Shown: positions 1-64,000 of the stretch, in pieces
Layout of the letters: the number at the start of each line of letters is the position of its first letter
Numbering within the stretch: position 1 is the first letter of the stretch
From: Planctomycetaceae bacterium
GTDB lineage: Bacteria; Planctomycetota; Phycisphaerae; SM23-33
NCBI GenBank assembly: GCA_039680605.1
Contig: JBDKTA010000054.1
Span: 1-64,000, forward strand
DNA: 64,000 nt
Direction of reading: 5' to 3'
Translations under genes and position numbers: made by a program
The notes under the pieces: generated by a model
What the model was told of the DNA's origin: nothing
Database searches by the model: none
What the model saw: the letters and a program-made list of their open reading frames with translations, nothing else

Positions 1-2
1 TT

Positions 3-92
3 GAATACATCGAAGTGTTTTACAATCGTAAACGGCTACACAGTTCGATAGGCTATGTCAGCCCCGAAGCGTTCGAGGCGGGCCTGAATTGA
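3..92 (+). CDS. IS3-family transposase, C-terminal end
   Basis: The window starts inside this gene. 29 codons in frame 3 end at a TGA (90-92). The visible residues YNRKRLHSSIGYVSPEAFE are the hallmark C-terminus of IS3-family OrfB (DDE) transposases, where the conserved R-x2-SS-x-GY-x-sP-x-F tail follows the catalytic Glu. The catalytic residues lie left of the window. I see no obvious terminal inverted repeat directly after the stop, so the right end of the element may be degraded or decayed. Family assignment is secure; whether the copy is intact cannot be judged. Confidence 0.85.
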   Translation, partial: EYIEVFYNRKRLHSSIGYVSPEAFEAGLN

Positions 93-169
93 TACTTCGG
101 CGCGCCCACCATTCGTGGGGAAGCCCACACAGTGACCTTGAGGCAAGATCACGTGTGTGTTTTGATGCC

Positions 170-442
170 ATGTCCGCATTTGTGGCGCCGGGGCTCGGGG
201 CTGATTATACTCTTGATGTTCACGGTGAACTTCGACCTTTGCAGGGCACTGACCTTAAAACGGATATCCTGATTAAGGTCGTTGTATATGACTCAAAAGG
301 CCGGGTCATGGGACAGGACGATCAGGAAATAACCTCGTCGGACTTCTATGGATTTGAAGTCTTTGCGATATCGGTGTTCCACCTGCCCTCTAACGAGATT
401 TCCAAGATTGCCATAATCCCAAAGAAGTCCAGTTCAACCTGA
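170..442 (+). pseudogene. C-terminal remnant of an uncharacterised protein
   Basis: About 90 residues remain with a coherent, protein-like composition (hydrophobic strands such as DILIKVVVYDSKGRV and FYGFEVFAISV, ending in a basic IPKK tail). The frame is also open back to a TTG at 89 that overlaps the transposase stop, but there is no Shine-Dalgarno there and residues before about position 170 look like noise. I infer that the left part of the gene was lost next to the IS3 element. The fold looks like a small beta-rich domain. I cannot name a function. Confidence 0.4.
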
Positions 443-1443
443 GCTTGGTATGAATCGCTATTCTTGTCCTTTACAGCTTCGTTCACTTACTATTCGTGGC
501 ATTGGCTCATATATTCATGGTGCTCGGGTATCCGGGGGTATCCGGGGACACCATGTGTATCCGGGGACATCCATGAGCAAGTCTGTGTCAAGACTCTAGC
601 GGGCGGGAACGTGGGGCAGTCACGTATTAGTGCTCCACAGAAACGGGGCGGCTCTGCTCTTTGTTCGGCGCTTGGGGGTGCGGCCGGGGGCTATTGTCGG
701 GCGCCCCTGCCGGGGCGGAGAGGGCCCCCTGGAGTGCGGCGGCAGCGACGCCGCCTTGGCTGTTGTTGGCTGGTAATACCCCGTCGAGGCACAGACACTC
801 AGGAAAAAGAAGATCGATGTCTTGGCGTTCTCGGCGGTTCTTGCTCCCCGCACGATGGCGTTTTGACCTGCCCGAAAAAACATCCAGGGCGGCGTCGCGG
901 CCGCCGCACTCCAGGGTCGCTTTGCGGCGACGGGGGACGGATGGTGGACAAGGGCGGCTCCGGTTCTTATCTCCATCTTCTCGCTTTTCCCTGTGCCTCC
1001 TCTCAATCTCAAAAGGAAAGGGGACAGGCTATTTTGACGGGTTGGTCTTTGGATGTAGTTCCTTTATTCAGGGGCAGACTCGGGGGCGGAGGGTGTGATC
1101 CAGGCCCAGCGCTGCGGCCGTCCGCTTGGCGAGCATGGTCTGGCACGACACCGCCTCGAGCCCGGTTTGTTGCCCGCGCCGTTTGAGCGGAGCGCGCGGA
1201 GTGGAATGTCTACTATTAAGGTCTGCGCATACCACAATTGGACGGGCTTCCCGCGAAACGGCTGTGAAAAGTACAACAAAGTGCAAGGAAGTGGAATTGT
1301 GGTATAGGCCGTACCGCTGTCGGGGCGGTCTGCTGCCCCGGCCATGCCACAAGGCGGGGAGCATGGGCGAGACGCCCATGCCACAAAGCGGGAGCATGGG
1401 CGGGTCCTTCGGCAGGCTCAGGATGACCTCCGGTGGTAATGGG
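443..1443. other. Gene-free, repeat-rich kilobase
   Basis: No frame here shows a convincing protein; the open frames are artefacts of high GC. The stretch holds three close copies of a tatccgggg unit (528-575), a 29-bp inverted repeat pair (727-755 with 888-916), and the phrase gggcgagacgccc with its neighbours at about 1358-1400. It ends just before the acylphosphatase promoter. Confidence 0.6.
727..916. repeat. Inverted repeat pair, 29-bp arms
   Basis: Arm 727-755 (begins ccctggagtgcggcggc) is matched by the reverse complement at 888-916 with 28 of 29 positions identical; the spacer is 132 nt. Each arm is also partly self-complementary (ggcggc/gccgcc). It lies in the gene-free stretch after the IS3 remnant and belongs to the same class of intergenic palindromes seen elsewhere in the host part. 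Confidence 0.7.
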
Positions 1444-1473
1444 TTGAATTGATCGGCGCAGGGGCACTAAAAT
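1444..1473 (+). promoter_or_regulatory. Sigma-70-like promoter for acyP
   Basis: TTGAAT at 1444-1449 and TAAAAT at 1468-1473 are separated by 18 nt and lie 16 nt before the acylphosphatase ATG. Motif match only. Confidence 0.45.
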
Positions 1474-1489
1474 CCATCGGGAGCTTCTT

Positions 1490-1789
1490 ATGGCTGATGA
1501 ACAGACGGCAGTGGCGCAGAACCAGCAGCGGATCATCCGCTTTTTCGGCACGGTGCAAGGGGTGGGCTTTCGCTGGCTGGCGTGCCGCGTGGCCAAGTCG
1601 TATGACATTCGCGGGTACGTTCGCAACTGCCCCGACGGAACGGTCGAGTGCGTGGCCGAGGGTCCGGCTGACCAGATCGACGGCTTCATCGGCGACCTGA
1701 AGGAACGCATGTCCGGGTACATCCGCAAGGTCCAGCAGCAGACCGCCCCGGCGGCTGGCACGTTCGACAGCTTCACGGTGCGGTACTAG
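1490..1789 (+). CDS. acyP: Acylphosphatase
   Basis: Small cytosolic enzyme that hydrolyses carboxyl-phosphate bonds of acylphosphates. The 99 residues match the usual 90-100 of the family. The signature GTVQGVGFRW (20-29) supplies the phosphate-binding Arg28, and GYVRNCPDGTVE (42-53) supplies catalytic Asn46; both are present. The gagctt before the ATG is a weak ribosome site. The gene stands alone behind its own promoter and overlaps the 3' end of the convergent phosphodiesterase gene by 17 bp, so the two transcripts end antisense to each other. Confidence 0.95.
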   Translation: MADEQTAVAQNQQRIIRFFGTVQGVGFRWLACRVAKSYDIRGYVRNCPDGTVECVAEGPADQIDGFIGDLKERMSGYIRKVQQQTAPAAGTFDSFTVRY

Positions 1790-3512
1790 CAGGTCGCGTC
1801 GCGGCGGGTTGCGTGTCGGCCGCTCTGGCGTGGTAGATGTTGCTCTTGAGAATGCTGCGTCCGTCGAGGTGCGGCGGGATGGGTCGCCCCAGCAGTTCCA
1901 GGACGGTCGGCACGATATCGGTGGACCGGACCGTCGAGACGCGCCCATGCGGGATGCCCGGACCGGCGGCCATCACCGGGATGTAGGCCTCGCAGTCGCG
2001 CAATCCGCCGTGTCCGGCGTTGAGAACGGTATGGAAGTCCCAGTCGGGTCTGGCGAAGGCCATCACGTCCGCTCGGCGGTTCTCCTCGCGGAAGAACGCC
2101 AGCAGCGAGGCGATAAAGGCCGGAAAGGGCGTATGCTCGGTGGCGTCGAGCCACTGCCTCGGGGCAGCGGGCTTGCCCGCCAGCAGTTCGGCGGGCACCG
2201 TGCCTTCCCACTCGAAGGGGTCGGTTCCGCTGACGAGGCGATAGGTGACGTCGCCGCCGCGCCCGGCGGGCTGGCTGAACTCTGCCTCCCCCATGCTGCG
2301 GCGAACGCGGACACGATTGGGGCCGGCGGAATAGGCGATGGCTTCGACCGCATGCTGGTCCAGCAGCAGCTTGAAGATGTCGATCGTGCCGCCCCGCGCG
2401 GCGGGGTAGGCCGCTATCTCAGCGGCGGTGGGGCGCTGCGACCAGTCGTCCCAGTGTGCGAACCGCCCGTTCTTGAAGACGGGCTTTCGCAGCCACAAGC
2501 CCAGGTACCGGTCGCCCGTGCGATCCACGACGGCGCTGAAGCGGTCGTAGTATTTCTTGCGGTCGGCGAACGAGGTCTTTTCCCACAGGTACTTTTTGGC
2601 CACGTTCAGGTCGGGGTGGTCCTCGATCATCTCCTTGAGCCGGGAGTGGTTGTTGACGGGGCACATGCCGTGATCGCTGACCAGAAGGATCGCCAGTTTG
2701 TCCAGCAGGCCGGCCCGCTCGAAATCACCCAGCACCCGCCCGAGTTGAAAGTCCAGTTCCACCAGGCATTGGCGATAGTGGGGACCCTCCAGCCCCTGGC
2801 GGTAGGCACAGAAGTCCGGCGTCAGGAGATAGGAGATGGTCAGTGCCGGCCACTGCCCACGCTTACGGGCCAACTCGGCCAGTTCCTTAAAGCGGTACAG
2901 CGACACGCGATCGACCAGGTCGTACCACCCGAGGTAGAATGCCACGCCGGCCGACAGCCAGTTCTCGAACCATTTGTCGCTGCCGCGGTTGGCCTGGAAG
3001 AAGAGCGAGGCGGTAAACTCATCGTCGAGCATCTCGAAGACGGTCGGGGCGGCGTAGTCGCAGTCGAGCGTGTTCTTCTGTGCCAGCGTCTCGTAATTGC
3101 GGTAGACGTACTTGCAGCGGTCGAACCAGTGGTTGCCCGTGACGGTGTGGTGGCCGGGCAGCAGGCCTGTGGCGATGCTGGTGATATTGGCCAGCGTCAC
3201 CGACGGCACGTGCGCCACCGCCCGCGGCGCATACAGACCGCGATCGACGAAATACTTCTTCAGCGTCGGCAGCTTGCCATCGGCGAGCATCTCCTCGACG
3301 ATGATCCCGCTGAGACCGTCGACCATGAACACGATGGCGCCGGCAGCTTTCGCCCCCGGTTTGACCGTCACGGCACCGGGCGGCATGGACAAGTCCAGAC
3401 CGAACGAATCGGCCGGACCGTGCGGGCCCGGAACGCCGCAGCCCTGCCAGAGAGCGGCACTCAGAAGAAGTAGCGACACGCTGGGCAGGAAGGAACATCT
3501 TGGCGAATGCAT
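1773..3512 (-). CDS. Exported type I phosphodiesterase / nucleotide pyrophosphatase-like protein
   Basis: Alkaline-phosphatase superfamily enzyme. I start it at the ATG at 3512, which has GGAG nine bases upstream, rather than the upstream TTG at 3533; this gives 579 residues. The N-terminus is a signal peptide ending WQGC, which suggests a lipoprotein (Cys25). Metal-site landmarks are in order: FMVDGL (Asp65), nucleophile Thr in PSVTLAN (Thr106) followed by ATGLLPGHH, then VSDHGM, and AGHGG near the C-terminus, ending with the usual TDIVPTVLELLG segment. The substrate is unknown; the family cleaves phosphodiesters or phosphonates. Probably periplasmic. Confidence 0.82.
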   Translation of the reverse strand: MHSPRCSFLPSVSLLLLSAALWQGCGVPGPHGPADSFGLDLSMPPGAVTVKPGAKAAGAIVFMVDGLSGIIVEEMLADGKLPTLKKYFVDRGLYAPRAVAHVPSVTLANITSIATGLLPGHHTVTGNHWFDRCKYVYRNYETLAQKNTLDCDYAAPTVFEMLDDEFTASLFFQANRGSDKWFENWLSAGVAFYLGWYDLVDRVSLYRFKELAELARKRGQWPALTISYLLTPDFCAYRQGLEGPHYRQCLVELDFQLGRVLGDFERAGLLDKLAILLVSDHGMCPVNNHSRLKEMIEDHPDLNVAKKYLWEKTSFADRKKYYDRFSAVVDRTGDRYLGLWLRKPVFKNGRFAHWDDWSQRPTAAEIAAYPAARGGTIDIFKLLLDQHAVEAIAYSAGPNRVRVRRSMGEAEFSQPAGRGGDVTYRLVSGTDPFEWEGTVPAELLAGKPAAPRQWLDATEHTPFPAFIASLLAFFREENRRADVMAFARPDWDFHTVLNAGHGGLRDCEAYIPVMAAGPGIPHGRVSTVRSTDIVPTVLELLGRPIPPHLDGRSILKSNIYHARAADTQPAATRPASTAP

Positions 3513-3533
3513 GGCCGGCGTCTCCAAATGCAA

Positions 3534-3556
3534 ACGCCTCTGGATTTCAGAGGCGT
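3534..3556 (-). terminator. Stem-loop after the DUF1571 gene
   Basis: Nine-base-pair perfect stem (3534-3542 with 3548-3556, arm acgcctctg) and a 5-nt loop, lying between the end of the DUF1571 gene and the start of the next minus-strand gene. There is no strong U-tract, so it may terminate weakly or act as a processed spacer hairpin. Confidence 0.45.
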
Positions 3557-3590
3557 CTGGTTTGGAGAATTATATTCGCGAGGGGTGCGG

Positions 3591-4466
3591 CTATTTGCGG
3601 CCGCTGATTTCGTTGGCCTCGGGCAGGAAGTCAGCCGCTTTGAGCGGTTCGTTCCAGCGGATGTCTTTGTACTCGTAGCTGCAGAGCAGTTCGGGGGTCT
3701 TCTGCCATCCCCATCCGCGTACGCAAATGGGAACGAGGTGCTCCAGGTCGATAAAGGTTTCGGTCTTGGCGGCGGGATAGTCGTCCTTGGGCGGCAGCAG
3801 GCGGATCAGGACGACAGCGTTTCGTCCGGCGACTTCGGCATAACCGCCGAACTGTTCCTTGAGATCGCCGGCGGCCTTGGCCTTGACATAGACTTCCAGC
3901 AGGCTCTGAAGGCTTCGTTCGAAGCCGAACTCATCAACGGTCCGCAGGCTGGCGGCGCGGGCGTCTTTGCCTCGGGGATCGACAGCCACCGATCCGCCGG
4001 CCAGCGCTCGGGCCAGGGCATTGGTGGGGCGGACGATCATCTTGTTGTCCCACTTCCCCTTGACGTACAGGACGCGGTCGCCCTGACCGGGGTTCTTCGT
4101 CCAGGCCATGGCGACGCTGAAGGGGTTCTGCATGAACTTGACGTCTACCGCCTGCACGGGCAGGAGCGTTGCATTAATGCGTTCCTGCTTGATCAGGGTG
4201 CAGCGGTAGCTGGAAATGGTCTTCTTGTAGTTTTCGAGGCACTTTTCGAGCAGGGCGATGTGGTCGGTCTGGGCCAGTTTCTTGACATTGATGCTTGTGT
4301 TCTTCGGCTCGGCGATCAAGGTCGTTTCGCCGGGAAGGACCGCGACATACTTGTCGGGCTGAAATGCCACCCGCGTGCATTGCACGCAGAACAGCACCGC
4401 AAGGAACAACCCTACCCACAGGCGAACGCGGCGATTGCGGGGGGCGAAAAATCCTCGTATGTTCAT
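3591..4466 (-). CDS. DUF1571-type exported protein
   Basis: 291 residues. An N-terminal basic stretch and one hydrophobic helix (LWVGLFLAVLFCVQC, about 16-30) indicate a signal anchor or lipoprotein. The rest resembles the planctomycete DUF1571 family: an ALLEKCLENYKKTISSYRC segment, then FSVAMAWTKNPGQGDRVLY, then a GYAEVAGRNA/PPKDDYPAAKTETF region that looks like an outer-membrane lipoprotein-carrier (LolA-like) beta sheet. The start has GAGGTG seven bases upstream. Function is unknown. It shares orientation with the phosphodiesterase gene and may be co-transcribed through the stem-loop between them. Confidence 0.7.
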   Translation of the reverse strand: MNIRGFFAPRNRRVRLWVGLFLAVLFCVQCTRVAFQPDKYVAVLPGETTLIAEPKNTSINVKKLAQTDHIALLEKCLENYKKTISSYRCTLIKQERINATLLPVQAVDVKFMQNPFSVAMAWTKNPGQGDRVLYVKGKWDNKMIVRPTNALARALAGGSVAVDPRGKDARAASLRTVDEFGFERSLQSLLEVYVKAKAAGDLKEQFGGYAEVAGRNAVVLIRLLPPKDDYPAAKTETFIDLEHLVPICVRGWGWQKTPELLCSYEYKDIRWNEPLKAADFLPEANEISGRK

Positions 4467-4824
4467 ACCGGCACCTCGCGGTTAAGGTCGACCTTCTCGC
4501 AGCGACCGCGCAGCACAAAAGCACCTGTCGGCGCAAAGAGGGCAGACATTTCTCGTGATCGACTCGCGGCCAAGGATTCCATTAGGCCTTTTCGCATACA
4601 AACCGGCTTATCCTTTTTGCAGCAACCCCGCTTGCCATCCGCGCGGCCGGCACGGCCGGGCGAATGATTTGGATAAGTATAGGGACTCGCCCTCGCCAGT
4701 CAAAGAAAAAAGTAAATTCGTTGGGGCCGCTCTGTCCGATTATTCCGAGTTGCCGCCGGGGCAACAACACGGGGCATGAAGCAACAACGCCGCTCCGTGT
4801 TGTCGCTCCTGCACGTACACCGCC

Positions 4825-4853
4825 TTGACGGGCCTCTTGCCAGCGCGTATAGT
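4825..4853 (+). promoter_or_regulatory. Sigma-70-like promoter for the epimerase gene
   Basis: TTGACG (4825-4830), 17-nt spacer, TATAGT (4848-4853): close to consensus at ideal spacing, 40 nt before the start codon of the downstream dehydratase. The remaining bases between 4467 and 4824 show no gene. Confidence 0.6.
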
Positions 4854-4893
4854 CTACCCTCCCACCCCGATAGACCTTCAGAGGATGAGAACG

Positions 4894-5904
4894 ATGAACC
4901 TGATCACCGGAGCCACCGGGCTGCTGGGCAGCCACATAGCCGAACAACTGGTCAAGGGCGGCCACAAGGTGCGGGTCCTTGTTCGCCGCGGCAGCGACAC
5001 GGCGTTCCTGGACAGCCTGGGCGTCGAGAAGGCCGTCGGCGACGTGACCGATCCGGCCAGCATCGCTACGGCCATGCAGGGCATCGACGTGGTCTACCAT
5101 TCCGCCGCCAAGGTCGGCGACTGGGGCCCCTGGAGCGACTTCGTCAACATCACCATCGAGGGGACGCGCAACATGCTCGATGCCGCCAAGGCCGCCAAGG
5201 TCAAGCGGTTCCTGCACGTCTCGAGCATCTCGGCGTACGGGCACCTCAACGGCGAGGGGCTGGTCGTCGACGAGAGCTACCCGCTGGGCGCCAACCTGTA
5301 CAAGTGGGCGTACTACAGCCGCTCCAAGGCCACCGCCGAGGCGATGGCGTGGGAATACTTCAAGCGAGGCGACGTTCCGCTGACGGTGGTCAAGCCCAGT
5401 TGGCTGTACGGCCCGCGCGACCGCGCGTCGATGCCGCGGTTGATCCGCGCCATCCGCAACCGCAAGATCAAGCTCTTCGGCGGCGGCGACAATCTGTTCA
5501 ACCTCACTTACGCCGGCAACGAGGCCCATGGGTGCATCCTGGCGGCCACCGCCGACAAAGCCCTGGGGCAGATGTACAACCTCTCCAGCGACGGGGCGAT
5601 CACGCAAGGTCAGTTCATCAACCGCATCGCCCAATGCCTGGGTGTGGCGCCGGTGACGCGGTCGGTGCCGTACGGCGTGGCCAAGGGCGCCGCGTTCCTG
5701 ATGGAATGCGTCGGTCACCTGACCGCCAGTGAGAAACCGCCCCTGCTGACCCGCTACGGGCTGTGGTTGATGGGCCGGCGATGCTTCTTCTCCCCCGAAA
5801 AGGCCCGCCGCGAATTGGGATGGCAGCCGACCGTCAGCTACGACGAAGGAATTCCGCTGTCAGTAGCCTGGTGCCTGGAGAACGTGATGGGGGAGAAGAA
5901 ATAG
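4894..5904 (+). CDS. NAD(P)-dependent epimerase/dehydratase (extended SDR)
   Basis: 336 residues. The ATG at 4894 is preceded by GAGGA at 8 nt; an in-frame ATG at 4885 sits on that ribosome site and is less likely. The Rossmann motif GATGLLG is at residues 6-12 and the catalytic Y-x3-K is YSRSK at 141-145, with a Ser in HVSSIS (108-113) completing the triad. The C-terminal half carries the substrate domain (GGGDNLFNLTY, then YNLSSDG). The sequence type recalls dihydroflavonol-reductase or sterol/3-beta-HSD-like SDRs acting on a nucleotide sugar, terpenoid or ketone; the actual substrate is not readable. Monocistronic behind its own promoter. Confidence 0.85.
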   Translation: MNLITGATGLLGSHIAEQLVKGGHKVRVLVRRGSDTAFLDSLGVEKAVGDVTDPASIATAMQGIDVVYHSAAKVGDWGPWSDFVNITIEGTRNMLDAAKAAKVKRFLHVSSISAYGHLNGEGLVVDESYPLGANLYKWAYYSRSKATAEAMAWEYFKRGDVPLTVVKPSWLYGPRDRASMPRLIRAIRNRKIKLFGGGDNLFNLTYAGNEAHGCILAATADKALGQMYNLSSDGAITQGQFINRIAQCLGVAPVTRSVPYGVAKGAAFLMECVGHLTASEKPPLLTRYGLWLMGRRCFFSPEKARRELGWQPTVSYDEGIPLSVAWCLENVMGEKK

Positions 5905-6072
5905 CTTTCAGCGGTCAACTCTCGGGTTGCATGGCGACACGCGCGGCGGGTCGCCATGGGCGCAACGGGTCGGCGGCAAGAAACGCGCGGGGCAAGTCCC
6001 GCCGCTAACGGTTCAGCGGCGGCAGTTGAGACCGGTGGAAGACCGCTAATAGCTGATAGCTGTCAACTGCTT
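5905..6072. repeat. Host intergenic palindrome cluster, copy 1
   Basis: Contains the palindrome catggcgac-N11-gtcgccatg (5930-5958), then a cgcgcggggcaagtcccgcc phrase (5984-6003) that recurs in the opposite orientation at 9591-9618 and 14353-14380, then an agctgatagct palindrome (6050-6060). No coding potential. Confidence 0.7.
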
Positions 6073-6633
6073 TCACAGGCACTTGCTGATTTCTTTCAGG
6101 AGCAAGTCCATGTCCAGGGGCTTTTCGAGGCAAACCTCCGCGCCACAGTCGGTGATCTGCTGGACGTTTTCCTCGCTGGGATAGGCCGTCATCGCGATCA
6201 CGCGCGCGTGTCGCGTCTGGTCGTTGGACTTGATGATCCGGCACACGTCATAGCCGTCGACGCCGGGCATCTTCAGGTCCAGCAGCACCACCTCAGGCGC
6301 CAGCGTAGCGACCAACTGCCCCGCACGGAACCCGTCGTTGGCCTCAATGACCTCGAACTCCTGGAAGGCTTCCTTAATGGTCCCGGCCAGCAGTTGCGTG
6401 ATTGCCGGTTCGTCGTCGACGATCAGGACGCGGCAGGGCCGCGCCTGAGCTTCCGCCGGAACGGGCATCCCATGCTGGCGGCAGAAATGAATCAAATCGT
6501 CCACGACCACCCGCCGATGCCCGCCGGGCGTACGGTATGCTTTGAGCAGACCCTGATCGATCCAATTGGCCACCGACCCGGGGTCCACATGAAGCATCTG
6601 CGCTATCGCGAACGTCGACAAATTTTTAGCCAT
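6073..6633 (-). CDS. HTH (MerR/excisionase-like) plus receiver-domain response regulator
   Basis: 186 residues from the ATG at 6633. Residues 5-50 form an excisionase/MerR-type winged helix (FAIAQMLHVDPGSVANWIDQG then RTPGGHRRV), the DNA-binding module often called HTH_17. Residues 67-184 are a CheY-like receiver with all phosphorylation residues: Asp73/Asp74, phospho-acceptor Asp119 in LLDLKMPG, Thr149 and Lys171. The DNA-binding domain precedes the receiver, the reverse of classical OmpR or NarL types. No sensor kinase gene is adjacent, so it is an orphan here. Targets are unknown. Confidence 0.8.
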   Translation of the reverse strand: MAKNLSTFAIAQMLHVDPGSVANWIDQGLLKAYRTPGGHRRVVVDDLIHFCRQHGMPVPAEAQARPCRVLIVDDEPAITQLLAGTIKEAFQEFEVIEANDGFRAGQLVATLAPEVVLLDLKMPGVDGYDVCRIIKSNDQTRHARVIAMTAYPSEENVQQITDCGAEVCLEKPLDMDLLLKEISKCL

Positions 6634-6819
6634 TGCCGCCTGCCTCAAGCCTCGCTGGGGGGCTCTTATCGCCGAAAACAAGCCACTAAATCATGATAGG
6701 CAGCATGTGTCGGAAAAATGCCGCCAAGAAATATCGAGAAGGCATGAAAAAAAAGCCAAACTTACTCGCCCCCCTCGGAATACACCCTCGGATTTTTGCA
6801 GGAAGTTCAACGAGAAACA

Positions 6820-6849
6820 TTGACAACCGGCATTCGCAGCCGATATCAT
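6820..6849 (+). promoter_or_regulatory. Promoter for the ilvB leader
   Basis: TTGACA (6820-6825) and TATCAT (6844-6849) with an 18-nt spacer. It would start a transcript near 6857 with a leader of about 260 nt before ilvB. Confidence 0.5.
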
Positions 6850-6882
6850 AAACAGGCGTCTGTTTCTTTGGCAAGAGTTAAA

Positions 6883-6990
6883 ATGATGCTCCTCAGGTAT
6901 ATTTTGAGCATGTTCTTCGCGGCGATGGCTCCCCGCCCCGCCCTCTGCCCTGTCGTGTACACACATCCGCGACTGGTCGCTGTACGATAG
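6883..6990 (+). CDS. Possible ilv leader peptide
   Basis: 35 codons beginning with two ATGs (MMLLRYILSMFFAAM), ending in a TAG that abuts a strong hairpin. Ten of the 35 residues are Leu, Ile or Val, clustered near both ends. It lies inside the long ilvB leader behind a good promoter. Known ilv operons in enterobacteria are attenuated through such Leu/Ile/Val-rich peptides; here the enrichment is modest and the ribosome site weak, so this is a suggestion only. Confidence 0.25.
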   Translation: MMLLRYILSMFFAAMAPRPALCPVVYTHPRLVAVR

Positions 6991-7020
6991 GCTGCTGCGG
7001 GGATTTGTCGCGCAGCAGCC
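6990..7020 (+). promoter_or_regulatory. Leader stem-loop upstream of ilvB
   Basis: Ten-base-pair perfect stem ggctgctgcg / cgcagcagcc (6990-6999 with 7011-7020), 11-nt loop, starting at the last base of the possible leader-peptide stop codon. No U-tract follows, so it would not be a classical intrinsic terminator. The rest of the leader to 7120 contains no gene. Confidence 0.4.
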
Positions 7021-7120
7021 GTCTTGAGTCCGACTCCCGGATCGTCCCGCGGTCATGATGCAGGAATATGAGGTCGCCGGCCGATCAATCTGATAATATC
7101 CAAAAAAAGGTATAGGTAAA

Positions 7121-8839
7121 ATGGCAGAATCAAACGCAAAAGCAACGCCCTCCGCGGGCTACATCGGCGCCTCGGGCGCCCAGATGATCGAGCGCACGCT
7201 GCGCGAGGAAGGGGTCGACCTGATCTTCGGATTCCCCGGCGGGGTCGTCCTTCCGCTGTTCGACGTGCTGTACGGCTCGCCCATCAAGTTCGTCCTGACG
7301 CGCCACGAACAGGGCGCCACGCACATGGCCGACGGTTACGCCCGCGCCACCGGAAAGCCCGGCGTCGTCATCGTCACCTCCGGTCCCGGCGCGACCAACA
7401 CCGTCACCGGACTGGCCAACGCGAACATGGACTCCATCCCCATGGTCGTCATCACCGGGCAGGTCAAGAGCACCCTGATCGGAAACGACGCGTTCCAGGA
7501 AGCCGACATGACCGGCATCACGCGCCCCATCACCAAGCACAACTTCCTGGTCAAACGCGCCGAAGACCTCGGCCGCGTGCTCCACGAGGCCTTCCACATC
7601 GCCCGCACCGGCAGGCCCGGACCGGTGCTGGTCGACGTCCCCGTTGACGCCCTGGTCAACAAACTTGCCGAAGAACCGGACCTGGCCATGCGCCTGCCCG
7701 GATACAAACCCCGCTACAGCGGGCACACCGGGCAGATCAAGACCGCCGCCGACGCCATCAACGCAGCCCAGCGCCCCGTCCTGTACGTCGGCGGCGGCGT
7801 CGTCATCAGCGGCGCCACGCAGGAACTGCGCGCGGTGATGCACAAGGGCAAGCTGCCGGCCACCACCACGCTGATGGCTCTGGGCAGCGTCGACGAGAGC
7901 GACCCTCTGGCCCTGCAGATGCTGGGGATGCACGGGTCGGCCTCGGCCAATTACGCCGTCCAGGAGTGCGACTGCCTGATCGCCGTCGGCTCGCGGTTCG
8001 ACGACCGTGTCACGGGCAAGCTCGAGACCTTCGCCCCGCACGCCAAGATCATCCACGTCGACATCGACCCGACGTCGATCTCCAAGAACGTCGTCGTCGA
8101 CATTCCCGTCGTCGGCGACTGCAAGGACATCCTCGCGCGGATGCTCGAACACATCCAGACTCCCGACCGATCGGCCTGGCTGGACAAGATCGCCAACTGG
8201 AAGAAGAAGCACCCCTTCAAGTACGACCGCAGCGGCGACGGCAAGATCAAGCCCCAAGCCGTTATCGAGGCCGTCGGCGACCTGACCGACCACGATGCCA
8301 TCATCGCCACCGGCGTCGGGCAGCACCAGATGTGGGCCGCCCAGTTTTACGGCTGGCGCAAGCCCCGCCAGATCATCACCTCCGGCGGGCTGGGGACGAT
8401 GGGCTTCGGATGCCCGGCCGCTATCGGCGCGCAGTTCGGGCGTCCGGACGCCGCGGTCATCGACATCGACGGCGACGGCAGCTTCTCGATGACGATGGTC
8501 GAGGTCATCACGGCGGTGGCTCACGACCTGCCGGTCAAGTTCGTCGTGCTCGACAACGGATACCTGGGCATGGTTCGCCAGTGGCAGGAGATGTTCTACG
8601 GGCGGCGGTACTCGTCCGTGAACCACCCCTGTCCGGATTTCGTCAAGGTCGCCGAAGCCTTCGGCGCCCGCGGGCTGCGGGTCTCGCACCCGGGCGAACT
8701 TCGCGACGGCGTCAGCGAAATGCTCAAGAGCCCCGGGCCGACGATCCTGGTCGCCGACGTCGAAGAGGAAGAAAACGTCTACCCCATGGTGGCCTCGGGC
8801 AAGAGCCTGCACGAGATGGACCTGGGCAAACTGGCGTAG
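7121..8839 (+). CDS. ilvB: Acetolactate synthase, large catalytic subunit
   Basis: 572 residues, the normal length. ThDP- and FAD-dependent enzyme that joins two pyruvates (or pyruvate and 2-ketobutyrate) in the first common step of valine, leucine and isoleucine synthesis. The order is TPP-binding N-domain (GFPGGVVLPLFD, catalytic Glu63 in TRHEQGA), central FAD/DHAP-like domain (about 200-340), and C-terminal ThDP-pyrophosphate domain with the GDGSF motif and NGYLGMVRQWQ. The C-terminal VYPMVASGKSLHEM matches the family end. An AGGTATAGG ribosome site precedes the ATG. It forms an operon with ilvN; no ilvC follows. Confidence 0.97.
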   Translation: MAESNAKATPSAGYIGASGAQMIERTLREEGVDLIFGFPGGVVLPLFDVLYGSPIKFVLTRHEQGATHMADGYARATGKPGVVIVTSGPGATNTVTGLANANMDSIPMVVITGQVKSTLIGNDAFQEADMTGITRPITKHNFLVKRAEDLGRVLHEAFHIARTGRPGPVLVDVPVDALVNKLAEEPDLAMRLPGYKPRYSGHTGQIKTAADAINAAQRPVLYVGGGVVISGATQELRAVMHKGKLPATTTLMALGSVDESDPLALQMLGMHGSASANYAVQECDCLIAVGSRFDDRVTGKLETFAPHAKIIHVDIDPTSISKNVVVDIPVVGDCKDILARMLEHIQTPDRSAWLDKIANWKKKHPFKYDRSGDGKIKPQAVIEAVGDLTDHDAIIATGVGQHQMWAAQFYGWRKPRQIITSGGLGTMGFGCPAAIGAQFGRPDAAVIDIDGDGSFSMTMVEVITAVAHDLPVKFVVLDNGYLGMVRQWQEMFYGRRYSSVNHPCPDFVKVAEAFGARGLRVSHPGELRDGVSEMLKSPGPTILVADVEEEENVYPMVASGKSLHEMDLGKLA

Positions 8840-8912
8840 TGGCACAGGCTTTCCAGCCTGTGGCCTCGGAAATGAAAATAGACTCAGACACAGCCTGGAA
8901 AGGCTGTGCCAC
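8839..8912. repeat. Inverted repeat between ilvB and ilvN
   Basis: Arms 8839-8862 and 8889-8912 (24 nt, 22 identical as reverse complements) around a 26-nt spacer. Each arm is itself a palindrome: cacaggct-ttcc-agcctgtg and cacagcctggaaaggctgtg. The first arm begins at the last base of the ilvB stop codon and the second ends 12 nt before the ilvN start, so the whole spacer of a two-gene operon is this element. Confidence 0.75.
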
Positions 8913-8924
8913 GGAGAACAGCAC

Positions 8925-9437
8925 ATGAAACACGTTATCAGCGCTTTGGTCGAGAACCAGTCGGGCGTCCTGGCGCACGTCGCCGGGATGTTCGCCGCCC
9001 GCGGGTTCAATATCGATTCCCTCGTCGTCGGGCGAACAGAAGACAGCAACCTGTCGCGCATGACGATCGTGGTCGTCGGCGACAGCCGCGTCCTCGAACA
9101 GGTGCGCAAACAACTGGGCAAGATCGTTCCGGTCGTCAAGGTGCGCGACTTCACCGACGTCGCGTACGTCGAGCGGGACCTGCTGCTGGTCCGCGTCCAT
9201 ACCCCGCCGGAAAAACGCCCCGAGGTGCTCGACCTGGTCACCCTCTTCCGCGGGCGCGTCGTCGACGTCGCCCGCGACAGCGTCATGATCGAGATGGCCG
9301 GTCCCGAGGAGAAGCTCGAGGCCTTCATCGACCTGGTGCGCCCCTACGGCATCCGCGAGTTGGCGCGCACCGGCGTGATCGCCATGCAGCGCGGCCAGCA
9401 GAAACGCCCCGCCGAAACGCCCGACAACGGCGAGTAG
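8925..9437 (+). CDS. ilvN: Acetolactate synthase, small regulatory subunit
   Basis: 170 residues, typical of the IlvN/IlvH family. The N-terminal ACT domain (about 3-75; VENQSGVLAHVAGMFAARGF and SRMTIVVVGD) binds valine and mediates feedback inhibition. The C-terminal ALS_ss_C domain follows (about 83-160; LVRVHTPPEKRPEVL, IRELARTG). It activates and stabilises the catalytic subunit encoded upstream. The separation from ilvB is filled by an inverted repeat, so stoichiometry may be set by RNA structure; that point is inference. Confidence 0.95.
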   Translation: MKHVISALVENQSGVLAHVAGMFAARGFNIDSLVVGRTEDSNLSRMTIVVVGDSRVLEQVRKQLGKIVPVVKVRDFTDVAYVERDLLLVRVHTPPEKRPEVLDLVTLFRGRVVDVARDSVMIEMAGPEEKLEAFIDLVRPYGIRELARTGVIAMQRGQQKRPAETPDNGE

Positions 9438-9483
9438 AACACCGTTCGAAGTTCGCATTCGAAGTCGCGGACGCCGTCGTCGG

Positions 9484-9625
9484 GTGGCATGGCGACACGC
9501 GCCAGCGGGTCGCCATGGGCTTCGGCGATCAGGAAAACAACCGCGTCGAGCAAGCTCGACCGCTAACGGAACAAGACGGTCCTGCAAACCGTTAGCGGCG
9601 GGGCTTGCCCCGCGCGTTCACGGCG
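9484..9625. repeat. Host intergenic palindrome cluster, copy 2
   Basis: Palindrome catggcgac-N12-gtcgccatg (9488-9517), then ccgctaacgg / ccgttagcgg (9560-9569 with 9589-9598), then cggggcttgccccgcgcgtt (9599-9618). Same components as the clusters at 5,930 and 14,353. Confidence 0.7.
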
Positions 9626-9651
9626 GACTCTGGCCGCTCCGAACTTCGAAC

Positions 9652-10281
9652 TCACGTCCTGAGCGGTTGCAGCACCAGGCTCGAGTCGATGGGCACGGCG
9701 CCGGCGGCGACGATGTCTTCCAGCGCCTGCTGGATGTCGCCGCTGTGCAGTTCGATGCCGCGGCAGGCGTCCTGGATCAGGTACGTCGCGAAGTCCATCC
9801 GGCAGGCGTCGACGGCCGTGTGCCGCACGGCGTACTCCGTCGCCAGGCCGCAGATGTAAACCTCGCGCACGAGATTGTCGACAAGGTAGTCGGCCAGGCC
9901 CGTGGGGTTGCGAAGGTGAACGTCGAAGAAGCTGCTGTGGGCCTCCGTGCGCGCGTCCATGCCTTTGTAGAGCACGTAGTCGACGCGGGCGATGTCCAGG
10001 GCGTCGGCCAGTTCGGCCCCGCTGGTGTGCTGCACACAATGTTCCGGAAGGAGGATCTGCCCCACGCCGGCGGCTTCGATCACCTCGCCGGGGCTCTTGC
10101 CGGGGTGGCTCGACGCGAAGCTGACATGCCCGCTCGGGTGCCAGGCCTTGGTGGCGATGACCAGGTCGAAGTGGTCCATCAGGCGGTTGATAACCGGGAT
10201 GATCCTCTCGGCGTTGGGCACGGGCATCGCCCCGCCGCTGAGATAGTCGTTCTGCAACTCTTCGATGATAAGGGCACTCAT
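9652..10281 (-). CDS. Nicotinamidase/isochorismatase-family protein with altered active site
   Basis: 209 residues with full-length similarity to PncA-type nicotinamidases: ELQNDYLSGGAMPVP at the start, WHPSGHVSFASSHPG, PEHCVQHTSGAEL, YKGMD, and GLATEYAVRHTAVDA. By motif alignment to E. coli PncA the metal ligands His48 and His81 and the catalytic Lys106 are kept. The catalytic Asp is Glu8, the metal-ligand Asp of DWHP is Ala46, and the nucleophilic Cys is Ala151. I re-read these codons on the minus strand and they are clear. The protein therefore probably cannot perform the normal amidase reaction and may be a pseudoenzyme or use other chemistry. Nearest host genes give no pathway clue. Confidence 0.8.
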   Translation of the reverse strand: MSALIIEELQNDYLSGGAMPVPNAERIIPVINRLMDHFDLVIATKAWHPSGHVSFASSHPGKSPGEVIEAAGVGQILLPEHCVQHTSGAELADALDIARVDYVLYKGMDARTEAHSSFFDVHLRNPTGLADYLVDNLVREVYICGLATEYAVRHTAVDACRMDFATYLIQDACRGIELHSGDIQQALEDIVAAGAVPIDSSLVLQPLRT

Positions 10282-10343
10282 GGCTCGTCTCCCTCAATTC
10301 ATCATACGCTCGCCTATGGAGGATGGGCTGTCTCCTCAGTTAC

Positions 10344-10500
10344 GGGGGAATAGTCGCGGCGGAGGCACTAAATGAAGAAGTAATTCGTTGTGAATTACTT
10401 CTTCATTTGGGGCCGCATACCCCTGTCCATCGCAAGTATTCATCAAAGCCACACAAGGGCTTTGATAAATACTTGGTGCCTCCGCCGCGACTTTTCCCCC
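10344..10500. repeat. Nested three-hairpin element
   Basis: Outer arms 10344-10368 and 10476-10500 are 25 nt with one mismatch (core agtcgcggcggaggcac). Inside sit two further hairpins: 10370-10386 with 10392-10408, a perfect 17-bp stem (arm aaatgaagaagtaattc) with a 5-nt loop; and 10434-10450 with 10458-10474, 16 of 17 paired. The whole 157 bp could fold into a three-way cloverleaf as DNA or RNA. It lies just upstream of the hexosaminidase gene. Confidence 0.8.
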
Positions 10501-10556
10501 ACGCGGGCGGGGGAGAGCCTCTTGCCAGAGCCCGCGCGCCGGGCGAGAATGGCCGC

Positions 10557-11936
10557 ATGATCCCATACCCACTCAAGAGCGTGACACAATCCGCAAGCCT
10601 TGCACTAAGCCGCAGCAGCCGCATCGTGCCCTGCACGCCCGCCCTGGCGCCGCTGGCGAAGGTTCTCTCCGGCGAGATCGCCCAGCTCACCGGCCTGCAG
10701 TTGGCGGCGGAACATGCAGCCCCGCGCGACGGCGACATCGCCCTGGCTCTCGATGCGACGATGGCGCCCGAGGCCTATGAATTGACCGTGGGCGCCTCGG
10801 CCGGCGTCCGGGCCGGGTCATACGCCGCCGCGGCGATGGGAACCGTCACGCTGCTGCAGGCGCTGCGCGGAACGTCGCTGCCGCACATGCAGGTGCAGGA
10901 CGCGCCGCTGGCGCCGTACCGCGGGCTGCTGATCGACACCGCCCGGCGATGGCACACGCTCGAGACGCTCAAGAAGCTCGTCGTGCTCTGCCGCTGGTAC
11001 AAGATCAACCACATGCAACTGCACCTGACCGACGACCAGTCGTTCACCTTCCCCAGCCGCGCCTATCCCAGCCTGGCCACGCCGGATCGCCACTACACGC
11101 TCGATCAGATCGCCGAACTCGTGACGTTCGCCGGCGACCGCGGCGTGGCCATCCTGCCCGAGCTCGAGATGCCCGGTCACGCGGCCGCCGCGGTAGGAGC
11201 CCTGCCCCAGCGCGTTGCCTGCGACCCGCCGACGGGCAACGTCCTGTGCCCCTCGCACGAGCAGACGTACGAGACGATGGACACGCTCATCGGCGAGATG
11301 TGCGAGGCTTTCCCGGCCAGCCCGTACTTCCACATCGGCGCCGACGAGGTCAACAAGACCCCGTGGGAAACCTGCACCCGCTGCAAGGCGTTCATGGCCC
11401 AGCGCGGCATGGAGAGCACCGAGGAGCTGTACCGCCACTTCATCGTGCGGATGAACGAAATCGTCAAGCGACATGGCAGGCGGATGATCGCCTGGGAAGG
11501 CTTCGCCAAGACGGGCAAGATCGCCATCCCCACCGATATCACCGTGATGATCTTCGAGAGCTACTACAATCTTCCGCCGGACGTGCTTGCCGGCGGGTAC
11601 CCCGTCATCAACGCGAGTTGGCAGCCGCTGTACGTCGTCAACGACCGCAACTGGACCCCCGAGCACATCTACGGCTGGAACATGTACCGCTGGGAGCACT
11701 GGTACAAGATCTCGCCGGCGTTTGAAAAGCCCATCCAGGTGCCGCCGACGGACCAGATCGTCGGCGCCCAGATGTGCGCCTGGGAACAGCCCGACGAGCT
11801 CGAGCTGCCCAGCCTGCGCCATCGCGTGCCCGCGATGGCCGAGCGCCTCTGGAACCCCCAGGCCGCACGCACCTTCGCCGACTTCGAGTCGCGCCTCAAA
11901 GACATCGACGCCAAGCTCGACAAGCTGCTGGCCTAG
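10557..11936 (+). CDS. Beta-N-acetylhexosaminidase, GH20 family
   Basis: 459 residues from the ATG at 10557; the frame is open further upstream but that part is repeat sequence. Residues 10-115 form the GH20 N-terminal alpha/beta domain and 119-450 the catalytic barrel. Landmarks are YRGLLIDTARRWHTLETLKK, HLTDDQSF, PELEMPGHA, and the catalytic pair Asp263-Glu264 in HIGADEV, where Asp assists and Glu is the acid in substrate-assisted catalysis. W-x-G aromatic residues of the sugar pocket follow. No signal peptide is visible, so it may act in the cytoplasm on imported chitobiose-like or glycoprotein-derived oligosaccharides. GGCGAG provides a weak ribosome site. Confidence 0.9.
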   Translation: MIPYPLKSVTQSASLALSRSSRIVPCTPALAPLAKVLSGEIAQLTGLQLAAEHAAPRDGDIALALDATMAPEAYELTVGASAGVRAGSYAAAAMGTVTLLQALRGTSLPHMQVQDAPLAPYRGLLIDTARRWHTLETLKKLVVLCRWYKINHMQLHLTDDQSFTFPSRAYPSLATPDRHYTLDQIAELVTFAGDRGVAILPELEMPGHAAAAVGALPQRVACDPPTGNVLCPSHEQTYETMDTLIGEMCEAFPASPYFHIGADEVNKTPWETCTRCKAFMAQRGMESTEELYRHFIVRMNEIVKRHGRRMIAWEGFAKTGKIAIPTDITVMIFESYYNLPPDVLAGGYPVINASWQPLYVVNDRNWTPEHIYGWNMYRWEHWYKISPAFEKPIQVPPTDQIVGAQMCAWEQPDELELPSLRHRVPAMAERLWNPQAARTFADFESRLKDIDAKLDKLLA

Positions 11937-11938
11937 CG

Positions 11939-12097
11939 CAGGGTGCCACGCACAACTCCGTTGTGCGTGTCTGCGACCTATCGCGGCGGAACCGGCGAAG
12001 CGTTGCGGTGTTTCTTATGATGAGGTTTGCACTGCCGCAATTGTTCTGGTGGTCTGGAATCCCGGACACGCACAACGGAGTTGTGCGTGGCACCCTG
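11939..12097. repeat. Perfect 33-bp inverted repeat
   Basis: Arm 11939-11971 is the exact reverse complement of 12065-12097 over 33 nt, with a 93-nt spacer. Each arm contains its own palindrome gcacaac-tcc-gttgtgc. The element starts 3 nt after the GH20 stop and ends 36 nt before the next start, filling the gap between two same-strand genes. Confidence 0.85.
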
Positions 12098-12133
12098 GTG
12101 CGGCATCGCGCTTAATACACGAACGAGGTAGCA

Positions 12134-14314
12134 ATGCACAAGGCAATCCTGATCGCGGTGGGATGCGTGGTTCTGGCCGGCTCGGTCGCTCGGGCGGACG
12201 AAAAGGCCGATTTGTTCGTCTCGCCGGATGGCAAAGATTCCAACGCCGGAACAAAAGACGCGCCGCTGGCGTCGCTGGCGGGGGCGCGGGACGCGGTGCG
12301 CAAGATCCGCGCGGGCGCGCCGGACCGCGCCACGCCGATCGTCGTCGAGTTCGCCGCGGGGTTCTACCCGCTCGAGGCCACCGTGCATTTTGTGCCCGCC
12401 GATAGCGGCACTGAAAAGTCGCCGACGATCTACCGCGCCGCGGCAGGGGCCAACGTCGTGATCTCCGGCGGGCGGATTCTCACGGGCTTCAAGAACGACT
12501 CCAAGGGACGCTGGACGCTGGAGATTCCCGAGGCCAAATGCCCCGAGCGCGACCCGACGGACTCCGAGGCCTGGGACGCGTACCTGGCCAAGACCGAGCT
12601 CAAGCAGCCCTCGGCAGGCAAGTGGGAGTTCAGCCAGTTGTTCGTCAACGACCAGCGGCGCTACCGCCCGCGGTTCCCCGAGACGAGCTACCAGCGGGCC
12701 AACCCCGGCCCGCCGGATGAGTTCGGGGCCAAGTTCAAGAGCGAAGGGACCAACTCCGTCAGCGGCTGCGGCGGCGATCCGAAATGGCACAACATGTCGG
12801 ATGTCGAGTTCGTGCTGATGAACGGCTGGAACACCGGGCGCTACCGCGCCAAGAAGATCGAGAATGACACGCTATGGGTGACCGGCCCGGGCTGCGGCGG
12901 GGCGTGGTGGAACGGCATCGCCCGTGGACGGCGGTATTATCTTGAGAACATCTTCGACCTGATGAAGGAAGGCAACTTCTACCTCGACCGCAAGATCGGC
13001 GTCCTGACCTACCACCCCCGGGCCGGCGAGACGCCCGAGAATTGCACGGTCATCGCCCCCAAGGTCAACCGCCTGCTCGACTTCAAGGGCGACCTTGCGA
13101 CGGGCAAGTTCGTCGAGCACCTGCAGTTCGTCGGCCTCACGTTCGCCCATGCCAACTGGAACCTGCAGCGCGGGACGCCCAAGGGCGGGCGCGGCTTGCC
13201 GCAGGGCGAGTTGGACGTCGACGCGGCGATCAAAGGCTGGGGCTTGCGGCATAGCGTGTTCAAGGGCGTGACGGTGCGGCAGATCGGGCAGTACGCCCTG
13301 CGTCTCGACGCCGGGTGCAAGTACAACCGCGTCGAGGACAGCGAGTTCATCGACCTGGGCGGCGGGGGCATCTGGCTGGGCTCGACCCATAACGGCGGCT
13401 GGGGCTATCACGACGACCTGCCGCTGGTGGAGAAGGTCAACAAGGAGACCGGCAAGAAGGAGATGGTTCCCGGCGACCTGACGGACGAGCTGGCGGCCTC
13501 GCACAATCTTGTGCGCAACTGCCTGGTCGCGCACGTGGGTCGCCTGCATGCCGGAAGCCTGGGCATCTGGCTGGGCCAGACGCACCACACGACGGTGGAG
13601 CACTGCGATATTTTCGACGTGTACTACAGCGGCATGAACGTCGGTTGGAACTGGGGCCCGGCGCCCGGGGCCGCCCATGACAACATCATCCAGTACAACC
13701 ACATTTCGCAGATCGGTCAGGGCGTGCTGGCGGATATGGCCGCGATCTACACGCTGGGCTGGAGCAAGGGTACGGTGATTCGCAACAACGTGCTCAAGGA
13801 CATCTGGTCGCACCGCAACAACCAGGGCTGCGGGTTCTACAACGACTCGGGCTCGCGGCTGTTTCGCTTCGAGAACAACCTGGTCATCGGCGCCAACGAC
13901 GGGGCGTATCACAACCACCAGGGCCACGATATCACGCTGGTGAACAACATCTTCGCGCTCAACAACGGCACGATCAAGATGCAGGAGTCCGGACCGTTCA
14001 CCTTTAACAATAACATCGTGTACTGGAGGCACGGGTACGGCACCAAGGGCGGGGCGCGGGTCGATGCCGCCAACAACCTCTGGTCCGGAAAGGGCGGGTT
14101 CCGCGGCGAAAAGAACTCGCTGCAGGGCGCCGACCCGATGTTCGTGGACGCCGCCAAGGGCGACTTCCACCTCAAGCCCGAGTCCCCCGCGTTGAAGCTG
14201 GGCTTCAAGCCCTTCGACTACGAAAATGCCGGCCGACTCAAAGGCTTCAAGCGCTGGTCCGACCTGGCCAAACAGCCGCAGGTGATGTACTTCGACACGC
14301 GAAGCTGGAAATAG
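12134..14314 (+). CDS. Secreted right-handed parallel beta-helix protein (carbohydrate-active, GH141-like layout)
   Basis: 726 residues with a clear Sec signal peptide (hydrophobic 5-19, cleavage after ARA at about 21). Next comes the FVSPDGKDSNAGTKDAPLAS motif that opens many beta-helix glycan-active enzymes, an EFAAGFYPLEATVHF strand and ISGGRIL, a beta-sandwich insertion, and from about residue 330 a series of helix coils (NGGWGYHDDLP, LGIWLGQTHHTT, NNVLKDIWSHRNNQG, NNIFALNNGT). The layout matches GH141/GH120-type or uncharacterised planctomycete enzymes that act on pectin, fucan or xylan. I cannot identify catalytic residues. GAGGT lies 5 nt before the ATG. It follows the hexosaminidase on the same strand, but the inverted repeat between them may isolate it. 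Confidence 0.75.
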   Translation: MHKAILIAVGCVVLAGSVARADEKADLFVSPDGKDSNAGTKDAPLASLAGARDAVRKIRAGAPDRATPIVVEFAAGFYPLEATVHFVPADSGTEKSPTIYRAAAGANVVISGGRILTGFKNDSKGRWTLEIPEAKCPERDPTDSEAWDAYLAKTELKQPSAGKWEFSQLFVNDQRRYRPRFPETSYQRANPGPPDEFGAKFKSEGTNSVSGCGGDPKWHNMSDVEFVLMNGWNTGRYRAKKIENDTLWVTGPGCGGAWWNGIARGRRYYLENIFDLMKEGNFYLDRKIGVLTYHPRAGETPENCTVIAPKVNRLLDFKGDLATGKFVEHLQFVGLTFAHANWNLQRGTPKGGRGLPQGELDVDAAIKGWGLRHSVFKGVTVRQIGQYALRLDAGCKYNRVEDSEFIDLGGGGIWLGSTHNGGWGYHDDLPLVEKVNKETGKKEMVPGDLTDELAASHNLVRNCLVAHVGRLHAGSLGIWLGQTHHTTVEHCDIFDVYYSGMNVGWNWGPAPGAAHDNIIQYNHISQIGQGVLADMAAIYTLGWSKGTVIRNNVLKDIWSHRNNQGCGFYNDSGSRLFRFENNLVIGANDGAYHNHQGHDITLVNNIFALNNGTIKMQESGPFTFNNNIVYWRHGYGTKGGARVDAANNLWSGKGGFRGEKNSLQGADPMFVDAAKGDFHLKPESPALKLGFKPFDYENAGRLKGFKRWSDLAKQPQVMYFDTRSWK

Positions 14315-14324
14315 TTTTGCAGCA

Positions 14325-14603
14325 GTGGTGAGTTGTGGGTTGTGAGTGGTGAGTTAGCGGCGGGGCTTGCCCCGCGCGTTGCAGAGCGAACAACCCGCCA
14401 CAGTCGAACATGAACCTTCGGTGCCACCCGAAACCATGAAAGTCTCGGGTGGCATGGCGACACGCGCAGCGGGTCGCCATGGGCGTGAGATGAGCATCGT
14501 GGCGCCCCACGAAAAACGGAAACGTGTGTCGCCTGCCACCCATCTGCTCGCGTCATTCTCCTGAGGCAGAGACAACAACGCGCGGGTAAGCCCCGCCGCT
14601 AAC
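14325..14603. repeat. Host intergenic palindrome cluster, copy 3
   Basis: Outer arms 14353-14381 and 14576-14603 (gttagcggcggggcttgccc and its reverse complement, one base missing in the second) enclose a gccacccga/tcgggtggc hairpin (14423-14431 with 14445-14453) and catggcgac-N11-gtcgccatg (14453-14481). It is preceded by a gtgagtggtgag run. It combines in one nested structure the units seen at 5.9 and 9.5 kb. Confidence 0.75.
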
Positions 14604-15447
14604 GGTGCAGCACGACGTGCTTGGCGCCGGCGGCTTCGAAGGTGCGCAGGGCGGCGGCGAAGGCGGCGTTTTCCGGCTGTGACAGCGCGGTCTGGAACGT
14701 GTCTTCGGTCATCCACCCGACATTGCCGCTGCGGGTCAGATAGGCGCGGCCGTTGCCGTGATTGTCCTTGAGATCGCAGGCGATCATTGCGCGAGGATTT
14801 GCCTCGTCCGAGGTCTGGCTGCTCCACTGAAAGAAGTAGCTGCTCAGACCCTCCTGCCATTTCTTGTCGCCGCCGCACCTGAAGGCGCTGGGGGGCAGAT
14901 ATCCCGCATCGACCAGGTCCCAGGGTTTGGCGGGCACGGCATCCTTCGACCGCTCGTATTGGCGCATTGCCCCGCCAATTACCTTGAGGTTCATCTGACA
15001 CGAAGACTTTTGGGCTTCGCCCAAGGCGCTGCCGATCACGGGAATCAGGATGGCTATCAGCACACCCACCAGCAGAATCGTACTGCCGGAGACGACCGTT
15101 GCGGCGATGGCCATGCCCTTGCCGCGTTTCGCGTGGGCGCTGCGCACCCAGGCCACGATCCCCACCACCAGCCCTGCCAGCGAGAACAGCACTCCCGCGC
15201 CCCAGAGCACCAGCAGCGGCAGGGCTACCAGCGACAAGATCAGCGCCACGATCGACAGCGCCGGGATCGGAGCGGCGGCGACCGGCGGGGCGCCCCACGG
15301 ACCGGACATCGGCGGGGGGCTGACGGCCGGCGGCGCTGCTGCGGGCACCGTGACGACCTGTCCGCACTTGGGACAGCGGCCTTGCTTGCCGCCCATGTCG
15401 TCAGCGACTTCGATGCTCTGCCCGCACGTGCAGTTGAAGGTGATCAT
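14599..15447 (-). CDS. Zinc-ribbon membrane protein with pseudopilin-like tail
   Basis: 282 residues. Residues 1-35 carry a zinc ribbon (CTCGQS then CPKCGQ). After a Pro/Ala linker come two hydrophobic helices (about 65-90 and 115-138) in the style of DUF4190 membrane proteins. From about 130 the sequence AILIPVIGSALGEAQKSSC and NLKVIGGAMRQYE resembles the N-terminal helix and first turn of planctomycete type II pseudopilins. The C-terminal 130 residues end in AAFAAALRTFEAAGAKHVVL. Its downstream neighbour is a paralogue lacking only the zinc ribbon. Function unknown; probably an envelope protein. Confidence 0.65.
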   Translation of the reverse strand: MITFNCTCGQSIEVADDMGGKQGRCPKCGQVVTVPAAAPPAVSPPPMSGPWGAPPVAAAPIPALSIVALILSLVALPLLVLWGAGVLFSLAGLVVGIVAWVRSAHAKRGKGMAIAATVVSGSTILLVGVLIAILIPVIGSALGEAQKSSCQMNLKVIGGAMRQYERSKDAVPAKPWDLVDAGYLPPSAFRCGGDKKWQEGLSSYFFQWSSQTSDEANPRAMIACDLKDNHGNGRAYLTRSGNVGWMTEDTFQTALSQPENAAFAAALRTFEAAGAKHVVLHR

Positions 15448-15471
15448 GCTATGACGCTTTCTGAAGAATCG

Positions 15472-16224
15472 CTATTTCAGCGGAATATTTTTAGCGCCCG
15501 AGGCCTCGACGGCGGCCAGGGCGGCAGCGAATGCCGCGTTGTCCGGCTGTTGCAGCATAGTGCGAAATGCGTTTTCCGGAACGAACGTTACGTTGCCGTG
15601 GACGGTGAGAACGCAGCGCCCGCCGCTGTGGTGGTCTTGGAGGTCGCATGCGGCCAGGGCGTGGCCACGATACTGATCGAACTTTCGAGCGTCCGGGGCA
15701 AGATAGAAATAGCTGCTGCGCCCCAGGGTCCAGGTGGTGTCGCCGCCGCACTTGAAACCGCTTTCGGGCATCAGGCCCGCTTTCACCAAGTCCATCGGGC
15801 GCTGAGGCCGGACGGCGTTCTGACGCTCATACTCGCGCAGGGCGCTGCCGAACATCTTCATGTTGCTCAAGCAGGCGGCCTTTCTGGCCTCGCCCAAACT
15901 GCTGCCGATGACGGGAACCAGGATCGCCACGACTACCGGCGCGGCCAGCAGTGTCATGCCCGAGAGAATGGTGGCCGCCAGGGCAACACCGATGCTGCGT
16001 CCCTTGCGCCCGCTGGTGGCCAGGGCGATGATGCCCAGGACCAGCGCTATTATCGTCAACAACAACCCCACGCCAAAGATGACCGTGAGGATGCCGATGA
16101 TGGCCAGCACCAGCGCCGTGACAGCCATGCCACCGGCGGGCTTGCCCGCTACCGCCGCGGCGTAAGGCGATGGTGGCGGACTGGCATTGGCGAATGCGTT
16201 TTCAGGTTGCTGGTTCTGACTCAT
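15472..16224 (-). CDS. Membrane protein with DUF4190-like helices and pseudopilin-like tail
   Basis: 250 residues, paralogous to the neighbouring 282-residue protein: both share the helix pair, the VPVIGSSLGEARKAAC segment, a GF-x-CGGD-x2-W motif, an S-YF loop, and the FAAALAAVEASGAKNI end. This copy replaces the zinc ribbon with a Pro/Ala-rich N-terminus. The ribosome site GAAAGGA lies 6 nt before the ATG at 16224. The pair (25 nt apart, same strand) looks like a tandem duplication. Function unknown. Confidence 0.65.
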   Translation of the reverse strand: MSQNQQPENAFANASPPPSPYAAAVAGKPAGGMAVTALVLAIIGILTVIFGVGLLLTIIALVLGIIALATSGRKGRSIGVALAATILSGMTLLAAPVVVAILVPVIGSSLGEARKAACLSNMKMFGSALREYERQNAVRPQRPMDLVKAGLMPESGFKCGGDTTWTLGRSSYFYLAPDARKFDQYRGHALAACDLQDHHSGGRCVLTVHGNVTFVPENAFRTMLQQPDNAAFAAALAAVEASGAKNIPLK

Positions 16225-16343
16225 GATGTTTCCTTTCCCGTAGCAGAAGGGCGTTTATGCCGTGTTGCCCAAGATGTACCCTCTGCGCTAAGGCCTGTCA
16301 ATGGAGGGAGGATATGGAATATCCAGCGGGTTGTTGGCTTGGC

Positions 16344-17804
16344 TTATGGAAACCGCAGCGTCAGCACCCATTTCTCCCATTGCTTCTGGAAGACGGCCAT
16401 GTCGGGATTGCCCAGAACCGTCTTGAGCGTCTGGTAGCCGGTGGGGTCCTTGGCCGCGTTGGCGGTGAACTCCTGGTAGTACTTCTTGAGCAGGCCCTTC
16501 TGCTGGAGGTAGTAGCAGAGGTAGCGGCTTTGTCCGTAGTTGTCGCCGCCGTAGAACGTGCGGCTGTCCATTGCCGTGAGCTTCTCGAACGTCGGCAGGC
16601 GTTTGGCGGCGATGGCCTTTTGCAGGTGCGGCAAGCGCCAGTTGGTGTATCCGCAGATGCGTCCGTCCTGCTCGCCGGACTGCTCGTACAGCGAGCCCAG
16701 CCCCTCATTGAACCACGCCGGGCAGTCGGCGAAGTTGGCGGCCATGAACGGATGCACGATCTCATGCACCAGCGTGCCGCCGCCGGTGGCGATGTTCATC
16801 ACCAGCGCGCCGTCGGCGTCGCTGAAGTACCCAAACGGCGTGCTGGGCTTTGATCCGAACAGGGCGGTGGCGTTCTTGTAGTAACTGTCCTCATCCTTGA
16901 ACAGCCAGATGTCGAGGATCTGCGTTGGGTCGCGCGAAAAGTATTCGGCCTTGAGTTTATCGACCGCCCATTTGACGGTGCTGACGCTGCGGCGGCGGAG
17001 AGTCGCGGCGTCCTCGTCGCCAATGACCACGAACGGCGGCTGCAACACGATGGTGAACTTGTCGCTGGGCAGTTTCTTCTTGAGCTTCATGATGTGCTGG
17101 GCGTAATCGGCGGCGGTGAAATGTCGCGGCGTCGGGCCCAGGGTGTGCGGCGGCGGCGCGGGGGTGGGCTTGCCCTTGAGGGGCAGGCGGATGAGGGTCC
17201 ACTTCTCGCTGCTGTACTTCAGCGGCCAGAGCTTCAGCAGCATCGGGCGCTTCATGCGCAGGTACGCTCCGCCGGCCGCGGCGGGCTCGTGGTAGATCAC
17301 TTCGTCGGCGGCCGCGTCGTAGCCCAGGATCAGGCGGAAGTGCTCGCTGGCGTTGGCGGTGTCGTCGTAGTGCATGCAGATGATGGAGGGCACGCCGGCT
17401 CGCAGGTCGCCATGGAGGGCGGCGAACTGGGCGTCGATGTCGGCCGCGGCGCCGGCGGAGACGGTCGCGGCGCCGTCGCCGCATTTGAAGCCGATTCGCT
17501 CCAGGGCGGCCATCAGATCCCGCGTGTAGCATCCCCGCCCCAGTTCGGCGGACAGGCCCGAGACGTTGAAGACATAGTCCTGATTGATATCGGGGCGCCC
17601 GAGGTGCGCCGCCCACATGGCCGCGCATGCTTCGCCGCAGAAGTCCGGCTTTTGCTGCACGTGGGGCACGCCCGCGATCGCCACCGATTTGAGTTTCGCC
17701 GTCGCCCGAGCGGCGGTGGAAGACGGCGCTGCGCCCAGCGACGCTGCCGCAAGGGCCGCCAGCAGGACCGGGATGATAACGGCATTTTGCAGGATCAGTC
17801 TCAT
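16344..17804 (-). CDS. Exported C39-like peptidase fused to a HExxH metallopeptidase domain
   Basis: 486 residues with an N-terminal signal sequence (about 5-25). Residues 44-210 look like a C39-type papain-like domain: Cys56 in QKPDFCGEACAAM, His155 in SEHFRLILGYD, then a YHEP strand. From about 225 a second module ends in TLVHEIVHPFMAANF (HExxH at 347-351) followed by Glu367 in PAWFNEGLGSLYE, the gluzincin arrangement of two His and a distal Glu. Both sets of active residues are intact. I infer an extracytoplasmic protein-processing or cell-wall role. Combining a cysteine-peptidase fold with a gluzincin in one chain is uncommon. Confidence 0.7.
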   Translation of the reverse strand: MRLILQNAVIIPVLLAALAAASLGAAPSSTAARATAKLKSVAIAGVPHVQQKPDFCGEACAAMWAAHLGRPDINQDYVFNVSGLSAELGRGCYTRDLMAALERIGFKCGDGAATVSAGAAADIDAQFAALHGDLRAGVPSIICMHYDDTANASEHFRLILGYDAAADEVIYHEPAAAGGAYLRMKRPMLLKLWPLKYSSEKWTLIRLPLKGKPTPAPPPHTLGPTPRHFTAADYAQHIMKLKKKLPSDKFTIVLQPPFVVIGDEDAATLRRRSVSTVKWAVDKLKAEYFSRDPTQILDIWLFKDEDSYYKNATALFGSKPSTPFGYFSDADGALVMNIATGGGTLVHEIVHPFMAANFADCPAWFNEGLGSLYEQSGEQDGRICGYTNWRLPHLQKAIAAKRLPTFEKLTAMDSRTFYGGDNYGQSRYLCYYLQQKGLLKKYYQEFTANAAKDPTGYQTLKTVLGNPDMAVFQKQWEKWVLTLRFP

Positions 17805-17824
17805 GGCAGCTTCTCCGCGCCGCT

Positions 17825-17896
17825 TACGGGCGAGACGCCCGTGCTACTCATGGGCAAGATGCCCATGCTACTCACGGGCGAGACGCCCGTGCTACT
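17825..17896. repeat. Three tandem 24-bp palindromic units
   Basis: Units 17825-17848, 17849-17872 and 17873-17896 share the plan GGGC-g/a-AGA-c/t-GCCC-N2-GCTACT. The middle copy changes both palindrome positions together (gggcaagatgccc), preserving the symmetry. The last unit covers the stop codon of the GH29-like gene. Confidence 0.8.
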
Positions 17897-19250
17897 GTCG
17901 CTTGCGCTTGCTCAAGGCGGCATTTACCTGCGCCAGTTGTTCGGCCGCCGCTCGCGAGATGTGCCCTTCCTGATAGATCTCCAGGTTCAGCGTGACGGCA
18001 CACCTGCGGCGTCTGGCCTCGGTCAGCATGCGGATCAACTGCGGCGTCTGGTATGCCTGCCCCCCGACGGGAGTGTTGGGCGTGCTGTGGACCCACCCGC
18101 CCTTAGTCGCCGGCGTGGTGATGTGCGCCTGCAGGCCTTCCTGTGGACCGTCGGGATATCGCCCGCCGGCCGACAGCGGCAGATGCCCATGCCCGCGGAT
18201 CAGCTCCGGCGAGAGCATGTCTTCCCAACTCGCCAGGTCGCCCCAGTCGGTGACCTTGGGCATCACCCAGGAGTTCCAGCAGATCAGGCGCTGGGGGTTG
18301 CCGGTGCGGGCGGTCGCGGCGAGCTTCTGCCACGGCGGGTTATACGGATAGTAGCAGAACATCGCGTCGTCGAACCACCACCCGGCCAGGCGCCGCCCGT
18401 ACCGCTTGCCCGCCTCGGCGATGATCTTCATCCAGCTTTTGAAGAACGCGCTCTTGTCGGTCTTGTCGAACCCGGTGAGCGACCACCACGGCCCGTCGTC
18501 ATGGCCGGGGTGGTAGTACAGCATCAGCCGCGCGCCGCGCTGGGCGAGGGCGTCGGCCAGTTCGCCGATCAGGTCCCGCTTGCAGGTTCGCCCGGGCAGG
18601 ATTTTGTCGATGGCGGCATTGGGACCGGGCCAGAAGAACCCCGCGTGGCTGGTGGTCCAGATGACGTGCCCCGCGCCGGCGGCGGCGACGGTGTCGGCCA
18701 CGCGGTCCACGTCCAGGGCGTCGACCGCCTGGGCGTAGGGTAGCGGCCCGCCGTGATGCGGGCAGGTCTGGCTGGTCCAGTGGAACATGAGTCCGTAGCC
18801 TGCCTCGGCGAGCCACTGGCAATCGCCGCCGCTCTTGCGGGCCTGCTGGGCGATGCGTTTGGCAACGGCGGGTTTGACGATCTCCAGCGAGAACAGCCGC
18901 TGGAGATGCCCCTCGACGGAGCGCAGGCTGATGACGTTCTTTCCGCCGGTCAGCCGCGCTTTGCCCAGCGCCACGCGCTGCCATCGCGGACCGACGTGCG
19001 CCCGCAGCGTACACTTGCCCGCGGCGACCTCGATGAGCGGCCGGCTCTTCATGCCCTCGGCCACCACCGCCAGTTCGTACTCGCCCGCCGACGGGACGTT
19101 GACGTGCCAGCCGATGATCTCGTTGTGCCCGGTCCACCCGCCCAGCCAACCGCGTTTGGCGATGCCGACGGCGGCCTCGGTCATGGGGCCGAACTTTTCG
19201 GCGTCGGCGGCCAGCAGAACCGTTCGATCCGCAGGGGCAATTTTAATCAT
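17892..19250 (-). CDS. GH29-like (alpha-L-fucosidase-type) glycoside hydrolase
   Basis: 452 residues from the ATG at 19250, chosen because GGAG sits 7 nt upstream; the frame is open for 74 more codons without support. Residues 1-130 form a beta-sandwich, carbohydrate-binding-like domain. From about 150 a barrel begins with GYGLMFHWTSQTCP and HVIWTTSHAGFFWPGP, as in GH29 fucosidases. GWWFDDAMF (290-298) places a likely nucleophile at Asp294. No signal peptide is seen at this start. Substrate specificity is uncertain and I would not call it a proven fucosidase. A WYL regulator is transcribed divergently and may control it. Confidence 0.65.
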   Translation of the reverse strand: MIKIAPADRTVLLAADAEKFGPMTEAAVGIAKRGWLGGWTGHNEIIGWHVNVPSAGEYELAVVAEGMKSRPLIEVAAGKCTLRAHVGPRWQRVALGKARLTGGKNVISLRSVEGHLQRLFSLEIVKPAVAKRIAQQARKSGGDCQWLAEAGYGLMFHWTSQTCPHHGGPLPYAQAVDALDVDRVADTVAAAGAGHVIWTTSHAGFFWPGPNAAIDKILPGRTCKRDLIGELADALAQRGARLMLYYHPGHDDGPWWSLTGFDKTDKSAFFKSWMKIIAEAGKRYGRRLAGWWFDDAMFCYYPYNPPWQKLAATARTGNPQRLICWNSWVMPKVTDWGDLASWEDMLSPELIRGHGHLPLSAGGRYPDGPQEGLQAHITTPATKGGWVHSTPNTPVGGQAYQTPQLIRMLTEARRRRCAVTLNLEIYQEGHISRAAAEQLAQVNAALSKRKRQ

Positions 19251-19444
19251 CGCCAATCTCCATACCGTGGCGCAGACGATTGTCAGTCCAATTCCGCGGG
19301 GATTCAATGCAAAAGAAACTGCTGCGCCGCCAGCGGCGCCGTCGGGGTCCCTGGCGCGCAACAGGGAACTTGCGTATATAATCGCCGCCGCAGAAGCAGT
19401 CGAAAAATCTGCACCTCCGAAAAAAATTCTCAAAATAGTTCCGC

Positions 19445-19470
19445 GGCAGTGACATAGGGTTGTCACTGCC
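19445..19470. promoter_or_regulatory. Palindromic operator candidate, GGCAGTGACA-N6-TGTCACTGCC
   Basis: Perfect 10-bp arms (19445-19454 and 19461-19470) with a 6-nt spacer in the gap between the divergent GH29-like and WYL-regulator genes. The size and symmetry suit a dimeric HTH regulator. The rest of the 293-bp gap has no gene. Confidence 0.5.
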
Positions 19471-19543
19471 ATAACCGATGCTATCCGCAGAGTCGCCCGA
19501 AGCGAGCGGCCCCGGATAGCCGCATGAAAGGCAGGACGGGGCC

Positions 19544-20518
19544 ATGAGCATCAGTCGGGTACACCGGTTGCTGAAATTGATCACGCTGCTGCAGAGTTCA
19601 GCGAGCTTCACGGCCGACGAACTGGCCCGCGAGCTCGAGGTGTCCAAGCGGACGATTTTTCGTGATTTGAACATGCTGGAACTGGCGAACATTCCGTATC
19701 ACTTCGATCCGCAGCGCGGATACACCATCGGGCGGCACTTCTTTCTGCCCCCGGTGAACCTCACCCTCGGCGAGGCGCTGGCGGTGCTGCTGCTGGCCGG
19801 ACCGCTGCGATCGGGCAAAGACCTGCCCATGATGGGCAACGCCTCGCGGGCGGCGATGAAGCTCGAAAGCGTCCTGCCCCCGGCCATCCGCCAGCACATC
19901 GGCGACAGCATGGCCAACTTCAGCTATGACGCCGGCCCGGTCAGCCGCCACCATGGGCTCGATCAGGACTTCGAGAACCTCTCCAAGGCCATCGCCGAGC
20001 GGCGTCTCTGCCGCATCGTCTACATCAGCTTCTTCGAGCGCAAGCAGCTCGAGCTGGAGGTGCAGCCGCTGCGGCTGTCGTTCGTCGCGCGGGCGTGGTA
20101 CCTCATCGCCTGGTCGGTCTCGCACAAGCAGGTGCGCACGTTCAAGCTCGGGCGCATCCGCAAGCTCACCGTCACGCAACAGACCTTCGTGCCGCCGGAT
20201 ATCGATCTCGACGAGCATTTCGGCCAGGCATGGGCGATGATCCCCGAGGGCCGCCTCTACGACGTGCATGTACACTTCGAGCCCAAGGTGGCCGGCAACG
20301 TCGCCGAAGTGCAGTGGCACCCCAGCCAGAAGGCGCAGTTCAACGACGACGGTTCGGCCGACCTGTACTTCCGCGTCGACGGCATCGGCGAGATTTCCTG
20401 GTGGGTCATGGGCTACGGCGACCAGGCGCGGGTGGTGGCGCCGCCGGAGTTGCGGCAGCGCGTCGCGCAGATCGCCGGCGCCATGCTCGCCCAGTACCAG
20501 CGGGAGGGCCTGCAATGA
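19544..20518 (+). CDS. HTH/WYL-domain transcriptional regulator
   Basis: 324 residues. Residues 1-58 form a DeoR/HTH_11-type winged helix (FTADELARELEVSKRTIFRDL), a middle region follows, and about 150-230 is a WYL ligand-sensing domain (RRLCRIVYIS, QPLRLSFVARAWYLIAWS, FKLGRI). The C-terminal WCX-like extension ends in ISWWVMGYGDQARVVAPPEL. WYL domains bind nucleic acids or small ligands and control many stress and defence genes. The perfect palindrome 74 nt upstream is a likely binding site. The stop overlaps the start of dtd (ATGA), so the two are translationally coupled. Confidence 0.85.
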   Translation: MSISRVHRLLKLITLLQSSASFTADELARELEVSKRTIFRDLNMLELANIPYHFDPQRGYTIGRHFFLPPVNLTLGEALAVLLLAGPLRSGKDLPMMGNASRAAMKLESVLPPAIRQHIGDSMANFSYDAGPVSRHHGLDQDFENLSKAIAERRLCRIVYISFFERKQLELEVQPLRLSFVARAWYLIAWSVSHKQVRTFKLGRIRKLTVTQQTFVPPDIDLDEHFGQAWAMIPEGRLYDVHVHFEPKVAGNVAEVQWHPSQKAQFNDDGSADLYFRVDGIGEISWWVMGYGDQARVVAPPELRQRVAQIAGAMLAQYQREGLQ

Positions 20519-21018
20519 GACTGCTCATTCAGCGAGTGCTCTGGGCCCGCGTCGAGGTTCTGGGTCGAAACGTCGGCCGCATCGAACAAGGCCTGCTGGT
20601 CTACGTCGGCGTGTCCGCCGGCGACGGAGCCCGGGCCGACCAGTGGCTGCCTCTGGCCGACAAGGTCGCCCAACTGCGCATCTTTGAAGACGACGCCGCC
20701 AAGATGAACTTAAACGTCCGGGACCGCAGCGGGGGGGCGGTCCTGGTCGTGCCTAACTTCACCCTGTTAGCCGACGCCCGCAAGGGGCGGCGCCCCAGCT
20801 TCGATGCGGCCGCTCCCGCCGACGAAGGGCGTCAGGTTTTCGACCGGTTCGTCCAGGCCCTGCAAGCGGCGGGGCTCGAGGTGGCCCAGGGGCAATTCGG
20901 AGCCGACATGCTCATCGACAGCGCCGCCGACGGACCGGTGAACGTGATCATCGACAGCCCCAGCCCCGAAGCGGCCGCGCCCTCCGAGGCCGCCCAGCGC
21001 GGGGCGGGCGGTCTTTAG
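20515..21018 (+). CDS. dtd: D-aminoacyl-tRNA deacylase
   Basis: 167 residues from the ATG at 20515, which overlaps the regulator stop. Hydrolyses D-amino acids (and glycine mischarged on tRNA-Ala) from tRNA in the cytosol. Family marks: MRLLIQRVLWARVEV start, IEQGLLVYVGVSAGD, NFTLLADARKGRRPSFDAAA (the usual SQFTL motif reads PNFTL), and the GPVNVIIDS end motif, where GPVT is more common. A C-terminal tail of about 17 residues rich in Ala and Gly is extra. Confident in the family; the two motif variants are worth noting. Confidence 0.9.
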   Translation: MRLLIQRVLWARVEVLGRNVGRIEQGLLVYVGVSAGDGARADQWLPLADKVAQLRIFEDDAAKMNLNVRDRSGGAVLVVPNFTLLADARKGRRPSFDAAAPADEGRQVFDRFVQALQAAGLEVAQGQFGADMLIDSAADGPVNVIIDSPSPEAAAPSEAAQRGAGGL

Positions 21019-21111
21019 TCTGGATATTTCACCGCGGAGAACGCAGAGACCGCAGAGGTTTATGAACGAAAATAGATGGCTCCGCGGTTCATGGTGTTCT
21101 TGGGTTAGCGA

Positions 21112-21206
21112 GCCCCTGGCATGCCAGGTGGGACCGGCAGTTGTTTGGAACTAACGAAGCCGACAACAATACCCGACCCGCCGGTCCCACCTGGGATGCC
21201 AGGGGC
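21112..21206. repeat. Inverted repeat pair, 26-bp arms
   Basis: Arm 21112-21137 (starts gcccctggcatgccaggt) pairs with 21181-21206 at 25 of 26 positions; 43-nt spacer. Found between dtd and the tRNA genes. Confidence 0.75.
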
Positions 21207-21224
21207 CACGCAGTTGTGAGCAAC

Positions 21225-21282
21225 AGCAGTTGTGAGTGGTGAGTGGTGAGTGGTGAGACTCACAACTCACCACTGACAACTT
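21225..21282. repeat. gtgagtggtgag run and hairpin
   Basis: Repeated gagtggt units flanked by gttgtgagt (21229-21237) and actcacaac (21258-21266). The same wording appears at 14325-14355. Confidence 0.55.
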
Positions 21283-21304
21283 CTTTCAGGCCTTCTTTCA
21301 GAGC

Positions 21305-21333
21305 TTGACGGCCAGCGAATCTTCGCCTATGCT
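21305..21333 (+). promoter_or_regulatory. Promoter for the tRNA pair
   Basis: TTGACG (21305-21310), 17-nt spacer, TATGCT (21328-21333), placing the start a few bases before tRNA-Tyr. Confidence 0.6.
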
Positions 21334-21343
21334 TACTCGTGCC

Positions 21344-21425
21344 GGGAGTGTGCCCGAGTGGACAAAGGGATCAGACTGTAAATCTGACGGCTCAGCCTTC
21401 GGTGGTTCGAATCCACCCGCTCCCA
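21344..21425 (+). tRNA. tRNA-Tyr (GTA)
   Basis: 82 nt, class II tRNA with a long variable arm. Acceptor GGGAGTG pairs with CGCTCCC and is followed by discriminator A. The anticodon stem tcaga/tctga (21371-21375 with 21383-21387) holds the loop ctGTAaa with GTA at 21378-21380. The T-arm ggttcgaatcc is present. CCA is not encoded. Confidence 0.95.
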
Positions 21426-21429
21426 TAAG

Positions 21430-21502
21430 GCAGTAATCAGTAACCAGTGATCGGTAATCAGTTTTTCCTGATTACGGATTACCGATGACTGATTACTGCT
21501 TT
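21430..21502. repeat. gtaatcag palindrome between the tRNAs
   Basis: Repeated gtaatcag words in one half and their complement ctgattac in the other, giving an imperfect stem of about 33 bp across the whole gap between the tRNA genes. It could form a spacer hairpin for tRNA processing, or be another dispersed repeat. Confidence 0.6.
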
Positions 21503-21507
21503 GGTTT

Positions 21508-21579
21508 GCGGGCGTAGCTCAATGGTAGAGCGCCACTCTTCCAAGGTGGATGTTGAGGGTTCAAGTCCCTTCGCCCGCT
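21508..21579 (+). tRNA. tRNA-Gly (TCC)
   Basis: 72 nt. Acceptor GCGGGCG pairs with CGCCCGC, discriminator T. D-arm gctcaatggtagagc, anticodon loop ctTCCaa (TCC at 21540-21542), and T-arm gggttcaagtccc are all in place. CCA is not encoded. The prophage integrase begins 113 nt downstream, so the 3' part of this gene is the likely attachment site. Confidence 0.95.
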
Positions 21580-21600
21580 GAGTACAAGCCGCCGCAAGTA
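21555..21600. other. Presumed attL region at the tRNA-Gly 3' end
   Basis: Tyrosine integrases of tailed phages commonly recombine at tRNA 3' ends, and this integrase gene points away from the tRNA. The matching attR lies outside the window, so the core cannot be defined. Position is inference. Confidence 0.35.
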
Positions 21601-21625
21601 AGGCACTTGCGGCGGTTTTCTTTTT
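21589..21625 (+). terminator. Intrinsic terminator after tRNA-Gly
   Basis: 11-bp stem ccgccgcaagt / acttgcggcgg (21589-21599 with 21605-21615), 5-nt loop, followed directly by ttttcttttt. Textbook Rho-independent terminator. Confidence 0.85.
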
Positions 21626-21640
21626 GGGGAAAATCAGGGT

Positions 21641-21682
21641 TTGGAGGTTTTATAACAAAAAATATAATAGCCGTGTTATAAT
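21641..21682 (+). promoter_or_regulatory. Integrase promoter with palindromic overlap
   Basis: TTGGAG (21641-21646), 16-nt spacer, TATAAT (21663-21668); a second TATAAT lies at 21677-21682, nine bases before the start codon. The arms ttataac (21650-21656) and gttataa (21675-21681) are inverted repeats spanning the -10 regions, a possible regulator site. Confidence 0.5.
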
Positions 21683-21691
21683 CTGCGGCCC

Positions 21692-22954
21692 ATGACCTCC
21701 GCTAGCACAGTGCGAAAACGCCTCACGGTGCCCGGTTCGATCTACCTCAACGGCCGGCGATACTGGTGGCGCGTGAGACTTCCCGGCCAGCCCTCGCATG
21801 TCGCGCGGCCTCTGGTAGCTGACGGCGCACGGTTCGCCACGACCGACCGCGCCGCAGCGGTGGAGATCGCCAGGTCGATGTACGCCGCCGCCTTGGCACG
21901 CGTCGACCCGGAAAAGATAGACGCCCGCGCCACCGTGGAAACGGCCCTGGCGGCCTACCAGACTTATGCCGACCAGTATTACCGCGCTGCCGATGGAACG
22001 CCCACCGGCGCCGCCGACAACGTGAAGAACGCCATCGCCCACGCTCTCGAACACTTCCGGACCTTGCCCGTCGCCGACTTCGACGCGACGGCCCTCGAAG
22101 CGATCCGCGACCGGATGATCGAGGAGGATTACGCACTCAACACGATCAACGGCCGCGTGAAGATCATCCGCCGAGCCTTCCGTTGGCTGGCCAAGAGGAA
22201 GATAGCGCCCTGGTCGGCGTACCACTCGCTGACGACGCTGGAGCCGCTGCAGCCCCGCGGCCGAACGGAGAAGCATGTCAGCGGGCCCGTCAAGTTCGCG
22301 CGCGAGACTACGCCGGTCAGGCCGGCCGATGAATCAGACGTGCTGACGGCCGCCGGTTACGCCGGGCCGGTCGTCGGGGCCATGATGCGCCTGCAGCTCC
22401 TGACGGGTATGCGATCGGGGGAACTGGTCATCATGCGGGCCCAGGACATTGATTCCAGCGGCAAAGTATGGGCGTACCGCCCTCTTCACCACAAGGGCAC
22501 CGCCCGCGGGCTCTCGCGCGTGGTGGCGCTGGGGCCGCGTGCCAAGAAACTGCTGCGGCCGCTGCTGAAGAATTCCGGGGAGTATCTATTCAGCCCGCAG
22601 GCCGCCACGCGGGAGAGGTTTGCCACCTGGCGAGCCGCCCGCAAGAGCCCGGTCCAGCCCTCGCAAATCACCCGAAAGAAGGAACGGCCGGCGCTGGCTC
22701 CAGGCCCACGGTACACCACCGAGACCTACGCCCAGGCTGTTCGCTATGCCATCAAGGCAGCGCGCAAGGCCGGCCAGACGGTCGGGGACTTCAGCCCCCA
22801 CCAGATCCGCCATGCGATGGGAACCCGCGTCCGGGGGCAGCTCGGTCCTGAGGCCGCCCAGGCAGCCCTCGGGCACCGACACCTCAAGACGATGGAGATC
22901 TACGCGGCGCTGACCTGGCAAAAGCAGCAGGACGTTGCGCAGCGGATGGGCTGA
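21692..22954 (+). CDS. int: Tyrosine-recombinase integrase
   Basis: 420 residues. An N-terminal arm-binding segment and SAM-like core-binding domain (about 78-185) precede the catalytic domain (about 210-415). Catalytic residues: Arg241 in TGMRSGEL, Lys268 in HHKGTARG, His370-x2-Arg373 in PHQIRH, His395 in LGHRHLKTMEIY, and nucleophile Tyr404. It would catalyse site-specific insertion and excision, presumably at the adjacent tRNA-Gly. It starts just after tandem TATAAT boxes and is followed by convergent lysogeny genes. Confidence 0.95.
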   Translation: MTSASTVRKRLTVPGSIYLNGRRYWWRVRLPGQPSHVARPLVADGARFATTDRAAAVEIARSMYAAALARVDPEKIDARATVETALAAYQTYADQYYRAADGTPTGAADNVKNAIAHALEHFRTLPVADFDATALEAIRDRMIEEDYALNTINGRVKIIRRAFRWLAKRKIAPWSAYHSLTTLEPLQPRGRTEKHVSGPVKFARETTPVRPADESDVLTAAGYAGPVVGAMMRLQLLTGMRSGELVIMRAQDIDSSGKVWAYRPLHHKGTARGLSRVVALGPRAKKLLRPLLKNSGEYLFSPQAATRERFATWRAARKSPVQPSQITRKKERPALAPGPRYTTETYAQAVRYAIKAARKAGQTVGDFSPHQIRHAMGTRVRGQLGPEAAQAALGHRHLKTMEIYAALTWQKQQDVAQRMG

Positions 22955-22964
22955 CGCCTCAGCG

Positions 22965-23516
22965 TTAGTTTGGGCGAGGCCTGCCGCTCTGCTCCCACCA
23001 ATCGTCTGGGGACCGCTTCTTATCCTGCCTGGGATTGTGGTCCTCAAGGGCATTCCAGGACTGGAACCGCAGCGCGGCTGTCACGCGAATGTCTTCATTG
23101 GAGGCAACGTTGTAGGCCTGCTCATACAGGATGGCGGGGTCCTCGATCCATCTGTCCTGGTCGTCGTTGCGTATTCTCGATCTGATTTTGTCGGCCTCCG
23201 AGATGCATCGCGTGGCATACTCGTCCCGAGAGGCCCTATTAAGAGCGGCGGCCCAGGCCAGCATTTCCTCCGCTGACAAATCGATGGAGGTAGGCTGGCC
23301 TTTTCTGAGCCGGTCGCTGATCCGGACCTGCATGGCACTGTCAGGATTGCGGCATTGGCCAAGTCTTGCTTCGTTTGCTTCTACCCAGTTGAACTGCGCG
23401 GCGGCGACAGGAACGGTCTTGGATGGCTTGGAGGATGATGGTTGGTTTCTCGAGCAGCCCCAGAACAGGCTCAAGATGCACAAGGCTGCCACGGGGATAA
23501 TTCGTCGGTCATTCAT
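22965..23516 (-). CDS. Prophage lipoprotein of unknown function
   Basis: 183 residues from the ATG at 23516, overlapping the preceding gene by 8 bp. The N-terminus MNDRRIIPVAALCILSLFWGC reads as a lipoprotein signal with lipidated Cys, followed by a Ser/Pro/Lys linker and a helical, charged domain (ISDRLRKGQPTSIDLSAEEM, YATRCISEADKIRSRIRN). No known domain recognised. It is the last gene of a leftward unit that begins with the phage repressor, so it should be expressed in the lysogen. I infer a lysogenic-conversion or superinfection-exclusion role. Confidence 0.6.
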   Translation of the reverse strand: MNDRRIIPVAALCILSLFWGCSRNQPSSSKPSKTVPVAAAQFNWVEANEARLGQCRNPDSAMQVRISDRLRKGQPTSIDLSAEEMLAWAAALNRASRDEYATRCISEADKIRSRIRNDDQDRWIEDPAILYEQAYNVASNEDIRVTAALRFQSWNALEDHNPRQDKKRSPDDWWEQSGRPRPN

Positions 23517-23898
23517 GGCGCGTTGTGTTCTCCCTCGCCTGAAACTCCAAGGCGCTAACCTTCTCCCCGTGCCAGTACCAGGCGTGAACCGTGACCGGCG
23601 GAAAGCCTGGACCGGTGAATTCCCAATGACCGTGAAACTTTCTTTTGGAGTCGCACGGTCCATGGGACCACCCATTCCAACGTCCGTCAGGTCCTTCATC
23701 GTTATGTATCGAAATCTCAATCGGCTGATCGGTCCACCGGCTATGAGTAACCCAGATGGTGCAATCCGACCCTCGCTCCTTCACGGAATACTTCCCGGTA
23801 TATGACGATAAGGTACATAAGGCGATTGCCAGAGCCACGACGCTAAGAACGCCCACAACCCAATGCTTCCATCTAAGGATGAGCGTTAGTGCGGTCAC
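23509..23898 (-). CDS. Prophage membrane-anchored protein of unknown function
   Basis: 129 residues from a GTG at 23898, supported by GGGGAA just upstream and starting one base after the repressor stop. One N-terminal transmembrane helix (about 12-31, VVGVLSVVALAIALCTLSSY) is followed by a soluble, Trp- and His-rich beta domain (CTIWVTHSRWTDQPIEISIH, GRWNGWSHGPC, VHAWYWHGEKV). The domain probably faces the periplasm. It is tightly coupled to the repressor and to the lipoprotein gene. No family recognised. Confidence 0.6.
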   Translation of the reverse strand: MTALTLILRWKHWVVGVLSVVALAIALCTLSSYTGKYSVKERGSDCTIWVTHSRWTDQPIEISIHNDEGPDGRWNGWSHGPCDSKRKFHGHWEFTGPGFPPVTVHAWYWHGEKVSALEFQARENTTRHE

Positions 23899-23899
23899 C

Positions 23900-24763
23900 T
23901 TATTCCCCTTGTTTCATCAGCGGCAGGTGGGCGATGATCTTGTACGCCTTGACGTCCGAGGCCTTGACCTCCATGTCGGCAAAGCCCTCGGCCAGAGACG
24001 CCAGGATCACCCTGCGGCCCTTGAGAATCACCTTCTTAACCTTGGCCCGCCACTCCCCGCCGCTTTTAACCAGCACGCAGCAGACGCCCGAGGTCGGGTG
24101 TCGGTTGGGATCCACCACCACCATGTCGCCGCTGTGGTAGTCGGGCTCCATCGAGTCGCCCACCACCCGAACGGCAAAGGCATTGCGCGGGGCGTCGGCG
24201 AACTCGAGGAACTCATCGGCGGCGCCGGGCTCGAACTGCTCGGCCTCCACGGTGTCCACGCCGTGGCCGGCGGCCAGGCGCCCGATAACAGGGATGTGCT
24301 GGCCCGGCCGACGCGATGATGTCTGCTCGGGTGAGATCGTGCTGTAGCCTCGAAGGGCGGGTCTCACGGTTGCCAGCAGTGATGCCTTGGGCGCTGCCGG
24401 CTTAGCAGCCTGAGGTTCCTCACGTGCCGGCGGTCTGGCCGCCAGGTCCGCCACGGCGCGGGCATAGCCGATCATCTCCATGCGCTGGGCGTCGTCGAGG
24501 CGGCGGAATACGTCGAGCATCCTCGCCTCATCGGCGCTGGTGGCCATGTCGTATCCGGGCGTGGCAACGCGATAAAAACTCTCCACCGCAACGCCGCAGG
24601 CCTTGGCGATGGTGGCGGCGTCCTTGTAGTCCAAATCGTGCCTGCCGGCGAGGATCCGGCTCAACGTGGTCGGGTCCTTGCCGATCAGGCTGGCGATGTT
24701 CTTTCCCAGAACGCCTGAGGACTTGATGGCAAGGCGCATCTTGTCGCGGTCGAATGCGTCCAT
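23900..24763 (-). CDS. CI/LexA-like phage repressor with S24 autoprotease domain
   Basis: 287 residues from the ATG at 24763. Residues 6-65 hold a Cro/CI-type HTH (GVLGKNIASLIGKDPTTLSRIL), about 75-155 a linker, and 158-280 an S24 peptidase domain with the Ala165-Gly166 cleavage site (GRLAAGHG), Ser204 in GDSMEPDY and a Lys at about 241. RecA-stimulated self-cleavage would induce the prophage. There is no Shine-Dalgarno; a TACGAT box 7 nt before the ATG would make the transcript leaderless, as in lambda cI (inference). It controls the operators at 24,845-24,922. Confidence 0.88.
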   Translation of the reverse strand: MDAFDRDKMRLAIKSSGVLGKNIASLIGKDPTTLSRILAGRHDLDYKDAATIAKACGVAVESFYRVATPGYDMATSADEARMLDVFRRLDDAQRMEMIGYARAVADLAARPPAREEPQAAKPAAPKASLLATVRPALRGYSTISPEQTSSRRPGQHIPVIGRLAAGHGVDTVEAEQFEPGAADEFLEFADAPRNAFAVRVVGDSMEPDYHSGDMVVVDPNRHPTSGVCCVLVKSGGEWRAKVKKVILKGRRVILASLAEGFADMEVKASDVKAYKIIAHLPLMKQGE

Positions 24764-24844
24764 AAGGCAAATCGTACGGGCAATTAGAGATTTTTCGCCA
24801 CAAAACAATTTTTTTTCGCGCACGCAAGCTGCGCGTACTTAGCG

Positions 24845-24922
24845 TTTTACGACAAGTATGCCTGCAACTTGTCATAAAATGCCAAGGCACCGCCTTGACT
24901 ATCGGCATAAAACGCCGATAAT
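24845..24922 (+). promoter_or_regulatory. Early rightward promoter and operators
   Basis: Promoter TTGACT (24895-24900), 16-nt spacer, GATAAT (24917-24922). Between the boxes lies the palindrome ATCGGC-N7-GCCGAT (24901-24919). Upstream, GACAAGT-N9-ACTTGTC (24851-24873) sits inside an extended ttttac/ataaaa symmetry. The word CATAAAA-y-GCC occurs at 24873-24883 and 24906-24916, exactly 33 bp apart, and its inverted form overlaps gcgttttac at 24842-24850. I infer cooperative repressor sites on one helix face. Confidence 0.65.
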
Positions 24923-24928
24923 GAAGGC

Positions 24929-25435
24929 ATGATGACCTCCGCCGTTCAGCACGCTTCCGCGTACACCCAACAACACAAGACCCCATGGTCTTTGTGCACG
25001 GTCCCTTCGGGAGCCGAGTACCCTCTTGGCGGAGGTCGCACTCGGTTCTCAGGCGAGCAGGGTTCCGCAGCCGCCAAAACGGCTGCGGTCCCTGCTTCTA
25101 TTTTTCCAACTCAAGAATCGCGCGTGTCGCATGCTCCTCCACATGCGTCACAGTCGCAGGCCGGGTCCTTGGCGCCATCCCCTCGCCAAGGCCCGGCCGT
25201 TGTTTCTTCAGCCGCCGCTGGCGCAGCCGGCGTGGCCACGAACGGAGTATCAAGCCAGGACTCCCATGGTTGCCAGCGGCGGTTCATTGTTCTCATTGTC
25301 GCCCCAGCGCGATCGCGCGTGAAGGCCGACCTGTTGCCCCCACAGACCTACGGACGGGCTCTTGACCTTGCGGCAGCAATCTGTTGCCCCCACGACGGAC
25401 GTGGGGGCAGCGCCGCCCTGACGGAGGTCTTTGAG
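24929..25435. other. Early leader region, coding status unclear
   Basis: The frame used by the next gene is open throughout this 507-bp stretch, starting at two ATGs right after the early promoter. Its residues are Ala/Pro/Ser-rich noise and the stretch contains hairpins: ccgcagccg/cggctgcgg, a gacctccgcc/ggcggaggtc pair (24933-24942 with 25028-25037), two ctgttgcccccac copies, and gcccccac/gtgggggc (25386-25408) just before the next ribosome site. I favour a structured leader over a protein. Confidence 0.35.
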
Positions 25436-25819
25436 ATGGCCGTTTTCACTTCCTTCGGGCCTACGCCATGGACAACCGGGCAGCTTGCCGCGCTGCACGG
25501 CGTCAACGCCGGCCTGGCCAAGCGCCGCCAGCAGGCCCTCGACGAATGGGTCGTGACGGTCCTGGCCGTTCCGCTGGTGGCCCGTTCGGCCCGCGCCGAC
25601 CAGGCGGCCTGCTCGATCGCGGCGATGGTCGAACGCCTCGCGGCGCTGCTGGACCGCGACCGCCAAAGCGTCATGGCACACCTGACGCGACTGGTGAAGG
25701 TGGCCTACGACCGCCAGGCCTCCAGGACGCTCGACGACGCGGCCAAGCGGCTGCCGTCTCAGAGCCGTCAGATTTCAGCTATCAGCCGACAGCCGTCTCG
25801 AAAGGTCGGTGTCGCATGA
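25436..25819 (+). CDS. Small prophage early protein
   Basis: 127 residues. I start it at the ATG at 25436 because GGAGG lies 8 nt upstream. Residues 10-105 are helical (TTGQLAALHGVNAGLAKRRQ, SIAAMVERLAALLDRDRQSV), with a possible HTH-like or oligomerisation role. The C-terminus SQSRQISAISRQPS is encoded by an agctatcagcc dispersed repeat also seen in host gaps. The stop overlaps the next start (ATGA). Function unknown. Confidence 0.5.
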   Translation: MAVFTSFGPTPWTTGQLAALHGVNAGLAKRRQQALDEWVVTVLAVPLVARSARADQAACSIAAMVERLAALLDRDRQSVMAHLTRLVKVAYDRQASRTLDDAAKRLPSQSRQISAISRQPSRKVGVA

Positions 25820-26028
25820 GCGCAACGCAGTACTACGTCGGCCAGCGCGTGATCTTGAATCAGAAGCCGTTCATTGTCGTTGGTCTTCGAACCTCGTCCG
25901 AGGCCGCCATAAAGCTGGTCGCCGAGAACCCCGGCAGCAAATGGACAGCCATCGATAACGGATGGTTCCTGGTCGTCAAGCCCGCAGAGACGTTTGCCCC
26001 GGCTCCAAGCACGGGAGGGGCGAAATGA
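25816..26028 (+). CDS. Small prophage protein, 70 residues
   Basis: Overlaps both neighbours by ATGA, the arrangement typical of phage early operons. The sequence (YYVGQRVILNQKPFIVVGLR, AIKLVAENPGSKW) suggests a compact beta-barrel such as an SH3-like fold. No family recognised. Confidence 0.6.
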   Translation: MSATQYYVGQRVILNQKPFIVVGLRTSSEAAIKLVAENPGSKWTAIDNGWFLVVKPAETFAPAPSTGGAK

Positions 26029-26363
26029 CGCAGTCCGCTACAAGCCGCCACACCCCCTCTGGCGCCGAGAGGGTCCTGGACGCCCTGACCGGTCCGGATC
26101 GTGGCTCGAAGGCCCGTTTTCGACAGCCTCACGATAGCGAAACGAGCCTCAAAAACGATGCGGCCGTGCACCAGATGCGCGTGGCGTTCCTGGCCGACTT
26201 GCCCGTTCGGCAGAAGGGCCTGTTCATCCGGGCCTTTACCGGCAAGAGCCGCAAGGCCGCCATGCGGGCCATGTGCCTACAGTGCGTCGGCAATGAGTCA
26301 AAAAACGTCGCCGCCTGCAACGCGGTCTGCTGCCCGATGTGGCCGTACCGGGAGGTGCGCTGA
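26025..26363 (+). CDS. Zinc-binding prophage protein (C-x2-C...C-x3-CCPMWPYR type)
   Basis: 112 residues, ATG at 26025 overlapping the upstream stop. The C-terminal half carries AMCLQCVGNESKNVAACNAV followed by CCPMWPYR, a four-Cys motif with the CP-x-(W/L)-x-YR ending that I know from many small phage and plasmid proteins. The N-terminal half is charged. Probably a zinc-stabilised DNA- or protein-binding accessory factor; role unknown. Confidence 0.65.
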   Translation: MTQSATSRHTPSGAERVLDALTGPDRGSKARFRQPHDSETSLKNDAAVHQMRVAFLADLPVRQKGLFIRAFTGKSRKAAMRAMCLQCVGNESKNVAACNAVCCPMWPYREVR

Positions 26364-26740
26364 TGGTCGCACTAACCCGGAAGAACAGATGCGCTATCTG
26401 CCGTCGCCCTGTTCGTGCGGACGCAGAGAACACATGGGACCGCCAACACCCGGACTGGGACCTTCCGGCCCACTGGATTTGCGTCGACGAAGCGGTGCAC
26501 AAGACCGCGATGCCGACCAACCGCGGGGCAATCCTCGTCAACGGCCGCAAGGCAGCGGCGCTTCTGGACATCAGCTACAAACAGTTCACTCGCCTCCTGC
26601 CCAGGCTCAAAGCGGCAGGCCTCAAGGTCGTGGAAGTCCCATCGAGCATCCGGGGTGGACGCCCGACCGTTCGCTACGTCTCCAAAAGCATCGACGCCAT
26701 GATCGACCGCGCCGCGCGTCGGGAGGAGTCGCTGTGCTAG
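26363..26740 (+). CDS. Zinc-finger / winged-helix prophage protein
   Basis: 125 residues from the ATG at 26363, which shares its A with the upstream TGA; GGAGG lies 7 nt before. An N-terminal C-x2-C (CAICRR) starts a treble-clef-like module, with a further Cys at WICVDE. Residues 60-125 resemble an excisionase-type winged helix (AALLDISYKQFTRLLPRLKA, then GGRPTVRYVSKS). It may act as a directionality factor or transcription regulator in the early operon; this is inference. Confidence 0.6.
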   Translation: MVALTRKNRCAICRRPVRADAENTWDRQHPDWDLPAHWICVDEAVHKTAMPTNRGAILVNGRKAAALLDISYKQFTRLLPRLKAAGLKVVEVPSSIRGGRPTVRYVSKSIDAMIDRAARREESLC

Positions 26741-26874
26741 AGCTCATGGAAAACCCCGCCATCCAGTTCCTGCAGTGCCTGGCCGCGATGGGCGCTCTGG
26801 CGGCCATGGGCCTTCTTGCCGGCGCGTGCATCGACGCGATGATCCGCTCGCATTCGAAAGAGGAGGAATTATGA
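26734..26874 (+). CDS. Short membrane protein, 46 residues
   Basis: GTG start at 26734 with GGAGGAG 5 nt upstream, overlapping the previous gene. One hydrophobic helix (about 9-32, AIQFLQCLAAMGALAAMGLL) and a charged KEEEL tail. It overlaps the next gene by ATGA. Possibly an accessory membrane protein; a holin role is unlikely at this early position. Confidence 0.5.
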   Translation: MLELMENPAIQFLQCLAAMGALAAMGLLAGACIDAMIRSHSKEEEL

Positions 26875-27557
26875 CCACCGAAACCAAGAGCCGCGATGTC
26901 TACCTGGACCCCAAGGCCTACGCCGACGTGTTCGAGCAGTGGCTTGTCATGACCTACCCGGCCGTCTCGGGGCCGTCGACGCTTGAAGACGCGGCCGCAT
27001 GGCTTGAGGCCGAGTGGAACGCCGGCGACTACCGCAAGGAACCTCTGGCCGGCGGCTTTGCCATCGAGACCCGACGCGACGACAGCTCCGGCGGCATCGG
27101 CCGCGCAGACGTGATCACGGCCCTGAGGGGCCGGATCGCCTACTTCCTGCCGGTGCCGACGGACTGGCTGGCTGTCACCGACGCCGGGGCGGACCTGCTG
27201 AGCATCGACAACGTCCCGGTGCCCCTGGCCGAGGCGCTGCTGGACATCCAGGCCGTCGAGTACGGCCTGAGAGCCGACCTGATGGAGCATCTGGGCCTGG
27301 CCGACAACGACCCGGCCGCCGAGGGCTTTTACCCGCACCTGTCGGTGGCCTCCGTGCGGCCCGTCGGCGACGGCACGCTGACATGCGTGGGCATCGAGAG
27401 CCGGCTCGAGGAAGGCCGACAGACGTTTTCACCCATCAAGCATGCCGACGGGGCGGGACGCGGAAACCGGCGCTGGGCACTAGACACGCCCGCCGGACAT
27501 GGGCTCGTTGCCCATGCCGCTTCCCGCTCCGGCGGCACCACACGTGAAGGAGCATAG
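26871..27557 (+). CDS. Prophage protein of unknown function, 228 residues
   Basis: Starts at the ATG overlapping the upstream stop. Acidic protein with a regular helical core (DPKAYADVFEQWLVMTYPAV, EDAAAWLEAEWNAGDYRKE, ADVITALRGRIAYFLP). The last 40 residues are Gly/Arg-rich and less ordered. No motif recognised. Follows the early operon style of tight overlaps. Confidence 0.6.
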   Translation: MTTETKSRDVYLDPKAYADVFEQWLVMTYPAVSGPSTLEDAAAWLEAEWNAGDYRKEPLAGGFAIETRRDDSSGGIGRADVITALRGRIAYFLPVPTDWLAVTDAGADLLSIDNVPVPLAEALLDIQAVEYGLRADLMEHLGLADNDPAAEGFYPHLSVASVRPVGDGTLTCVGIESRLEEGRQTFSPIKHADGAGRGNRRWALDTPAGHGLVAHAASRSGGTTREGA

Positions 27558-27561
27558 CACT

Positions 27562-28101
27562 ATGGCACGGAAGCGAAAACCCAAGGTGGTGCAGGTGGAG
27601 TTGATCCCGCGCGAGCACGAGGGCAAGGTCCGCCAGCCCTACCAGATCATGGAGGCCCTGGTCGACAAGCATCACGACCACCTGGAAAGCGCCAAGATCG
27701 CCCTGGCGTGGCGCAAGGGCTGGAAGCCCAACCCCGACGGCCATCTGCAACTGGGCAAGGCCAAGAAGTCCACCGACCTCGATCGCGAGATGCACGTCTT
27801 TGACTTCGTGATCCTGTTGAACTTCGAGGTCTGGAACAAGGCCGACTTCACCCGCGAGCAGATGGAGGCCCTGATCGACCACGAACTGTGCCACTGCGAC
27901 GTGTCCAAGGACAAGACCGACGAGGTCAAGATGGACAGCCTCGGCCGGCCCATCTGGCGCATCCGAAAGCACGACGTGGAAGAGTTCCAGGAAGTCATCG
28001 CCCGCCACGGCGCGTGGACGCTGAACCTGCAGAGCTTCGCCCAGATGCTCGACCAGGCCCCCCAGCCGCTGCTGGAAACCGCCGGCGCCGCCGGCGCATA
28101 G
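27562..28101 (+). CDS. Phage metallopeptidase-like protein (HExxH)
   Basis: 179 residues with GAAGGAG upstream. The motif DHELCHCDV gives His107-Glu108-x2-His111, matching the 'putative phage metallopeptidase' family found in many early regions, with the preceding strand VFDFVILLNFEVWN and TREQMEALID helix in the expected places. A downstream RKHDVEEFQEVIARHG segment supplies a possible third ligand. Substrate unknown; proposed roles include cleaving host regulators. Confidence 0.75.
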   Translation: MARKRKPKVVQVELIPREHEGKVRQPYQIMEALVDKHHDHLESAKIALAWRKGWKPNPDGHLQLGKAKKSTDLDREMHVFDFVILLNFEVWNKADFTREQMEALIDHELCHCDVSKDKTDEVKMDSLGRPIWRIRKHDVEEFQEVIARHGAWTLNLQSFAQMLDQAPQPLLETAGAAGA

Positions 28102-28742
28102 ACCCGAACGCTTCACGCTGTTTGACAACCGAATATTTCACCGCAGAGGACGCGGAGAAAGCGGAGTTGCTGGGCGGCAATGGCCCGGCTTCGTGGTTTC
28201 TTCGTACTCTGCGGTGAATCAAGAATGCTGTCGTGCTGCGAAAGCAGAGCGGAGTAATTCGGAGCACCAATGGAGAGACAACTCCATCAACGCGCGAACT
28301 TGCGATGTTTGCCCCCCGCGACCAGGCTACAAACGGAGCTACTGCGGCCCGGCTATGCATGACGACACGCCAGCATTCAATGCCGGGAGCCATGTGGCCA
28401 AAGCCACGGTTCCGCGGACTCTCGCTCTCCGCCGCCTCGGGCCAGATACCCGACACGCGGCGGGCTCCACACCGCGACGGTCTCAGCGGGAACCAAACCG
28501 GCATCTGAAACCCACAGGATCTCTGCGGCTTTCCAAGGCATAAACAGCCCGCTCATTCTGAACTTGGAGGCGGGCTAGACGACGGCCTCCGTGCAAGGCC
28601 GTTCGAGACACGGTCAGGAGTTCAGGGAAAAGAGATCCGCCTTACCACCAGAAGAAGTGAAGACTCAGATGTCAATGTCGGCAAGGCCCTGCCAGGCACG
28701 GATGGCAGGGCCGGCGGCAACGGAAACGGAAAGGACGGGCCA
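28102..28742. other. Gap of about 640 bp with several hairpins
   Basis: Begins with the dispersed accgcagaggacgcggagaa phrase (28138-28157) and its partial inverse (28207-28216, ctctgcggtg). Further on are atggag/ctccat, agcccgc/gcgggct (28546-28552 with 28570-28576) and ggcctccgtgcaaggcc. None of the open frames looks like a protein. A structured RNA or regulatory region is possible. Confidence 0.45.
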
Positions 28743-28931
28743 ATGTGCCAGGGATGTGAATGGGAAGACCTCATCGAGCGGATCGACGAGATGCTCGATG
28801 AGGAAAAGTACGAATGGGCCGCCGACACCCTCGAAGGCATCCGGGGATGGGTGGCCCGCAACGAGCACTGCACCGACAAGCAAAAACAGGCCGTCGACAA
28901 CATCGAAGAGGCGGCCGCCGGCCGCTCCTGA
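28743..28931 (+). CDS. Small acidic prophage protein with CxxC start
   Basis: 62 residues with GGAAAGGA upstream. MCQGCEWEDLIERIDEML begins with Cys-x2-Cys, followed by two amphipathic helices (KYEWAADTLEGIRGWVARNE and TDKQKQAVDNIEEAA). The pattern is common in small phage early proteins. Function unknown. Confidence 0.65.
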   Translation: MCQGCEWEDLIERIDEMLDEEKYEWAADTLEGIRGWVARNEHCTDKQKQAVDNIEEAAAGRS

Positions 28932-28963
28932 TCGGGCGGCAAAAACGAAAGGACACGACCACC

Positions 28964-29491
28964 ATGAATGACATGAAAGACACAGCGGCAGTTGTTGCGT
29001 CGATTGCCCGAGCGCTGCCGACAGCTACGAACTTCGAGTTCTACACCAACGCCTTCGGCCATGATGCCGTCGCCTTCGATTATGAAGGCATCCGGTACTG
29101 CGGGGAATGCAGCTACCCGATCAAGTTGGATGAAAGCAGGGGCAACTTTGCTGTCGGCACTGGCGCGGCGATGGAGTTGTCTGCCAAGATCAACTTGCCG
29201 ACAGTCAATGCCGGCCATGAACCGAAACCCATCAGCGAAATGACCATGGCTGACATCGAGGCCTGGGCCCGCCAGCACCTGCCCCAAGGCGCAACGATCC
29301 AGATCGAGATCACGCACTACCGTCACGGCGGCTGCGAGTTCGTCTCCGAGGCTTCGATGTACGTCGACGAGAAGTGGCGCGACATCAACCCGCAGCGCAC
29401 CCTCGACGACGCCATGGCCCAGATCAACCCGCCCAAGACCATGCTGGCGGAGATCGCCTCAGAGGCGGCAATGAGGGAGGCGACGGAATGA
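28964..29491 (+). CDS. Prophage protein of unknown function, 175 residues
   Basis: ATG at 28964 after GAAAGGA. N-terminal helix, then a beta-rich part (NFEFYTNAFGHDAVAFDYEG, YCGECSYPIKLDE with C-x2-C). A second half (ADIEAWARQHLPQGATIQIE, YRHGGCEFVSEASM) resembles a small alpha/beta domain. No known family recognised. It overlaps the next start by ATGA. Confidence 0.6.
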   Translation: MNDMKDTAAVVASIARALPTATNFEFYTNAFGHDAVAFDYEGIRYCGECSYPIKLDESRGNFAVGTGAAMELSAKINLPTVNAGHEPKPISEMTMADIEAWARQHLPQGATIQIEITHYRHGGCEFVSEASMYVDEKWRDINPQRTLDDAMAQINPPKTMLAEIASEAAMREATE

Positions 29492-29742
29492 GCCTGGCAC
29501 TCAACGCCATCCGAAAAGAAATGGCTGCCACGCGGCCGTACATCACCACCGCCGGCGACTACGCATGGGGCCGGTTCAGCGGCCTGTCGCTGGCGGCTTT
29601 CCTGATCGACTGCAACCACCCGGAAACTGGCCACTGCCCCGACTGTGCCGCCGCCCTGCCCGCCGACGGGTCCTGCTGCGACGCGTGCGGATGGGTGCTT
29701 TCCAGCGACGGCTTGAAGCGACGAACACAACCAAAACCTTAG
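29488..29742 (+). CDS. Zinc-ribbon prophage protein, 84 residues
   Basis: Helical N-terminus (MSLALNAIRKEMAATRPYIT), then a zinc ribbon HCPDCAAALPADGSCCDACG with two C-x2-C knuckles. The stop falls exactly where a host-type cctctgcgggctctgcgccc repeat begins. Role unknown. Confidence 0.65.
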   Translation: MSLALNAIRKEMAATRPYITTAGDYAWGRFSGLSLAAFLIDCNHPETGHCPDCAAALPADGSCCDACGWVLSSDGLKRRTQPKP

Positions 29743-29801
29743 AACCTCTGCGGGCTCTGCGCCCTCCGCGGTAAAGCTTGCAACGAAAGGACAAGACCAC
29801 C

Positions 29802-30722
29802 ATGACCACGACCACCAAACCCACAGACGCCCCTCCTGAAACTGTCGAAGCGGAGGTTGTCGACCCGACGGAACAAATCGCCCTGGCGCCGGTGCAGAAG
29901 GTCCGCACGGCCGACCTGGTGGTTTACACGCCTGAGCAAGTCTCGCTCCTCAAGCGAACCATCGCACAGAACACCACCGACGACGAGTTCGCGCTGTTCC
30001 TGCACGTCTGCAAGCGGTCGGGGTTGGACCCGTTCGCCCGCCAGATCTACGCCATCAAGCGCCGCACCAAGAGGGGCGACGTGATGACGATCCAGACCGG
30101 GATCGACGGCTACCGCACCATCGCCCAGCGCACCAATCACTACGCAGGCCAGGACGATGCGGTATTCGATATTGACAACAAGGGACTGCCAGTGTCCGCG
30201 ACGGTGACGGTCTACCGCATGGTGGACGGAATGCGATGCCCGTTCACGGCTACGGCGCGATGGAAGGAATACTCATCGAACACTAACCCGATGTGGTCTC
30301 AGATGCCCTTCAACCAGCTCGCCAAGTGTGCCGAGGCCCTGGCGCTGCGCAAGGGCTTTCCAGCCGAACTGTCGGGCCTTTACACCGCCGAGGAGATGGA
30401 CCAGGCCGACCGGCCCGAGCCCCGCGAGGTTCCAGCGGCTGACCCGGCCCAGCCCAAGGCTGCCCCGAGGCACCAGCGCGTCAGCCCGCCGCCGCAGGCC
30501 GCCGCGACGCCTTCCGGTGCTGCGGCCGTGAGCGTGTTCAAGACGCCCGAATACGCCGCGATGGTCAAGGCGTTTCAGGCGAAGTTCCCCGGCTCCAGCC
30601 AGAAGCAGTTCCTCAACTACTGCATCGACGTGGCGGCCGGTCTGGATCTGACCCGGCCCGATCAATGGACGATGGGCATTGTCAAAGACATCACGGAGGC
30701 CCTGAGCCATGGCCAGCGATAA
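29802..30722 (+). CDS. bet: Bet/RecT-family single-strand annealing protein
   Basis: 306 residues from the ATG at 29802 with GAAAGGA upstream. Anneals complementary single strands in phage recombination. The RecT/Bet signature KRSGLDPFARQIYAIKR (71-87) is followed by MTIQTGIDGYRTIAQRT and a KCAEALALRKGFPAELSGLY segment. An Ala/Pro-rich linker (about 205-245) leads to a C-terminal helical domain that usually contacts the host SSB. The gene overlaps the downstream PD-(D/E)xK nuclease by 14 bp, the standard exonuclease-annealase pairing. Confidence 0.92.
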   Translation: MTTTTKPTDAPPETVEAEVVDPTEQIALAPVQKVRTADLVVYTPEQVSLLKRTIAQNTTDDEFALFLHVCKRSGLDPFARQIYAIKRRTKRGDVMTIQTGIDGYRTIAQRTNHYAGQDDAVFDIDNKGLPVSATVTVYRMVDGMRCPFTATARWKEYSSNTNPMWSQMPFNQLAKCAEALALRKGFPAELSGLYTAEEMDQADRPEPREVPAADPAQPKAAPRHQRVSPPPQAAATPSGAAAVSVFKTPEYAAMVKAFQAKFPGSSQKQFLNYCIDVAAGLDLTRPDQWTMGIVKDITEALSHGQR

Positions 30723-32004
30723 CACCCACGACAAAGACGCCGGGATCCCCGGCGTGATCGACATGGCCGCGGCGCTGGCTAACGCCAAGCCGGTCAAGAA
30801 CCTATTCCCCGGCGACGTGCAGGAGATGATGGACGCCGCCGCGGCCGACAAGGCCTCCGGAGGCGGAATTCCATTCGGCGACGGCGCCTCGGCCATCCCG
30901 TTCGACGACGTCATGGCCGGACCGCCGGCGCTGCCTGCGGTGCTGCTGGACCGCTCGACCCTCGAGCGCTACGCCGTCTGCCCGCTGTCGGCCTGGGCGA
31001 TCGAGACCGGCGCCGTCGAGGACGCCAGCCGTGCCGCCGCCAGCGGGGATGAATGCCACGGCGTTTTGTCCGGGGCCGTCGGGCTCTACGCCGACCAGGG
31101 CATCGCCGTCTATGACTACATCCGCCAAGAGATGCTCAAGGTTCGGCCGGACCTTCAGGAAGACGTGATGGACGGCCTGAAGCGATCGGCGTGGAAGATC
31201 TCCGAATACCTCAGCGCCCGAAGTCCCGCGGACCTGGTGGCCTTCGACGGCGGCGCCGGCCCCCGAAGCGGACAACTGGCCGCCGAACTTCTGCCGGCCA
31301 ACGACAGCCGCGGGCCGATTGTCGCAACCAGCGAACTGGATCTGCTGGTCGCCGGGGCCACGGCCGCCGAGATGGAAGAGACGGACTGGAAGAGCGGCCA
31401 TACGCCCTGGTCAAGCGCCATGGTCCGCGACAGCTTTCAGTTCCGCATGCACGCCTGGCTGGCCTTCAAGAACTTTCCGGACCTGCAGCAGCTTCACGTG
31501 CGGGTGTTCATGACCCGCGTGGGCTACGCCACGCCCTGGGTGACGTTCGAACGCGACATGATGGAGGCCTTCGAGGCGAGGATGCTCATGGCGGTTCGTT
31601 TCCGCGAAGACGCGTTCATTCTCGCCGCCGACGGCCGCAGCGAGGAGATCCCGTGCTGGCACGACGCCGAGGAACTGATGGAGTGCCCGGCGGTCCACCT
31701 GTCGCGCCGCGTCAAGCACCCGGCCGCCGATCTGCTCGAGGACCCCGGCCGCTTCGCCTCTGACACCATGGCGATGGCCAAGGCCCTCGACGACCGCAAG
31801 AAGCTCATGCGGCAGTACGTGATGACCCACGGCGACATTGTCGATGCCGCCACGGGCATCGCCTTCGGTCTCGACCGGCCGCGCGAGCCCAAGAAACCCA
31901 CCGCCGCAGAGTACCAGTTCTACAAGCCCACCGGCGACCAGGCCCCCGAACTGAAAGACGAACTGGCGGCCGTGATGATGGGCCCGGACGCTAAGGAAGG
32001 ATGA
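30709..32004 (+). CDS. RecB-like PD-(D/E)xK nuclease, partner of Bet
   Basis: 431 residues. After a low-complexity N-terminus, motifs of a RecB/Cas4-type nuclease appear in order: SGDECHG (about 112-118), Glu/Asp in TSELDLL (Asp211), DWKSG with Asp226-x-Lys228, and the QFRMHAW helix (Gln244). It probably supplies the 5'-3' exonuclease that makes single strands for Bet. No four-Cys iron-sulphur cluster like that of Cas4 or AddB is evident. A C-terminal extension of about 150 residues is helical. Confidence 0.8.
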   Translation: MASDNTHDKDAGIPGVIDMAAALANAKPVKNLFPGDVQEMMDAAAADKASGGGIPFGDGASAIPFDDVMAGPPALPAVLLDRSTLERYAVCPLSAWAIETGAVEDASRAAASGDECHGVLSGAVGLYADQGIAVYDYIRQEMLKVRPDLQEDVMDGLKRSAWKISEYLSARSPADLVAFDGGAGPRSGQLAAELLPANDSRGPIVATSELDLLVAGATAAEMEETDWKSGHTPWSSAMVRDSFQFRMHAWLAFKNFPDLQQLHVRVFMTRVGYATPWVTFERDMMEAFEARMLMAVRFREDAFILAADGRSEEIPCWHDAEELMECPAVHLSRRVKHPAADLLEDPGRFASDTMAMAKALDDRKKLMRQYVMTHGDIVDAATGIAFGLDRPREPKKPTAAEYQFYKPTGDQAPELKDELAAVMMGPDAKEG

Positions 32005-32831
32005 AACAGGAAAGGATGCCTGACGTGAAAAATACAATCCCGCTCCACCAGTTCACTCATGACGGCGACCGCGTTCTGATGGTCAAGGCGCTGGCGCAAA
32101 ACGGAAGTTCTCACGGCGGATTTCAGTGGCCAGTGGAGGCCGGCAAAACTGTCGAGGCTCCAGACTGGAACGAGAAGCCTGTCTGCGGCGGTGGCCTTCA
32201 CGCGTGGGCGTGGGGCATCGGCATCGGCGATGGAATAGAGGTTTCAGCGTCGATGAGATGGCTTGTTCTCTCGGCTGATCCGGCTGATGTCGTCTTGATA
32301 GAGACAAGCCGTAAGGTAAAAGCGCGCAAGGTTCGCATCGAATACGCCGGAGACATGGCCGGTGCGATGTATCGAACCAGCCAGGGCCGCATCGCATGGG
32401 TCGTTCAGGACTCGCGCGGTTCGGCCAGCGCGTCAGGCTATGGCGGTTCGGCCAGCGCGTCAGGCGATGGCGGTTCGGCCAGCGCGTCAGGCGTTCGCGG
32501 TTCGGCCAGCGCGTCAGGCGATGGCGGTTCGGCCAGCGCGTCAGGCGTTCGCGGTTCGGCCAGCGCGTCAGGCGCCATGTCCGCGGCCTGCGCGACTGGT
32601 GAGGACAGTTCGCTCGACATATCCGGCACGTCTGCGGCGGCGGTGGTGATGACGAAGTTCACGTGGATTGCCAGACGGGGGGCCGTCGTTCTGCATCGGT
32701 GGAAGGACGCGCGTGGTCGAATGCACACGAAAACTCTCTCGGCAACCAGGGCTATGGACGGCAAACGGTATCTGGTTGACGGTGAGAAAATCAAGCTAAT
32801 GGGCACGGAGGCCCGCGGCCATGTTAACTGA
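32001..32831 (+). CDS. Prophage protein with six perfect GSASASG repeats
   Basis: 276 residues (ATG 32001; an in-frame ATG at 32016 is an alternative). N-terminal 130 residues (SHGGFQWPVEAGKTVEAPDW, CGGGLHAWAWGIG) resemble a phage family I would group with DUF7666. Then six 9-residue units x-GSASASG-y form a repeat region (residues about 139-192), followed by a short C-terminal domain (FTWIARRGAVVLHRWKD). Related phage proteins carry similar Gly/Ala/Ser-rich, probably beta-solenoid, repeats. Function unknown. Confidence 0.6.
   Translation: MKQERMPDVKNTIPLHQFTHDGDRVLMVKALAQNGSSHGGFQWPVEAGKTVEAPDWNEKPVCGGGLHAWAWGIGIGDGIEVSASMRWLVLSADPADVVLIETSRKVKARKVRIEYAGDMAGAMYRTSQGRIAWVVQDSRGSASASGYGGSASASGDGGSASASGVRGSASASGDGGSASASGVRGSASASGAMSAACATGEDSSLDISGTSAAAVVMTKFTWIARRGAVVLHRWKDARGRMHTKTLSATRAMDGKRYLVDGEKIKLMGTEARGHVN
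32415..32576 (+). repeat. Six in-frame 27-bp tandem repeats
   Basis: Units of ggttcggccagcgcgtcagg plus variable codons, 27 bp each. The core 21 bp is identical in all six. Only the flanking codons vary (CGC or GGC before, TAT, GAT, GTT or GCC after). Confidence 0.9.
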
Positions 32832-32945
32832 TACCTGCCATAACCCCACGCGCCGGGCGGGGACTTTTCGCCTTTGGTGGTCGAAGGCGTCCTTTCACCC
32901 CGTCCGGCGCTCCATTTATCTCACCTGCCGTCAAGGACGATAGCC

Positions 32946-33551
32946 ATGCACAGCAAGACGCGTTTCCCCCTGACTGCTCGAGGCATTGCGGTAGTGGTTT
33001 TTCTGGCCGCAGCCTCGGTGTACGCCATGATCGCCCCATCGGGGCCTTGCAACCTTCAGGCCGGCCAGCAGAGCGACCCGGCCTACCAGAGGCACCAGGT
33101 GGAGCCGACGGGCGAAGTGGTGCAGCCGCCGCTGCTGGACTGGCAGGCGGAATTGCCCATTTCCAATTTCCAATTTCCAATTGAACAGCCTTCGGCTTCG
33201 CCGTGCCAGGCCCCCGCCGCTGACGTCCGGCCCTCCGACGTATACGACGAGGCGGTTGACCTGATCCACGCTCGCGAAGGCTGCTGCGGAAAGGACCCGC
33301 GATGCAGGCCCGGCTTTATCGGTGAGGACGGCGAGGAGGGGGAGATGCAGTACAGGCCGATCTGGCGAGAGGACTTCCGCACACTGTTCGGCCGCGATGC
33401 AGATCCGCATGCCCCTGTCGCACAACTTAGGGCTGACGTGCGGGCGTGGTTGATGGTCCGCGGCCCGCAGGTTGGCGCGACGACGGCGGCGCAGCTCGAC
33501 GACCTCTACCGCCTTGGGCCCGGCGGATACCGGAGGGCCTATGGCCGCTGA
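32946..33551 (+). CDS. Exported prophage protein with lysozyme-like segment
   Basis: 201 residues with an N-terminal signal anchor (VVVFLAAASVYAMIAP, about 17-32). Residues 65-90 include ELPISNFQFPIEQPSAS, encoded by a tttccaatttccaattt host-type repeat. The C-terminal 110 residues (YDEAVDLIHAREGC, GEDGEEGEMQYRPIWREDF, LYRLGPGGYRRAYG) weakly recall transglycosylase/lysozyme-like phage proteins, with Glu in HAREG a possible acid. I am not sure of any enzymatic role. Confidence 0.5.
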   Translation: MHSKTRFPLTARGIAVVVFLAAASVYAMIAPSGPCNLQAGQQSDPAYQRHQVEPTGEVVQPPLLDWQAELPISNFQFPIEQPSASPCQAPAADVRPSDVYDEAVDLIHAREGCCGKDPRCRPGFIGEDGEEGEMQYRPIWREDFRTLFGRDADPHAPVAQLRADVRAWLMVRGPQVGATTAAQLDDLYRLGPGGYRRAYGR

Positions 33552-34527
33552 CATGAAAATCAAGTCGCTGGCCCCGTGGTTCGGCGGCAAGCGCACGCTG
33601 GCGCCGCGGATCTGCGCCGAACTGGGCAAGCACACGCAGTACTTCGAGCCGTTCGCGGGATCTCTGGCGATCATTCTGGCCAAGGCACCTTCGCAGAAAG
33701 AGACGGTCAACGACCTCCACGGCGACATGATCAACCTGGCCCGCGTCGTCGCCGATCGCCTGGCCGCTGAAGATCTGTACGACCGGCTGCAGCGCGTGGT
33801 CTTTTCCGAAGGCCTGATCCGTGAGGCGCAGTGGACGCTCAAGGACACACCGGTGCCAGAGGGCGGCTGCGGGCCTAACGCCGTCGAGAGGTCTTACTGG
33901 TACTTCCTGGCCTGCTGGATGGGCCGCAACGGAACGTCCGGCACCGCGCGCGTGGATTATCAGATCGCCGTGCGCTGGACCAAGAACGGCGGTTCGCCCA
34001 CTGTGCGGTTTCGCAACGCAGCCGACAGCCTGCCGGCCTGGCATCGCCGCCTGCAGAACGTCGTCATCCTGCGGCGGGACGCCTTCGAGATCCTGCCGCG
34101 ATTCGAGGACGTGCCTCAGACCGCCATCTACGCCGACCCGCCCTACACCGACGAAAGCCGCGGGGACAAGCCCGGCCAGACGCGCTGCCCGGACCATCGC
34201 TACCAGCACGAGTTCCGACATGCCTCGACGCTGCTGGACGTCAGCGACCACCAGAGGCTCCATGACGTCCTGGCGACCTTCAGAGAGGCCCGAGTCGTCG
34301 TCAGCTACTACGACTGCCCTCGCGTTCGGGCGCTCTATGAGGGCTGGACGTTCGTCGACTGCATGATGAATAAGAACCTTCACGCCCAGAACGGCCGAGG
34401 AGCCCGCGCGAAAGTCGCCCCCGAGGTCCTGATCATCAACGGGCCGTCGTACACAAGCACGGCAAGCTCTTGGCGTGGGCCGGAGACAGCAGTTCCAGTT
34501 GAAGAGGGGGCCGATGATCGTCCTTAA
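33541..34527 (+). CDS. D12-class (Dam-like) N6-adenine DNA methyltransferase
   Basis: 328 residues; the ATG at 33541 has GGAGG upstream and overlaps the preceding stop. The SAM-binding motif is APWFGGKRTLAPRI (FGGKR at 14-18), then FEPFAGSLAI, and the catalytic DPPY is at 199-202 in YADPPYTDESRG. A motif order of FxGxK first and DPPY later defines the alpha/D12 class. It probably methylates adenine in a short site to protect phage DNA. No cognate endonuclease lies nearby. Confidence 0.88.
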   Translation: MAADMKIKSLAPWFGGKRTLAPRICAELGKHTQYFEPFAGSLAIILAKAPSQKETVNDLHGDMINLARVVADRLAAEDLYDRLQRVVFSEGLIREAQWTLKDTPVPEGGCGPNAVERSYWYFLACWMGRNGTSGTARVDYQIAVRWTKNGGSPTVRFRNAADSLPAWHRRLQNVVILRRDAFEILPRFEDVPQTAIYADPPYTDESRGDKPGQTRCPDHRYQHEFRHASTLLDVSDHQRLHDVLATFREARVVVSYYDCPRVRALYEGWTFVDCMMNKNLHAQNGRGARAKVAPEVLIINGPSYTSTASSWRGPETAVPVEEGADDRP

Positions 34528-34969
34528 GCCCATCTCGTTTCGACAAGCCTGCGCCTTCATCGTCGAACATCACAGGCACCACAAGCCGCCTCAGGGCTGC
34601 AAATTCTGCATCAGTGCAGTCGTGGGTGATCAGATCGTCGCTGTGGCTGTGGTGGGCCGCCCAGTGGCTCGGAGGCTCGACGATGGGGTGACCGCTGAAG
34701 TAACGCGGTTGTGCACCGACGGCACGCGCCACGCAGCCAGCAAGCTCTACAGCGCATGCTGGCGCGCCGCAAGGGCCATGGGCTATCAGCGGATGATCAC
34801 GTACATCCTTGGTTGCGAAACCGGTACAAGTTTGCGCGCGGCGGGATGGAAGCTGGTGGGTACTGCTGGCGGCGGGACATGGAGCCGCCCCAGCCGCCCC
34901 CGTTGCGACAATGCCCCCACGGCTGCCAAGTCTCGTTTTGAGGTTACGGAGGGCTGCGATGGCCACTAA
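34514..34969 (+). CDS. XF1762-like (GNAT-fold) phage protein
   Basis: 151 residues from the ATG at 34514 overlapping the methyltransferase. Motifs FIVEHHRHHKPPQGCKF, VVGRPVARRLDDG, EVTRLCTDGTRHAASKLYSA and LRAAGWKLVG match the phage XF1762 family, a GNAT-like acetyltransferase fold. Such proteins usually sit among phage DNA-modification genes, as here between two modification-type genes. Acceptor unknown. Confidence 0.75.
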   Translation: MIVLKPISFRQACAFIVEHHRHHKPPQGCKFCISAVVGDQIVAVAVVGRPVARRLDDGVTAEVTRLCTDGTRHAASKLYSACWRAARAMGYQRMITYILGCETGTSLRAAGWKLVGTAGGGTWSRPSRPRCDNAPTAAKSRFEVTEGCDGH

Positions 34970-36044
34970 GACGCTCTTCGACGCGACGCGGATGTCGATG
35001 CACCAGGCGATAGACCTGACCATCGAGTCCATGCGGACGCACGGGCCTCGGCTGGACCACTGGGCGTTCGCCTGGTCGGGCGGCAAGGACTCGACGGCCG
35101 CTCTGACGTTCGTCATCGCCATGATGGAGAAGGGGCTGATCCCCCGGCCGCAGTCCATCACCGTCCTTCAGGCCGACACGCGATTGGAGATCCTGCCGCT
35201 GATGATCTCGGCACAGGCCATCGCCGCAGAACTGCGCGACCGGGGCATCGAGCACCACGTGGTAGTGCCCGAGCTCGACCAGCGGTTCTTCGTCTATATG
35301 TTCGGCCGCGGGGTGCCCCCGCCCAAGAACCGGTTCCGCTGGTGCACGTCGCAGCTCAAGATCAAGCCCATGGAGGCCAAGCTGCGCCAACTTGCCCGCG
35401 ACAAGGGCACTAAGTTTCTGACGATCACGGGCGTTCGCCAGGGCGAGTCGGCCCATCGCGACGGCACCATCGCCATGTCCTGCGGCGTCGACGGCGCCGA
35501 GTGCCGCGGCTGCCCTAACCGCTGCCGCCGATGCCTGGTCCCCAAGCGGGAAGGGCCCATCCGCCTGTTGCCCATCCGAGAGGGCTTCGACGTGCTGGAC
35601 AACAACATCCTGGCCACGCCGCCCGAGCACCTCGATGGCGTGCTGGAGATGCTTAGGAGACAGAAGGCCCGCCCGCGATTCACCGGAGGCCTCGAGGCCA
35701 GCCGCTTTAGCGAGGCCGTCGCCGCCAAGATCCTCTCGGTCAATCCAGACGTGATGTTCTTCGCCTACGACCGGCCCGGAGAAAAGCGGCATGTCGCCCA
35801 AGCCTTCCGCCTCATCAGAGAAATCAGCGGCTGGTCGCCCGGCGTTATGAAGCACCACGTCGGTTGCTACATCCTCTGCGGTTATGAGGGCGACACGATC
35901 GCCGATGCTGAGAAGCGCATTGCCTGGGTGATCAGCCAGGGCGTCCGCGCTTACCCCATGTTTTATCGCGATGAAAACAATACCAAGCGCCCGTCTCCGT
36001 GGCACGACCTGATCGGCGGGACTCTATGTTTCGGAGCCAAGTAA
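34959..36044 (+). CDS. PAPS-reductase-like domain fused to a radical-SAM domain
   Basis: 361 residues, ATG at 34959 with GGAGGG upstream. Residues 30-175 are an ATP-pyrophosphatase/PAPS-reductase-type domain: WSGGKDSTAAL (P-loop 40-45), ADTRLEILP, RFRWCTSQLKIKP (Cys129) and TGVRQGESAHRDG, as in DndC-like proteins. From residue 182 follows GCPNRCRRCLVPKREG, a C-x3-C-x2-C radical-SAM motif (Cys185, 189, 192), then DVLDNNILATPPEHL, FTGGLEASR, FFAYDRPGE, CYILCGYEGDT and AYPMFYRDE, the rest of a radical-SAM barrel. I infer a sulphur-insertion or DNA/RNA modification enzyme. It neighbours two DNA methyltransferases. Confidence 0.75.
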   Translation: MATKTLFDATRMSMHQAIDLTIESMRTHGPRLDHWAFAWSGGKDSTAALTFVIAMMEKGLIPRPQSITVLQADTRLEILPLMISAQAIAAELRDRGIEHHVVVPELDQRFFVYMFGRGVPPPKNRFRWCTSQLKIKPMEAKLRQLARDKGTKFLTITGVRQGESAHRDGTIAMSCGVDGAECRGCPNRCRRCLVPKREGPIRLLPIREGFDVLDNNILATPPEHLDGVLEMLRRQKARPRFTGGLEASRFSEAVAAKILSVNPDVMFFAYDRPGEKRHVAQAFRLIREISGWSPGVMKHHVGCYILCGYEGDTIADAEKRIAWVISQGVRAYPMFYRDENNTKRPSPWHDLIGGTLCFGAK

Positions 36045-38335
36045 TGACGACACTGCTTCCAGGACTGATCGACCGCCAGACCGCTTACGACGTCGGGGCG
36101 GACACCGAACTGATCATCGACAACTTCGCCGGCGCCGGCGGGGCGTCGCTGGGGATCGAGAAGGCCATGGGCCGCTCGGTCGACATCGCCGTCAACCACT
36201 CAGCCTTGATGCTGCGCATGCACGAGGTGAATCATCCGCACACCCGGCACCTCTGCGAGGACGTATGGCACGTCAACCCGCTCGAGCAGACCGGCGGGCG
36301 GCCGGTGGGCCTGGCGTGGTTCAGCCCCGACTGCAAGCACCACTCCAAGGCCAAGGGCGGCGTTCCGCTTGAGAAAGGCATCCGGGGCCTGGCGTGGGTG
36401 GCCGTGCGGTGGGCCATCGAGGCGCGGCCGCGGGTGATCATCCTGGAGAACGTCGAGGAGTTCGCCAAGTGGGGCCCGCTGGTGCAGAAGAAGCACCCCA
36501 ACGGCCGGCCCGTCTGGACGGTGGACCCCAGGACGGGCAAGAAGAAGCCGCACCTGGTGGCCGACAAGGCGCGGGCGGGCGAATACTTCCGCGCCTTCAT
36601 CGCCGCGCTGGGCGATGGCATGTTGCCCTCGCTGGAATTGGTTGATGAGCTTCAGGAGTTCTGGGGCGGCAAGGCCCCGCTCTTTCGGCTGATGAAGGGC
36701 TGCGGCTACAAGGTCGAGTTCCGCGAGCTCGTGGCGGCCGACTATGGCGTGCCGACGACCCGCAAGCGGTTCTTCATGATCGCCCGCTGCGACGGCCAGC
36801 CGGTCCGCTGGCCGGCCCGAACTCACGCTCCCCGCCACAAGGCCGCCGCGATGGGCTTGCTGCCCTGGCGGTCCGCAGCCGAGTGCATCGAGTGGTCGCG
36901 GCCGTGCCCGTCGATCTTCGAGCGAAAGCGTCCGCTGGCCGATGCGACCATGCGGCGGATCGCGCGAGGGATTTACAAGTACGTGATCGCCGCCGATGAG
37001 CCGTTCATCGTCACGTGCAACCATGCCGGCGATAGCGGCGGCCTGCGTTCGGCTGCCGAGCCGATGCGGACGGTGACGGGAGCACGCGACGCCAACGGCG
37101 TGGTCAGTCCCACTCTGGTCCATTGTGCCCACGGCGAGGAATCAGCCTCGGGCAAGCGGTGGGGAAAAGGCGAGCATACCGTCGAAGAGCCCATCGGCAC
37201 GCTTACGGCGTCGAAGGACTATGCCTTGGCTTCGGCCAGCCTGATCAGCATCGCCAATTACAATGGCAGCACGCCGGCGGCCGATGCATCCAACCCGCTG
37301 TCGACGGTCACGGCATGGCCGCGTGGCGGGCACCACGCCCTTGTGGAGTCTTTTCTGACAAAGTACCACGGCGAGCGAAAAGGCGACGCCTCCGGCCGCT
37401 CGTGCAACCCGGCCGAGCCGATCAAGACCTGCGACACACAGAACCGCTTCGGGCTTGTGTCGACGTTCCTCGCCAAGCACTACGGCGGCGTGACCGGGCA
37501 GGAGCTTGAAAAGCCTATCGGGACGGTGACGTCGGTCGATCATCACTCGCTGGTGTCGGCGTCGCTGGTCGGGCCAACGCTACAGCCAGCACAATATACC
37601 CACAAATGCGAAGCCCAAAGCGGCTTGACGATAGTTTCGGCATCTAGGGCAAAGTGCCGCCGATGCGGACTGTATCCGGAGTCTTGCATCGCCGCCGCGT
37701 CGCTTATCGGCGCCGGCGGACCGGCCTACAGCGGCAAGCCCACGGACCCGGCTGAGCCGGTCGGGACGATCATGCCAGAGAATCACAGGGCTTTGGTGTC
37801 CGCTTCGCTGGTAGGCGTCGGCGGCCGGGCCGGTCAGTCGCCCGAGCGTGGGGCGGATGATCCGTTACACACCGTCACGGCCAAGGGCGATACTGCCATC
37901 GCCGCCGCCTCGCTGGTCAAGCACTACGGCACCAGCCAGCACGGGCAGGACGTGGCCGAGCCGATGCCTGTCATCACCGGCGGGGGCAACCACGTCAGCG
38001 AGGTCCGGGCATTCATGGTCAAGTATTACTCCAGCGGCGGGCAGGACCAGTCTCTTGCATCGCCCCTTCACACGCTGACAGACCGCGCGCGGATGGGCTT
38101 GGTGGAGGTCAAGGGCATCCTGCATCAGATCGTGGACATCGGCCTGCGGATGCTGGAACCCTGTGAACTGCTCATCGCCCAGTTCGGCCGGTTCGCTAAA
38201 GAGTACGTGCTGATGGGCACCAAGGCCCAGCAGGTCGCCGCCATCGGCAACTCCGTCCCGCCCGAACTGGCCGAGGCCATCGTGCGGGCGAACTTTCAGA
38301 GCGCCACCGCAGAGAACGCGGAGGTTCAGAAATGA
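36044..38335 (+). CDS. C5-cytosine DNA methyltransferase with expanded repeat region
   Basis: 763 residues, about twice a typical enzyme; ATG at 36044 overlaps the upstream TAA. Motif I is DNFAGAGGASLGIEKA (26-41), motif IV is FSPDCKHHSKAKGG with catalytic Cys97 (SPDC instead of SPPC), motif VI is LENVEEF, motif VIII is YGVPTTRKRFF, and motif X-like GNSVPPELAEAI is at 735-746. Between about 338 and 690 lie some nine units of the form P-x2-T-(V/L/I)-T...(H)-x-(L/A)-V-x-(A/S)-(S/F)-L, occupying the target-recognition position. The C-terminus ATAENAEVQ is encoded by a host-type accgcagagaacgcggaggt repeat. Confidence 0.85.
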   Translation: MTTLLPGLIDRQTAYDVGADTELIIDNFAGAGGASLGIEKAMGRSVDIAVNHSALMLRMHEVNHPHTRHLCEDVWHVNPLEQTGGRPVGLAWFSPDCKHHSKAKGGVPLEKGIRGLAWVAVRWAIEARPRVIILENVEEFAKWGPLVQKKHPNGRPVWTVDPRTGKKKPHLVADKARAGEYFRAFIAALGDGMLPSLELVDELQEFWGGKAPLFRLMKGCGYKVEFRELVAADYGVPTTRKRFFMIARCDGQPVRWPARTHAPRHKAAAMGLLPWRSAAECIEWSRPCPSIFERKRPLADATMRRIARGIYKYVIAADEPFIVTCNHAGDSGGLRSAAEPMRTVTGARDANGVVSPTLVHCAHGEESASGKRWGKGEHTVEEPIGTLTASKDYALASASLISIANYNGSTPAADASNPLSTVTAWPRGGHHALVESFLTKYHGERKGDASGRSCNPAEPIKTCDTQNRFGLVSTFLAKHYGGVTGQELEKPIGTVTSVDHHSLVSASLVGPTLQPAQYTHKCEAQSGLTIVSASRAKCRRCGLYPESCIAAASLIGAGGPAYSGKPTDPAEPVGTIMPENHRALVSASLVGVGGRAGQSPERGADDPLHTVTAKGDTAIAAASLVKHYGTSQHGQDVAEPMPVITGGGNHVSEVRAFMVKYYSSGGQDQSLASPLHTLTDRARMGLVEVKGILHQIVDIGLRMLEPCELLIAQFGRFAKEYVLMGTKAQQVAAIGNSVPPELAEAIVRANFQSATAENAEVQK

Positions 38336-38694
38336 TCGTTCACTGCGACCGATGCCATGTACCCTGCCGCACGGGCACGCCGGACCCAAAGGCGCGGCTG
38401 CTGATGCTCTCAGAGGGGCCGCACGGGCTTTGCGTCAACTGCGCCGTCACGGACTTCTTCAAGAACGAAAAGTACGGCGTCTCTTTAGAACAGGTGATGC
38501 GCGGGTCCGATCTGGACGGGCCGACTGACCCGGCCGCCTGCCCTAAAGCCCTGGCTCTGCCGCATGTCCAAAAGCAATTTTCAGAAGTACTGAGGGTGGG
38601 TTGCGCACAGGTCAGCCCTGACGACATCGACTGGCTTGAGATCATCGCTAACTGGCATCTGCCATTTCCAAAGAAGAAAGGCAAAAGATCATGA
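38332..38694 (+). CDS. Zinc-binding prophage protein, 120 residues
   Basis: Overlaps the methyltransferase stop by ATGA. The N-terminus HCDRCHVPCRTGTPD and GLCVNCAV give two C-x2-C pairs, a zinc-ribbon arrangement. The rest is helical (VQKQFSEVLRVGC, DDIDWLEIIANWHLP). Unknown role. Confidence 0.6.
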   Translation: MIVHCDRCHVPCRTGTPDPKARLLMLSEGPHGLCVNCAVTDFFKNEKYGVSLEQVMRGSDLDGPTDPAACPKALALPHVQKQFSEVLRVGCAQVSPDDIDWLEIIANWHLPFPKKKGKRS

Positions 38695-39176
38695 GGTATG
38701 CATCAGGCACCAGCGTCAGCGAGGAAAGGTCGCGGTCGGAGATCCAGTACTGGCTGGAGCGGTTCGGGGCAGACCAGTTCTGCTACGCCAGCGACAAGGT
38801 CACCTCCATGGCCCAAATCAGGTTTCGATTCAAGGGCGCCAGCTTCGCCTTCAATCTGCCGCTGGCCACGACGCAGAGCCCCTGCGTCCGCCGCACCAAG
38901 GCTGGCAAGCTGCGGACCGACATCCAGGCCGGCGAGGCGATGGTGATCGAAAACAGACGGCGCTGGCGAAGCCTGGCCCTGGCCCTCAAGGCGATGCTGG
39001 TCGGCGTTGAGGATGGGATCTTCAACTTCGGCGAGGTCTTCCTGCCGTACATGATTTTCGGCGACGGGAGAACCGTCGGCCAAAGCATGCTACCCCAGAT
39101 CGAGAAGGTGCTGGCCGAAGGCCGGAGCCTTCCGGCCCTGCCCCCGCTGAACCGCCAACTGGAGGCATCGCGATGA
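38691..39176 (+). CDS. Conserved phage protein (YASGTSV type), 161 residues
   Basis: Begins MRYASGTSVSEERSRSEI, continues with a beta sheet (MAQIRFRFKGASFAFNLPL) and then RRWRSLALALKAMLVGVEDG and FLPYMIFGDGRTVGQSMLPQ. I recognise this as a widespread phage/plasmid family without assigned function. It overlaps both neighbours. Confidence 0.7.
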   Translation: MRYASGTSVSEERSRSEIQYWLERFGADQFCYASDKVTSMAQIRFRFKGASFAFNLPLATTQSPCVRRTKAGKLRTDIQAGEAMVIENRRRWRSLALALKAMLVGVEDGIFNFGEVFLPYMIFGDGRTVGQSMLPQIEKVLAEGRSLPALPPLNRQLEASR

Positions 39177-40621
39177 GTTCGAATCCAACCATCCAACCAT
39201 CCAGCACCCGAGCCTATCCTGTCAGTCCCGATCGGCTGGCCAATGGGATGTGGTGGCAGAAGGCCTGGAGCCTGGTCAGCGGGTGCACGCCCGTCAGCGG
39301 CGCCTGCAAAAACTGCTGGGCGGCGTCCGAGAGCCACATGAGGGCCAAGAACCCCAACGCCAAGGTGGCCGCCCGCCACGCGGGAGTGACCAGCCCCGCC
39401 GGCGCCTTCAACGGCACGGTGCGGTTCAACGAGGAACTGTTGACCGCGCCGGTCAAGGAGAAGAAGCCCATCGTCTGGTCAGTGTGGACGGACCTCTTTC
39501 ACCCGGCCGTGCCCTTTGAGTTCCTGGACCGCGTCTGGGACGTCATGTGGTCGACGCCCCGGCATCGGTTTCTCGTGCTGACCAAGCGGCCCGAGCGGAT
39601 GCTGGAGTTCATTCGAGAGCGGGCCTATCGGCGGGCGTTCGGGCGGACCGATCTCGACCGGCCGGCCTTGGCGCTGTATGACTGCATTAGCTACGACGAT
39701 CTGGTGATGCGAAATCAGTGCGGATGGGTTGGCGAAGGTGATTGGACGTGCGATTGCCCGGCCAACAATGAGCACGGCCAGGAAGAATCCTGCTATGAAA
39801 GTAATTGCCCTATCGCCAACGAAGTCTATGACAGGCAAACGCTGGAGCGGATTGGCGTGGCTGCCGAGCGAGAGGACGACTTTAACGCCGACGGCGAGTT
39901 AAAGGATGGCAGCGGGTGGATGCAGTTGCTCACCCGGCCGAGGCACGCCTTCGCCTCCAACGTGGCCTTCGGGATCACGGCAGAAGATCAGGAGACCTAC
40001 GCTCAGAGGGTCCGGGTCTTTCGCCAGATGAGGGATGAATGCCCTCCCGAGACGGTGCTGTTTCTCAGCGCCGAGCCGCTTCTGGGACCCATTGACTTCC
40101 GCATTCCGTACTGGCCGGAAAGCGAGGAAGCCGTAACCTCGACCTGGAGCCCCCTGACCGACGTGCAGGAGTTCCAGCACGGCTCGACCATCGTCAAGAG
40201 GCCGTACCTCGACTGGGTGATCGCCGGCGGCGAGAGCGGCCGACGGGCCCGGCCGTCGCACCCGGATTGGTTCCGCAGCCTCCGCGATCAGTGCACCAAC
40301 GCGGGAGTGCCGTTCTTCTTCAAGCAATGGGGCGAGTGGCGACCGTTGGATGACCGCTTTTACTACACCCCCGCCATCGGCAGCGGAAACGCCCACTATA
40401 ACAGCGCCCTGAATCGCTTCATGCGCGAGCACAAGGCCTCCGAGTTGGTCGACGATCGGCCGGATGGTTGGCCTCACATGGCCGCCGGCATGTACGGGGC
40501 GATCGAGGACGGCGGCCTGGCGATTGGCAGAGTCGGCAAAAAGGCCGCCGGGCGGCTGCTCGACGGGCGGACCTGGGATGAAGTGCCCGAGGCGATCAAG
40601 GTGGAAGGGGGCGCCCAGTGA
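39173..40621 (+). CDS. Phage Gp37/Gp68-family (DUF5131) protein
   Basis: 482 residues. The N-terminal SLVSGCTPVSGACKNCWA carries the Cys cluster of DUF5131, a radical-SAM-related phage family. WSVWTDLFHPAVPFEFLD, FLVLTKRPERM, FLSAEPLLGPIDF, VIAGGESGRRARP and PFFFKQWGEW complete the family. A typical member is about 250 residues; this one has an acidic, Cys-containing insertion of about 100 residues after residue 145 and a C-terminal extension. The extreme N-terminus (SNPTIQPSS) comes from an aaccatccaaccatcc repeat. Function unsettled in the family. Confidence 0.8.
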   Translation: MSSNPTIQPSSTRAYPVSPDRLANGMWWQKAWSLVSGCTPVSGACKNCWAASESHMRAKNPNAKVAARHAGVTSPAGAFNGTVRFNEELLTAPVKEKKPIVWSVWTDLFHPAVPFEFLDRVWDVMWSTPRHRFLVLTKRPERMLEFIRERAYRRAFGRTDLDRPALALYDCISYDDLVMRNQCGWVGEGDWTCDCPANNEHGQEESCYESNCPIANEVYDRQTLERIGVAAEREDDFNADGELKDGSGWMQLLTRPRHAFASNVAFGITAEDQETYAQRVRVFRQMRDECPPETVLFLSAEPLLGPIDFRIPYWPESEEAVTSTWSPLTDVQEFQHGSTIVKRPYLDWVIAGGESGRRARPSHPDWFRSLRDQCTNAGVPFFFKQWGEWRPLDDRFYYTPAIGSGNAHYNSALNRFMREHKASELVDDRPDGWPHMAAGMYGAIEDGGLAIGRVGKKAAGRLLDGRTWDEVPEAIKVEGGAQ

Positions 40622-40923
40622 ATGCGCTGAAGGCCATGCAACTGGAAATTGAAGACATCGATTTCATCCGCCGCGACGAGGGCGTCGTGCTGTCTATCTT
40701 CTGCGACAACCCCGAACCCGGCGCAGACGGCCCCGGCTGCTCGGTCGAGGTCCTGGACGAATGGGGCGGCCGGTGGATCGAGCGTCGCTTCGACGGCGAC
40801 ACCTTTGCCCAGTCCCTCCACAGAGCCCGGATTGCCTGCCAAGAGAACCGCATGGACCGCCAGGCGAAGCAATTGGCCACAGAGACACAGAGACCACAGA
40901 GAAAGGCGGATGATAATGGGTAA
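40618..40923 (+). CDS. Prophage protein of unknown function, 101 residues
   Basis: GTG start at 40618 overlapping the upstream stop. A compact beta-rich core (QLEIEDIDFIRRDEGVVLSI, CSVEVLDEWGGRWIERRF) is followed by a helix. The last 15 residues (LATETQRPQRKADD) are encoded by the ccacagagacacagagacca dispersed repeat. Confidence 0.5.
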   Translation: MNALKAMQLEIEDIDFIRRDEGVVLSIFCDNPEPGADGPGCSVEVLDEWGGRWIERRFDGDTFAQSLHRARIACQENRMDRQAKQLATETQRPQRKADDNG

Positions 40924-41218
40924 CAGAATGGACGAAAGGTGCCTGACGCCGATTCGATACAAGCACTGCAACACCACGCTTGTGGCGGATGGGTGCAATG
41001 ATCTTCCGGTCTTCAACGACGGCCAGCAGTACCTTACGTGCTGGAAACTCTCTTGGCGACAGCTCATCGACGTGATCTTTCGACGACGGGTGTGGCTCTG
41101 CATCCTCGGCAGCTACCACCCTCCGGTCTGGGTTGCATCGCACGTGTTCTTTGTTGGACCCAAAGCATCCTCTGCGGACTCCGCGTCCTCTGCGGTGAAA
41201 GACCCGGTGCAGCCATGA
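40916..41218 (+). CDS. Prophage membrane-associated protein, 100 residues
   Basis: Starts at the ATG at 40916 (another in-frame ATG is at 40910). RMDERCLTPIRYKHCNTTLV, YLTCWKLSWRQLIDVIFRRR and VWLCILGSYHPPVWVASHVF form a pattern I know from small phage proteins with a conserved CWKLSWR and a hydrophobic strand. The final 15 residues (ASSADSASSAVKD) are again encoded by the ctctgcgg dispersed repeat. Unknown role. Confidence 0.6.
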   Translation: MGNRMDERCLTPIRYKHCNTTLVADGCNDLPVFNDGQQYLTCWKLSWRQLIDVIFRRRVWLCILGSYHPPVWVASHVFFVGPKASSADSASSAVKDPVQP

Positions 41219-41688
41219 GGAACATGAGCTTCTCTCTGACCGAGGCAGCCCTGATCGACGGCAGCAAGACCGTCACGCGCCGGCTGGGCTGGCAGAGCCT
41301 CCGCTGCGGCGACTATGTCCGCGCCGTGCGAAAGGCGATGGGCCTGAAAAAAGGCGAGAGGGTCTTTGCCCTGGCGGTGCTGCGAATCATCTCTGCCCGC
41401 CGTGAGCCGCTGAACCGGATCAACCGCCACGACGTCAAGCGCGAGGGGTTCCCCCAGATGAGCCCTGACGACTTCGTCGCCTTCTTCGTCGCCGAGATGC
41501 GCTGCCCCGTCGGCCAGGTCGTCACGCGCATCGAGTTCGAGATCTGCCGCTGCCGCACCTGCGGCCATTTCTCGCGCGAGTTCGCCGACTGCGGCAACTG
41601 CAGCGCCGGACCGCTGCCGTCAGACGTCGTAGAAACCAACTTCTGCAGCGACTGGTCCAAGCGCGTGGAGACGCCATGCCCAGCATAA
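41215..41688 (+). CDS. ASCH-domain-like prophage protein
   Basis: 157 residues; ATG at 41215 overlaps the upstream stop. SFSLTEAALIDGSKTVTRRL then GWQSLRCGDYVRAVRKAMGL and LKKGERVFALAVLRIISARR fit an ASCH/PUA-like RNA-binding fold, common in phages. The C-terminal part adds a zinc ribbon (CRCRTCGHF and CGNCS). Possible RNA or modified-base binding; not proven. Confidence 0.65.
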   Translation: MRNMSFSLTEAALIDGSKTVTRRLGWQSLRCGDYVRAVRKAMGLKKGERVFALAVLRIISARREPLNRINRHDVKREGFPQMSPDDFVAFFVAEMRCPVGQVVTRIEFEICRCRTCGHFSREFADCGNCSAGPLPSDVVETNFCSDWSKRVETPCPA

Positions 41689-42314
41689 TGGCCAACTGGA
41701 TGCTTGACGCGATCGAGCGGTGGGCGGAGGGCTACTGGCTCGTGCGCGAAACCGGCATCGTCGACGTCGAAGGACGCCTCGACGGGCTGCTCGTCCCAAC
41801 CAGTGGAGAGGCCCACTGCATGAAGCACCAGGGCGGCTGGTTCTGGGACCGCATCAGGTTGGTGGGCGTCGAGTGCAAATGCTCCAGGCCAGACTTCCTG
41901 AGAGGGCTGCGCGAGGGGCAGTTCCAGCGGTATGCCGCGTCGCTGTCAGGCCTCTACATCGCAACCAGCGTCGGCGTCTGCAGCCCATCGGAGATCCCAC
42001 CGGGGACCGGCCATCTCGAATACCGCAACACGACTGGAGGACCGCGCTGCGTCTGCCGCCGGCATCCGGTCTATCAAGACCGCTGCTGGACGGCGGATGT
42101 ACCGTGGCGCCTGCTGTTTGACTTGAGACAGAAGCAGATCCACGATCTTCGGGCCGAGCACGCCAGATACGACAAAGCCCTCGAAGCCATCACCAATGCC
42201 GCCAAGGGCATGGTCTTCAGGCCGTTGGGCAAGATCATCAACCACGTCAACGAACAGATGCGCAAGCCTCCGGCGGAGCCGGCAGACCTGCAGATGAAGG
42301 AGACGCAGCCGTGA
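41676..42314 (+). CDS. PD-(D/E)xK-type nuclease-like protein
   Basis: 212 residues. GRLDGLLVP (Asp36), VGVECKCSRPDFLRG (Glu66-x-Lys68) and a QFQRYAA helix (from Gln82) follow the PD-(D/E)xK nuclease arrangement, similar to MmcB-like repair proteins. It lies directly before rusA, so a DNA-processing role is plausible. Overlaps neighbours at both ends. Confidence 0.6.
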   Translation: MPSIMANWMLDAIERWAEGYWLVRETGIVDVEGRLDGLLVPTSGEAHCMKHQGGWFWDRIRLVGVECKCSRPDFLRGLREGQFQRYAASLSGLYIATSVGVCSPSEIPPGTGHLEYRNTTGGPRCVCRRHPVYQDRCWTADVPWRLLFDLRQKQIHDLRAEHARYDKALEAITNAAKGMVFRPLGKIINHVNEQMRKPPAEPADLQMKETQP

Positions 42315-42922
42315 CCACATTGTTGTTCACCGAACCTGTTGTGCAATCGCCCGAGCCTGCGGCCAGCCCTGCAGCGGAGCCCATCGTCCTGCGGATTGAA
42401 GGACTGCCCAAGGGCCAGCCGCGGCATAAGCCCTACGCCATGAAGATGGGCGACAAGTGGGTCGGCCGCGTCCACCCGGATCCCGGAGCAGGGGGAAAGA
42501 TCGACTCGTGGCGCGACTCGGTTACCCTGGCGGCCCAGAATAGCCCGCGGCGGCCGCTGGTGCCCCTGAGCGGGCCTATCCGCGTCGATCTGGTATTGCT
42601 GCTGCCCCGGCCCAAGGGCCACTACGGCGGCGGCAGAAACGCCCAGGTGCTCAAGGGCTCCGCGCCCGCCTGGTGCACCGCCAAGCCGGACCGCGACAAC
42701 GCCGAGAAACTCATCCTGGACGTTCTGACGAAGCTGCGGTACTGGCTCGACGATAAGCAGGTCTGCGCGGGCGAGGTCCGCAAGTATTACGCCAACGAGT
42801 ACCAGGGCCAGCGAAGCGGCGCCATCGTTCTGATCACGCCCCTGGACGAGGCCGGCGGCGAGGCCTTCAAGAACGCCTTCCTGCAGAAAATATCTGACGC
42901 AAACGCGGTCGAATCCGCTTGA
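42311..42922 (+). CDS. rusA: RusA-family Holliday junction resolvase
   Basis: 203 residues from GTG at 42311 with AAGGAG upstream. Resolves four-way DNA junctions during phage recombination. The RusA core has KGQPRHKPY, the acidic active site KPDRDNAEKLILD (Asp127, 129, 137 region) and WLDDKQVC (Asp147/148). A 25-residue Pro/Ala N-terminal extension is unusual. Works with Bet and the upstream nucleases. Confidence 0.88.
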   Translation: MTTLLFTEPVVQSPEPAASPAAEPIVLRIEGLPKGQPRHKPYAMKMGDKWVGRVHPDPGAGGKIDSWRDSVTLAAQNSPRRPLVPLSGPIRVDLVLLLPRPKGHYGGGRNAQVLKGSAPAWCTAKPDRDNAEKLILDVLTKLRYWLDDKQVCAGEVRKYYANEYQGQRSGAIVLITPLDEAGGEAFKNAFLQKISDANAVESA

Positions 42923-42955
42923 TCGTTCCGCGCCGTTGAGGCTGATGGAGCGCAC

Positions 42956-43969
42956 GTGAGCGAAGACGCCAACACAAGGATGCCGGACATGAGCCAAAAA
43001 CAAAAAGCCCTGTACATCACCGACTGGGAAAAGCACTACGAGACCAACTCCGATTGCGGCAGGTGGTTGCCCAAACAGAAAAAACGCGTCAAGCCCCATG
43101 AGTACATACGACTGTACGTCCTGGGGCCGTCCGGGGACAATATGGCCTATCAGGAGGTCGCCGACGCGGTCGCCGAAAAGTTCGGCGAGGACGCATGGAT
43201 CGTCGCCTGGGGGCTGTTCATCAAGCTTCTGGAGCTTGCAGGACGAAATAATTTCATGTACCGGGGCTATATTCTCGGAAAGAACCGTTCGCCGATTTCG
43301 CCGAGAATGCTGCAGATCATGACGTGTTTCACCGAATCGCAGATAAATCGCGGTATAGAAATACTTTGTGACAGCGTCTGTGGGTGGGTTCACTACCGCG
43401 ACGTGCCTGAGGAAAATACCCCTTCGGCGGATTCGGCGAATGGCCCCGACGCTGCGGCGGATTCGCCGCCCCTTCAAGAAGCGAAAGCGAAAGCGAAAGT
43501 AGAAGAGGAAGTTAAAGCGAAAGACGAAAGCGAACGGCAACCGGAAGAACCGCGTTCGCGTTCGCAAAAACCTTCGCCAGTCGCTCCGCTTCCATGTTCG
43601 CCTTCGCATTCGCAACCGCAGGCCGCGCTGCCCTTGCCGCACCAGTACGAGCCGACGCGGTTCGCCTTTGACATCTGCTCGACCGCCGGGGCCACGATGA
43701 CGGATTTCAACAAGCACACGCTTGCGAAGATCTGCCGGCTGCACGTCAACACCGGCCATCTCGGGCCCAGAGCCCGCGAGGACTGCATCGAGCAGGTCCG
43801 CGCTTTCAAGAGCGACCCGACAGCCAAGAACCCGCTGAGCCTGTTCATCAACTGGGTCCGACAGAAGGTCGAGGCCAACGGCTATGTCTGGGACAGGTGG
43901 ACAGACCGCAGGGACGCCGACACCGGCCAGAGAGCCTCCGGGAAAACCTTGGCGAGGGCACAGGCATGA
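42956..43969 (+). CDS. Replication-initiation-like prophage protein
   Basis: 337 residues from GTG at 42956 (an ATG at 42980 is possible). N-terminal 150 residues resemble a phage replication winged-helix (WEKHYETNSDC, AWGLFIKLLELAGRNN, FTESQINRGIEILCDS). A highly charged, repetitive linker (about 178-220; EAKAKAKVEEEVKAK) follows, then a C-terminal helical domain (FNKHTLAKICRLHV, NPLSLFINWVRQKV) like the DnaT/replisome-loading tails of such proteins. I infer a helper for loading the host helicase. Confidence 0.55.
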   Translation: MSEDANTRMPDMSQKQKALYITDWEKHYETNSDCGRWLPKQKKRVKPHEYIRLYVLGPSGDNMAYQEVADAVAEKFGEDAWIVAWGLFIKLLELAGRNNFMYRGYILGKNRSPISPRMLQIMTCFTESQINRGIEILCDSVCGWVHYRDVPEENTPSADSANGPDAAADSPPLQEAKAKAKVEEEVKAKDESERQPEEPRSRSQKPSPVAPLPCSPSHSQPQAALPLPHQYEPTRFAFDICSTAGATMTDFNKHTLAKICRLHVNTGHLGPRAREDCIEQVRAFKSDPTAKNPLSLFINWVRQKVEANGYVWDRWTDRRDADTGQRASGKTLARAQA

Positions 43970-44313
43970 ACACCGCCGCAAGGTGCAGAAACGGTCAAGA
44001 TTCGCTGTTTTGCGTCACGCGGACGCGGTTCGGCGAGACTTACCACGTGCCCGTCGAGCCCGGCGTCGTGCAGATCGAGCCTCACGTTGCCGACGCTGCC
44101 GACAAGGCCCGCCTGACCGATCAGAACGCCCGCGTGCTCGAGCGGCTCAGGCAGGGTCCGGCCACGGGCGTGGAGCTGGCGGCGATCTCGCTCAAGTACA
44201 CCAGCCGGGTCAGCGAAGTGCGGGCGTACCTGGCCAGGTGCGGCATGACGGTCGTCTGCCGGCGGCACCAGGGCGGCCAAAGCGTGTACCTGATCGAGAA
44301 GGCGTCGAAGTGA
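43966..44313 (+). CDS. Winged-helix prophage protein, 115 residues
   Basis: ATG at 43966 overlapping the upstream stop. The C-terminal half is a winged helix: QNARVLERLRQGPATGVEL, then AISLKYTSRVSEVRAYL and a GGQSVYLIE wing. Usually found next to replication genes in phages. DNA-binding role inferred. Confidence 0.65.
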   Translation: MNTAARCRNGQDSLFCVTRTRFGETYHVPVEPGVVQIEPHVADAADKARLTDQNARVLERLRQGPATGVELAAISLKYTSRVSEVRAYLARCGMTVVCRRHQGGQSVYLIEKASK

Positions 44314-44449
44314 AACCGGCGATGGGGCAAAACAAGGCGGCCAGCCGGATCACCGCCGGGTGCACCCGGGAAGGCGACGTACTGACCGCAAGGGAAGTTT
44401 AACACAGTCCGCCGGCGACTGCTGAAAAATTCGTAACAAGGAGCCACGG

Positions 44450-44749
44450 ATGGCTGCACATCAAAATCGCAACGAGCCCCAACCGCCCGTCTGCACCGTC
44501 TGCGGGGGCAAGATCGAACGCCCCAGCGCCTCATGCCCGGACGTGTGCTATGGCTGCTGGCTCGACAGCCTGGTGCCGGATGACTACTGGGTTGCCGAGT
44601 CGTATTCGTACAGTTCCTACGCCGGCCACCGCAACGCGACGCTGCGGCCGCCGACGGGGGTGGAGATCCTGGACGAGTCGCTCAAGCACCTGCCCCCGTC
44701 GATGCAGGCCGTTCCACGCGGAGCCCACCCGCCGCGGTACATGGCGTGA
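44450..44749 (+). CDS. Small zinc-ribbon prophage protein, 99 residues
   Basis: AAGGAG 9 nt before the ATG. CTVCGGKIERPSASCPDVCY and CW give a four-Cys cluster. A Tyr/Ser segment (ESYSYSSYAGHR) and a short C-terminal helix follow. Function unknown. Confidence 0.6.
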   Translation: MAAHQNRNEPQPPVCTVCGGKIERPSASCPDVCYGCWLDSLVPDDYWVAESYSYSSYAGHRNATLRPPTGVEILDESLKHLPPSMQAVPRGAHPPRYMA

Positions 44750-44831
44750 CGGCGCAAAAGACCCGCGAAATTATGCACCGGGATTATGCATGCCCGTGAC
44801 AGAGAAAAAAAACGCGACAGGGAGTGAACCG

Positions 44832-45242
44832 ATGGCATGGCCGAACCCGAATCAAGAGCTTGTGTGCTGCCTAAACTGCGGCAGGGACACGCGTAACAGA
44901 AACGGCATCTGCAGACGCTGCGAACCTGAGACATTCTCCGGTCACGGGAACCGGTCAGGTGACAACCCCCATATGTTAGAGGGGGACCATGCCCTGGTCG
45001 GTCGAATGACCCCTCGCGAGCGCCAGTGCTGGCAGCTTGCCGACGTGGAGCATCTCAGCCAGCGCCAGATAGCCAGCCGCCTTGGGATCAGCCAGCAGGC
45101 CGTCAGCAAGCACCTCAGAGCCGTGGACATGATTCTCAACGGCATCCGGCCCAACAAGCACAACGGAAAGATCCAGTTGACCCCGACAGACCCGGAGAAC
45201 CTCGACCAGCTGTCGCCATCGCAGATCCGGGCGGTGATGTGA
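44832..45242 (+). CDS. Zinc-ribbon plus sigma-region-4-like HTH protein
   Basis: 136 residues from the ATG at 44832, chosen for GGAG 7 nt upstream (the frame extends to an ATG at 44790). CCLNCGRDTRNRNGICRRCE is a zinc ribbon. MTPRERQCWQLADVEHLSQR and IASRLGISQQAVSKHLRAVD form an HTH like sigma-70 region 4 or LuxR. It sits at the end of the early block and may turn on late genes (inference). Confidence 0.65.
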   Translation: MAWPNPNQELVCCLNCGRDTRNRNGICRRCEPETFSGHGNRSGDNPHMLEGDHALVGRMTPRERQCWQLADVEHLSQRQIASRLGISQQAVSKHLRAVDMILNGIRPNKHNGKIQLTPTDPENLDQLSPSQIRAVM

Positions 45243-46225
45243 TGGCCTCGCTTGTACCCATGCGCCGCTTCGTCAAGGGCAGACGCGTCAAGTGCGTCGA
45301 CTTCACGGCCAGCGGCGACGCTGTGGCGGCCGAACTGGAGGCCCGTGGCTTCGTCGAGGAAGGCCGCCAGGCGGATCCCCATGCAACTCCGGGCGCAGTG
45401 ACTCCGGGCGCAGCGGCCAAAGCTCCGGGCGCAGACGGCGCCACGGGCGGTGTGAACCGATGGGTCTTTCCCGGCGGCAAGCCGGTGGATCCGCCGCCCG
45501 CGCCGATCGCCCGGCGGCCGCTGGTTGTCGTCACGGCCTGGTCAACGCGGGAACACGACATCGGCCCGATTATCGAGACGCACGCGGCCCTGCAGGGTGT
45601 CGACCGCTTCGTGTGGCTGGCAAACGGCGTCGACCGCCTGCGCTTTCGCCAGCTGGACCGCGCCTCGTCGCGGCTGCCGGTGACGCTGGCCCGCACCGCA
45701 CACACCCAATCCATCGCCCAGGCGTACAACCTGCTGCTGATCGAGGCCACCGCCGACGCCGTCGACGCGGACGTGCTTGTCATCCAGGATGACGTGATGG
45801 TCACGCCCGATCTGCCGGCGGCCCTGTCGGCGTCGCGATACGACCTGCCGGCGGCCTGGCATGACGACCGGCCGCGCCGCGGCTACGAGATCGGCGGCTA
45901 TCCGTACGTGGTGAACATGGCAGTCCTGATCCGCAGGCGGCTGTTCGACCGAATGGGTTTCTTCAACGAGCTCTTTGTCCGAGGCGTCGACGCCGAGTAC
46001 GGCGTGAGGGCCTCGGTCGCTGGCTTGTCCTGCGGGTTCATCGAGGCCCCGACCGTGCACCACGTAGGGCACATCACCACGCACGGCGACAACGGCTCGG
46101 TCCGGCAGCTGCACCGCCAGGCCCATCGGCTCATCGAGGCCCTGCTGGAGTGGGGCCGCATCGGCATGCGGGTCGAGTCGGCCTTCGTCCAACATCCGGA
46201 AACCTCGCCGCTGTTCAAGTTCTGA
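45242..46225 (+). CDS. GT2-like glycosyltransferase
   Basis: 327 residues. An N-terminal 100-residue region (head-decoration-like MRRFVKGRRVKCVDF and a TPGAVTPGAAAKAPGADG linker) precedes a GT-A fold: RRPLVVVTAWSTRE, then VLVIQDDVMV with an acidic metal motif, YDLPAAWHDD, GGYPYVVNMAVLIRRRLFD, NELFVRGVDAEYGVRA and a VHHVGHITTHG end. First gene of a three-gene sugar cassette (transferase, methyltransferase, transferase) just before the packaging genes. Donor and acceptor unknown. Confidence 0.7.
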   Translation: MASLVPMRRFVKGRRVKCVDFTASGDAVAAELEARGFVEEGRQADPHATPGAVTPGAAAKAPGADGATGGVNRWVFPGGKPVDPPPAPIARRPLVVVTAWSTREHDIGPIIETHAALQGVDRFVWLANGVDRLRFRQLDRASSRLPVTLARTAHTQSIAQAYNLLLIEATADAVDADVLVIQDDVMVTPDLPAALSASRYDLPAAWHDDRPRRGYEIGGYPYVVNMAVLIRRRLFDRMGFFNELFVRGVDAEYGVRASVAGLSCGFIEAPTVHHVGHITTHGDNGSVRQLHRQAHRLIEALLEWGRIGMRVESAFVQHPETSPLFKF

Positions 46226-46226
46226 C

Positions 46227-46808
46227 ATGAACGACATCACCGCCCTCTACGACGACCCGTTCTACTCCACGCGCGAGAGGTACCGCGCCGTCTACGACCA
46301 CTTCGCCGCCTGGCTGTTTGAGCGGTACGCCCCGTCGCGCGTGGTGGACATCGGCAGCGGCGCCGGGTACCTGCTGTCGGGCTTTGCCACCCGCGGCTGC
46401 ACCGTCCTGGGCGTCGAGGGCAGCGGCTCGGCGTTCCAGAACATCCCGGGCAACATTCCAACGCTGTACTTCGATCTTCGTAACGCCGATCGTCTGGCGG
46501 TGATGATCCAGCCGTACTGGGACCTGGCGGCCAGCGTCGAAGTCGTCGAGCATCTCGACGAGGCCTGCGAGGACGCCTTCTGCCGCCTGTTGGCGAGCCT
46601 GACGAGCAAGACGCTGTTCTTCACCGCCGCGCCGGCCGGCAAGCCGCCGCTGCACGTCAACTGCAAGCCCAAGGAATACTGGGTGGCCAAGATGGAAGGC
46701 CTCGGCCTGCGCTACCAGCGCGAGGCGGTCGACCAGTTCACCGCCGACTGCAGCGCCCACGGCTGTATCTGGGTGGTGCAGAACGCGATGATTTTCACGA
46801 GATACTGA
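46227..46808 (+). CDS. SAM-dependent methyltransferase (sugar-cassette type)
   Basis: 193 residues. Motif I is VVDIGSGAGYLLSGFA, with acidic motif LGVEGSGS, and ASVEVVEHLDEACED gives motif IV, as in FkbM/UbiE-like small-molecule methyltransferases. The loop FFTAAPAGKPPLHVN ends the fold. Flanked on both sides by glycosyltransferase-like genes with 1-nt spacing or overlap, so it probably methylates a sugar rather than DNA. That role is inference. Confidence 0.75.
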   Translation: MNDITALYDDPFYSTRERYRAVYDHFAAWLFERYAPSRVVDIGSGAGYLLSGFATRGCTVLGVEGSGSAFQNIPGNIPTLYFDLRNADRLAVMIQPYWDLAASVEVVEHLDEACEDAFCRLLASLTSKTLFFTAAPAGKPPLHVNCKPKEYWVAKMEGLGLRYQREAVDQFTADCSAHGCIWVVQNAMIFTRY

Positions 46809-47488
46809 TGGACTACGGCGCGGTCATCCTGGGCTGGAAGCGGCCTGAGAGCCTCAAGCGCACGGTCGATTCGGTCAAGGCCCAGCACCATCCGCCGGCA
46901 ACCATCGTCGTCTGGCACAACGCCCCGTCGTCGCAGGTCATCGAAGGCGTGGTGAACGTCGTGGCCGGCGAGAACTTCGGCTGCCCGGCTCGCCACGCGG
47001 TTGCGCTGCTGATGAGCGAAGAGGTCGTGGTCTTTGTCGACGACGATCTGGAACTGATCGACCAGTCCATCTGCGAGCGGCTGGCCTCGTCTGCGATTGC
47101 CGCCGGCGTCGGCGTCGTCGGCTGGCGCGGGCGAAACATCGCCCCCGACGGCCCGAGCCCGTACTCGATCATGCCCGAGACGCCCCCCGGCCCGGCCGAC
47201 GTGGTCAAGGGGCTGCTGCACGCGACGCGGCGGCAACTGCTGGCCGAGGCCTTCAGGACCGCCGCCGGATTAAGCCAGGACATCCGTCGCGAAGACGACA
47301 TCGTGCTGTCGGCCTCGATCACGATGCAGACGGGCCTGACGCACTGGGTCGACGACCTTCCGGCCCGCTCCGTGGCAGTCACGCGGGACGGCTGCGGCCT
47401 CGAGAACCGCAGCGACCACATGCAGCGGCGCGACGCGGCGGCCCAGGCGATGATCGCCCTGGGCTGGCGGCCGCCGTCCTGGGACTGA
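46808..47488 (+). CDS. GT-A-type glycosyltransferase
   Basis: 226 residues. ILGWKRPESLKRTVDSVKAQ is a GT2 start, VVFVDDDLELIDQSICERLA holds the DxD-type metal motif, and VKGLLHATRRQL, EDDIVLSASI and a Trp/Asp acceptor loop follow. It overlaps the methyltransferase stop (TGATG). Third member of the first sugar cassette. Confidence 0.75.
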   Translation: MDYGAVILGWKRPESLKRTVDSVKAQHHPPATIVVWHNAPSSQVIEGVVNVVAGENFGCPARHAVALLMSEEVVVFVDDDLELIDQSICERLASSAIAAGVGVVGWRGRNIAPDGPSPYSIMPETPPGPADVVKGLLHATRRQLLAEAFRTAAGLSQDIRREDDIVLSASITMQTGLTHWVDDLPARSVAVTRDGCGLENRSDHMQRRDAAAQAMIALGWRPPSWD

Positions 47489-47515
47489 GCCTCTGTTTGC
47501 GTAAGGGAGACCGTA

Positions 47516-47785
47516 GTGGGCAACGCCGACGCTTTGTTGCAGCCGATCGTGCAGTACGGGTTTGCCGGATTCTGCGCGGTGCTTCTGGGGATCGTGTTCT
47601 GGCTGGTCAAGCGGCTGCTGGCCGTGCTCGAGGCTACCAACGCGGTGATCGCCCGCAACAGCGAGGCCATCAGCGACCTGTCGTCGCTGACCAGCGATCT
47701 GCTCAAGCTCAACCGCTCTCTGCATGACAAGCTCATTTCCCGCCCGTGCATCGCCAAGGGCGAGCATGGCGCCAACTGCGGCTAA
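47516..47785 (+). CDS. Holin-like membrane protein
   Basis: 89 residues from GTG with GGGAG upstream. One strong N-terminal transmembrane helix (QYGFAGFCAVLLGIVFWLVK, about 13-32) is followed by a coiled-coil helix (LEATNAVIARNSEAISDLSS) and a short Cys-containing tail. The shape and position before the packaging genes suit a holin or membrane anchor. The frame continues 25 codons past the TAA in protein-like sequence. Confidence 0.5.
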   Translation: MGNADALLQPIVQYGFAGFCAVLLGIVFWLVKRLLAVLEATNAVIARNSEAISDLSSLTSDLLKLNRSLHDKLISRPCIAKGEHGANCG

Positions 47786-48002
47786 GGCAGCCGCCGGCAG
47801 ATCCAGAACCTCAAGAGCGTCGGCGAAGCGGCCAAGGAAGCCGCAGCGCTGGAAATCGAATAGGCGCCCCACCAGGTGCCAGGGCGGCGGGGCAGGCGAC
47901 GGCCAACCCCGCCCCAGGGTGGTTCAGACCCCGGCAAGGCCCTGGCGTTACCCACAGCAGTTTCTTTTATCGACATCAGGCGACGGAGAACGCGACTTAT
48001 GA
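47786..48002. other. Short intergenic stretch
   Basis: Starts with an in-frame continuation of the holin-like gene beyond its TAA (QIQNLKSVGEAAKEAAALEI, then TAG), followed by GC-rich sequence with no frame of interest. Confidence 0.35.
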
Positions 48003-49406
48003 ATGCCCCTTTCCATCGAGTATGTGCCCTTCGTCACGCTGGCCGCCGCCGATTACAATCCCCGCACCATTGACCAGGCGTCCCTGAAGCGCCTGGCGGC
48101 GCTGCTGGACAGCCATGGATTCGTCGACCCCCTGATCGCCCGGCGCGAAGACCGGCTGGTCATCGGCGGCCATCAGAGGCTCAAGGCCAACGCCATCCGG
48201 CAGTACCCCGACGAGTTGGTGCCGGTGGTGTTTCTCGAAGGCCTCAGCGACGCCAAAGCCAAGGCCTTGAATATCGCCCTGAACAACCAGGAGGCCCAGG
48301 GCACGTTCGACCCGGCGATGCTGGCCGGTGTGCTTAAAGACATCGACTCGGCCTGCCTGGGCATCGACATGACGTCGGTTACCGGCTTCACCGACGCCGA
48401 GATTCAGAAAGTGCTTCGTCTGGCCGGCGACCCGGACGTCCACCAGGACGCGGCCCCGCTGCCGCCGGACAAGGCGACGACCCTTCCGGGCGACCTGTGG
48501 ACGCTGGGTGAACACCGCCTGCTCTGCGGCGACAGTTCAAGCGTCGAAGATCTCGACCGCCTCATGGGCGGCTCGACGGTGCACCTGGTCAACACCGACC
48601 CGCCGTACAACGTCAAGGTCGAGCCGCGCAGCAACAACGCCATCGCCGCGGGCCTGTCGAGTTTCGAGGGCGACGGTCTGAGTCAGCGCAAGTTCCTGAA
48701 CAAGACCTGCCGCGTCGGGGACCTGACGCACCACCAGCAGTCGGACGTCTCGCGCAACGGCCTTCCCCGCGCCACGCACGACAAGCTGCGGGCCAAGGAC
48801 CGGCCGCTGATGAACGATTTCGTCAGCGACGAGGCCTTCGACGCGATGCTCAAGGCGTGGTTCGGCAACATCACGCGCGTGCTGGAGCCCGGTCGCGGCT
48901 TCTACATCTGGGGCGGCTATTCGAACATCGCCAACTATCCGCCGGCGCTGGTCGAGGCGGGGCTGTACTTCAGCCAGATGATCATCTGGGACAAGCAACA
49001 CCCGGTGATGACCCGCAAGGATTACATGGGCTGTCACGAGTGGTGCTTCTACGGCTGGAAGGAAGGGGCGGCCCATCGCTTCTACGGCCCGGCCAACGAG
49101 CAGGACATCTGGCAGGTCAAGAAGGTCAGCCCCCAGAAGATGGTGCACCTGACCGAGAAGCCCGTCGAACTGGCGGCGAGGGCGGTCCGCAACTCCTCGC
49201 TGCCGGGCGAAAACGTGCTGGACCTATTCGGCGGCTCGGGCAGCACGCTGATCGCGTGCGAGCAGACGGGCCGGCGGGCCTTCCTGATGGAACTCGACCC
49301 GCTGTACTGCGACGTGATCGTGCAACGATGGGAGGCCCTGAGCGGACAAAAGGCCCAGCGCGGCAATGGACCAAGCCCAGCCCAACCCGACGCCGCCGGC
49401 CAGTGA
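48003..49406 (+). CDS. ParB-N domain / DNA methyltransferase fusion
   Basis: 467 residues. Residues 5-140 are a ParB-like N-terminal nuclease/CTPase-fold domain (YVPFVTLAAADYNPR, VIGGHQRLKA). From about 160 comes a beta-class DNA methyltransferase: LWTLGEHRLLCGDSS, catalytic DPPY at 199-202, and LDLFGGSGSTLIACEQTGR near the C-terminus for SAM. A common phage modification enzyme placed directly before terminase. Target sequence and base not readable. Confidence 0.88.
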   Translation: MPLSIEYVPFVTLAAADYNPRTIDQASLKRLAALLDSHGFVDPLIARREDRLVIGGHQRLKANAIRQYPDELVPVVFLEGLSDAKAKALNIALNNQEAQGTFDPAMLAGVLKDIDSACLGIDMTSVTGFTDAEIQKVLRLAGDPDVHQDAAPLPPDKATTLPGDLWTLGEHRLLCGDSSSVEDLDRLMGGSTVHLVNTDPPYNVKVEPRSNNAIAAGLSSFEGDGLSQRKFLNKTCRVGDLTHHQQSDVSRNGLPRATHDKLRAKDRPLMNDFVSDEAFDAMLKAWFGNITRVLEPGRGFYIWGGYSNIANYPPALVEAGLYFSQMIIWDKQHPVMTRKDYMGCHEWCFYGWKEGAAHRFYGPANEQDIWQVKKVSPQKMVHLTEKPVELAARAVRNSSLPGENVLDLFGGSGSTLIACEQTGRRAFLMELDPLYCDVIVQRWEALSGQKAQRGNGPSPAQPDAAGQ

Positions 49407-49917
49407 GATCGTGCCGGCCGCAAGCCAGCCCTCGCCGGTCGCCAAGAAAGCTAAGCAGTACGACGACGACGAACTGTGCCTGGCCATCGCCAAGGGCAAT
49501 CTGACACAGGCTCAGATGGGCGAGCAGTTCGGCCTCACCGAGGACATGATCGGCAAGATCTCCCGCGGGGAACGTCGGCCTGACCTGCAGCCGCGAATCC
49601 GGGCCATCAGCGATGGCTTTATAGACCAGGCCCGTCGGATGGGCGCCAGAGCGGCACTGCCGGCGTTCGCCAAGCTGTACGCCATCATGTCCGACCCCAC
49701 CACGCCGGCCGAGACCTCGCGCAAGGCCGCGCGGGACCTGCTGACGTTCGTGATGCCCCCCGGCAGCGCTCCGACGGTGAACGTCGAGGTCAACCAGACT
49801 CAGCAGACCACCAACGACCTGCCGGCCGGGATCCCCGCCGACATGGCCCTGAAGTTCTACGAGTTCCTCGCCGCCTCGGGTGGCCCGCCGGTGGATCCGG
49901 CAAAGCAAAAGCCGTAG
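49366..49917 (+). CDS. Terminase small subunit
   Basis: 183 residues, overlapping the methyltransferase by 41 bp. An HTH (LCLAIAKGNLTQAQMGEQFG, DMIGKISRGE) near the N-terminus, a central oligomerisation helix, and a C-terminal tail fit TerS proteins that recognise packaging sites. Directly precedes the large subunit. Confidence 0.75.
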   Translation: MDQAQPNPTPPASEIVPAASQPSPVAKKAKQYDDDELCLAIAKGNLTQAQMGEQFGLTEDMIGKISRGERRPDLQPRIRAISDGFIDQARRMGARAALPAFAKLYAIMSDPTTPAETSRKAARDLLTFVMPPGSAPTVNVEVNQTQQTTNDLPAGIPADMALKFYEFLAASGGPPVDPAKQKP

Positions 49918-49923
49918 TGCCAT

Positions 49924-51390
49924 GTGGACCGACCAACGACACAACAGCAGCTGTGGGGCTTCATCGCCCACCACTTCGGGCTGAAGCTCCCATGGAAGAG
50001 TTTCACGGCGGGGCACTCCAACCCGTTCGCCTTTGTCGCAGACGCCTACTTCAACCCAGGCCAGGACCTGGCTGCCTGGGCCAACCGCTCGGGCATCAAG
50101 ACGCTGTCGGCCTCGGTCGTGGCGGCCCTGGACTTCCGCTTCAACACCGGCCTGCTCGGCCGCGTGCTGTCGGGTTCGCAGGACCAGGCCAATAACCTCT
50201 ACGGCTACTGGGCCGCCTGGTGCCGGGGCGTTCTGGCCGACGTGCTCCAGGGCGAACCGACCATTACCCGAACGGCCGTCAACGGCGGCTCCTTCGCGGT
50301 GCTGGCGGCCAGCCAGAAGCGCGTCCGTGGGCCGAAGATCCAGCGGCTGTTCAACGACGAACTCGACGAGATGGACCCCGAGCTGCTCGAGGCCTCCGTC
50401 GGCATGATGGCCGGCAGGCCCGACACGCCCTCTCGGACGATCTACGACAGCACGTGGCACCGGCCCGCCGGGCCCATGGGCAAGCTGATCGACGGCTGCC
50501 CCGCAAACGGCGTTCGGCTGCACCGCTGGAACATCTGGGAGGCCCTGGCCAACTGTCCCCCCGACCGCCACCAGAACGGCCGGGGCTGCGCGATCTGCCC
50601 GCTGGGCGACTGCTGCGTGGAAAAGGCCCGGCAGTTCCACCAGGACAACGACCGCAACGTCGGCATCGCCGCCGAATGTTGCGGGCTTCTGACGATCGAG
50701 GACGCCGTCAAGTTCCGCCAGCGCATGAGCGCCCGAATGTGGGACGCCGAGATCCTCTGCAAGCGGCCCTCGTCGGAAGGGCTTGTCTGGCCGGAGTTCG
50801 ACCCACAGGTTCACGCCTGCCCGCGGCCGCCGGCGGACCTGAAGATCTACCGCTCCATCGACTGGGGCCACGGCGTCTTCGTGTGCCTCTGGATCGGCCA
50901 GGACAAGGACGGCGCCGCGTACGTGCTGGATACCTACCAGGCCGAAGCGGGCACCATCCACGAGCACGCCCGCTATATTCAGTCCCACGCCATCAAGAGC
51001 GTGGTCGAGACGTACTGCGACCCGGCCGGCCGCAACCGCAGCGACCAGACCGGCAAGAGCAACGTCGACGTCTTCGCCCAGCAGTACGCCATCCGCTGCA
51101 CCTACACGCTGGCCCCGGCCATGCGCGAGGTCCGCAACGGCATCGAGATGGTCCGGGGCCTTCTGGCGCCTGCGTCCGGGCCGCCTCGGCTGATGTTCGT
51201 GCCGTCGGCCAACAACGCCGCCTTCGTGCGGGCCATGCAGAGCTACCACAACCGCAAGGTCAACAACATCTGGCTCGACGAGCCGGCGGACCCGCAGGAG
51301 TTCGAGCACATCCCCGACGCCCTGCGATACTTCGTCGTCAACCGCCAGAAGCCGCGAACCATCGGCGTCAAACGCCTCGGAGCCGCGTGA
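49924..51390 (+). CDS. Terminase large subunit
   Basis: 488 residues from GTG at 49924. The ATPase P-loop position reads ANRSGIKT (53-60) where GNRSGGKT is usual. Walker B is LFNDELDEMD (143-152) with the catalytic Glu. A Cys-rich insertion (CAICPLGDCC, about 216-225) is unusual and may bind zinc. The C-terminal RNase-H-like nuclease has SIDWGHG and YCDPAGRNRSD. It packages DNA into the prohead; portal follows after 1 nt. Confidence 0.88.
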   Translation: MDRPTTQQQLWGFIAHHFGLKLPWKSFTAGHSNPFAFVADAYFNPGQDLAAWANRSGIKTLSASVVAALDFRFNTGLLGRVLSGSQDQANNLYGYWAAWCRGVLADVLQGEPTITRTAVNGGSFAVLAASQKRVRGPKIQRLFNDELDEMDPELLEASVGMMAGRPDTPSRTIYDSTWHRPAGPMGKLIDGCPANGVRLHRWNIWEALANCPPDRHQNGRGCAICPLGDCCVEKARQFHQDNDRNVGIAAECCGLLTIEDAVKFRQRMSARMWDAEILCKRPSSEGLVWPEFDPQVHACPRPPADLKIYRSIDWGHGVFVCLWIGQDKDGAAYVLDTYQAEAGTIHEHARYIQSHAIKSVVETYCDPAGRNRSDQTGKSNVDVFAQQYAIRCTYTLAPAMREVRNGIEMVRGLLAPASGPPRLMFVPSANNAAFVRAMQSYHNRKVNNIWLDEPADPQEFEHIPDALRYFVVNRQKPRTIGVKRLGAA

Positions 51391-51391
51391 A

Positions 51392-52915
51392 ATGTCAACG
51401 GTCCCCCCGATCCCCACGGTGATGGAGTTCGACCCGCAGGCGGTGCACCCGCTCTACAGCAAGCTCCTGCCGTCGTGGCTGCTCAACCGCGATTTCGCGG
51501 AGATGCATCTGCACGTGCTGCGCGACGGGGAGCACCTGGACAAGTTCGGCGGCGACACCGGCGACAACGTCGAGCCGGCGGCCCAGTACGCCTGGCGGCG
51601 AAACGCCTCGTTCGCGATGGACCACTGCCAGGACCTGATCAACCTTCGGGTCGACAACCTCTTCCGGTCGCTGCCTTCGCGGCACTACGACGCCAGCGCG
51701 TACAAGGAGATCATCGACCGCTTCGTCAAGGACGTCGACGGGGCCGGCACGAGCATGGACAAGCTCATGCGCCGCGTCGTGGCGATGCATTACATCAACG
51801 GCGTCGACGTGGTCGTCGACAAGAAGCGGCCGCCCGAGGGCTCCGCGCCCAAAGACCGCGCCGAGGAGGCCGCCCTGGGCCTGAGGCCGTACGTGCACGT
51901 CTTCAGTGCGATCGAGCGCATGGACTGGGCCGTCGATTACGCCGGCAAGTACCTCTGGGCCCGCTACCGCCTCGGCGCCCCGTCCAAGGCCGACGAGACC
52001 GACGCCCAGATTGCGGCCTGCCAGTACCTGACGATGACCGCCGGCCAGTGGCGGCTCTACACCGTCAGCGGCGACGGCAAGACCGCCACGACCGTCGAAA
52101 GCGGAACGATCGCCATCGGCCAGGTGCCCGTGGTGACGATGTACTTCAAGGAATCGATGCGGGCGGATTTCCCCAAGGTGCCCCTGTCGCTGCTGAGCCG
52201 CATCGCCCCGATCGCGCGGTTCCTGCTGAACCTCATCAGCCAGATCCAGATCGACATCTACCGCTCCATCGGCTTCATGGTGGCCACGGGCGTGGGGTCC
52301 GATCAGATCCCCTCGACGATCACGCCGATGGGCTGCTGGGCGCTGCCCGAGGGTGCCAGCATTACCCAGATCGCCGCCGAGTTCGACCAGATTCGCGGCA
52401 AGATCGAGTTCGCCCAGATGCTCATGGAGTCGATCCTGCGCATCGGCAAGCTGACGGGCAACCAGGGCGACCTGCAGAGCCGCGCCGCCTCGGGCGTCCA
52501 GGTGGCCGTCGAGCGGACGGACCTGGACAACGAGATGCGTTCGACCGCCGGGGCCGCCGAGGAAGTCGAGCGGGAAATCATCCGCCTGATGGTCAGCCGC
52601 GAACTGGGCAAGCCCATCACCGCCGACGAACTGGGCTACAGCGTCGAGTACAACAAGAAGTACGTCCTGACCAGCGTCTCGGAACTGATCGCCCAGGCCC
52701 GCGCGTGGGTCTCCGTCGGCGTCCAGGACGAACTGCCCTCGACGACCAAGGCGATGTTTTCCAAGATCGTCGACGCGATGATCAACGACGACGACCCGAT
52801 GCACGAGAAGGCCATGAAGGAAATCGAAGCCGCGACGTTCACCGTCGTGCCGATCCTTGGCAACGCCTCCGCCGAGGGCCAGAGTGGAGAACCCGTCGAC
52901 CCTGAGGCGCCGTAA
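51392..52915 (+). CDS. Portal protein
   Basis: 507 residues. A mainly helical protein with the standard portal features: N-terminal tunnel region, the ALPEGASITQIAAEFDQIRG/EFAQMLMESILRIGK stem helices and RAASGVQVAVERTDLDNEMR leading into the C-terminal crown. Position between terminase and MuF confirms. Dodecameric ring at one capsid vertex. Confidence 0.9.
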   Translation: MSTVPPIPTVMEFDPQAVHPLYSKLLPSWLLNRDFAEMHLHVLRDGEHLDKFGGDTGDNVEPAAQYAWRRNASFAMDHCQDLINLRVDNLFRSLPSRHYDASAYKEIIDRFVKDVDGAGTSMDKLMRRVVAMHYINGVDVVVDKKRPPEGSAPKDRAEEAALGLRPYVHVFSAIERMDWAVDYAGKYLWARYRLGAPSKADETDAQIAACQYLTMTAGQWRLYTVSGDGKTATTVESGTIAIGQVPVVTMYFKESMRADFPKVPLSLLSRIAPIARFLLNLISQIQIDIYRSIGFMVATGVGSDQIPSTITPMGCWALPEGASITQIAAEFDQIRGKIEFAQMLMESILRIGKLTGNQGDLQSRAASGVQVAVERTDLDNEMRSTAGAAEEVEREIIRLMVSRELGKPITADELGYSVEYNKKYVLTSVSELIAQARAWVSVGVQDELPSTTKAMFSKIVDAMINDDDPMHEKAMKEIEAATFTVVPILGNASAEGQSGEPVDPEAP

Positions 52916-54504
52916 TGGCCGACTCCATTCTCAAGGCGGTGGCCATCCGGCGAGATCTGATCGAGGGCGCCGACACGGCCGTCGGTCTCAACGCCCTGAT
53001 CAACCGGTACGCCTCGGCGGCGCTGTATGACGGTTCGCCGCGGAGCGACCGGGCGATCGCGAGGCTGGAGACCGCCATTGCCAGGGCGATGGCGAAAGAG
53101 TATCTGCCCCAGGCCCGGGCCATCGGCCGAAAGGCCGCCGAGCCGGTGCTCAAGGCCGAAGGGCTGACGATCGCCGAACTGCGGGGCGGCATCCGCCAGC
53201 AGGACGAGCGGTACGCCAAGAGCAACCTGGCCAGCTTTTACGCCTCTCTGAAGCGCGAAACCGGCGGCCTGTCCAACGACATCAACGTCGCCTTTGTCGA
53301 GGCCCTGCGCGACGGGCGAAGCCGCAAGGAACTTGTCGAGGCCCTCGTCAGCGCCGACCGCTCGGAACTGATCTCCATCCGTCAGGGCCGCCTGCAGCAG
53401 CAGAAGGCCTCGCGAGTGCTGCGCAGGGCTGAAGAACGCGCCAGCCGCACGGGAAATTACGACGTCGTCGACGCCGCGCGAGAGAAGCTCAACCGGATCA
53501 AGGGCAACGTCAAGGCCCGCAAGAGTTTTCTGGCCCGCTTCGAAACGCGGGTGCAGGCCCAGGCGCGCGACCACATCCGCCGCCAGGCCGAGCACTCCCA
53601 GACCATGGCTTTCCGGCAGGGCGGCTACGACACCTTCACGTGGATCGCCGTCAACGCCTCCGGGGCCTGCCCCAGCTGCCAGGCCCGACACGGCAAACAG
53701 GTCAAGGCCGAAGAGTACGCCAGCGAGTCGCCGGGCAACGCCGAGACGTACTGCGGGTCGGCCTGCATGTGCGTCCTGGTGCCCGAGGGCACGGCCGCCG
53801 ACCAGTCGCGGCCCAACTCGCCGCTTCACGTCGAAGAGACGGCCGCCATCGACGACGTGCCCGAGGTTCGCGGGCGGCCCGTCGAAGGCCGAATGCCAGG
53901 CCCGGCGCCGGAGGTTATCCGCAAGGTCACGGGATGGAAGCCGTTTGAGTCTGTGGAAGAGGCCCGTCGAATCGTCATCAATGAAGGCGTCGAACGCGCC
54001 GAGTTCGGCGGCGATCTGGCCATTGCCAACAACGTCGCCCAGGCCTTGGCCGAGGCCAAAGCCCGAGGCATCCAGATGCCCAGGAGCGTCGAGGTGGCTC
54101 CGGCGGAGTTCAGCGTCCGAAGCACCTCGCCGGCCAAGACGCGGGACGGGCGGATTCTGATCAACACCGACGCCCCGTTCTGGAAAGATCCGCAATCTTA
54201 TGCCAAGAGGCGGTACATCGTCGGAGATTGGTCCACCGAGGACTCTCTTCACGTGATTCTTCACGAGACGGCCCACGCCCACCAGCAGTTGGATGATCCG
54301 GAGGCGTACAAAAGGCTAAAGAAACTGGCCGACTTTGCGAGCATCGGCGAAATCCACATTGCCGGCCAGGTCAGCGGCTATGCATCGCTTAACCCGGCGG
54401 AGTTCATCGCCGAGCTCTTTGTTGGCCGGGCAGCCGGAGTGCGTTATAATACATCAGTCATGGACCTGGCCCGAAAGTACGGGCCTCGGAAACTCAGACG
54501 ATGA
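52915..54504 (+). CDS. MuF-type head morphogenesis protein with C-terminal zincin domain
   Basis: 529 residues. Residues about 90-290 are a MuF/minor-head domain, with the characteristic NASGACPSCQARHGKQV and a second Cys group (YCGSACMC). After a linker (about 290-330) a separate C-terminal domain runs to the end: VILHETAHAHQQLDD (HExxH at 450-454) and SLNPAEFIAELF (Glu at 496-500). That pattern is typical of zincin domains used as toxins or effectors. MuF proteins with variable toxin tails are known in prophages. I infer a virion-delivered effector or protease. Confidence 0.8.
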   Translation: MADSILKAVAIRRDLIEGADTAVGLNALINRYASAALYDGSPRSDRAIARLETAIARAMAKEYLPQARAIGRKAAEPVLKAEGLTIAELRGGIRQQDERYAKSNLASFYASLKRETGGLSNDINVAFVEALRDGRSRKELVEALVSADRSELISIRQGRLQQQKASRVLRRAEERASRTGNYDVVDAAREKLNRIKGNVKARKSFLARFETRVQAQARDHIRRQAEHSQTMAFRQGGYDTFTWIAVNASGACPSCQARHGKQVKAEEYASESPGNAETYCGSACMCVLVPEGTAADQSRPNSPLHVEETAAIDDVPEVRGRPVEGRMPGPAPEVIRKVTGWKPFESVEEARRIVINEGVERAEFGGDLAIANNVAQALAEAKARGIQMPRSVEVAPAEFSVRSTSPAKTRDGRILINTDAPFWKDPQSYAKRRYIVGDWSTEDSLHVILHETAHAHQQLDDPEAYKRLKKLADFASIGEIHIAGQVSGYASLNPAEFIAELFVGRAAGVRYNTSVMDLARKYGPRKLRR

Positions 54505-54719
54505 ATATCATGCTGTGCACAACCTGCCGCCACCTACGGGACATAAGCCGCAATCCCAGAACCTGCGACGCATTTCCTGACGGGATCCCGGTGGATGTCT
54601 TCAGTGGCGAGCGCTCCCATGATGTTCCTCTGCCCAACGACAACGGCATCCAGTTCGAAGAGATGGACAGCAGCTTGACCATGCATCCGGCCGTCGAGGC
54701 CGTCATGGGCAAGCGGTAA
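54501..54719 (+). CDS. Small partner protein of the MuF gene
   Basis: 72 residues, overlapping the MuF stop by 4 nt. CTTCRHL, CDAFPDGIPVDVFSGE, HDVPLPNDNGIQFE: a small zinc-binding type protein that I have seen repeatedly immediately downstream of MuF or other minor-head genes. If the MuF tail is toxic, this is the obvious immunity candidate; it might alternatively be a structural co-factor. Confidence 0.7.
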   Translation: MNIMLCTTCRHLRDISRNPRTCDAFPDGIPVDVFSGERSHDVPLPNDNGIQFEEMDSSLTMHPAVEAVMGKR

Positions 54720-54912
54720 GCAGCCCTATCGTTCCCGTTCGCCCCAGGCAGTCGCTCGGGGCGGTTCAACATCCGGCCCACGGCTTGGCGCAGCAGCGCT
54801 GAGCCTGCGGCCACGCGTTTGCCCGCAGCAGCGGGCAGGGTCCACCCGCAGGCAGCGCTCTAGATGCGGCCTGCACACCAACGGCCCCGTCGGGCCAAGA
54901 GGAGTCCCAGCA

Positions 54913-55836
54913 ATGAAGCTCGTGCAGTCCCGCTATGTCAACGTGTTCGGCCGCATCGTTCCGCTGGTCAACCCCAAGCCCTTCGGCTTCGGACGTTCGT
55001 TCGTGGCCTACCTGACGCCGCCCGAGGAAAAAGGCGCCGGCGGGGAGGGTGGCGAAGGCGCCGGTGAAGGCGCCCCCTCGCCTGACGAGTGGCAGACGAA
55101 GTATGCCGCCGAGGCCGCCCAGTCCAAGAAGTACCGGCAGCGCGCCCAGGCGGCAGAGCAGCAACTCACGGCGCTGCAGCAGCAGCAGGCCGATCAGGCC
55201 CAGCGCCTGGCGGAACTGGAAGAGCTCGCCCACAAGCGGGACACCGACCAGCTCGTCGACAAGGGCCAGTTCTCCGAGGCCCTCAAGAAAGAGCAGGAAA
55301 AGCTCAATAAGCAGCTCGATGCCGCCCGTGCGGCCGCCAAGGCCGATCAGGACAAGGTCACGCAGCGCCTGTCTCGCGTTCAGGATCGCCTGCGCCGCCT
55401 GCAGGTGCTTGAGCCGCTGACGTCGGCCCTGGCGAAAAAAGGCGTCAAGAGCGACCGGCTGGGCGTGGCCATGAAGGTCCTGCAGCCGCGATTCCGCGTC
55501 GACTTTGACGAGGAAGACAGCCCCATCGTCAACGTCCTGGACGAGCAGGGCAACGTGATCGCCGATCCGGCCGGTGCGGCGGGCCAGTCGATCAGCATCG
55601 ATCAGTTCGTCGAGCAGTGGGCCGCAAGCCCCGAGGGGCAGATGTTCCTGCCGGCCTCGGGAGACACGGGCTCTGGAGCCCACGGCGGCGGGGCAGGCGC
55701 AGGCCAGGAAGGCGCGGCGCTGCTGGCCCGACTGGACGGCGACGCCCAGGCCAAGGCCGCGTTCATTCGAGAGAAGGGTCAGGATGCGTATCTTGACCTG
55801 GTACGAATTCACGGAACCAACCGGTACAAGAAATGA
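54913..55836 (+). CDS. Capsid scaffolding protein
   Basis: 307 residues, GAGGAG before the ATG. Acidic Gly/Ala linker, then a long coiled coil (about 60-175; QSKKYRQRAQAAEQQLTALQ, KKEQEKLNKQLDAARAAAKA), and a C-terminal helix that usually binds coat protein. Lies directly upstream of the major capsid gene. The 193-nt gap before it holds gccc-type hairpins and no gene. Confidence 0.75.
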   Translation: MKLVQSRYVNVFGRIVPLVNPKPFGFGRSFVAYLTPPEEKGAGGEGGEGAGEGAPSPDEWQTKYAAEAAQSKKYRQRAQAAEQQLTALQQQQADQAQRLAELEELAHKRDTDQLVDKGQFSEALKKEQEKLNKQLDAARAAAKADQDKVTQRLSRVQDRLRRLQVLEPLTSALAKKGVKSDRLGVAMKVLQPRFRVDFDEEDSPIVNVLDEQGNVIADPAGAAGQSISIDQFVEQWAASPEGQMFLPASGDTGSGAHGGGAGAGQEGAALLARLDGDAQAKAAFIREKGQDAYLDLVRIHGTNRYKK

Positions 55837-55862
55837 CCGGTGCAGACGAAGGAGTCTGAGCA

Positions 55863-56906
55863 ATGGCACGAAGCACCAACATGGTGATCCCGGAACTGTA
55901 CGAGAGCGAGTCGCTGCGGGCGACCGCCGAAATCATGGACGTCTTCAACAGCGCCAGCGGCGGCTGCCTGGTGCTCGACAGCGAGCCGGCCAAGCGCGCC
56001 CAGCGAGGCGGCGACTTCACGCAGAACGTCCGCATCAAGCGGCCCAGCGGGCTCGACACCCGCAACGACACCACCAACCCCGGCAACGACGCCGCGACGG
56101 TCTCGGTCGAGCAGGCCAAGGGCAAGAGCGTCATCCAGCAGCGCCGCCTGGGTCCGGCCAAGGTCACGCGCGACGAGGTCATGTCGGGCTTCAAGACCCC
56201 GGCCGATTACACCGAAGCGCTGGCCCGGATGTTCGCCGAGGAGCGCGTCGTGTCCATCCGCAACCAGGTGATCGCGGCCCTGGTGGCGGCGGTCGACTCG
56301 GCCGACACCACCGACGGCAGCACGGCCTCGGCCGACATCCACGTGCTGGATGTGGCCCGCGGAAAGACCGCCGGTGCCAAGGTCGCCGCGACGATGTCGT
56401 ACATCAACCAGCTGCTGGCCAAGATGGGCGACGCCCGCGAGCGCATCCGCCTGCTGGTCATGCCCAGCGAGATCTTCACCGATCTCGTCGGCGACACCAT
56501 CAGCAACTACAAGCTCGAGAACGTCGCCGGCGTCACGATCTACCGTGACGTGGTGCAGGCCTTCGGCCGCTCGGTGATGGTCATGGACGTCGCGGCCCTG
56601 TCCAGCGTCCAGACCTCCAGCTACTACACCGAGCACTGCATCCTGGGCCTGGGGCAGGCGGCCGCCAAGGCGACCATCGTCTCCGAGACCGGCACGGTGA
56701 TCACGGACTACACCGACAAGGAAGTCCTCTACCACACCGTGCGGCAGGATTACGACGTCGAGTACCGCATCCACGGGATGAAATGGAACTCGGCGACGGC
56801 CAACCCCACCGACGTGCAGCTGGCCACGGCCGGCAACTGGGACGAGGACTACGAAGACCACCGCGACCTGCTGGTCGTCAAGGGCATCTTCAACGCCACC
56901 GTCTAA
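55863..56906 (+). CDS. Major capsid protein
   Basis: 347 residues starting MARSTNMVIPELYESESLRA. HK97-like coat protein features: extended N-arm, spine helix (ADYTEALARMFAEERVVS), YINQLLAKMGDARERIRLLV, FTDLVGDTISNYKL and IYRDVVQAFGRSVMVMD strands, and EVLYHTVRQDYDVEYRIHGM in the P-domain. Position after the scaffold confirms. Confidence 0.9.
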   Translation: MARSTNMVIPELYESESLRATAEIMDVFNSASGGCLVLDSEPAKRAQRGGDFTQNVRIKRPSGLDTRNDTTNPGNDAATVSVEQAKGKSVIQQRRLGPAKVTRDEVMSGFKTPADYTEALARMFAEERVVSIRNQVIAALVAAVDSADTTDGSTASADIHVLDVARGKTAGAKVAATMSYINQLLAKMGDARERIRLLVMPSEIFTDLVGDTISNYKLENVAGVTIYRDVVQAFGRSVMVMDVAALSSVQTSSYYTEHCILGLGQAAAKATIVSETGTVITDYTDKEVLYHTVRQDYDVEYRIHGMKWNSATANPTDVQLATAGNWDEDYEDHRDLLVVKGIFNATV

Positions 56907-56937
56907 GCGACTGGCTGGCGAGTCATAAGGCAGATCC

Positions 56938-57609
56938 ATGAAGCGTCCAACGTCATGCCTCCGAGCGGTCGTCATCGGCAACGGATCCTCCGTCGATGCT
57001 CTGCCGCCGGAGGCATGGCGTGTTCTTGACGTGCGCGGGCCGCTGTGGCGGATCGGCACCAACCGCGCCTTGGTGTTTTCGGCCCTGGCAAACGTTCGGC
57101 TGGACGTCCTGGTGCTGCGCGACCGCCCGCGGCGATTCTGGCTCGACCAGCGATGGGGCAGCCTCTACGAGCAGCAGTTCGTCATCCCCTTCAGCCGCTC
57201 AGGCGGATGGGTCGTGGGGCACGACCGCACGGCGTACGCCGATGAACACGTGTGCTTTGCCAAGGACTGGCAGAGCAGTTGCCCTGAGAGCCCGGACGGT
57301 CTGTGGGTGATGCACAACTCGTCGGCGGTTCTGATGGCCGTCAACTGGGCCTGGCTGTGCGGCTGCCGCGACATCGCCATGATCGGGGTTGACTATTGCG
57401 GCCCTCACGCCGCCATGATCGAGCGATGGAGCGGTGCGGAGATGGCCTATCAGGGGCTCTACGACAAGCCGGTTCCGCCCCACATCGAAAAAGACTTTGC
57501 GTTTGCCGCCAACGCGATCACCGATGAAGGCGGCCGACTGGTGAACCTTTCCGCCAAGTCGGCGCTGAAGGCGGTCGAGCCGATGGATTGGCAGGCATGG
57601 TCCCGATAG
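56938..57609 (+). CDS. DUF115/MptE-like sugar-related protein
   Basis: 223 residues. AVVIGNGSSVDALPPEAWRV, IGTNRALVFSALANVRLDVL, HNSSAVLMAVNWAWLCGC and IAMIGVDYCGP match the plan of DUF115/MptE-like proteins that handle nucleotide-activated sugars or pterins. First gene of a second sugar cassette inserted between capsid and connector genes. Exact reaction unknown. Confidence 0.6.
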   Translation: MKRPTSCLRAVVIGNGSSVDALPPEAWRVLDVRGPLWRIGTNRALVFSALANVRLDVLVLRDRPRRFWLDQRWGSLYEQQFVIPFSRSGGWVVGHDRTAYADEHVCFAKDWQSSCPESPDGLWVMHNSSAVLMAVNWAWLCGCRDIAMIGVDYCGPHAAMIERWSGAEMAYQGLYDKPVPPHIEKDFAFAANAITDEGGRLVNLSAKSALKAVEPMDWQAWSR

Positions 57610-58541
57610 GACTGATCGCATCGGCCCGCCAGTGGCGCGACGGCGGGCGCACTATTGGCTACCCCCATACGCACGTGGCCGAAGGCCTCCGCGCCGCCGG
57701 CTACGAGCCGCTGGTCGTTTGCGACGGACGTCTGCCCCTGTGGGACCGCAATGTCTCGGCGGCGGTCCTGTGGAACGGCGGCCACGGACGATGGGGCGAA
57801 TATGCCCGCACGCTGCGGCGGCAGGGATGCCCCGTGCTGGTGATGGAACACGGATGGTTCGACCGTCGCCGGCATGTGCAGATGGACTGGGACGGCTTCA
57901 ACGCCCGCGCCTCCTGGGCGCCGGACCTGATGAGCGGCGTCTGGGAGCAGATCCGCCCCAGGCTCTCAAGCGCAGAGCGTTTCGAGACGGCCTTTGGCCG
58001 CTACGCTCATCCGGTCTGCCACCGCAACAGCGGCTACGTGCTGGTGCTGCTGCAGGTGCCCGGCGATTACCAGCTCCAGGGCGAGATCATCACCACCCCC
58101 GGCCCGCTCGTCCGTGCCGTGGAGGCGGCCTGCCCCAAGGGCATCGAGATCCGCGTGCGGGCCCACCCGCTGCATGACTGGCAGTGCGGCACCCAAGGCC
58201 GCAGCCGCATGATCGGCGGCACGCTCGAGCAGGCTGTTGCGGGCGCGCGGTTCTGCGTGACGGTCAATTCCTCATCGGCCAACGAGGCGATGGCGTGGGG
58301 CTGTCCGGTGCTGGCCCTGGGCGCTGCGGTCTACACCGTCTGCGGCCTGGTGCCGCAGGTGGATCCGTCAGACTTGCCGTGGGCCATGGAAAAGTACATC
58401 GACGGCGGCTTGGCGCGGGGCGAATTGTCGGTGGAGTATCTCCACCGCCTGGCCCATCGCCAGTGGAGCTTCGACGAGATCGCCCGCGGAGACGTTCTGG
58501 GCGAAATGATGGAAGGCCTGTCCAAACATGCTCCCCTTTGA
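57597..58541 (+). CDS. GT-B-type glycosyltransferase (capsule-polysaccharide-like)
   Basis: 314 residues from the ATG at 57597 (a TTG three codons earlier is less likely). HVAEGLRAAGYEPLVVCDGR is the N-domain, VLVLLQVPGDYQLQGE and IRVRAHPLHDW the middle, and FCVTVNSSSANEAMAWGCPV / LALG give the GT-B donor-site motif resembling KpsS-like capsule enzymes. It overlaps the genes on both sides. Confidence 0.65.
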   Translation: MVPIGLIASARQWRDGGRTIGYPHTHVAEGLRAAGYEPLVVCDGRLPLWDRNVSAAVLWNGGHGRWGEYARTLRRQGCPVLVMEHGWFDRRRHVQMDWDGFNARASWAPDLMSGVWEQIRPRLSSAERFETAFGRYAHPVCHRNSGYVLVLLQVPGDYQLQGEIITTPGPLVRAVEAACPKGIEIRVRAHPLHDWQCGTQGRSRMIGGTLEQAVAGARFCVTVNSSSANEAMAWGCPVLALGAAVYTVCGLVPQVDPSDLPWAMEKYIDGGLARGELSVEYLHRLAHRQWSFDEIARGDVLGEMMEGLSKHAPL

Positions 58542-59127
58542 AGACGTCTGTGCATTCGTGATCGGCAGCGGCAGGACCGCCCCGGCGGCCATCGAGACCT
58601 GCATGGCCCGCCGTCAGGGCCGACTGGTCGTCACGGTCAACCGCTCCCACCGGGTCCACGACGTCACCGGCGATGTCCACGTGTTCATCGACGGCGACAT
58701 TGACGACGGGTCGAGCTACTTTGACGAAGTCCCCTGCATCTGCGACGCGTCGGTCTGGAGCAACGCCGACCACATCGCCTTGCCGGGCGTCGGCGGGCCG
58801 CTTGGGCGGTACCTCAACCCCGGGCGTCTGATCCTGAGGCCCAACACGGCCGTCACCGCGGCGCTGTGGGCGCTGTCGGTGGGGTGCAGGCCGGTGATCA
58901 TGCTCGGCTGCCGCTGCCTCGACGAGGGACGTCACGCGACGCATCAGCTCGAGGCCATGCGCAACGCCCGGGTCGAACTGATGGAACATTCTTCCGACGT
59001 CTTCGACGGCGACGACGCGCGATCGCTGAGAGCCGCCCTGACGGCAGAGACCATCGAGCACGCCCGCTGCCGCGCGTGGGCTCATGCCGACGACGCGGGG
59101 CAGCGGCTGCGGGAGTTCTACCGATGA
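58528..59127 (+). CDS. Second DUF115/MptE-like protein
   Basis: 199 residues. FVIGSGRTAPAAIETCMARR, VVTVNRSHRVHDVTGDVHVF, AALWALSVGCRPVIMLGCRC resemble the first cassette member in fold but are diverged, so the two may have different substrates. Overlaps the GT-B gene by 14 bp and the connector gene by ATGA. Confidence 0.6.
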   Translation: MLPFEDVCAFVIGSGRTAPAAIETCMARRQGRLVVTVNRSHRVHDVTGDVHVFIDGDIDDGSSYFDEVPCICDASVWSNADHIALPGVGGPLGRYLNPGRLILRPNTAVTAALWALSVGCRPVIMLGCRCLDEGRHATHQLEAMRNARVELMEHSSDVFDGDDARSLRAALTAETIEHARCRAWAHADDAGQRLREFYR

Positions 59128-59918
59128 GCTTCGACTACCCCATCGTGTACGAAGACCGAAACGCCTTGCGCACCAGCCGCTGGAGCCTGACCGGGCTCAA
59201 CAGCAAGGACGCGGGGAACACCGCCGCAGGCTGGCTGTGGGTGCGGTTCGTTACCGTTGGGGCGACGATGACGGTGAGTCTGTACAAGGACGCGGCCCTG
59301 GCCTCGAAGGTGGCCGAGGGTTCGGCCTCGATCGCATCGGTCGACGGCGCGGCGGTCAAGATCGCCCTGGCGGCCTCCAACTCCAGCGGCATAGGCGGCG
59401 AACTGTGGCTGGAGGAATATATCCAGGACCCCGCGGCGGCCGCGCCCATGCTGGCCTCGCTGTGCGTCGACGCCGATCTGGCCGAGGAGTTCCAGGACCT
59501 CACGTCGTTGCCTGCGACAATCTACGACGCTACCGGCGGCATGGCGCGCTTCTGCTGGGCGGCCAGCCGAAAGGTGCTGCTGCTGGTGGGTCAGATGTTC
59601 ACGGGCCAACTGGGCGGCTCCGGAGCGCCGGAGCATCGTCACCAGGCCGGGGCCGACCGCAGCCTGCCGGACTTTCGCCGCCTGGCCGCGCCCGACCAGC
59701 TCAAGGACGCGGCCGTGCACTGGGCGCTGATGCTGGCCTTTGCCTCGTGCGTCGAGCGGGCAACGGAAACTCTCTACAGCGCCAGGCGGGACTATCACGA
59801 CGCGATGCGCCGCGAGTGCATCTCGGCGTGGAACCTGGCCTTCAACTCCGACCCCGACGACGACTCCGACGCCGATCGGCGGCAAGGGGTGGGCTCGGTA
59901 ACCCCCACGCGGATGTAG
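59124..59918 (+). CDS. Probable head-tail connector / structural protein
   Basis: 264 residues, ATG at 59124 overlapping the preceding stop. A beta-rich N-terminal half (FDYPIVYEDRNALRTSRWSL, TVGATMTVSLYKDAAL) and a C-terminal part with Arg-rich helices (ERATETLYSARRDYHDAMRR, ECISAWNLAFNSD). Its position between the capsid block and morphogenesis protein suits a connector or tail-adaptor. No family recognised. Confidence 0.55.
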   Translation: MSFDYPIVYEDRNALRTSRWSLTGLNSKDAGNTAAGWLWVRFVTVGATMTVSLYKDAALASKVAEGSASIASVDGAAVKIALAASNSSGIGGELWLEEYIQDPAAAAPMLASLCVDADLAEEFQDLTSLPATIYDATGGMARFCWAASRKVLLLVGQMFTGQLGGSGAPEHRHQAGADRSLPDFRRLAAPDQLKDAAVHWALMLAFASCVERATETLYSARRDYHDAMRRECISAWNLAFNSDPDDDSDADRRQGVGSVTPTRM

Positions 59919-59972
59919 GCGGGCGATTTGGGGGCGATTTTCGACCCCCTGAGACGGTTGAAACCCGCCCTT

Positions 59973-60344
59973 TCAGGCACGATCAGGCTTGCCGGCGGTA
60001 TCTGGACGTCCGGAGCGCCTGCAGCCTTCCAGGAGCGAATATGCCCGGCGGCTGTCGCTGGCCCCGGCGTCGACGAGGCGATGGGCCATGAGGGGCCTGA
60101 GCTTTTCGTCCGACCAGCCCGCCAGCATCGGCTCGCCGCAGATCTCGCAGGGCGATGTCGCCGCGCCTGCGGCCGCACCGTTCATCACGACGCCGCGCAG
60201 CACCAGGTTATCGGTGATCAGGCAGCCGTGGGCCTCGAAGCGGCCGGCCGAGTAGACCAGCCGATGGACGCAGAGAATCGTTCCGTCGTCGGCGGACCAT
60301 TCGAACTGAAATCCCATGCGGCAGACCGGGCATAATGGCGGCAT
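59973..60344 (-). CDS. Reverse-strand zinc-binding protein (moron-like)
   Basis: 123 residues on the minus strand, opposite to every neighbour in this late block. Start chosen at the ATG at 60344 (MPPLCPVC). Two C-x2-C pairs (CPVC at the start, CEIC near residue 77) and strands FQFEWSADDGTILCVHRLVY. Opposite orientation, small size and position between structural genes suggest an independently expressed accessory (moron) gene. The competing plus-strand frame has no zinc or domain pattern. Confidence 0.6.
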   Translation of the reverse strand: MPPLCPVCRMGFQFEWSADDGTILCVHRLVYSAGRFEAHGCLITDNLVLRGVVMNGAAAGAATSPCEICGEPMLAGWSDEKLRPLMAHRLVDAGASDSRRAYSLLEGCRRSGRPDTAGKPDRA

Positions 60345-60372
60345 GGTGGAATTGTAGCGTGGAGCTGAGCCC

Positions 60373-60933
60373 ATGGCCACAACTCTGGGCCCGAACTACC
60401 GCCGCGACGTCGACCGCCTGACCGCCAAGCTCAAGGCGATGCTCGACAGCGGCGCCGTCCTGGAGGAGTTTGTCAAAGGCTCTGGTGAGACCGTCACTAA
60501 GGTCGTCATCGGTTCGGCCAAGGCGGGCATCGGCCCCGACAACCAGCCGTACGCCCCGTACTCCCAGAGCTACCAGAAGAAGCTCCAGCTATCCTCCTCC
60601 GGCGGCGACTTCAAGCGCTACAGCCGCCGCGCAAAATCCGGCCCGGCATACCCGGCGGCCCTGGCCAAGCTGTGGCTGACCCTCAGCGGGGACATGCTCT
60701 CGCCCAAACGCTTCACCTGGCAGGTCCAGGACAAGCATTTGTTTCTGGTGTGGAAGGGTCCGCTGTGGGGGCCGGTCCACCAGGGCAGCGCCCATGGCGG
60801 CGCCAGCGACACCCGCGGCCGGATCCCGCCGCGTCCGTGGCTGCACTTTGCCAACAGCCGAAACGCCAACGCCGTCATCACGGGCCTTCGCAAGGCATTT
60901 AAGGCCGTGGCCGCCAAAGCGGTCGCGGGTTGA
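60373..60933 (+). CDS. Phage virion morphogenesis protein (Mu gpG-like)
   Basis: 186 residues. RDVDRLTAKLKAMLDSGAVL, VVIGSAKAGIGPDNQPYAPY, and RGRIPPRPWLHFANSRNA match the Mu G / tail-completion family, which prepares the head-tail joint. Located as expected after the connector. Confidence 0.8.
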   Translation: MATTLGPNYRRDVDRLTAKLKAMLDSGAVLEEFVKGSGETVTKVVIGSAKAGIGPDNQPYAPYSQSYQKKLQLSSSGGDFKRYSRRAKSGPAYPAALAKLWLTLSGDMLSPKRFTWQVQDKHLFLVWKGPLWGPVHQGSAHGGASDTRGRIPPRPWLHFANSRNANAVITGLRKAFKAVAAKAVAG

Positions 60934-60935
60934 CC

Positions 60936-61445
60936 ATGCCCACCACCATCACCGTCACCAACCCAGACGCGACGATTCTCGACAGCCTTGTCGCCGCGTT
61001 GCTTGCAGCCCGGATCTCCGGGGCGGCAGCGTTTCAATCGGCCGAGGCCTGCATCAGCGAGCAGCAAGCCGTCGAGAGCGCCTGCACCGGGTCGGCCCCC
61101 CGCGCGGCGATGTGGTACATGGGCACCGAAGAGACCACCGGCGTCGACAACCAGCGCAACTGCGTCCTGTCGGCGCGGCTGTACCTCTACGGCCGCGGCA
61201 CCGCCGCCCTGGACAAGACCTCCGCTGTGCGCGAGGCCTTGCGTCTGGTCAACGCCGCCAAGAACGCCATCGAGGCCGCCCCGCCGGCTCTGGCCGTTGG
61301 CTGCGGCGACAACGAGGTCTATCACGAACCGTTGCGCTGGGGCAAGCCAGTCCTGTCCAATGCCGACGACAACGGCGCTCACTGGGTCAGCGCCCAGGTG
61401 GACCTGTCCGTCGGCTACGTCCTGGCCTCGCCGACCTCACACTGA
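60936..61445 (+). CDS. Tail terminator-like protein
   Basis: 169 residues from ATG at 60936 (a TTG at 60930 is an alternative). SLVAALLAARISGAAAFQSA, ESACTGSAPRAAMWYMGTEE, CVLSARLYLYGRGTAALDKT and SAQVDLSVGYVL suggest the alpha/beta tail-terminator fold. Position before the tail tube fits. Confidence 0.65.
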   Translation: MPTTITVTNPDATILDSLVAALLAARISGAAAFQSAEACISEQQAVESACTGSAPRAAMWYMGTEETTGVDNQRNCVLSARLYLYGRGTAALDKTSAVREALRLVNAAKNAIEAAPPALAVGCGDNEVYHEPLRWGKPVLSNADDNGAHWVSAQVDLSVGYVLASPTSH

Positions 61446-61453
61446 ACAGCGCT

Positions 61454-61513
61454 TCAGGCCTCAGGCTTCAGACTACAGGAGTTCGAAGCCCGGGACTGAA
61501 GCCTGAAGCCTGA
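61454..61513. repeat. Inverted repeat, gcttcagg type
   Basis: tcaggcctcaggcttcag (61454-61471) pairs with ctgaagcctgaagcctga (61496-61513) at 17 of 18 positions. A host-style dispersed repeat located in the only clear gap of the tail block. Confidence 0.7.
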
Positions 61514-61537
61514 CATTAACCGCAAAGGAGCCCACAC

Positions 61538-61933
61538 ATGGGAACGTACAAGAATCCGCAGTCTGTGGCCATTGGAAGCGTCGCGTTTACCGACGTGCTG
61601 GAGATCTCGAGCAGTTGCCAGCGGCCGGAGGTCGTCGACCCTATCGCCGACGCCGAGACGTACGTCAAGGGCGCCAGCTATGGCGGCGGCCTGCGGCGCG
61701 GCACCATCACGTTCCGCAACCCCGCGGCGGCCAAGGCGGCTGCTGGCCTGATCGGCACGCTGACGGCCACCCTCAAGGGCAATGGAGGGGCGGCCGACAA
61801 GACGCTGACGATCGCCAACATTCGTCTCGGAGGCGACGACTGGAACGCAGGCCACGACCGCACCAGCACCGCCACCGTGCCGTGGATGGCCCAGAGTGCC
61901 GACGGCACGACGGACCCTGAGACGATCGCGTAA
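61538..61933 (+). CDS. Major tail tube protein
   Basis: 131 residues with AAAGGAG upstream. VAIGSVAFTDVLEISSSCQR, YGGGLRRGTITFRNPAAAKA, AGLIGTLTATLKGN and TSTATVPWMAQSADG are the beta-strand pattern of a siphovirus tail tube protein. Followed at once by the chaperone-like gene. Confidence 0.7.
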   Translation: MGTYKNPQSVAIGSVAFTDVLEISSSCQRPEVVDPIADAETYVKGASYGGGLRRGTITFRNPAAAKAAAGLIGTLTATLKGNGGAADKTLTIANIRLGGDDWNAGHDRTSTATVPWMAQSADGTTDPETIA

Positions 61934-61935
61934 TC

Positions 61936-62550
61936 ATGGCCGGCGACCTGCACCATTGGAAAGAGGTCGAGGCCACGTGCCGGCGGGCCGGCGCGCGGCC
62001 CCATCCCGACCAGTGCCCCAAGATCAAAATCAAAGGGGTGCTGTGGGCCGTGCCGCCCCGGTCGCCGTCCCTGCGGCCGGTATTCGACCCCTCGGGCGCG
62101 GCCGTCCTGGAATGCCGCAGCGGCGAACCGTGGCCTCAGGCGGCAACGTGGGCCTCGTCGCGCCCCCGCGGCCACGACCACGTCTGCCCGGCCTGCAGGC
62201 GGCCTATCGGCCAGCAGATTGAGATCGACCTGCGCGACGCGCAGGCGCTATCCTGGCTGTCGGAGGGCATCGCCCTGATGGGCCGGATGCTCGACGAGCA
62301 GTACACCCTCGACGCGGCGGCCAAGGGGGACCTTCTGGCCTTCGAGGCCGGGATGTTCCCGGAGTACCTCATGCCGTTGCTGCGATGGTGCGTCGGCCTG
62401 GAACCCTACGGCCAGTTCGACGACATCGACTGGACCGCCCTTGCGGCATCCGACCAGGACGCCCTGGCCGCCGAGTTGTCTTCCCCAGCGCCGGTCAGGC
62501 GCGGCGGCGTCATTGCTCGAATCCTGAGAGGGCTGGTCTATGGCCGATGA
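61936..62550 (+). CDS. Tail assembly protein, possible chaperone
   Basis: 204 residues, 2 nt after the tube gene. CPACRRPIGQQIEIDLR carries a C-x2-C zinc pair and the C-terminal half is helical (LSWLSEGIALMGRMLDEQYT). Its slot between tail tube and tape measure is where tail assembly chaperones are encoded. No slippery sequence is apparent. Confidence 0.55.
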   Translation: MAGDLHHWKEVEATCRRAGARPHPDQCPKIKIKGVLWAVPPRSPSLRPVFDPSGAAVLECRSGEPWPQAATWASSRPRGHDHVCPACRRPIGQQIEIDLRDAQALSWLSEGIALMGRMLDEQYTLDAAAKGDLLAFEAGMFPEYLMPLLRWCVGLEPYGQFDDIDWTALAASDQDALAAELSSPAPVRRGGVIARILRGLVYGR

Positions 62551-64000
62551 AGTCATTCGAGCGCGGGTGGACCTTGAGACGCTGGAGGCTGAGCGCAACG
62601 CCAGCCGGCTCGGCCAGGCGATGAACAAGGCCGGCCAGAGCGGCGCCGCCGGCATCAAGCCCACGCAAGGGGCGGTGGAAGCTTTAACCGGTTCGTTGAA
62701 GAACGCATTTCATGGCGTGGTAGCACTGGGAGCTTCGTACCTGTCCCTGCAGGCGTTGATGGCCGCAATTCAGAAGATCAACGCTTCCTACGAGCGGTCG
62801 ATCAAGCTTCGAGACGAGGCTACGCGCGGCGTGTCGGGCGCATGGAAGCAAGTCGCTCCTGCGGCCGCTCAATTCGGTGTCAGCGAGGACGCCATGCGCC
62901 AGTACGTGATGGCCCTTGCCAAGCGGGCCGGCGCGGCTCCATCCGATATCGGCTCGATCGCGAACCTGATCACGCAGGCCAGTTCCTCTGGCATCATCGG
63001 CAACATCACCGAGAACGCCCAGGGTCAAGTGGTGGCCAGCGCCACCGACACGAACAAGCTGTCGATGATGGCCACCTTTGCCCAGTTCACCGCAGAGCCC
63101 GAGGTCGGCCCGGATCTGGCCAAGCTGCTCAGAAAGGGCATGGGTACAGACAACTCAACCGAGGGGCTGGCCAAATCGATAGGCCAGACCATGCAGGCCT
63201 TCCGGGGCAGCCAGATGAGCAGGTGGAGCGAGTTCATCTCCGGTGCGGTCTCCGGCGGCTCAACCCTTCTCGAACAAGGCGTCAGTTACCAAACGGTGCT
63301 TTCAGCCTATTCCGGCGCTGCCAAGATGACTCGAAGCGGCAATGCCGCCGGCGAACTGCTGCGAATCATCGGAGGTCGTTTCTTCGCCTCTGACGATCCG
63401 AAAGTCCGCGAGTTTATCGACCAGAAATACGGCCAGGGCGCTTACTGGCGGATGAAGGAGAAGGAGCCGGATAAGCTCTTCCGCTCCGTTCTGGACACGC
63501 TGACAACCGGTACGCCCGAGCAGCGGGCCGAACTCTACGATGCCCTCGAGATTCCGACCGAGCAGCGTGAGCAGCTGGCCCGCATGGCCGGCGGCCGAGC
63601 AGAAATGGCCAAGGTCGAAGCGATGGTGGGTCAGGGCACCGGCGAGGCGGCCCAGGCTGAATTGGCCCGGTGGCGCCGTGGCGGCCGGGCCGTCCTTCAG
63701 GCGGGCGAACTGGAGGGAGCCAACATCTCGCAGACCGCCGGAGCCGATCCAGGCGAAACGCTGTCGGCCTCTCTAAGGTCGATTTCCCAGGAGGAAATGA
63801 AGCTCTGGAATATGCAAGAGCCCGGCACCTTTGCGGCCGAGGACATGGTCACGCTCGACCGTGACATGGTCAACAAAGCCATGACGCGATACGTCAAGCG
63901 TAAGCTTAAGGGCAAGGTGGCCGGCTCAGAAAATATAGCCGTCGACGTCACCGGAAGCGGCGTGACGCTCAGTTATGAAACTCCGTTGGAAGACCGTGGG
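62540..64000 (+). CDS. Tail tape-measure protein, N-terminal part
   Basis: Starts at ATG 62540, overlapping the previous stop, and stays open to the end of the window (487 codons). MADEVIRARVDLETLEAERN, then NKAGQSGAAGIKPTQGAVEA, a GVVALGASYLSLQALMAAI hydrophobic helix, and long helical stretches (IQKINASYERSIKLRDEATR, PEQRAELYDALEIPTEQREQ) fit a tape-measure protein, which sets tail length. The C-terminus is beyond the window. Confidence 0.75.
   Translation, partial: MADEVIRARVDLETLEAERNASRLGQAMNKAGQSGAAGIKPTQGAVEALTGSLKNAFHGVVALGASYLSLQALMAAIQKINASYERSIKLRDEATRGVSGAWKQVAPAAAQFGVSEDAMRQYVMALAKRAGAAPSDIGSIANLITQASSSGIIGNITENAQGQVVASATDTNKLSMMATFAQFTAEPEVGPDLAKLLRKGMGTDNSTEGLAKSIGQTMQAFRGSQMSRWSEFISGAVSGGSTLLEQGVSYQTVLSAYSGAAKMTRSGNAAGELLRIIGGRFFASDDPKVREFIDQKYGQGAYWRMKEKEPDKLFRSVLDTLTTGTPEQRAELYDALEIPTEQREQLARMAGGRAEMAKVEAMVGQGTGEAAQAELARWRRGGRAVLQAGELEGANISQTAGADPGETLSASLRSISQEEMKLWNMQEPGTFAAEDMVTLDRDMVNKAMTRYVKRKLKGKVAGSENIAVDVTGSGVTLSYETPLEDRG

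Follow-up and report, generated by a model that had tools for sequence, protein, structure and literature searches.

What is the strongly palindromic stretch that separates two divergent genes, an isochorismatase-like gene and a GH20 gene, in the 64,000-nucleotide window analysed from a Planctomycetaceae bacterium? Fold computation revealed that positions 10344-10500 form a 25-bp outer stem with one mismatch, a T-T pair, which encloses two separate hairpins (Table 1), just as an earlier note on these letters had described. The DNA fold has an energy of -64.3 kcal/mol, against -18.2 +/- 2.7 in shuffled sequences (z -16.8), and the RNA fold reaches -101.7 (z -16.6 against shuffles). Shuffled sequences come nowhere near this stability, and the fold of the window copy is far beyond chance (z about -16.7). 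The GH20 reading frame is open upstream through the element to 10323, and its Pfam matches begin only at residue 79.

Table 1. Positions in the window of the palindromic element, its parts and the neighbouring genes
Feature	Position	Strand	Details
Isochorismatase/nicotinamidase-like gene, left neighbour	9652..10281	-	PF00857, E 4.8e-18
Decayed left terminal end of mobile unit	~10328..10343	+	CTGTCTCCTCAGTTAC; family form GTATCCCCTCAGTTAC; 3 mismatches at C54:10328-10345
Outer stem, 5' arm	10344..10368	+	GGGGGAATAGTCGCGGCGGAGGCAC
Hairpin A	10370..10408	+	arms 10370-10386 / 10392-10408, 17 perfect pairs, 5-nt loop
Variable linker between hairpins A and B	10409..10432	+	non-majority bases 22.6% per cell in a comparison of copies (stems about 2.6%)
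Hairpin B	10433..10475	+	arms 10433-10450 / 10458-10475, 17/18 pairs, 7-nt loop
Outer stem, 3' arm	10476..10500	+	GTGCCTCCGCCGCGACTTTTCCCCC
GH20 gene, right neighbour	10558..11936	+	PF00728, E 2.4e-64; putative start ATG at 10558

Sequence search across the organism's own 5.23-Mb genome revealed about 40 places of the element. Roughly 33 copies are complete or almost complete, with identities reaching down to about 81%, and the remainder includes several half, decayed or internally deleted pieces. The copies are dispersed and essentially all intergenic; the element is thus short, non-coding, multicopy and dispersed, as expected of a miniature inverted-repeat element (MITE). Alignment of the flanks revealed shared sequence beyond the 157 bp, with GTATCCCCTCAGTTAC on one side and GTAATGCCTCAGTCAY read inward from the other, and the boundaries given earlier were therefore too short. 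In the better copies the mobile unit reaches about 190 bp, with outer ends, reading outward, of 5'-GTAATGCCTCAG / GTATCCCCTCAG. Its terminal inverted repeats comprise these imperfect outermost ends in addition to the perfect or near-perfect 25-bp arms. In the window copy the left end survives alone, as a remnant, and the right end beyond 10500 is unrecognisable.

Exact 8-bp target duplications flank four of the 22 testable copies (L009, L017, L025 and L030; GCGTCTGC, GTCAGGGG, CGTTTGGC and GCCACGGG), and L019 has a duplication at 7/8, compared to none at 7 or more in a mispaired-flank control. Words of at least 9 bases shared between the two flanks of a copy occur five times, against 0.35 expected from mispaired controls; a duplication length of 9 bp gave way to 8 bp once the ends were anchored. 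The duplications are seen in the best-preserved copies, and most copies carry none, including the window copy, whose flanks hold no target duplication.

Several observations accompany these copies. The core is reversed relative to the terminal ends in L023 and L030, and likewise in L026 by its one readable (right) end, suggesting an inversion between the arms; the perfect duplication around L030 shows that elements with a reversed core have moved as well. Just downstream of a full copy, an arm-plus-hairpin-A fragment (L260) reading AAAATGACCAAGAAACAAAAAGCG resembles the beginning of a reading frame that would be derived from the element. At C61 and C14, remnants of a single arm do not represent intact ends of an autonomous transposon, and four further end matches with three mismatches were judged chance by their surrounding sequence. 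A scan of genome contigs with the 16-base arm gave matches that showed no connection to this family and were read as chance in high-GC genomes.

The same architecture is shared by two other genera of the family, represented by genomes G023 and G005, with wholly different outer-arm sequences. In G023, at least nine copies carry the arm GAAGAAAAGAGCAAGTCAGGCACAC, which differs from the window arm, together with the same two hairpins. G005 also has at least nine copies, with yet another arm, and those that were read contain hairpin A alone. Among eight G023 copies with flanks, three have duplications at 8/8 (TCCTAAAT, TAATATTC and GAAACTTT) and two at 7/8, all lying outside the ends GTAAGAGTTCAGCC / GTAACTATTCACCC. 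Covariance-model search, scoring at most nine candidates per genome, found convincing members only in these three of the 298 genomes of the class; copy counts from this search are minima, and weak members in other genomes may be missed. Weak matches in G008, G022, G122, G162 and G182 were, where read, unrelated long hairpins or other simple repeats. Those at L274-L278 (G122, G162, G022, G182 and G008) are long near-perfect hairpins of CACAAAGG / CGCAAAG / CACGGAGG-type units and represent another kind of palindromic repeat. In addition, short GC-rich palindromes ending in GTGCTACG, which resemble GTAG-tagged REPs, lie near a family member in the window genome (L181 around 1135; G000 C50) and in G023 (L203:1400-1440). 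The earlier note had named a unique and unconserved element as the outcome that would refute its reading; the element is neither.

We propose, with a probability of about three in four, that the element is a non-autonomous MITE of about 190 bp mobilised in trans by an IS66-family (ISBst12-type) transposase. A single-ORF transposase of this type would recognise the outermost ends GTAATGCCTCAG... and GTATCCCCTCAG... and insert the element with an 8-bp stagger, leaving the 8-bp target duplications. Between these ends lies the core, in which a long inverted repeat surrounds the two hairpins.

The type of transposase is suggested by the end sequences together with the duplication length. Genuine IS66 elements in relatives (PF03050 plus zf-IS66; NF033517) have ends GTAACTCTTCAGCCGTCTGCAA; both ends are identical in L300, and L298, L299 and many of L321-L332 are similar. 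Two relatives' IS66 elements are flanked by perfect 8-bp duplications, GTTTTACT and CCTGGATC. The G023 element ends match these IS66 ends at 17/20, a score reached by none of 10,744 GTA-starting background 20-mers, and the window-genome ends match moderately, at 14-15/20, as do 0.15-0.6% of the background. In ISDge4, an IS66 element of the ISBst12 group (PMC12898284), the ends read GTAACTGCTCAGCA / GTGACTACTCAGCA and the direct repeat is 8 bp long; IS66 of Frankia gives repeats of 8 bp as well, and its ends begin GTAAGCG (PMC11946415). These published ends and repeats agree with the end matches, and the assignment to IS66 is thus firm for the G023 family and probable for the window family. At the level of the ends, the earlier view that no familiar family name fits was mistaken. 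IS66 transposases are present in 13 of the 35 genomes of the family; in the window genome and in G023, both draft assemblies, neither a PF03050 match nor a match to the relatives' IS66 transposase was found, so that no transposase partner is seen beside the elements. A transposase in the same genome is not strictly defining, because movement in trans needs no persisting partner.

Comparison of the copies bore out the suggestion that differences preserve the stems. Over the three genera together, pairing holds in 92.6% of cells, and two-sided changes occur in 35 of 60 pairs, compared to 7-17 in slid controls, with few G-U intermediates among them. Within the window genome, nine of the 60 pairs show two-sided changes, and single changes left unpaired outnumber compensated ones. 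Per cell, about 2.5-3.0% of bases in the stems depart from the majority, a figure that leaves out the five outermost outer-stem pairs (14%); the linker reaches 22.6%. This pattern fits lineages that keep the palindrome while single inserted copies decay, and both ongoing selection and arm-to-arm correction are compatible with it; the replication by copying and the selection for structure proposed earlier fit as well.

None of 32 core copies interrupts a gene called by a simple codon-usage gene caller in the window genome, and three overlap the last bases of a gene. As this genome is about 83% coding, random placement would not give such a result, which implies either targeting or purifying selection. 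Fifteen of the 32 copies lie between divergent genes, a tendency towards positions upstream of genes that does not differ significantly from the intergenic length shares (p 0.09).

The ends of IS1 begin GGTAATG..., and the window-genome end GTAATGCCTC resembles these as well. With no IS66 transposase in the window assembly, the MITE might instead owe its movement to a different DDE transposase, such as an IS1-like one, that leaves duplications of 8 bp. We consider this unlikely, given that no IS1 transposase (PF03400) was found in the window genome and that the 17/20 match of the G023 ends is to IS66 elements from the same bacterial class.

An element of the REP/BIME kind, moved by a Y1 (RAYT) transposase, would also be palindromic, intergenic and multicopy, and the window genome has 15 Y1 transposase ORFs, 14 of them over the curated cut-off. 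However, no piece of the element lies within 1.5 kb either side of any of these ORFs (less at contig ends) and the closest copy is at a distance of 2.7 kb, and the unit of about 190 bp shows no GTAG-tagged single palindrome. HUH (Y1) transposition is not known to produce 8-bp duplications such as those found here, which makes this explanation highly improbable. Of the families guessed earlier, the MITE is supported by its dispersed copies, duplications and transposon-like ends, and the REP-like element with a cognate TnpA(REP) is not supported. The strong fold, the two-sided changes across genera and the low variability of stems relative to the linker would also suit a conserved structured RNA, either cis-regulatory or small, in place of a transposon. 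Yet the copies are dispersed at unrelated loci with target duplications and occur in both core orientations, no Rfam family reaches its gathering score for the element, gene orientation follows the intergenic expectation, and G-U intermediates are few between genera; a structured RNA alone therefore has very little chance of being the explanation.

For the MITE mobilised by an IS66-type transposase, the conservation of the three-stem core by double changes indicates that the fold probably matters. It may serve transposition itself, or make insertions tolerable through a folded transcript or a bidirectional terminator. In their outer arms, aligned copies of all three genera keep an AAAA/TTTT block next to a G+C-rich stem, which would suit a two-way terminator; a simple terminator scan flagged none. 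A more tentative possibility is that the core is a functional module under selection, such as a bidirectional terminator, an insulator or a DNA fold aiding transposition, which a transposon shell carries across genera and whose arms stay complementary through arm-to-arm correction.

The element resembles the ISBst12 group of IS66 (e.g. ISDge4, PMC12898284) in its ends GTAA...TCAG, imperfectly identical, and in the 8-bp duplication, but has no transposase, and its three-stem palindromic core is by eye unlike the sequence adjoining the ends of the IS66 elements examined. QMITE2 of Coxiella, with 7-9 bp repeats, 23-29 bp TIRs, a 113-145 bp core and a strongly folding transcript (PMC10969869), is similar in size, TIR length, repeats, stable fold and intergenic placement. 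It differs in its ends, and in the present element three genera share one architecture in which the entire outer arm has been replaced in a compensatory way. The GTAG-tagged REPs and REPINs (PMC3733652, PMC3116915) are likewise palindromic, multicopy and intergenic, and they too are known in the PVC superphylum, whereas the present element is much longer, with three stems, 8-bp duplications and no associated Y1 gene. What is mainly unusual is that three nested stems are kept by matched two-arm changes across three bacterial genera.

The assignment would link this unnamed repeat to IS66 transposases, a family in which a limited literature search found no MITE described. Moreover, three genera with replaced arms and a retained fold form a natural series in which to ask whether selection maintains the inner structure of a MITE or whether that structure is only a by-product of palindrome copying.
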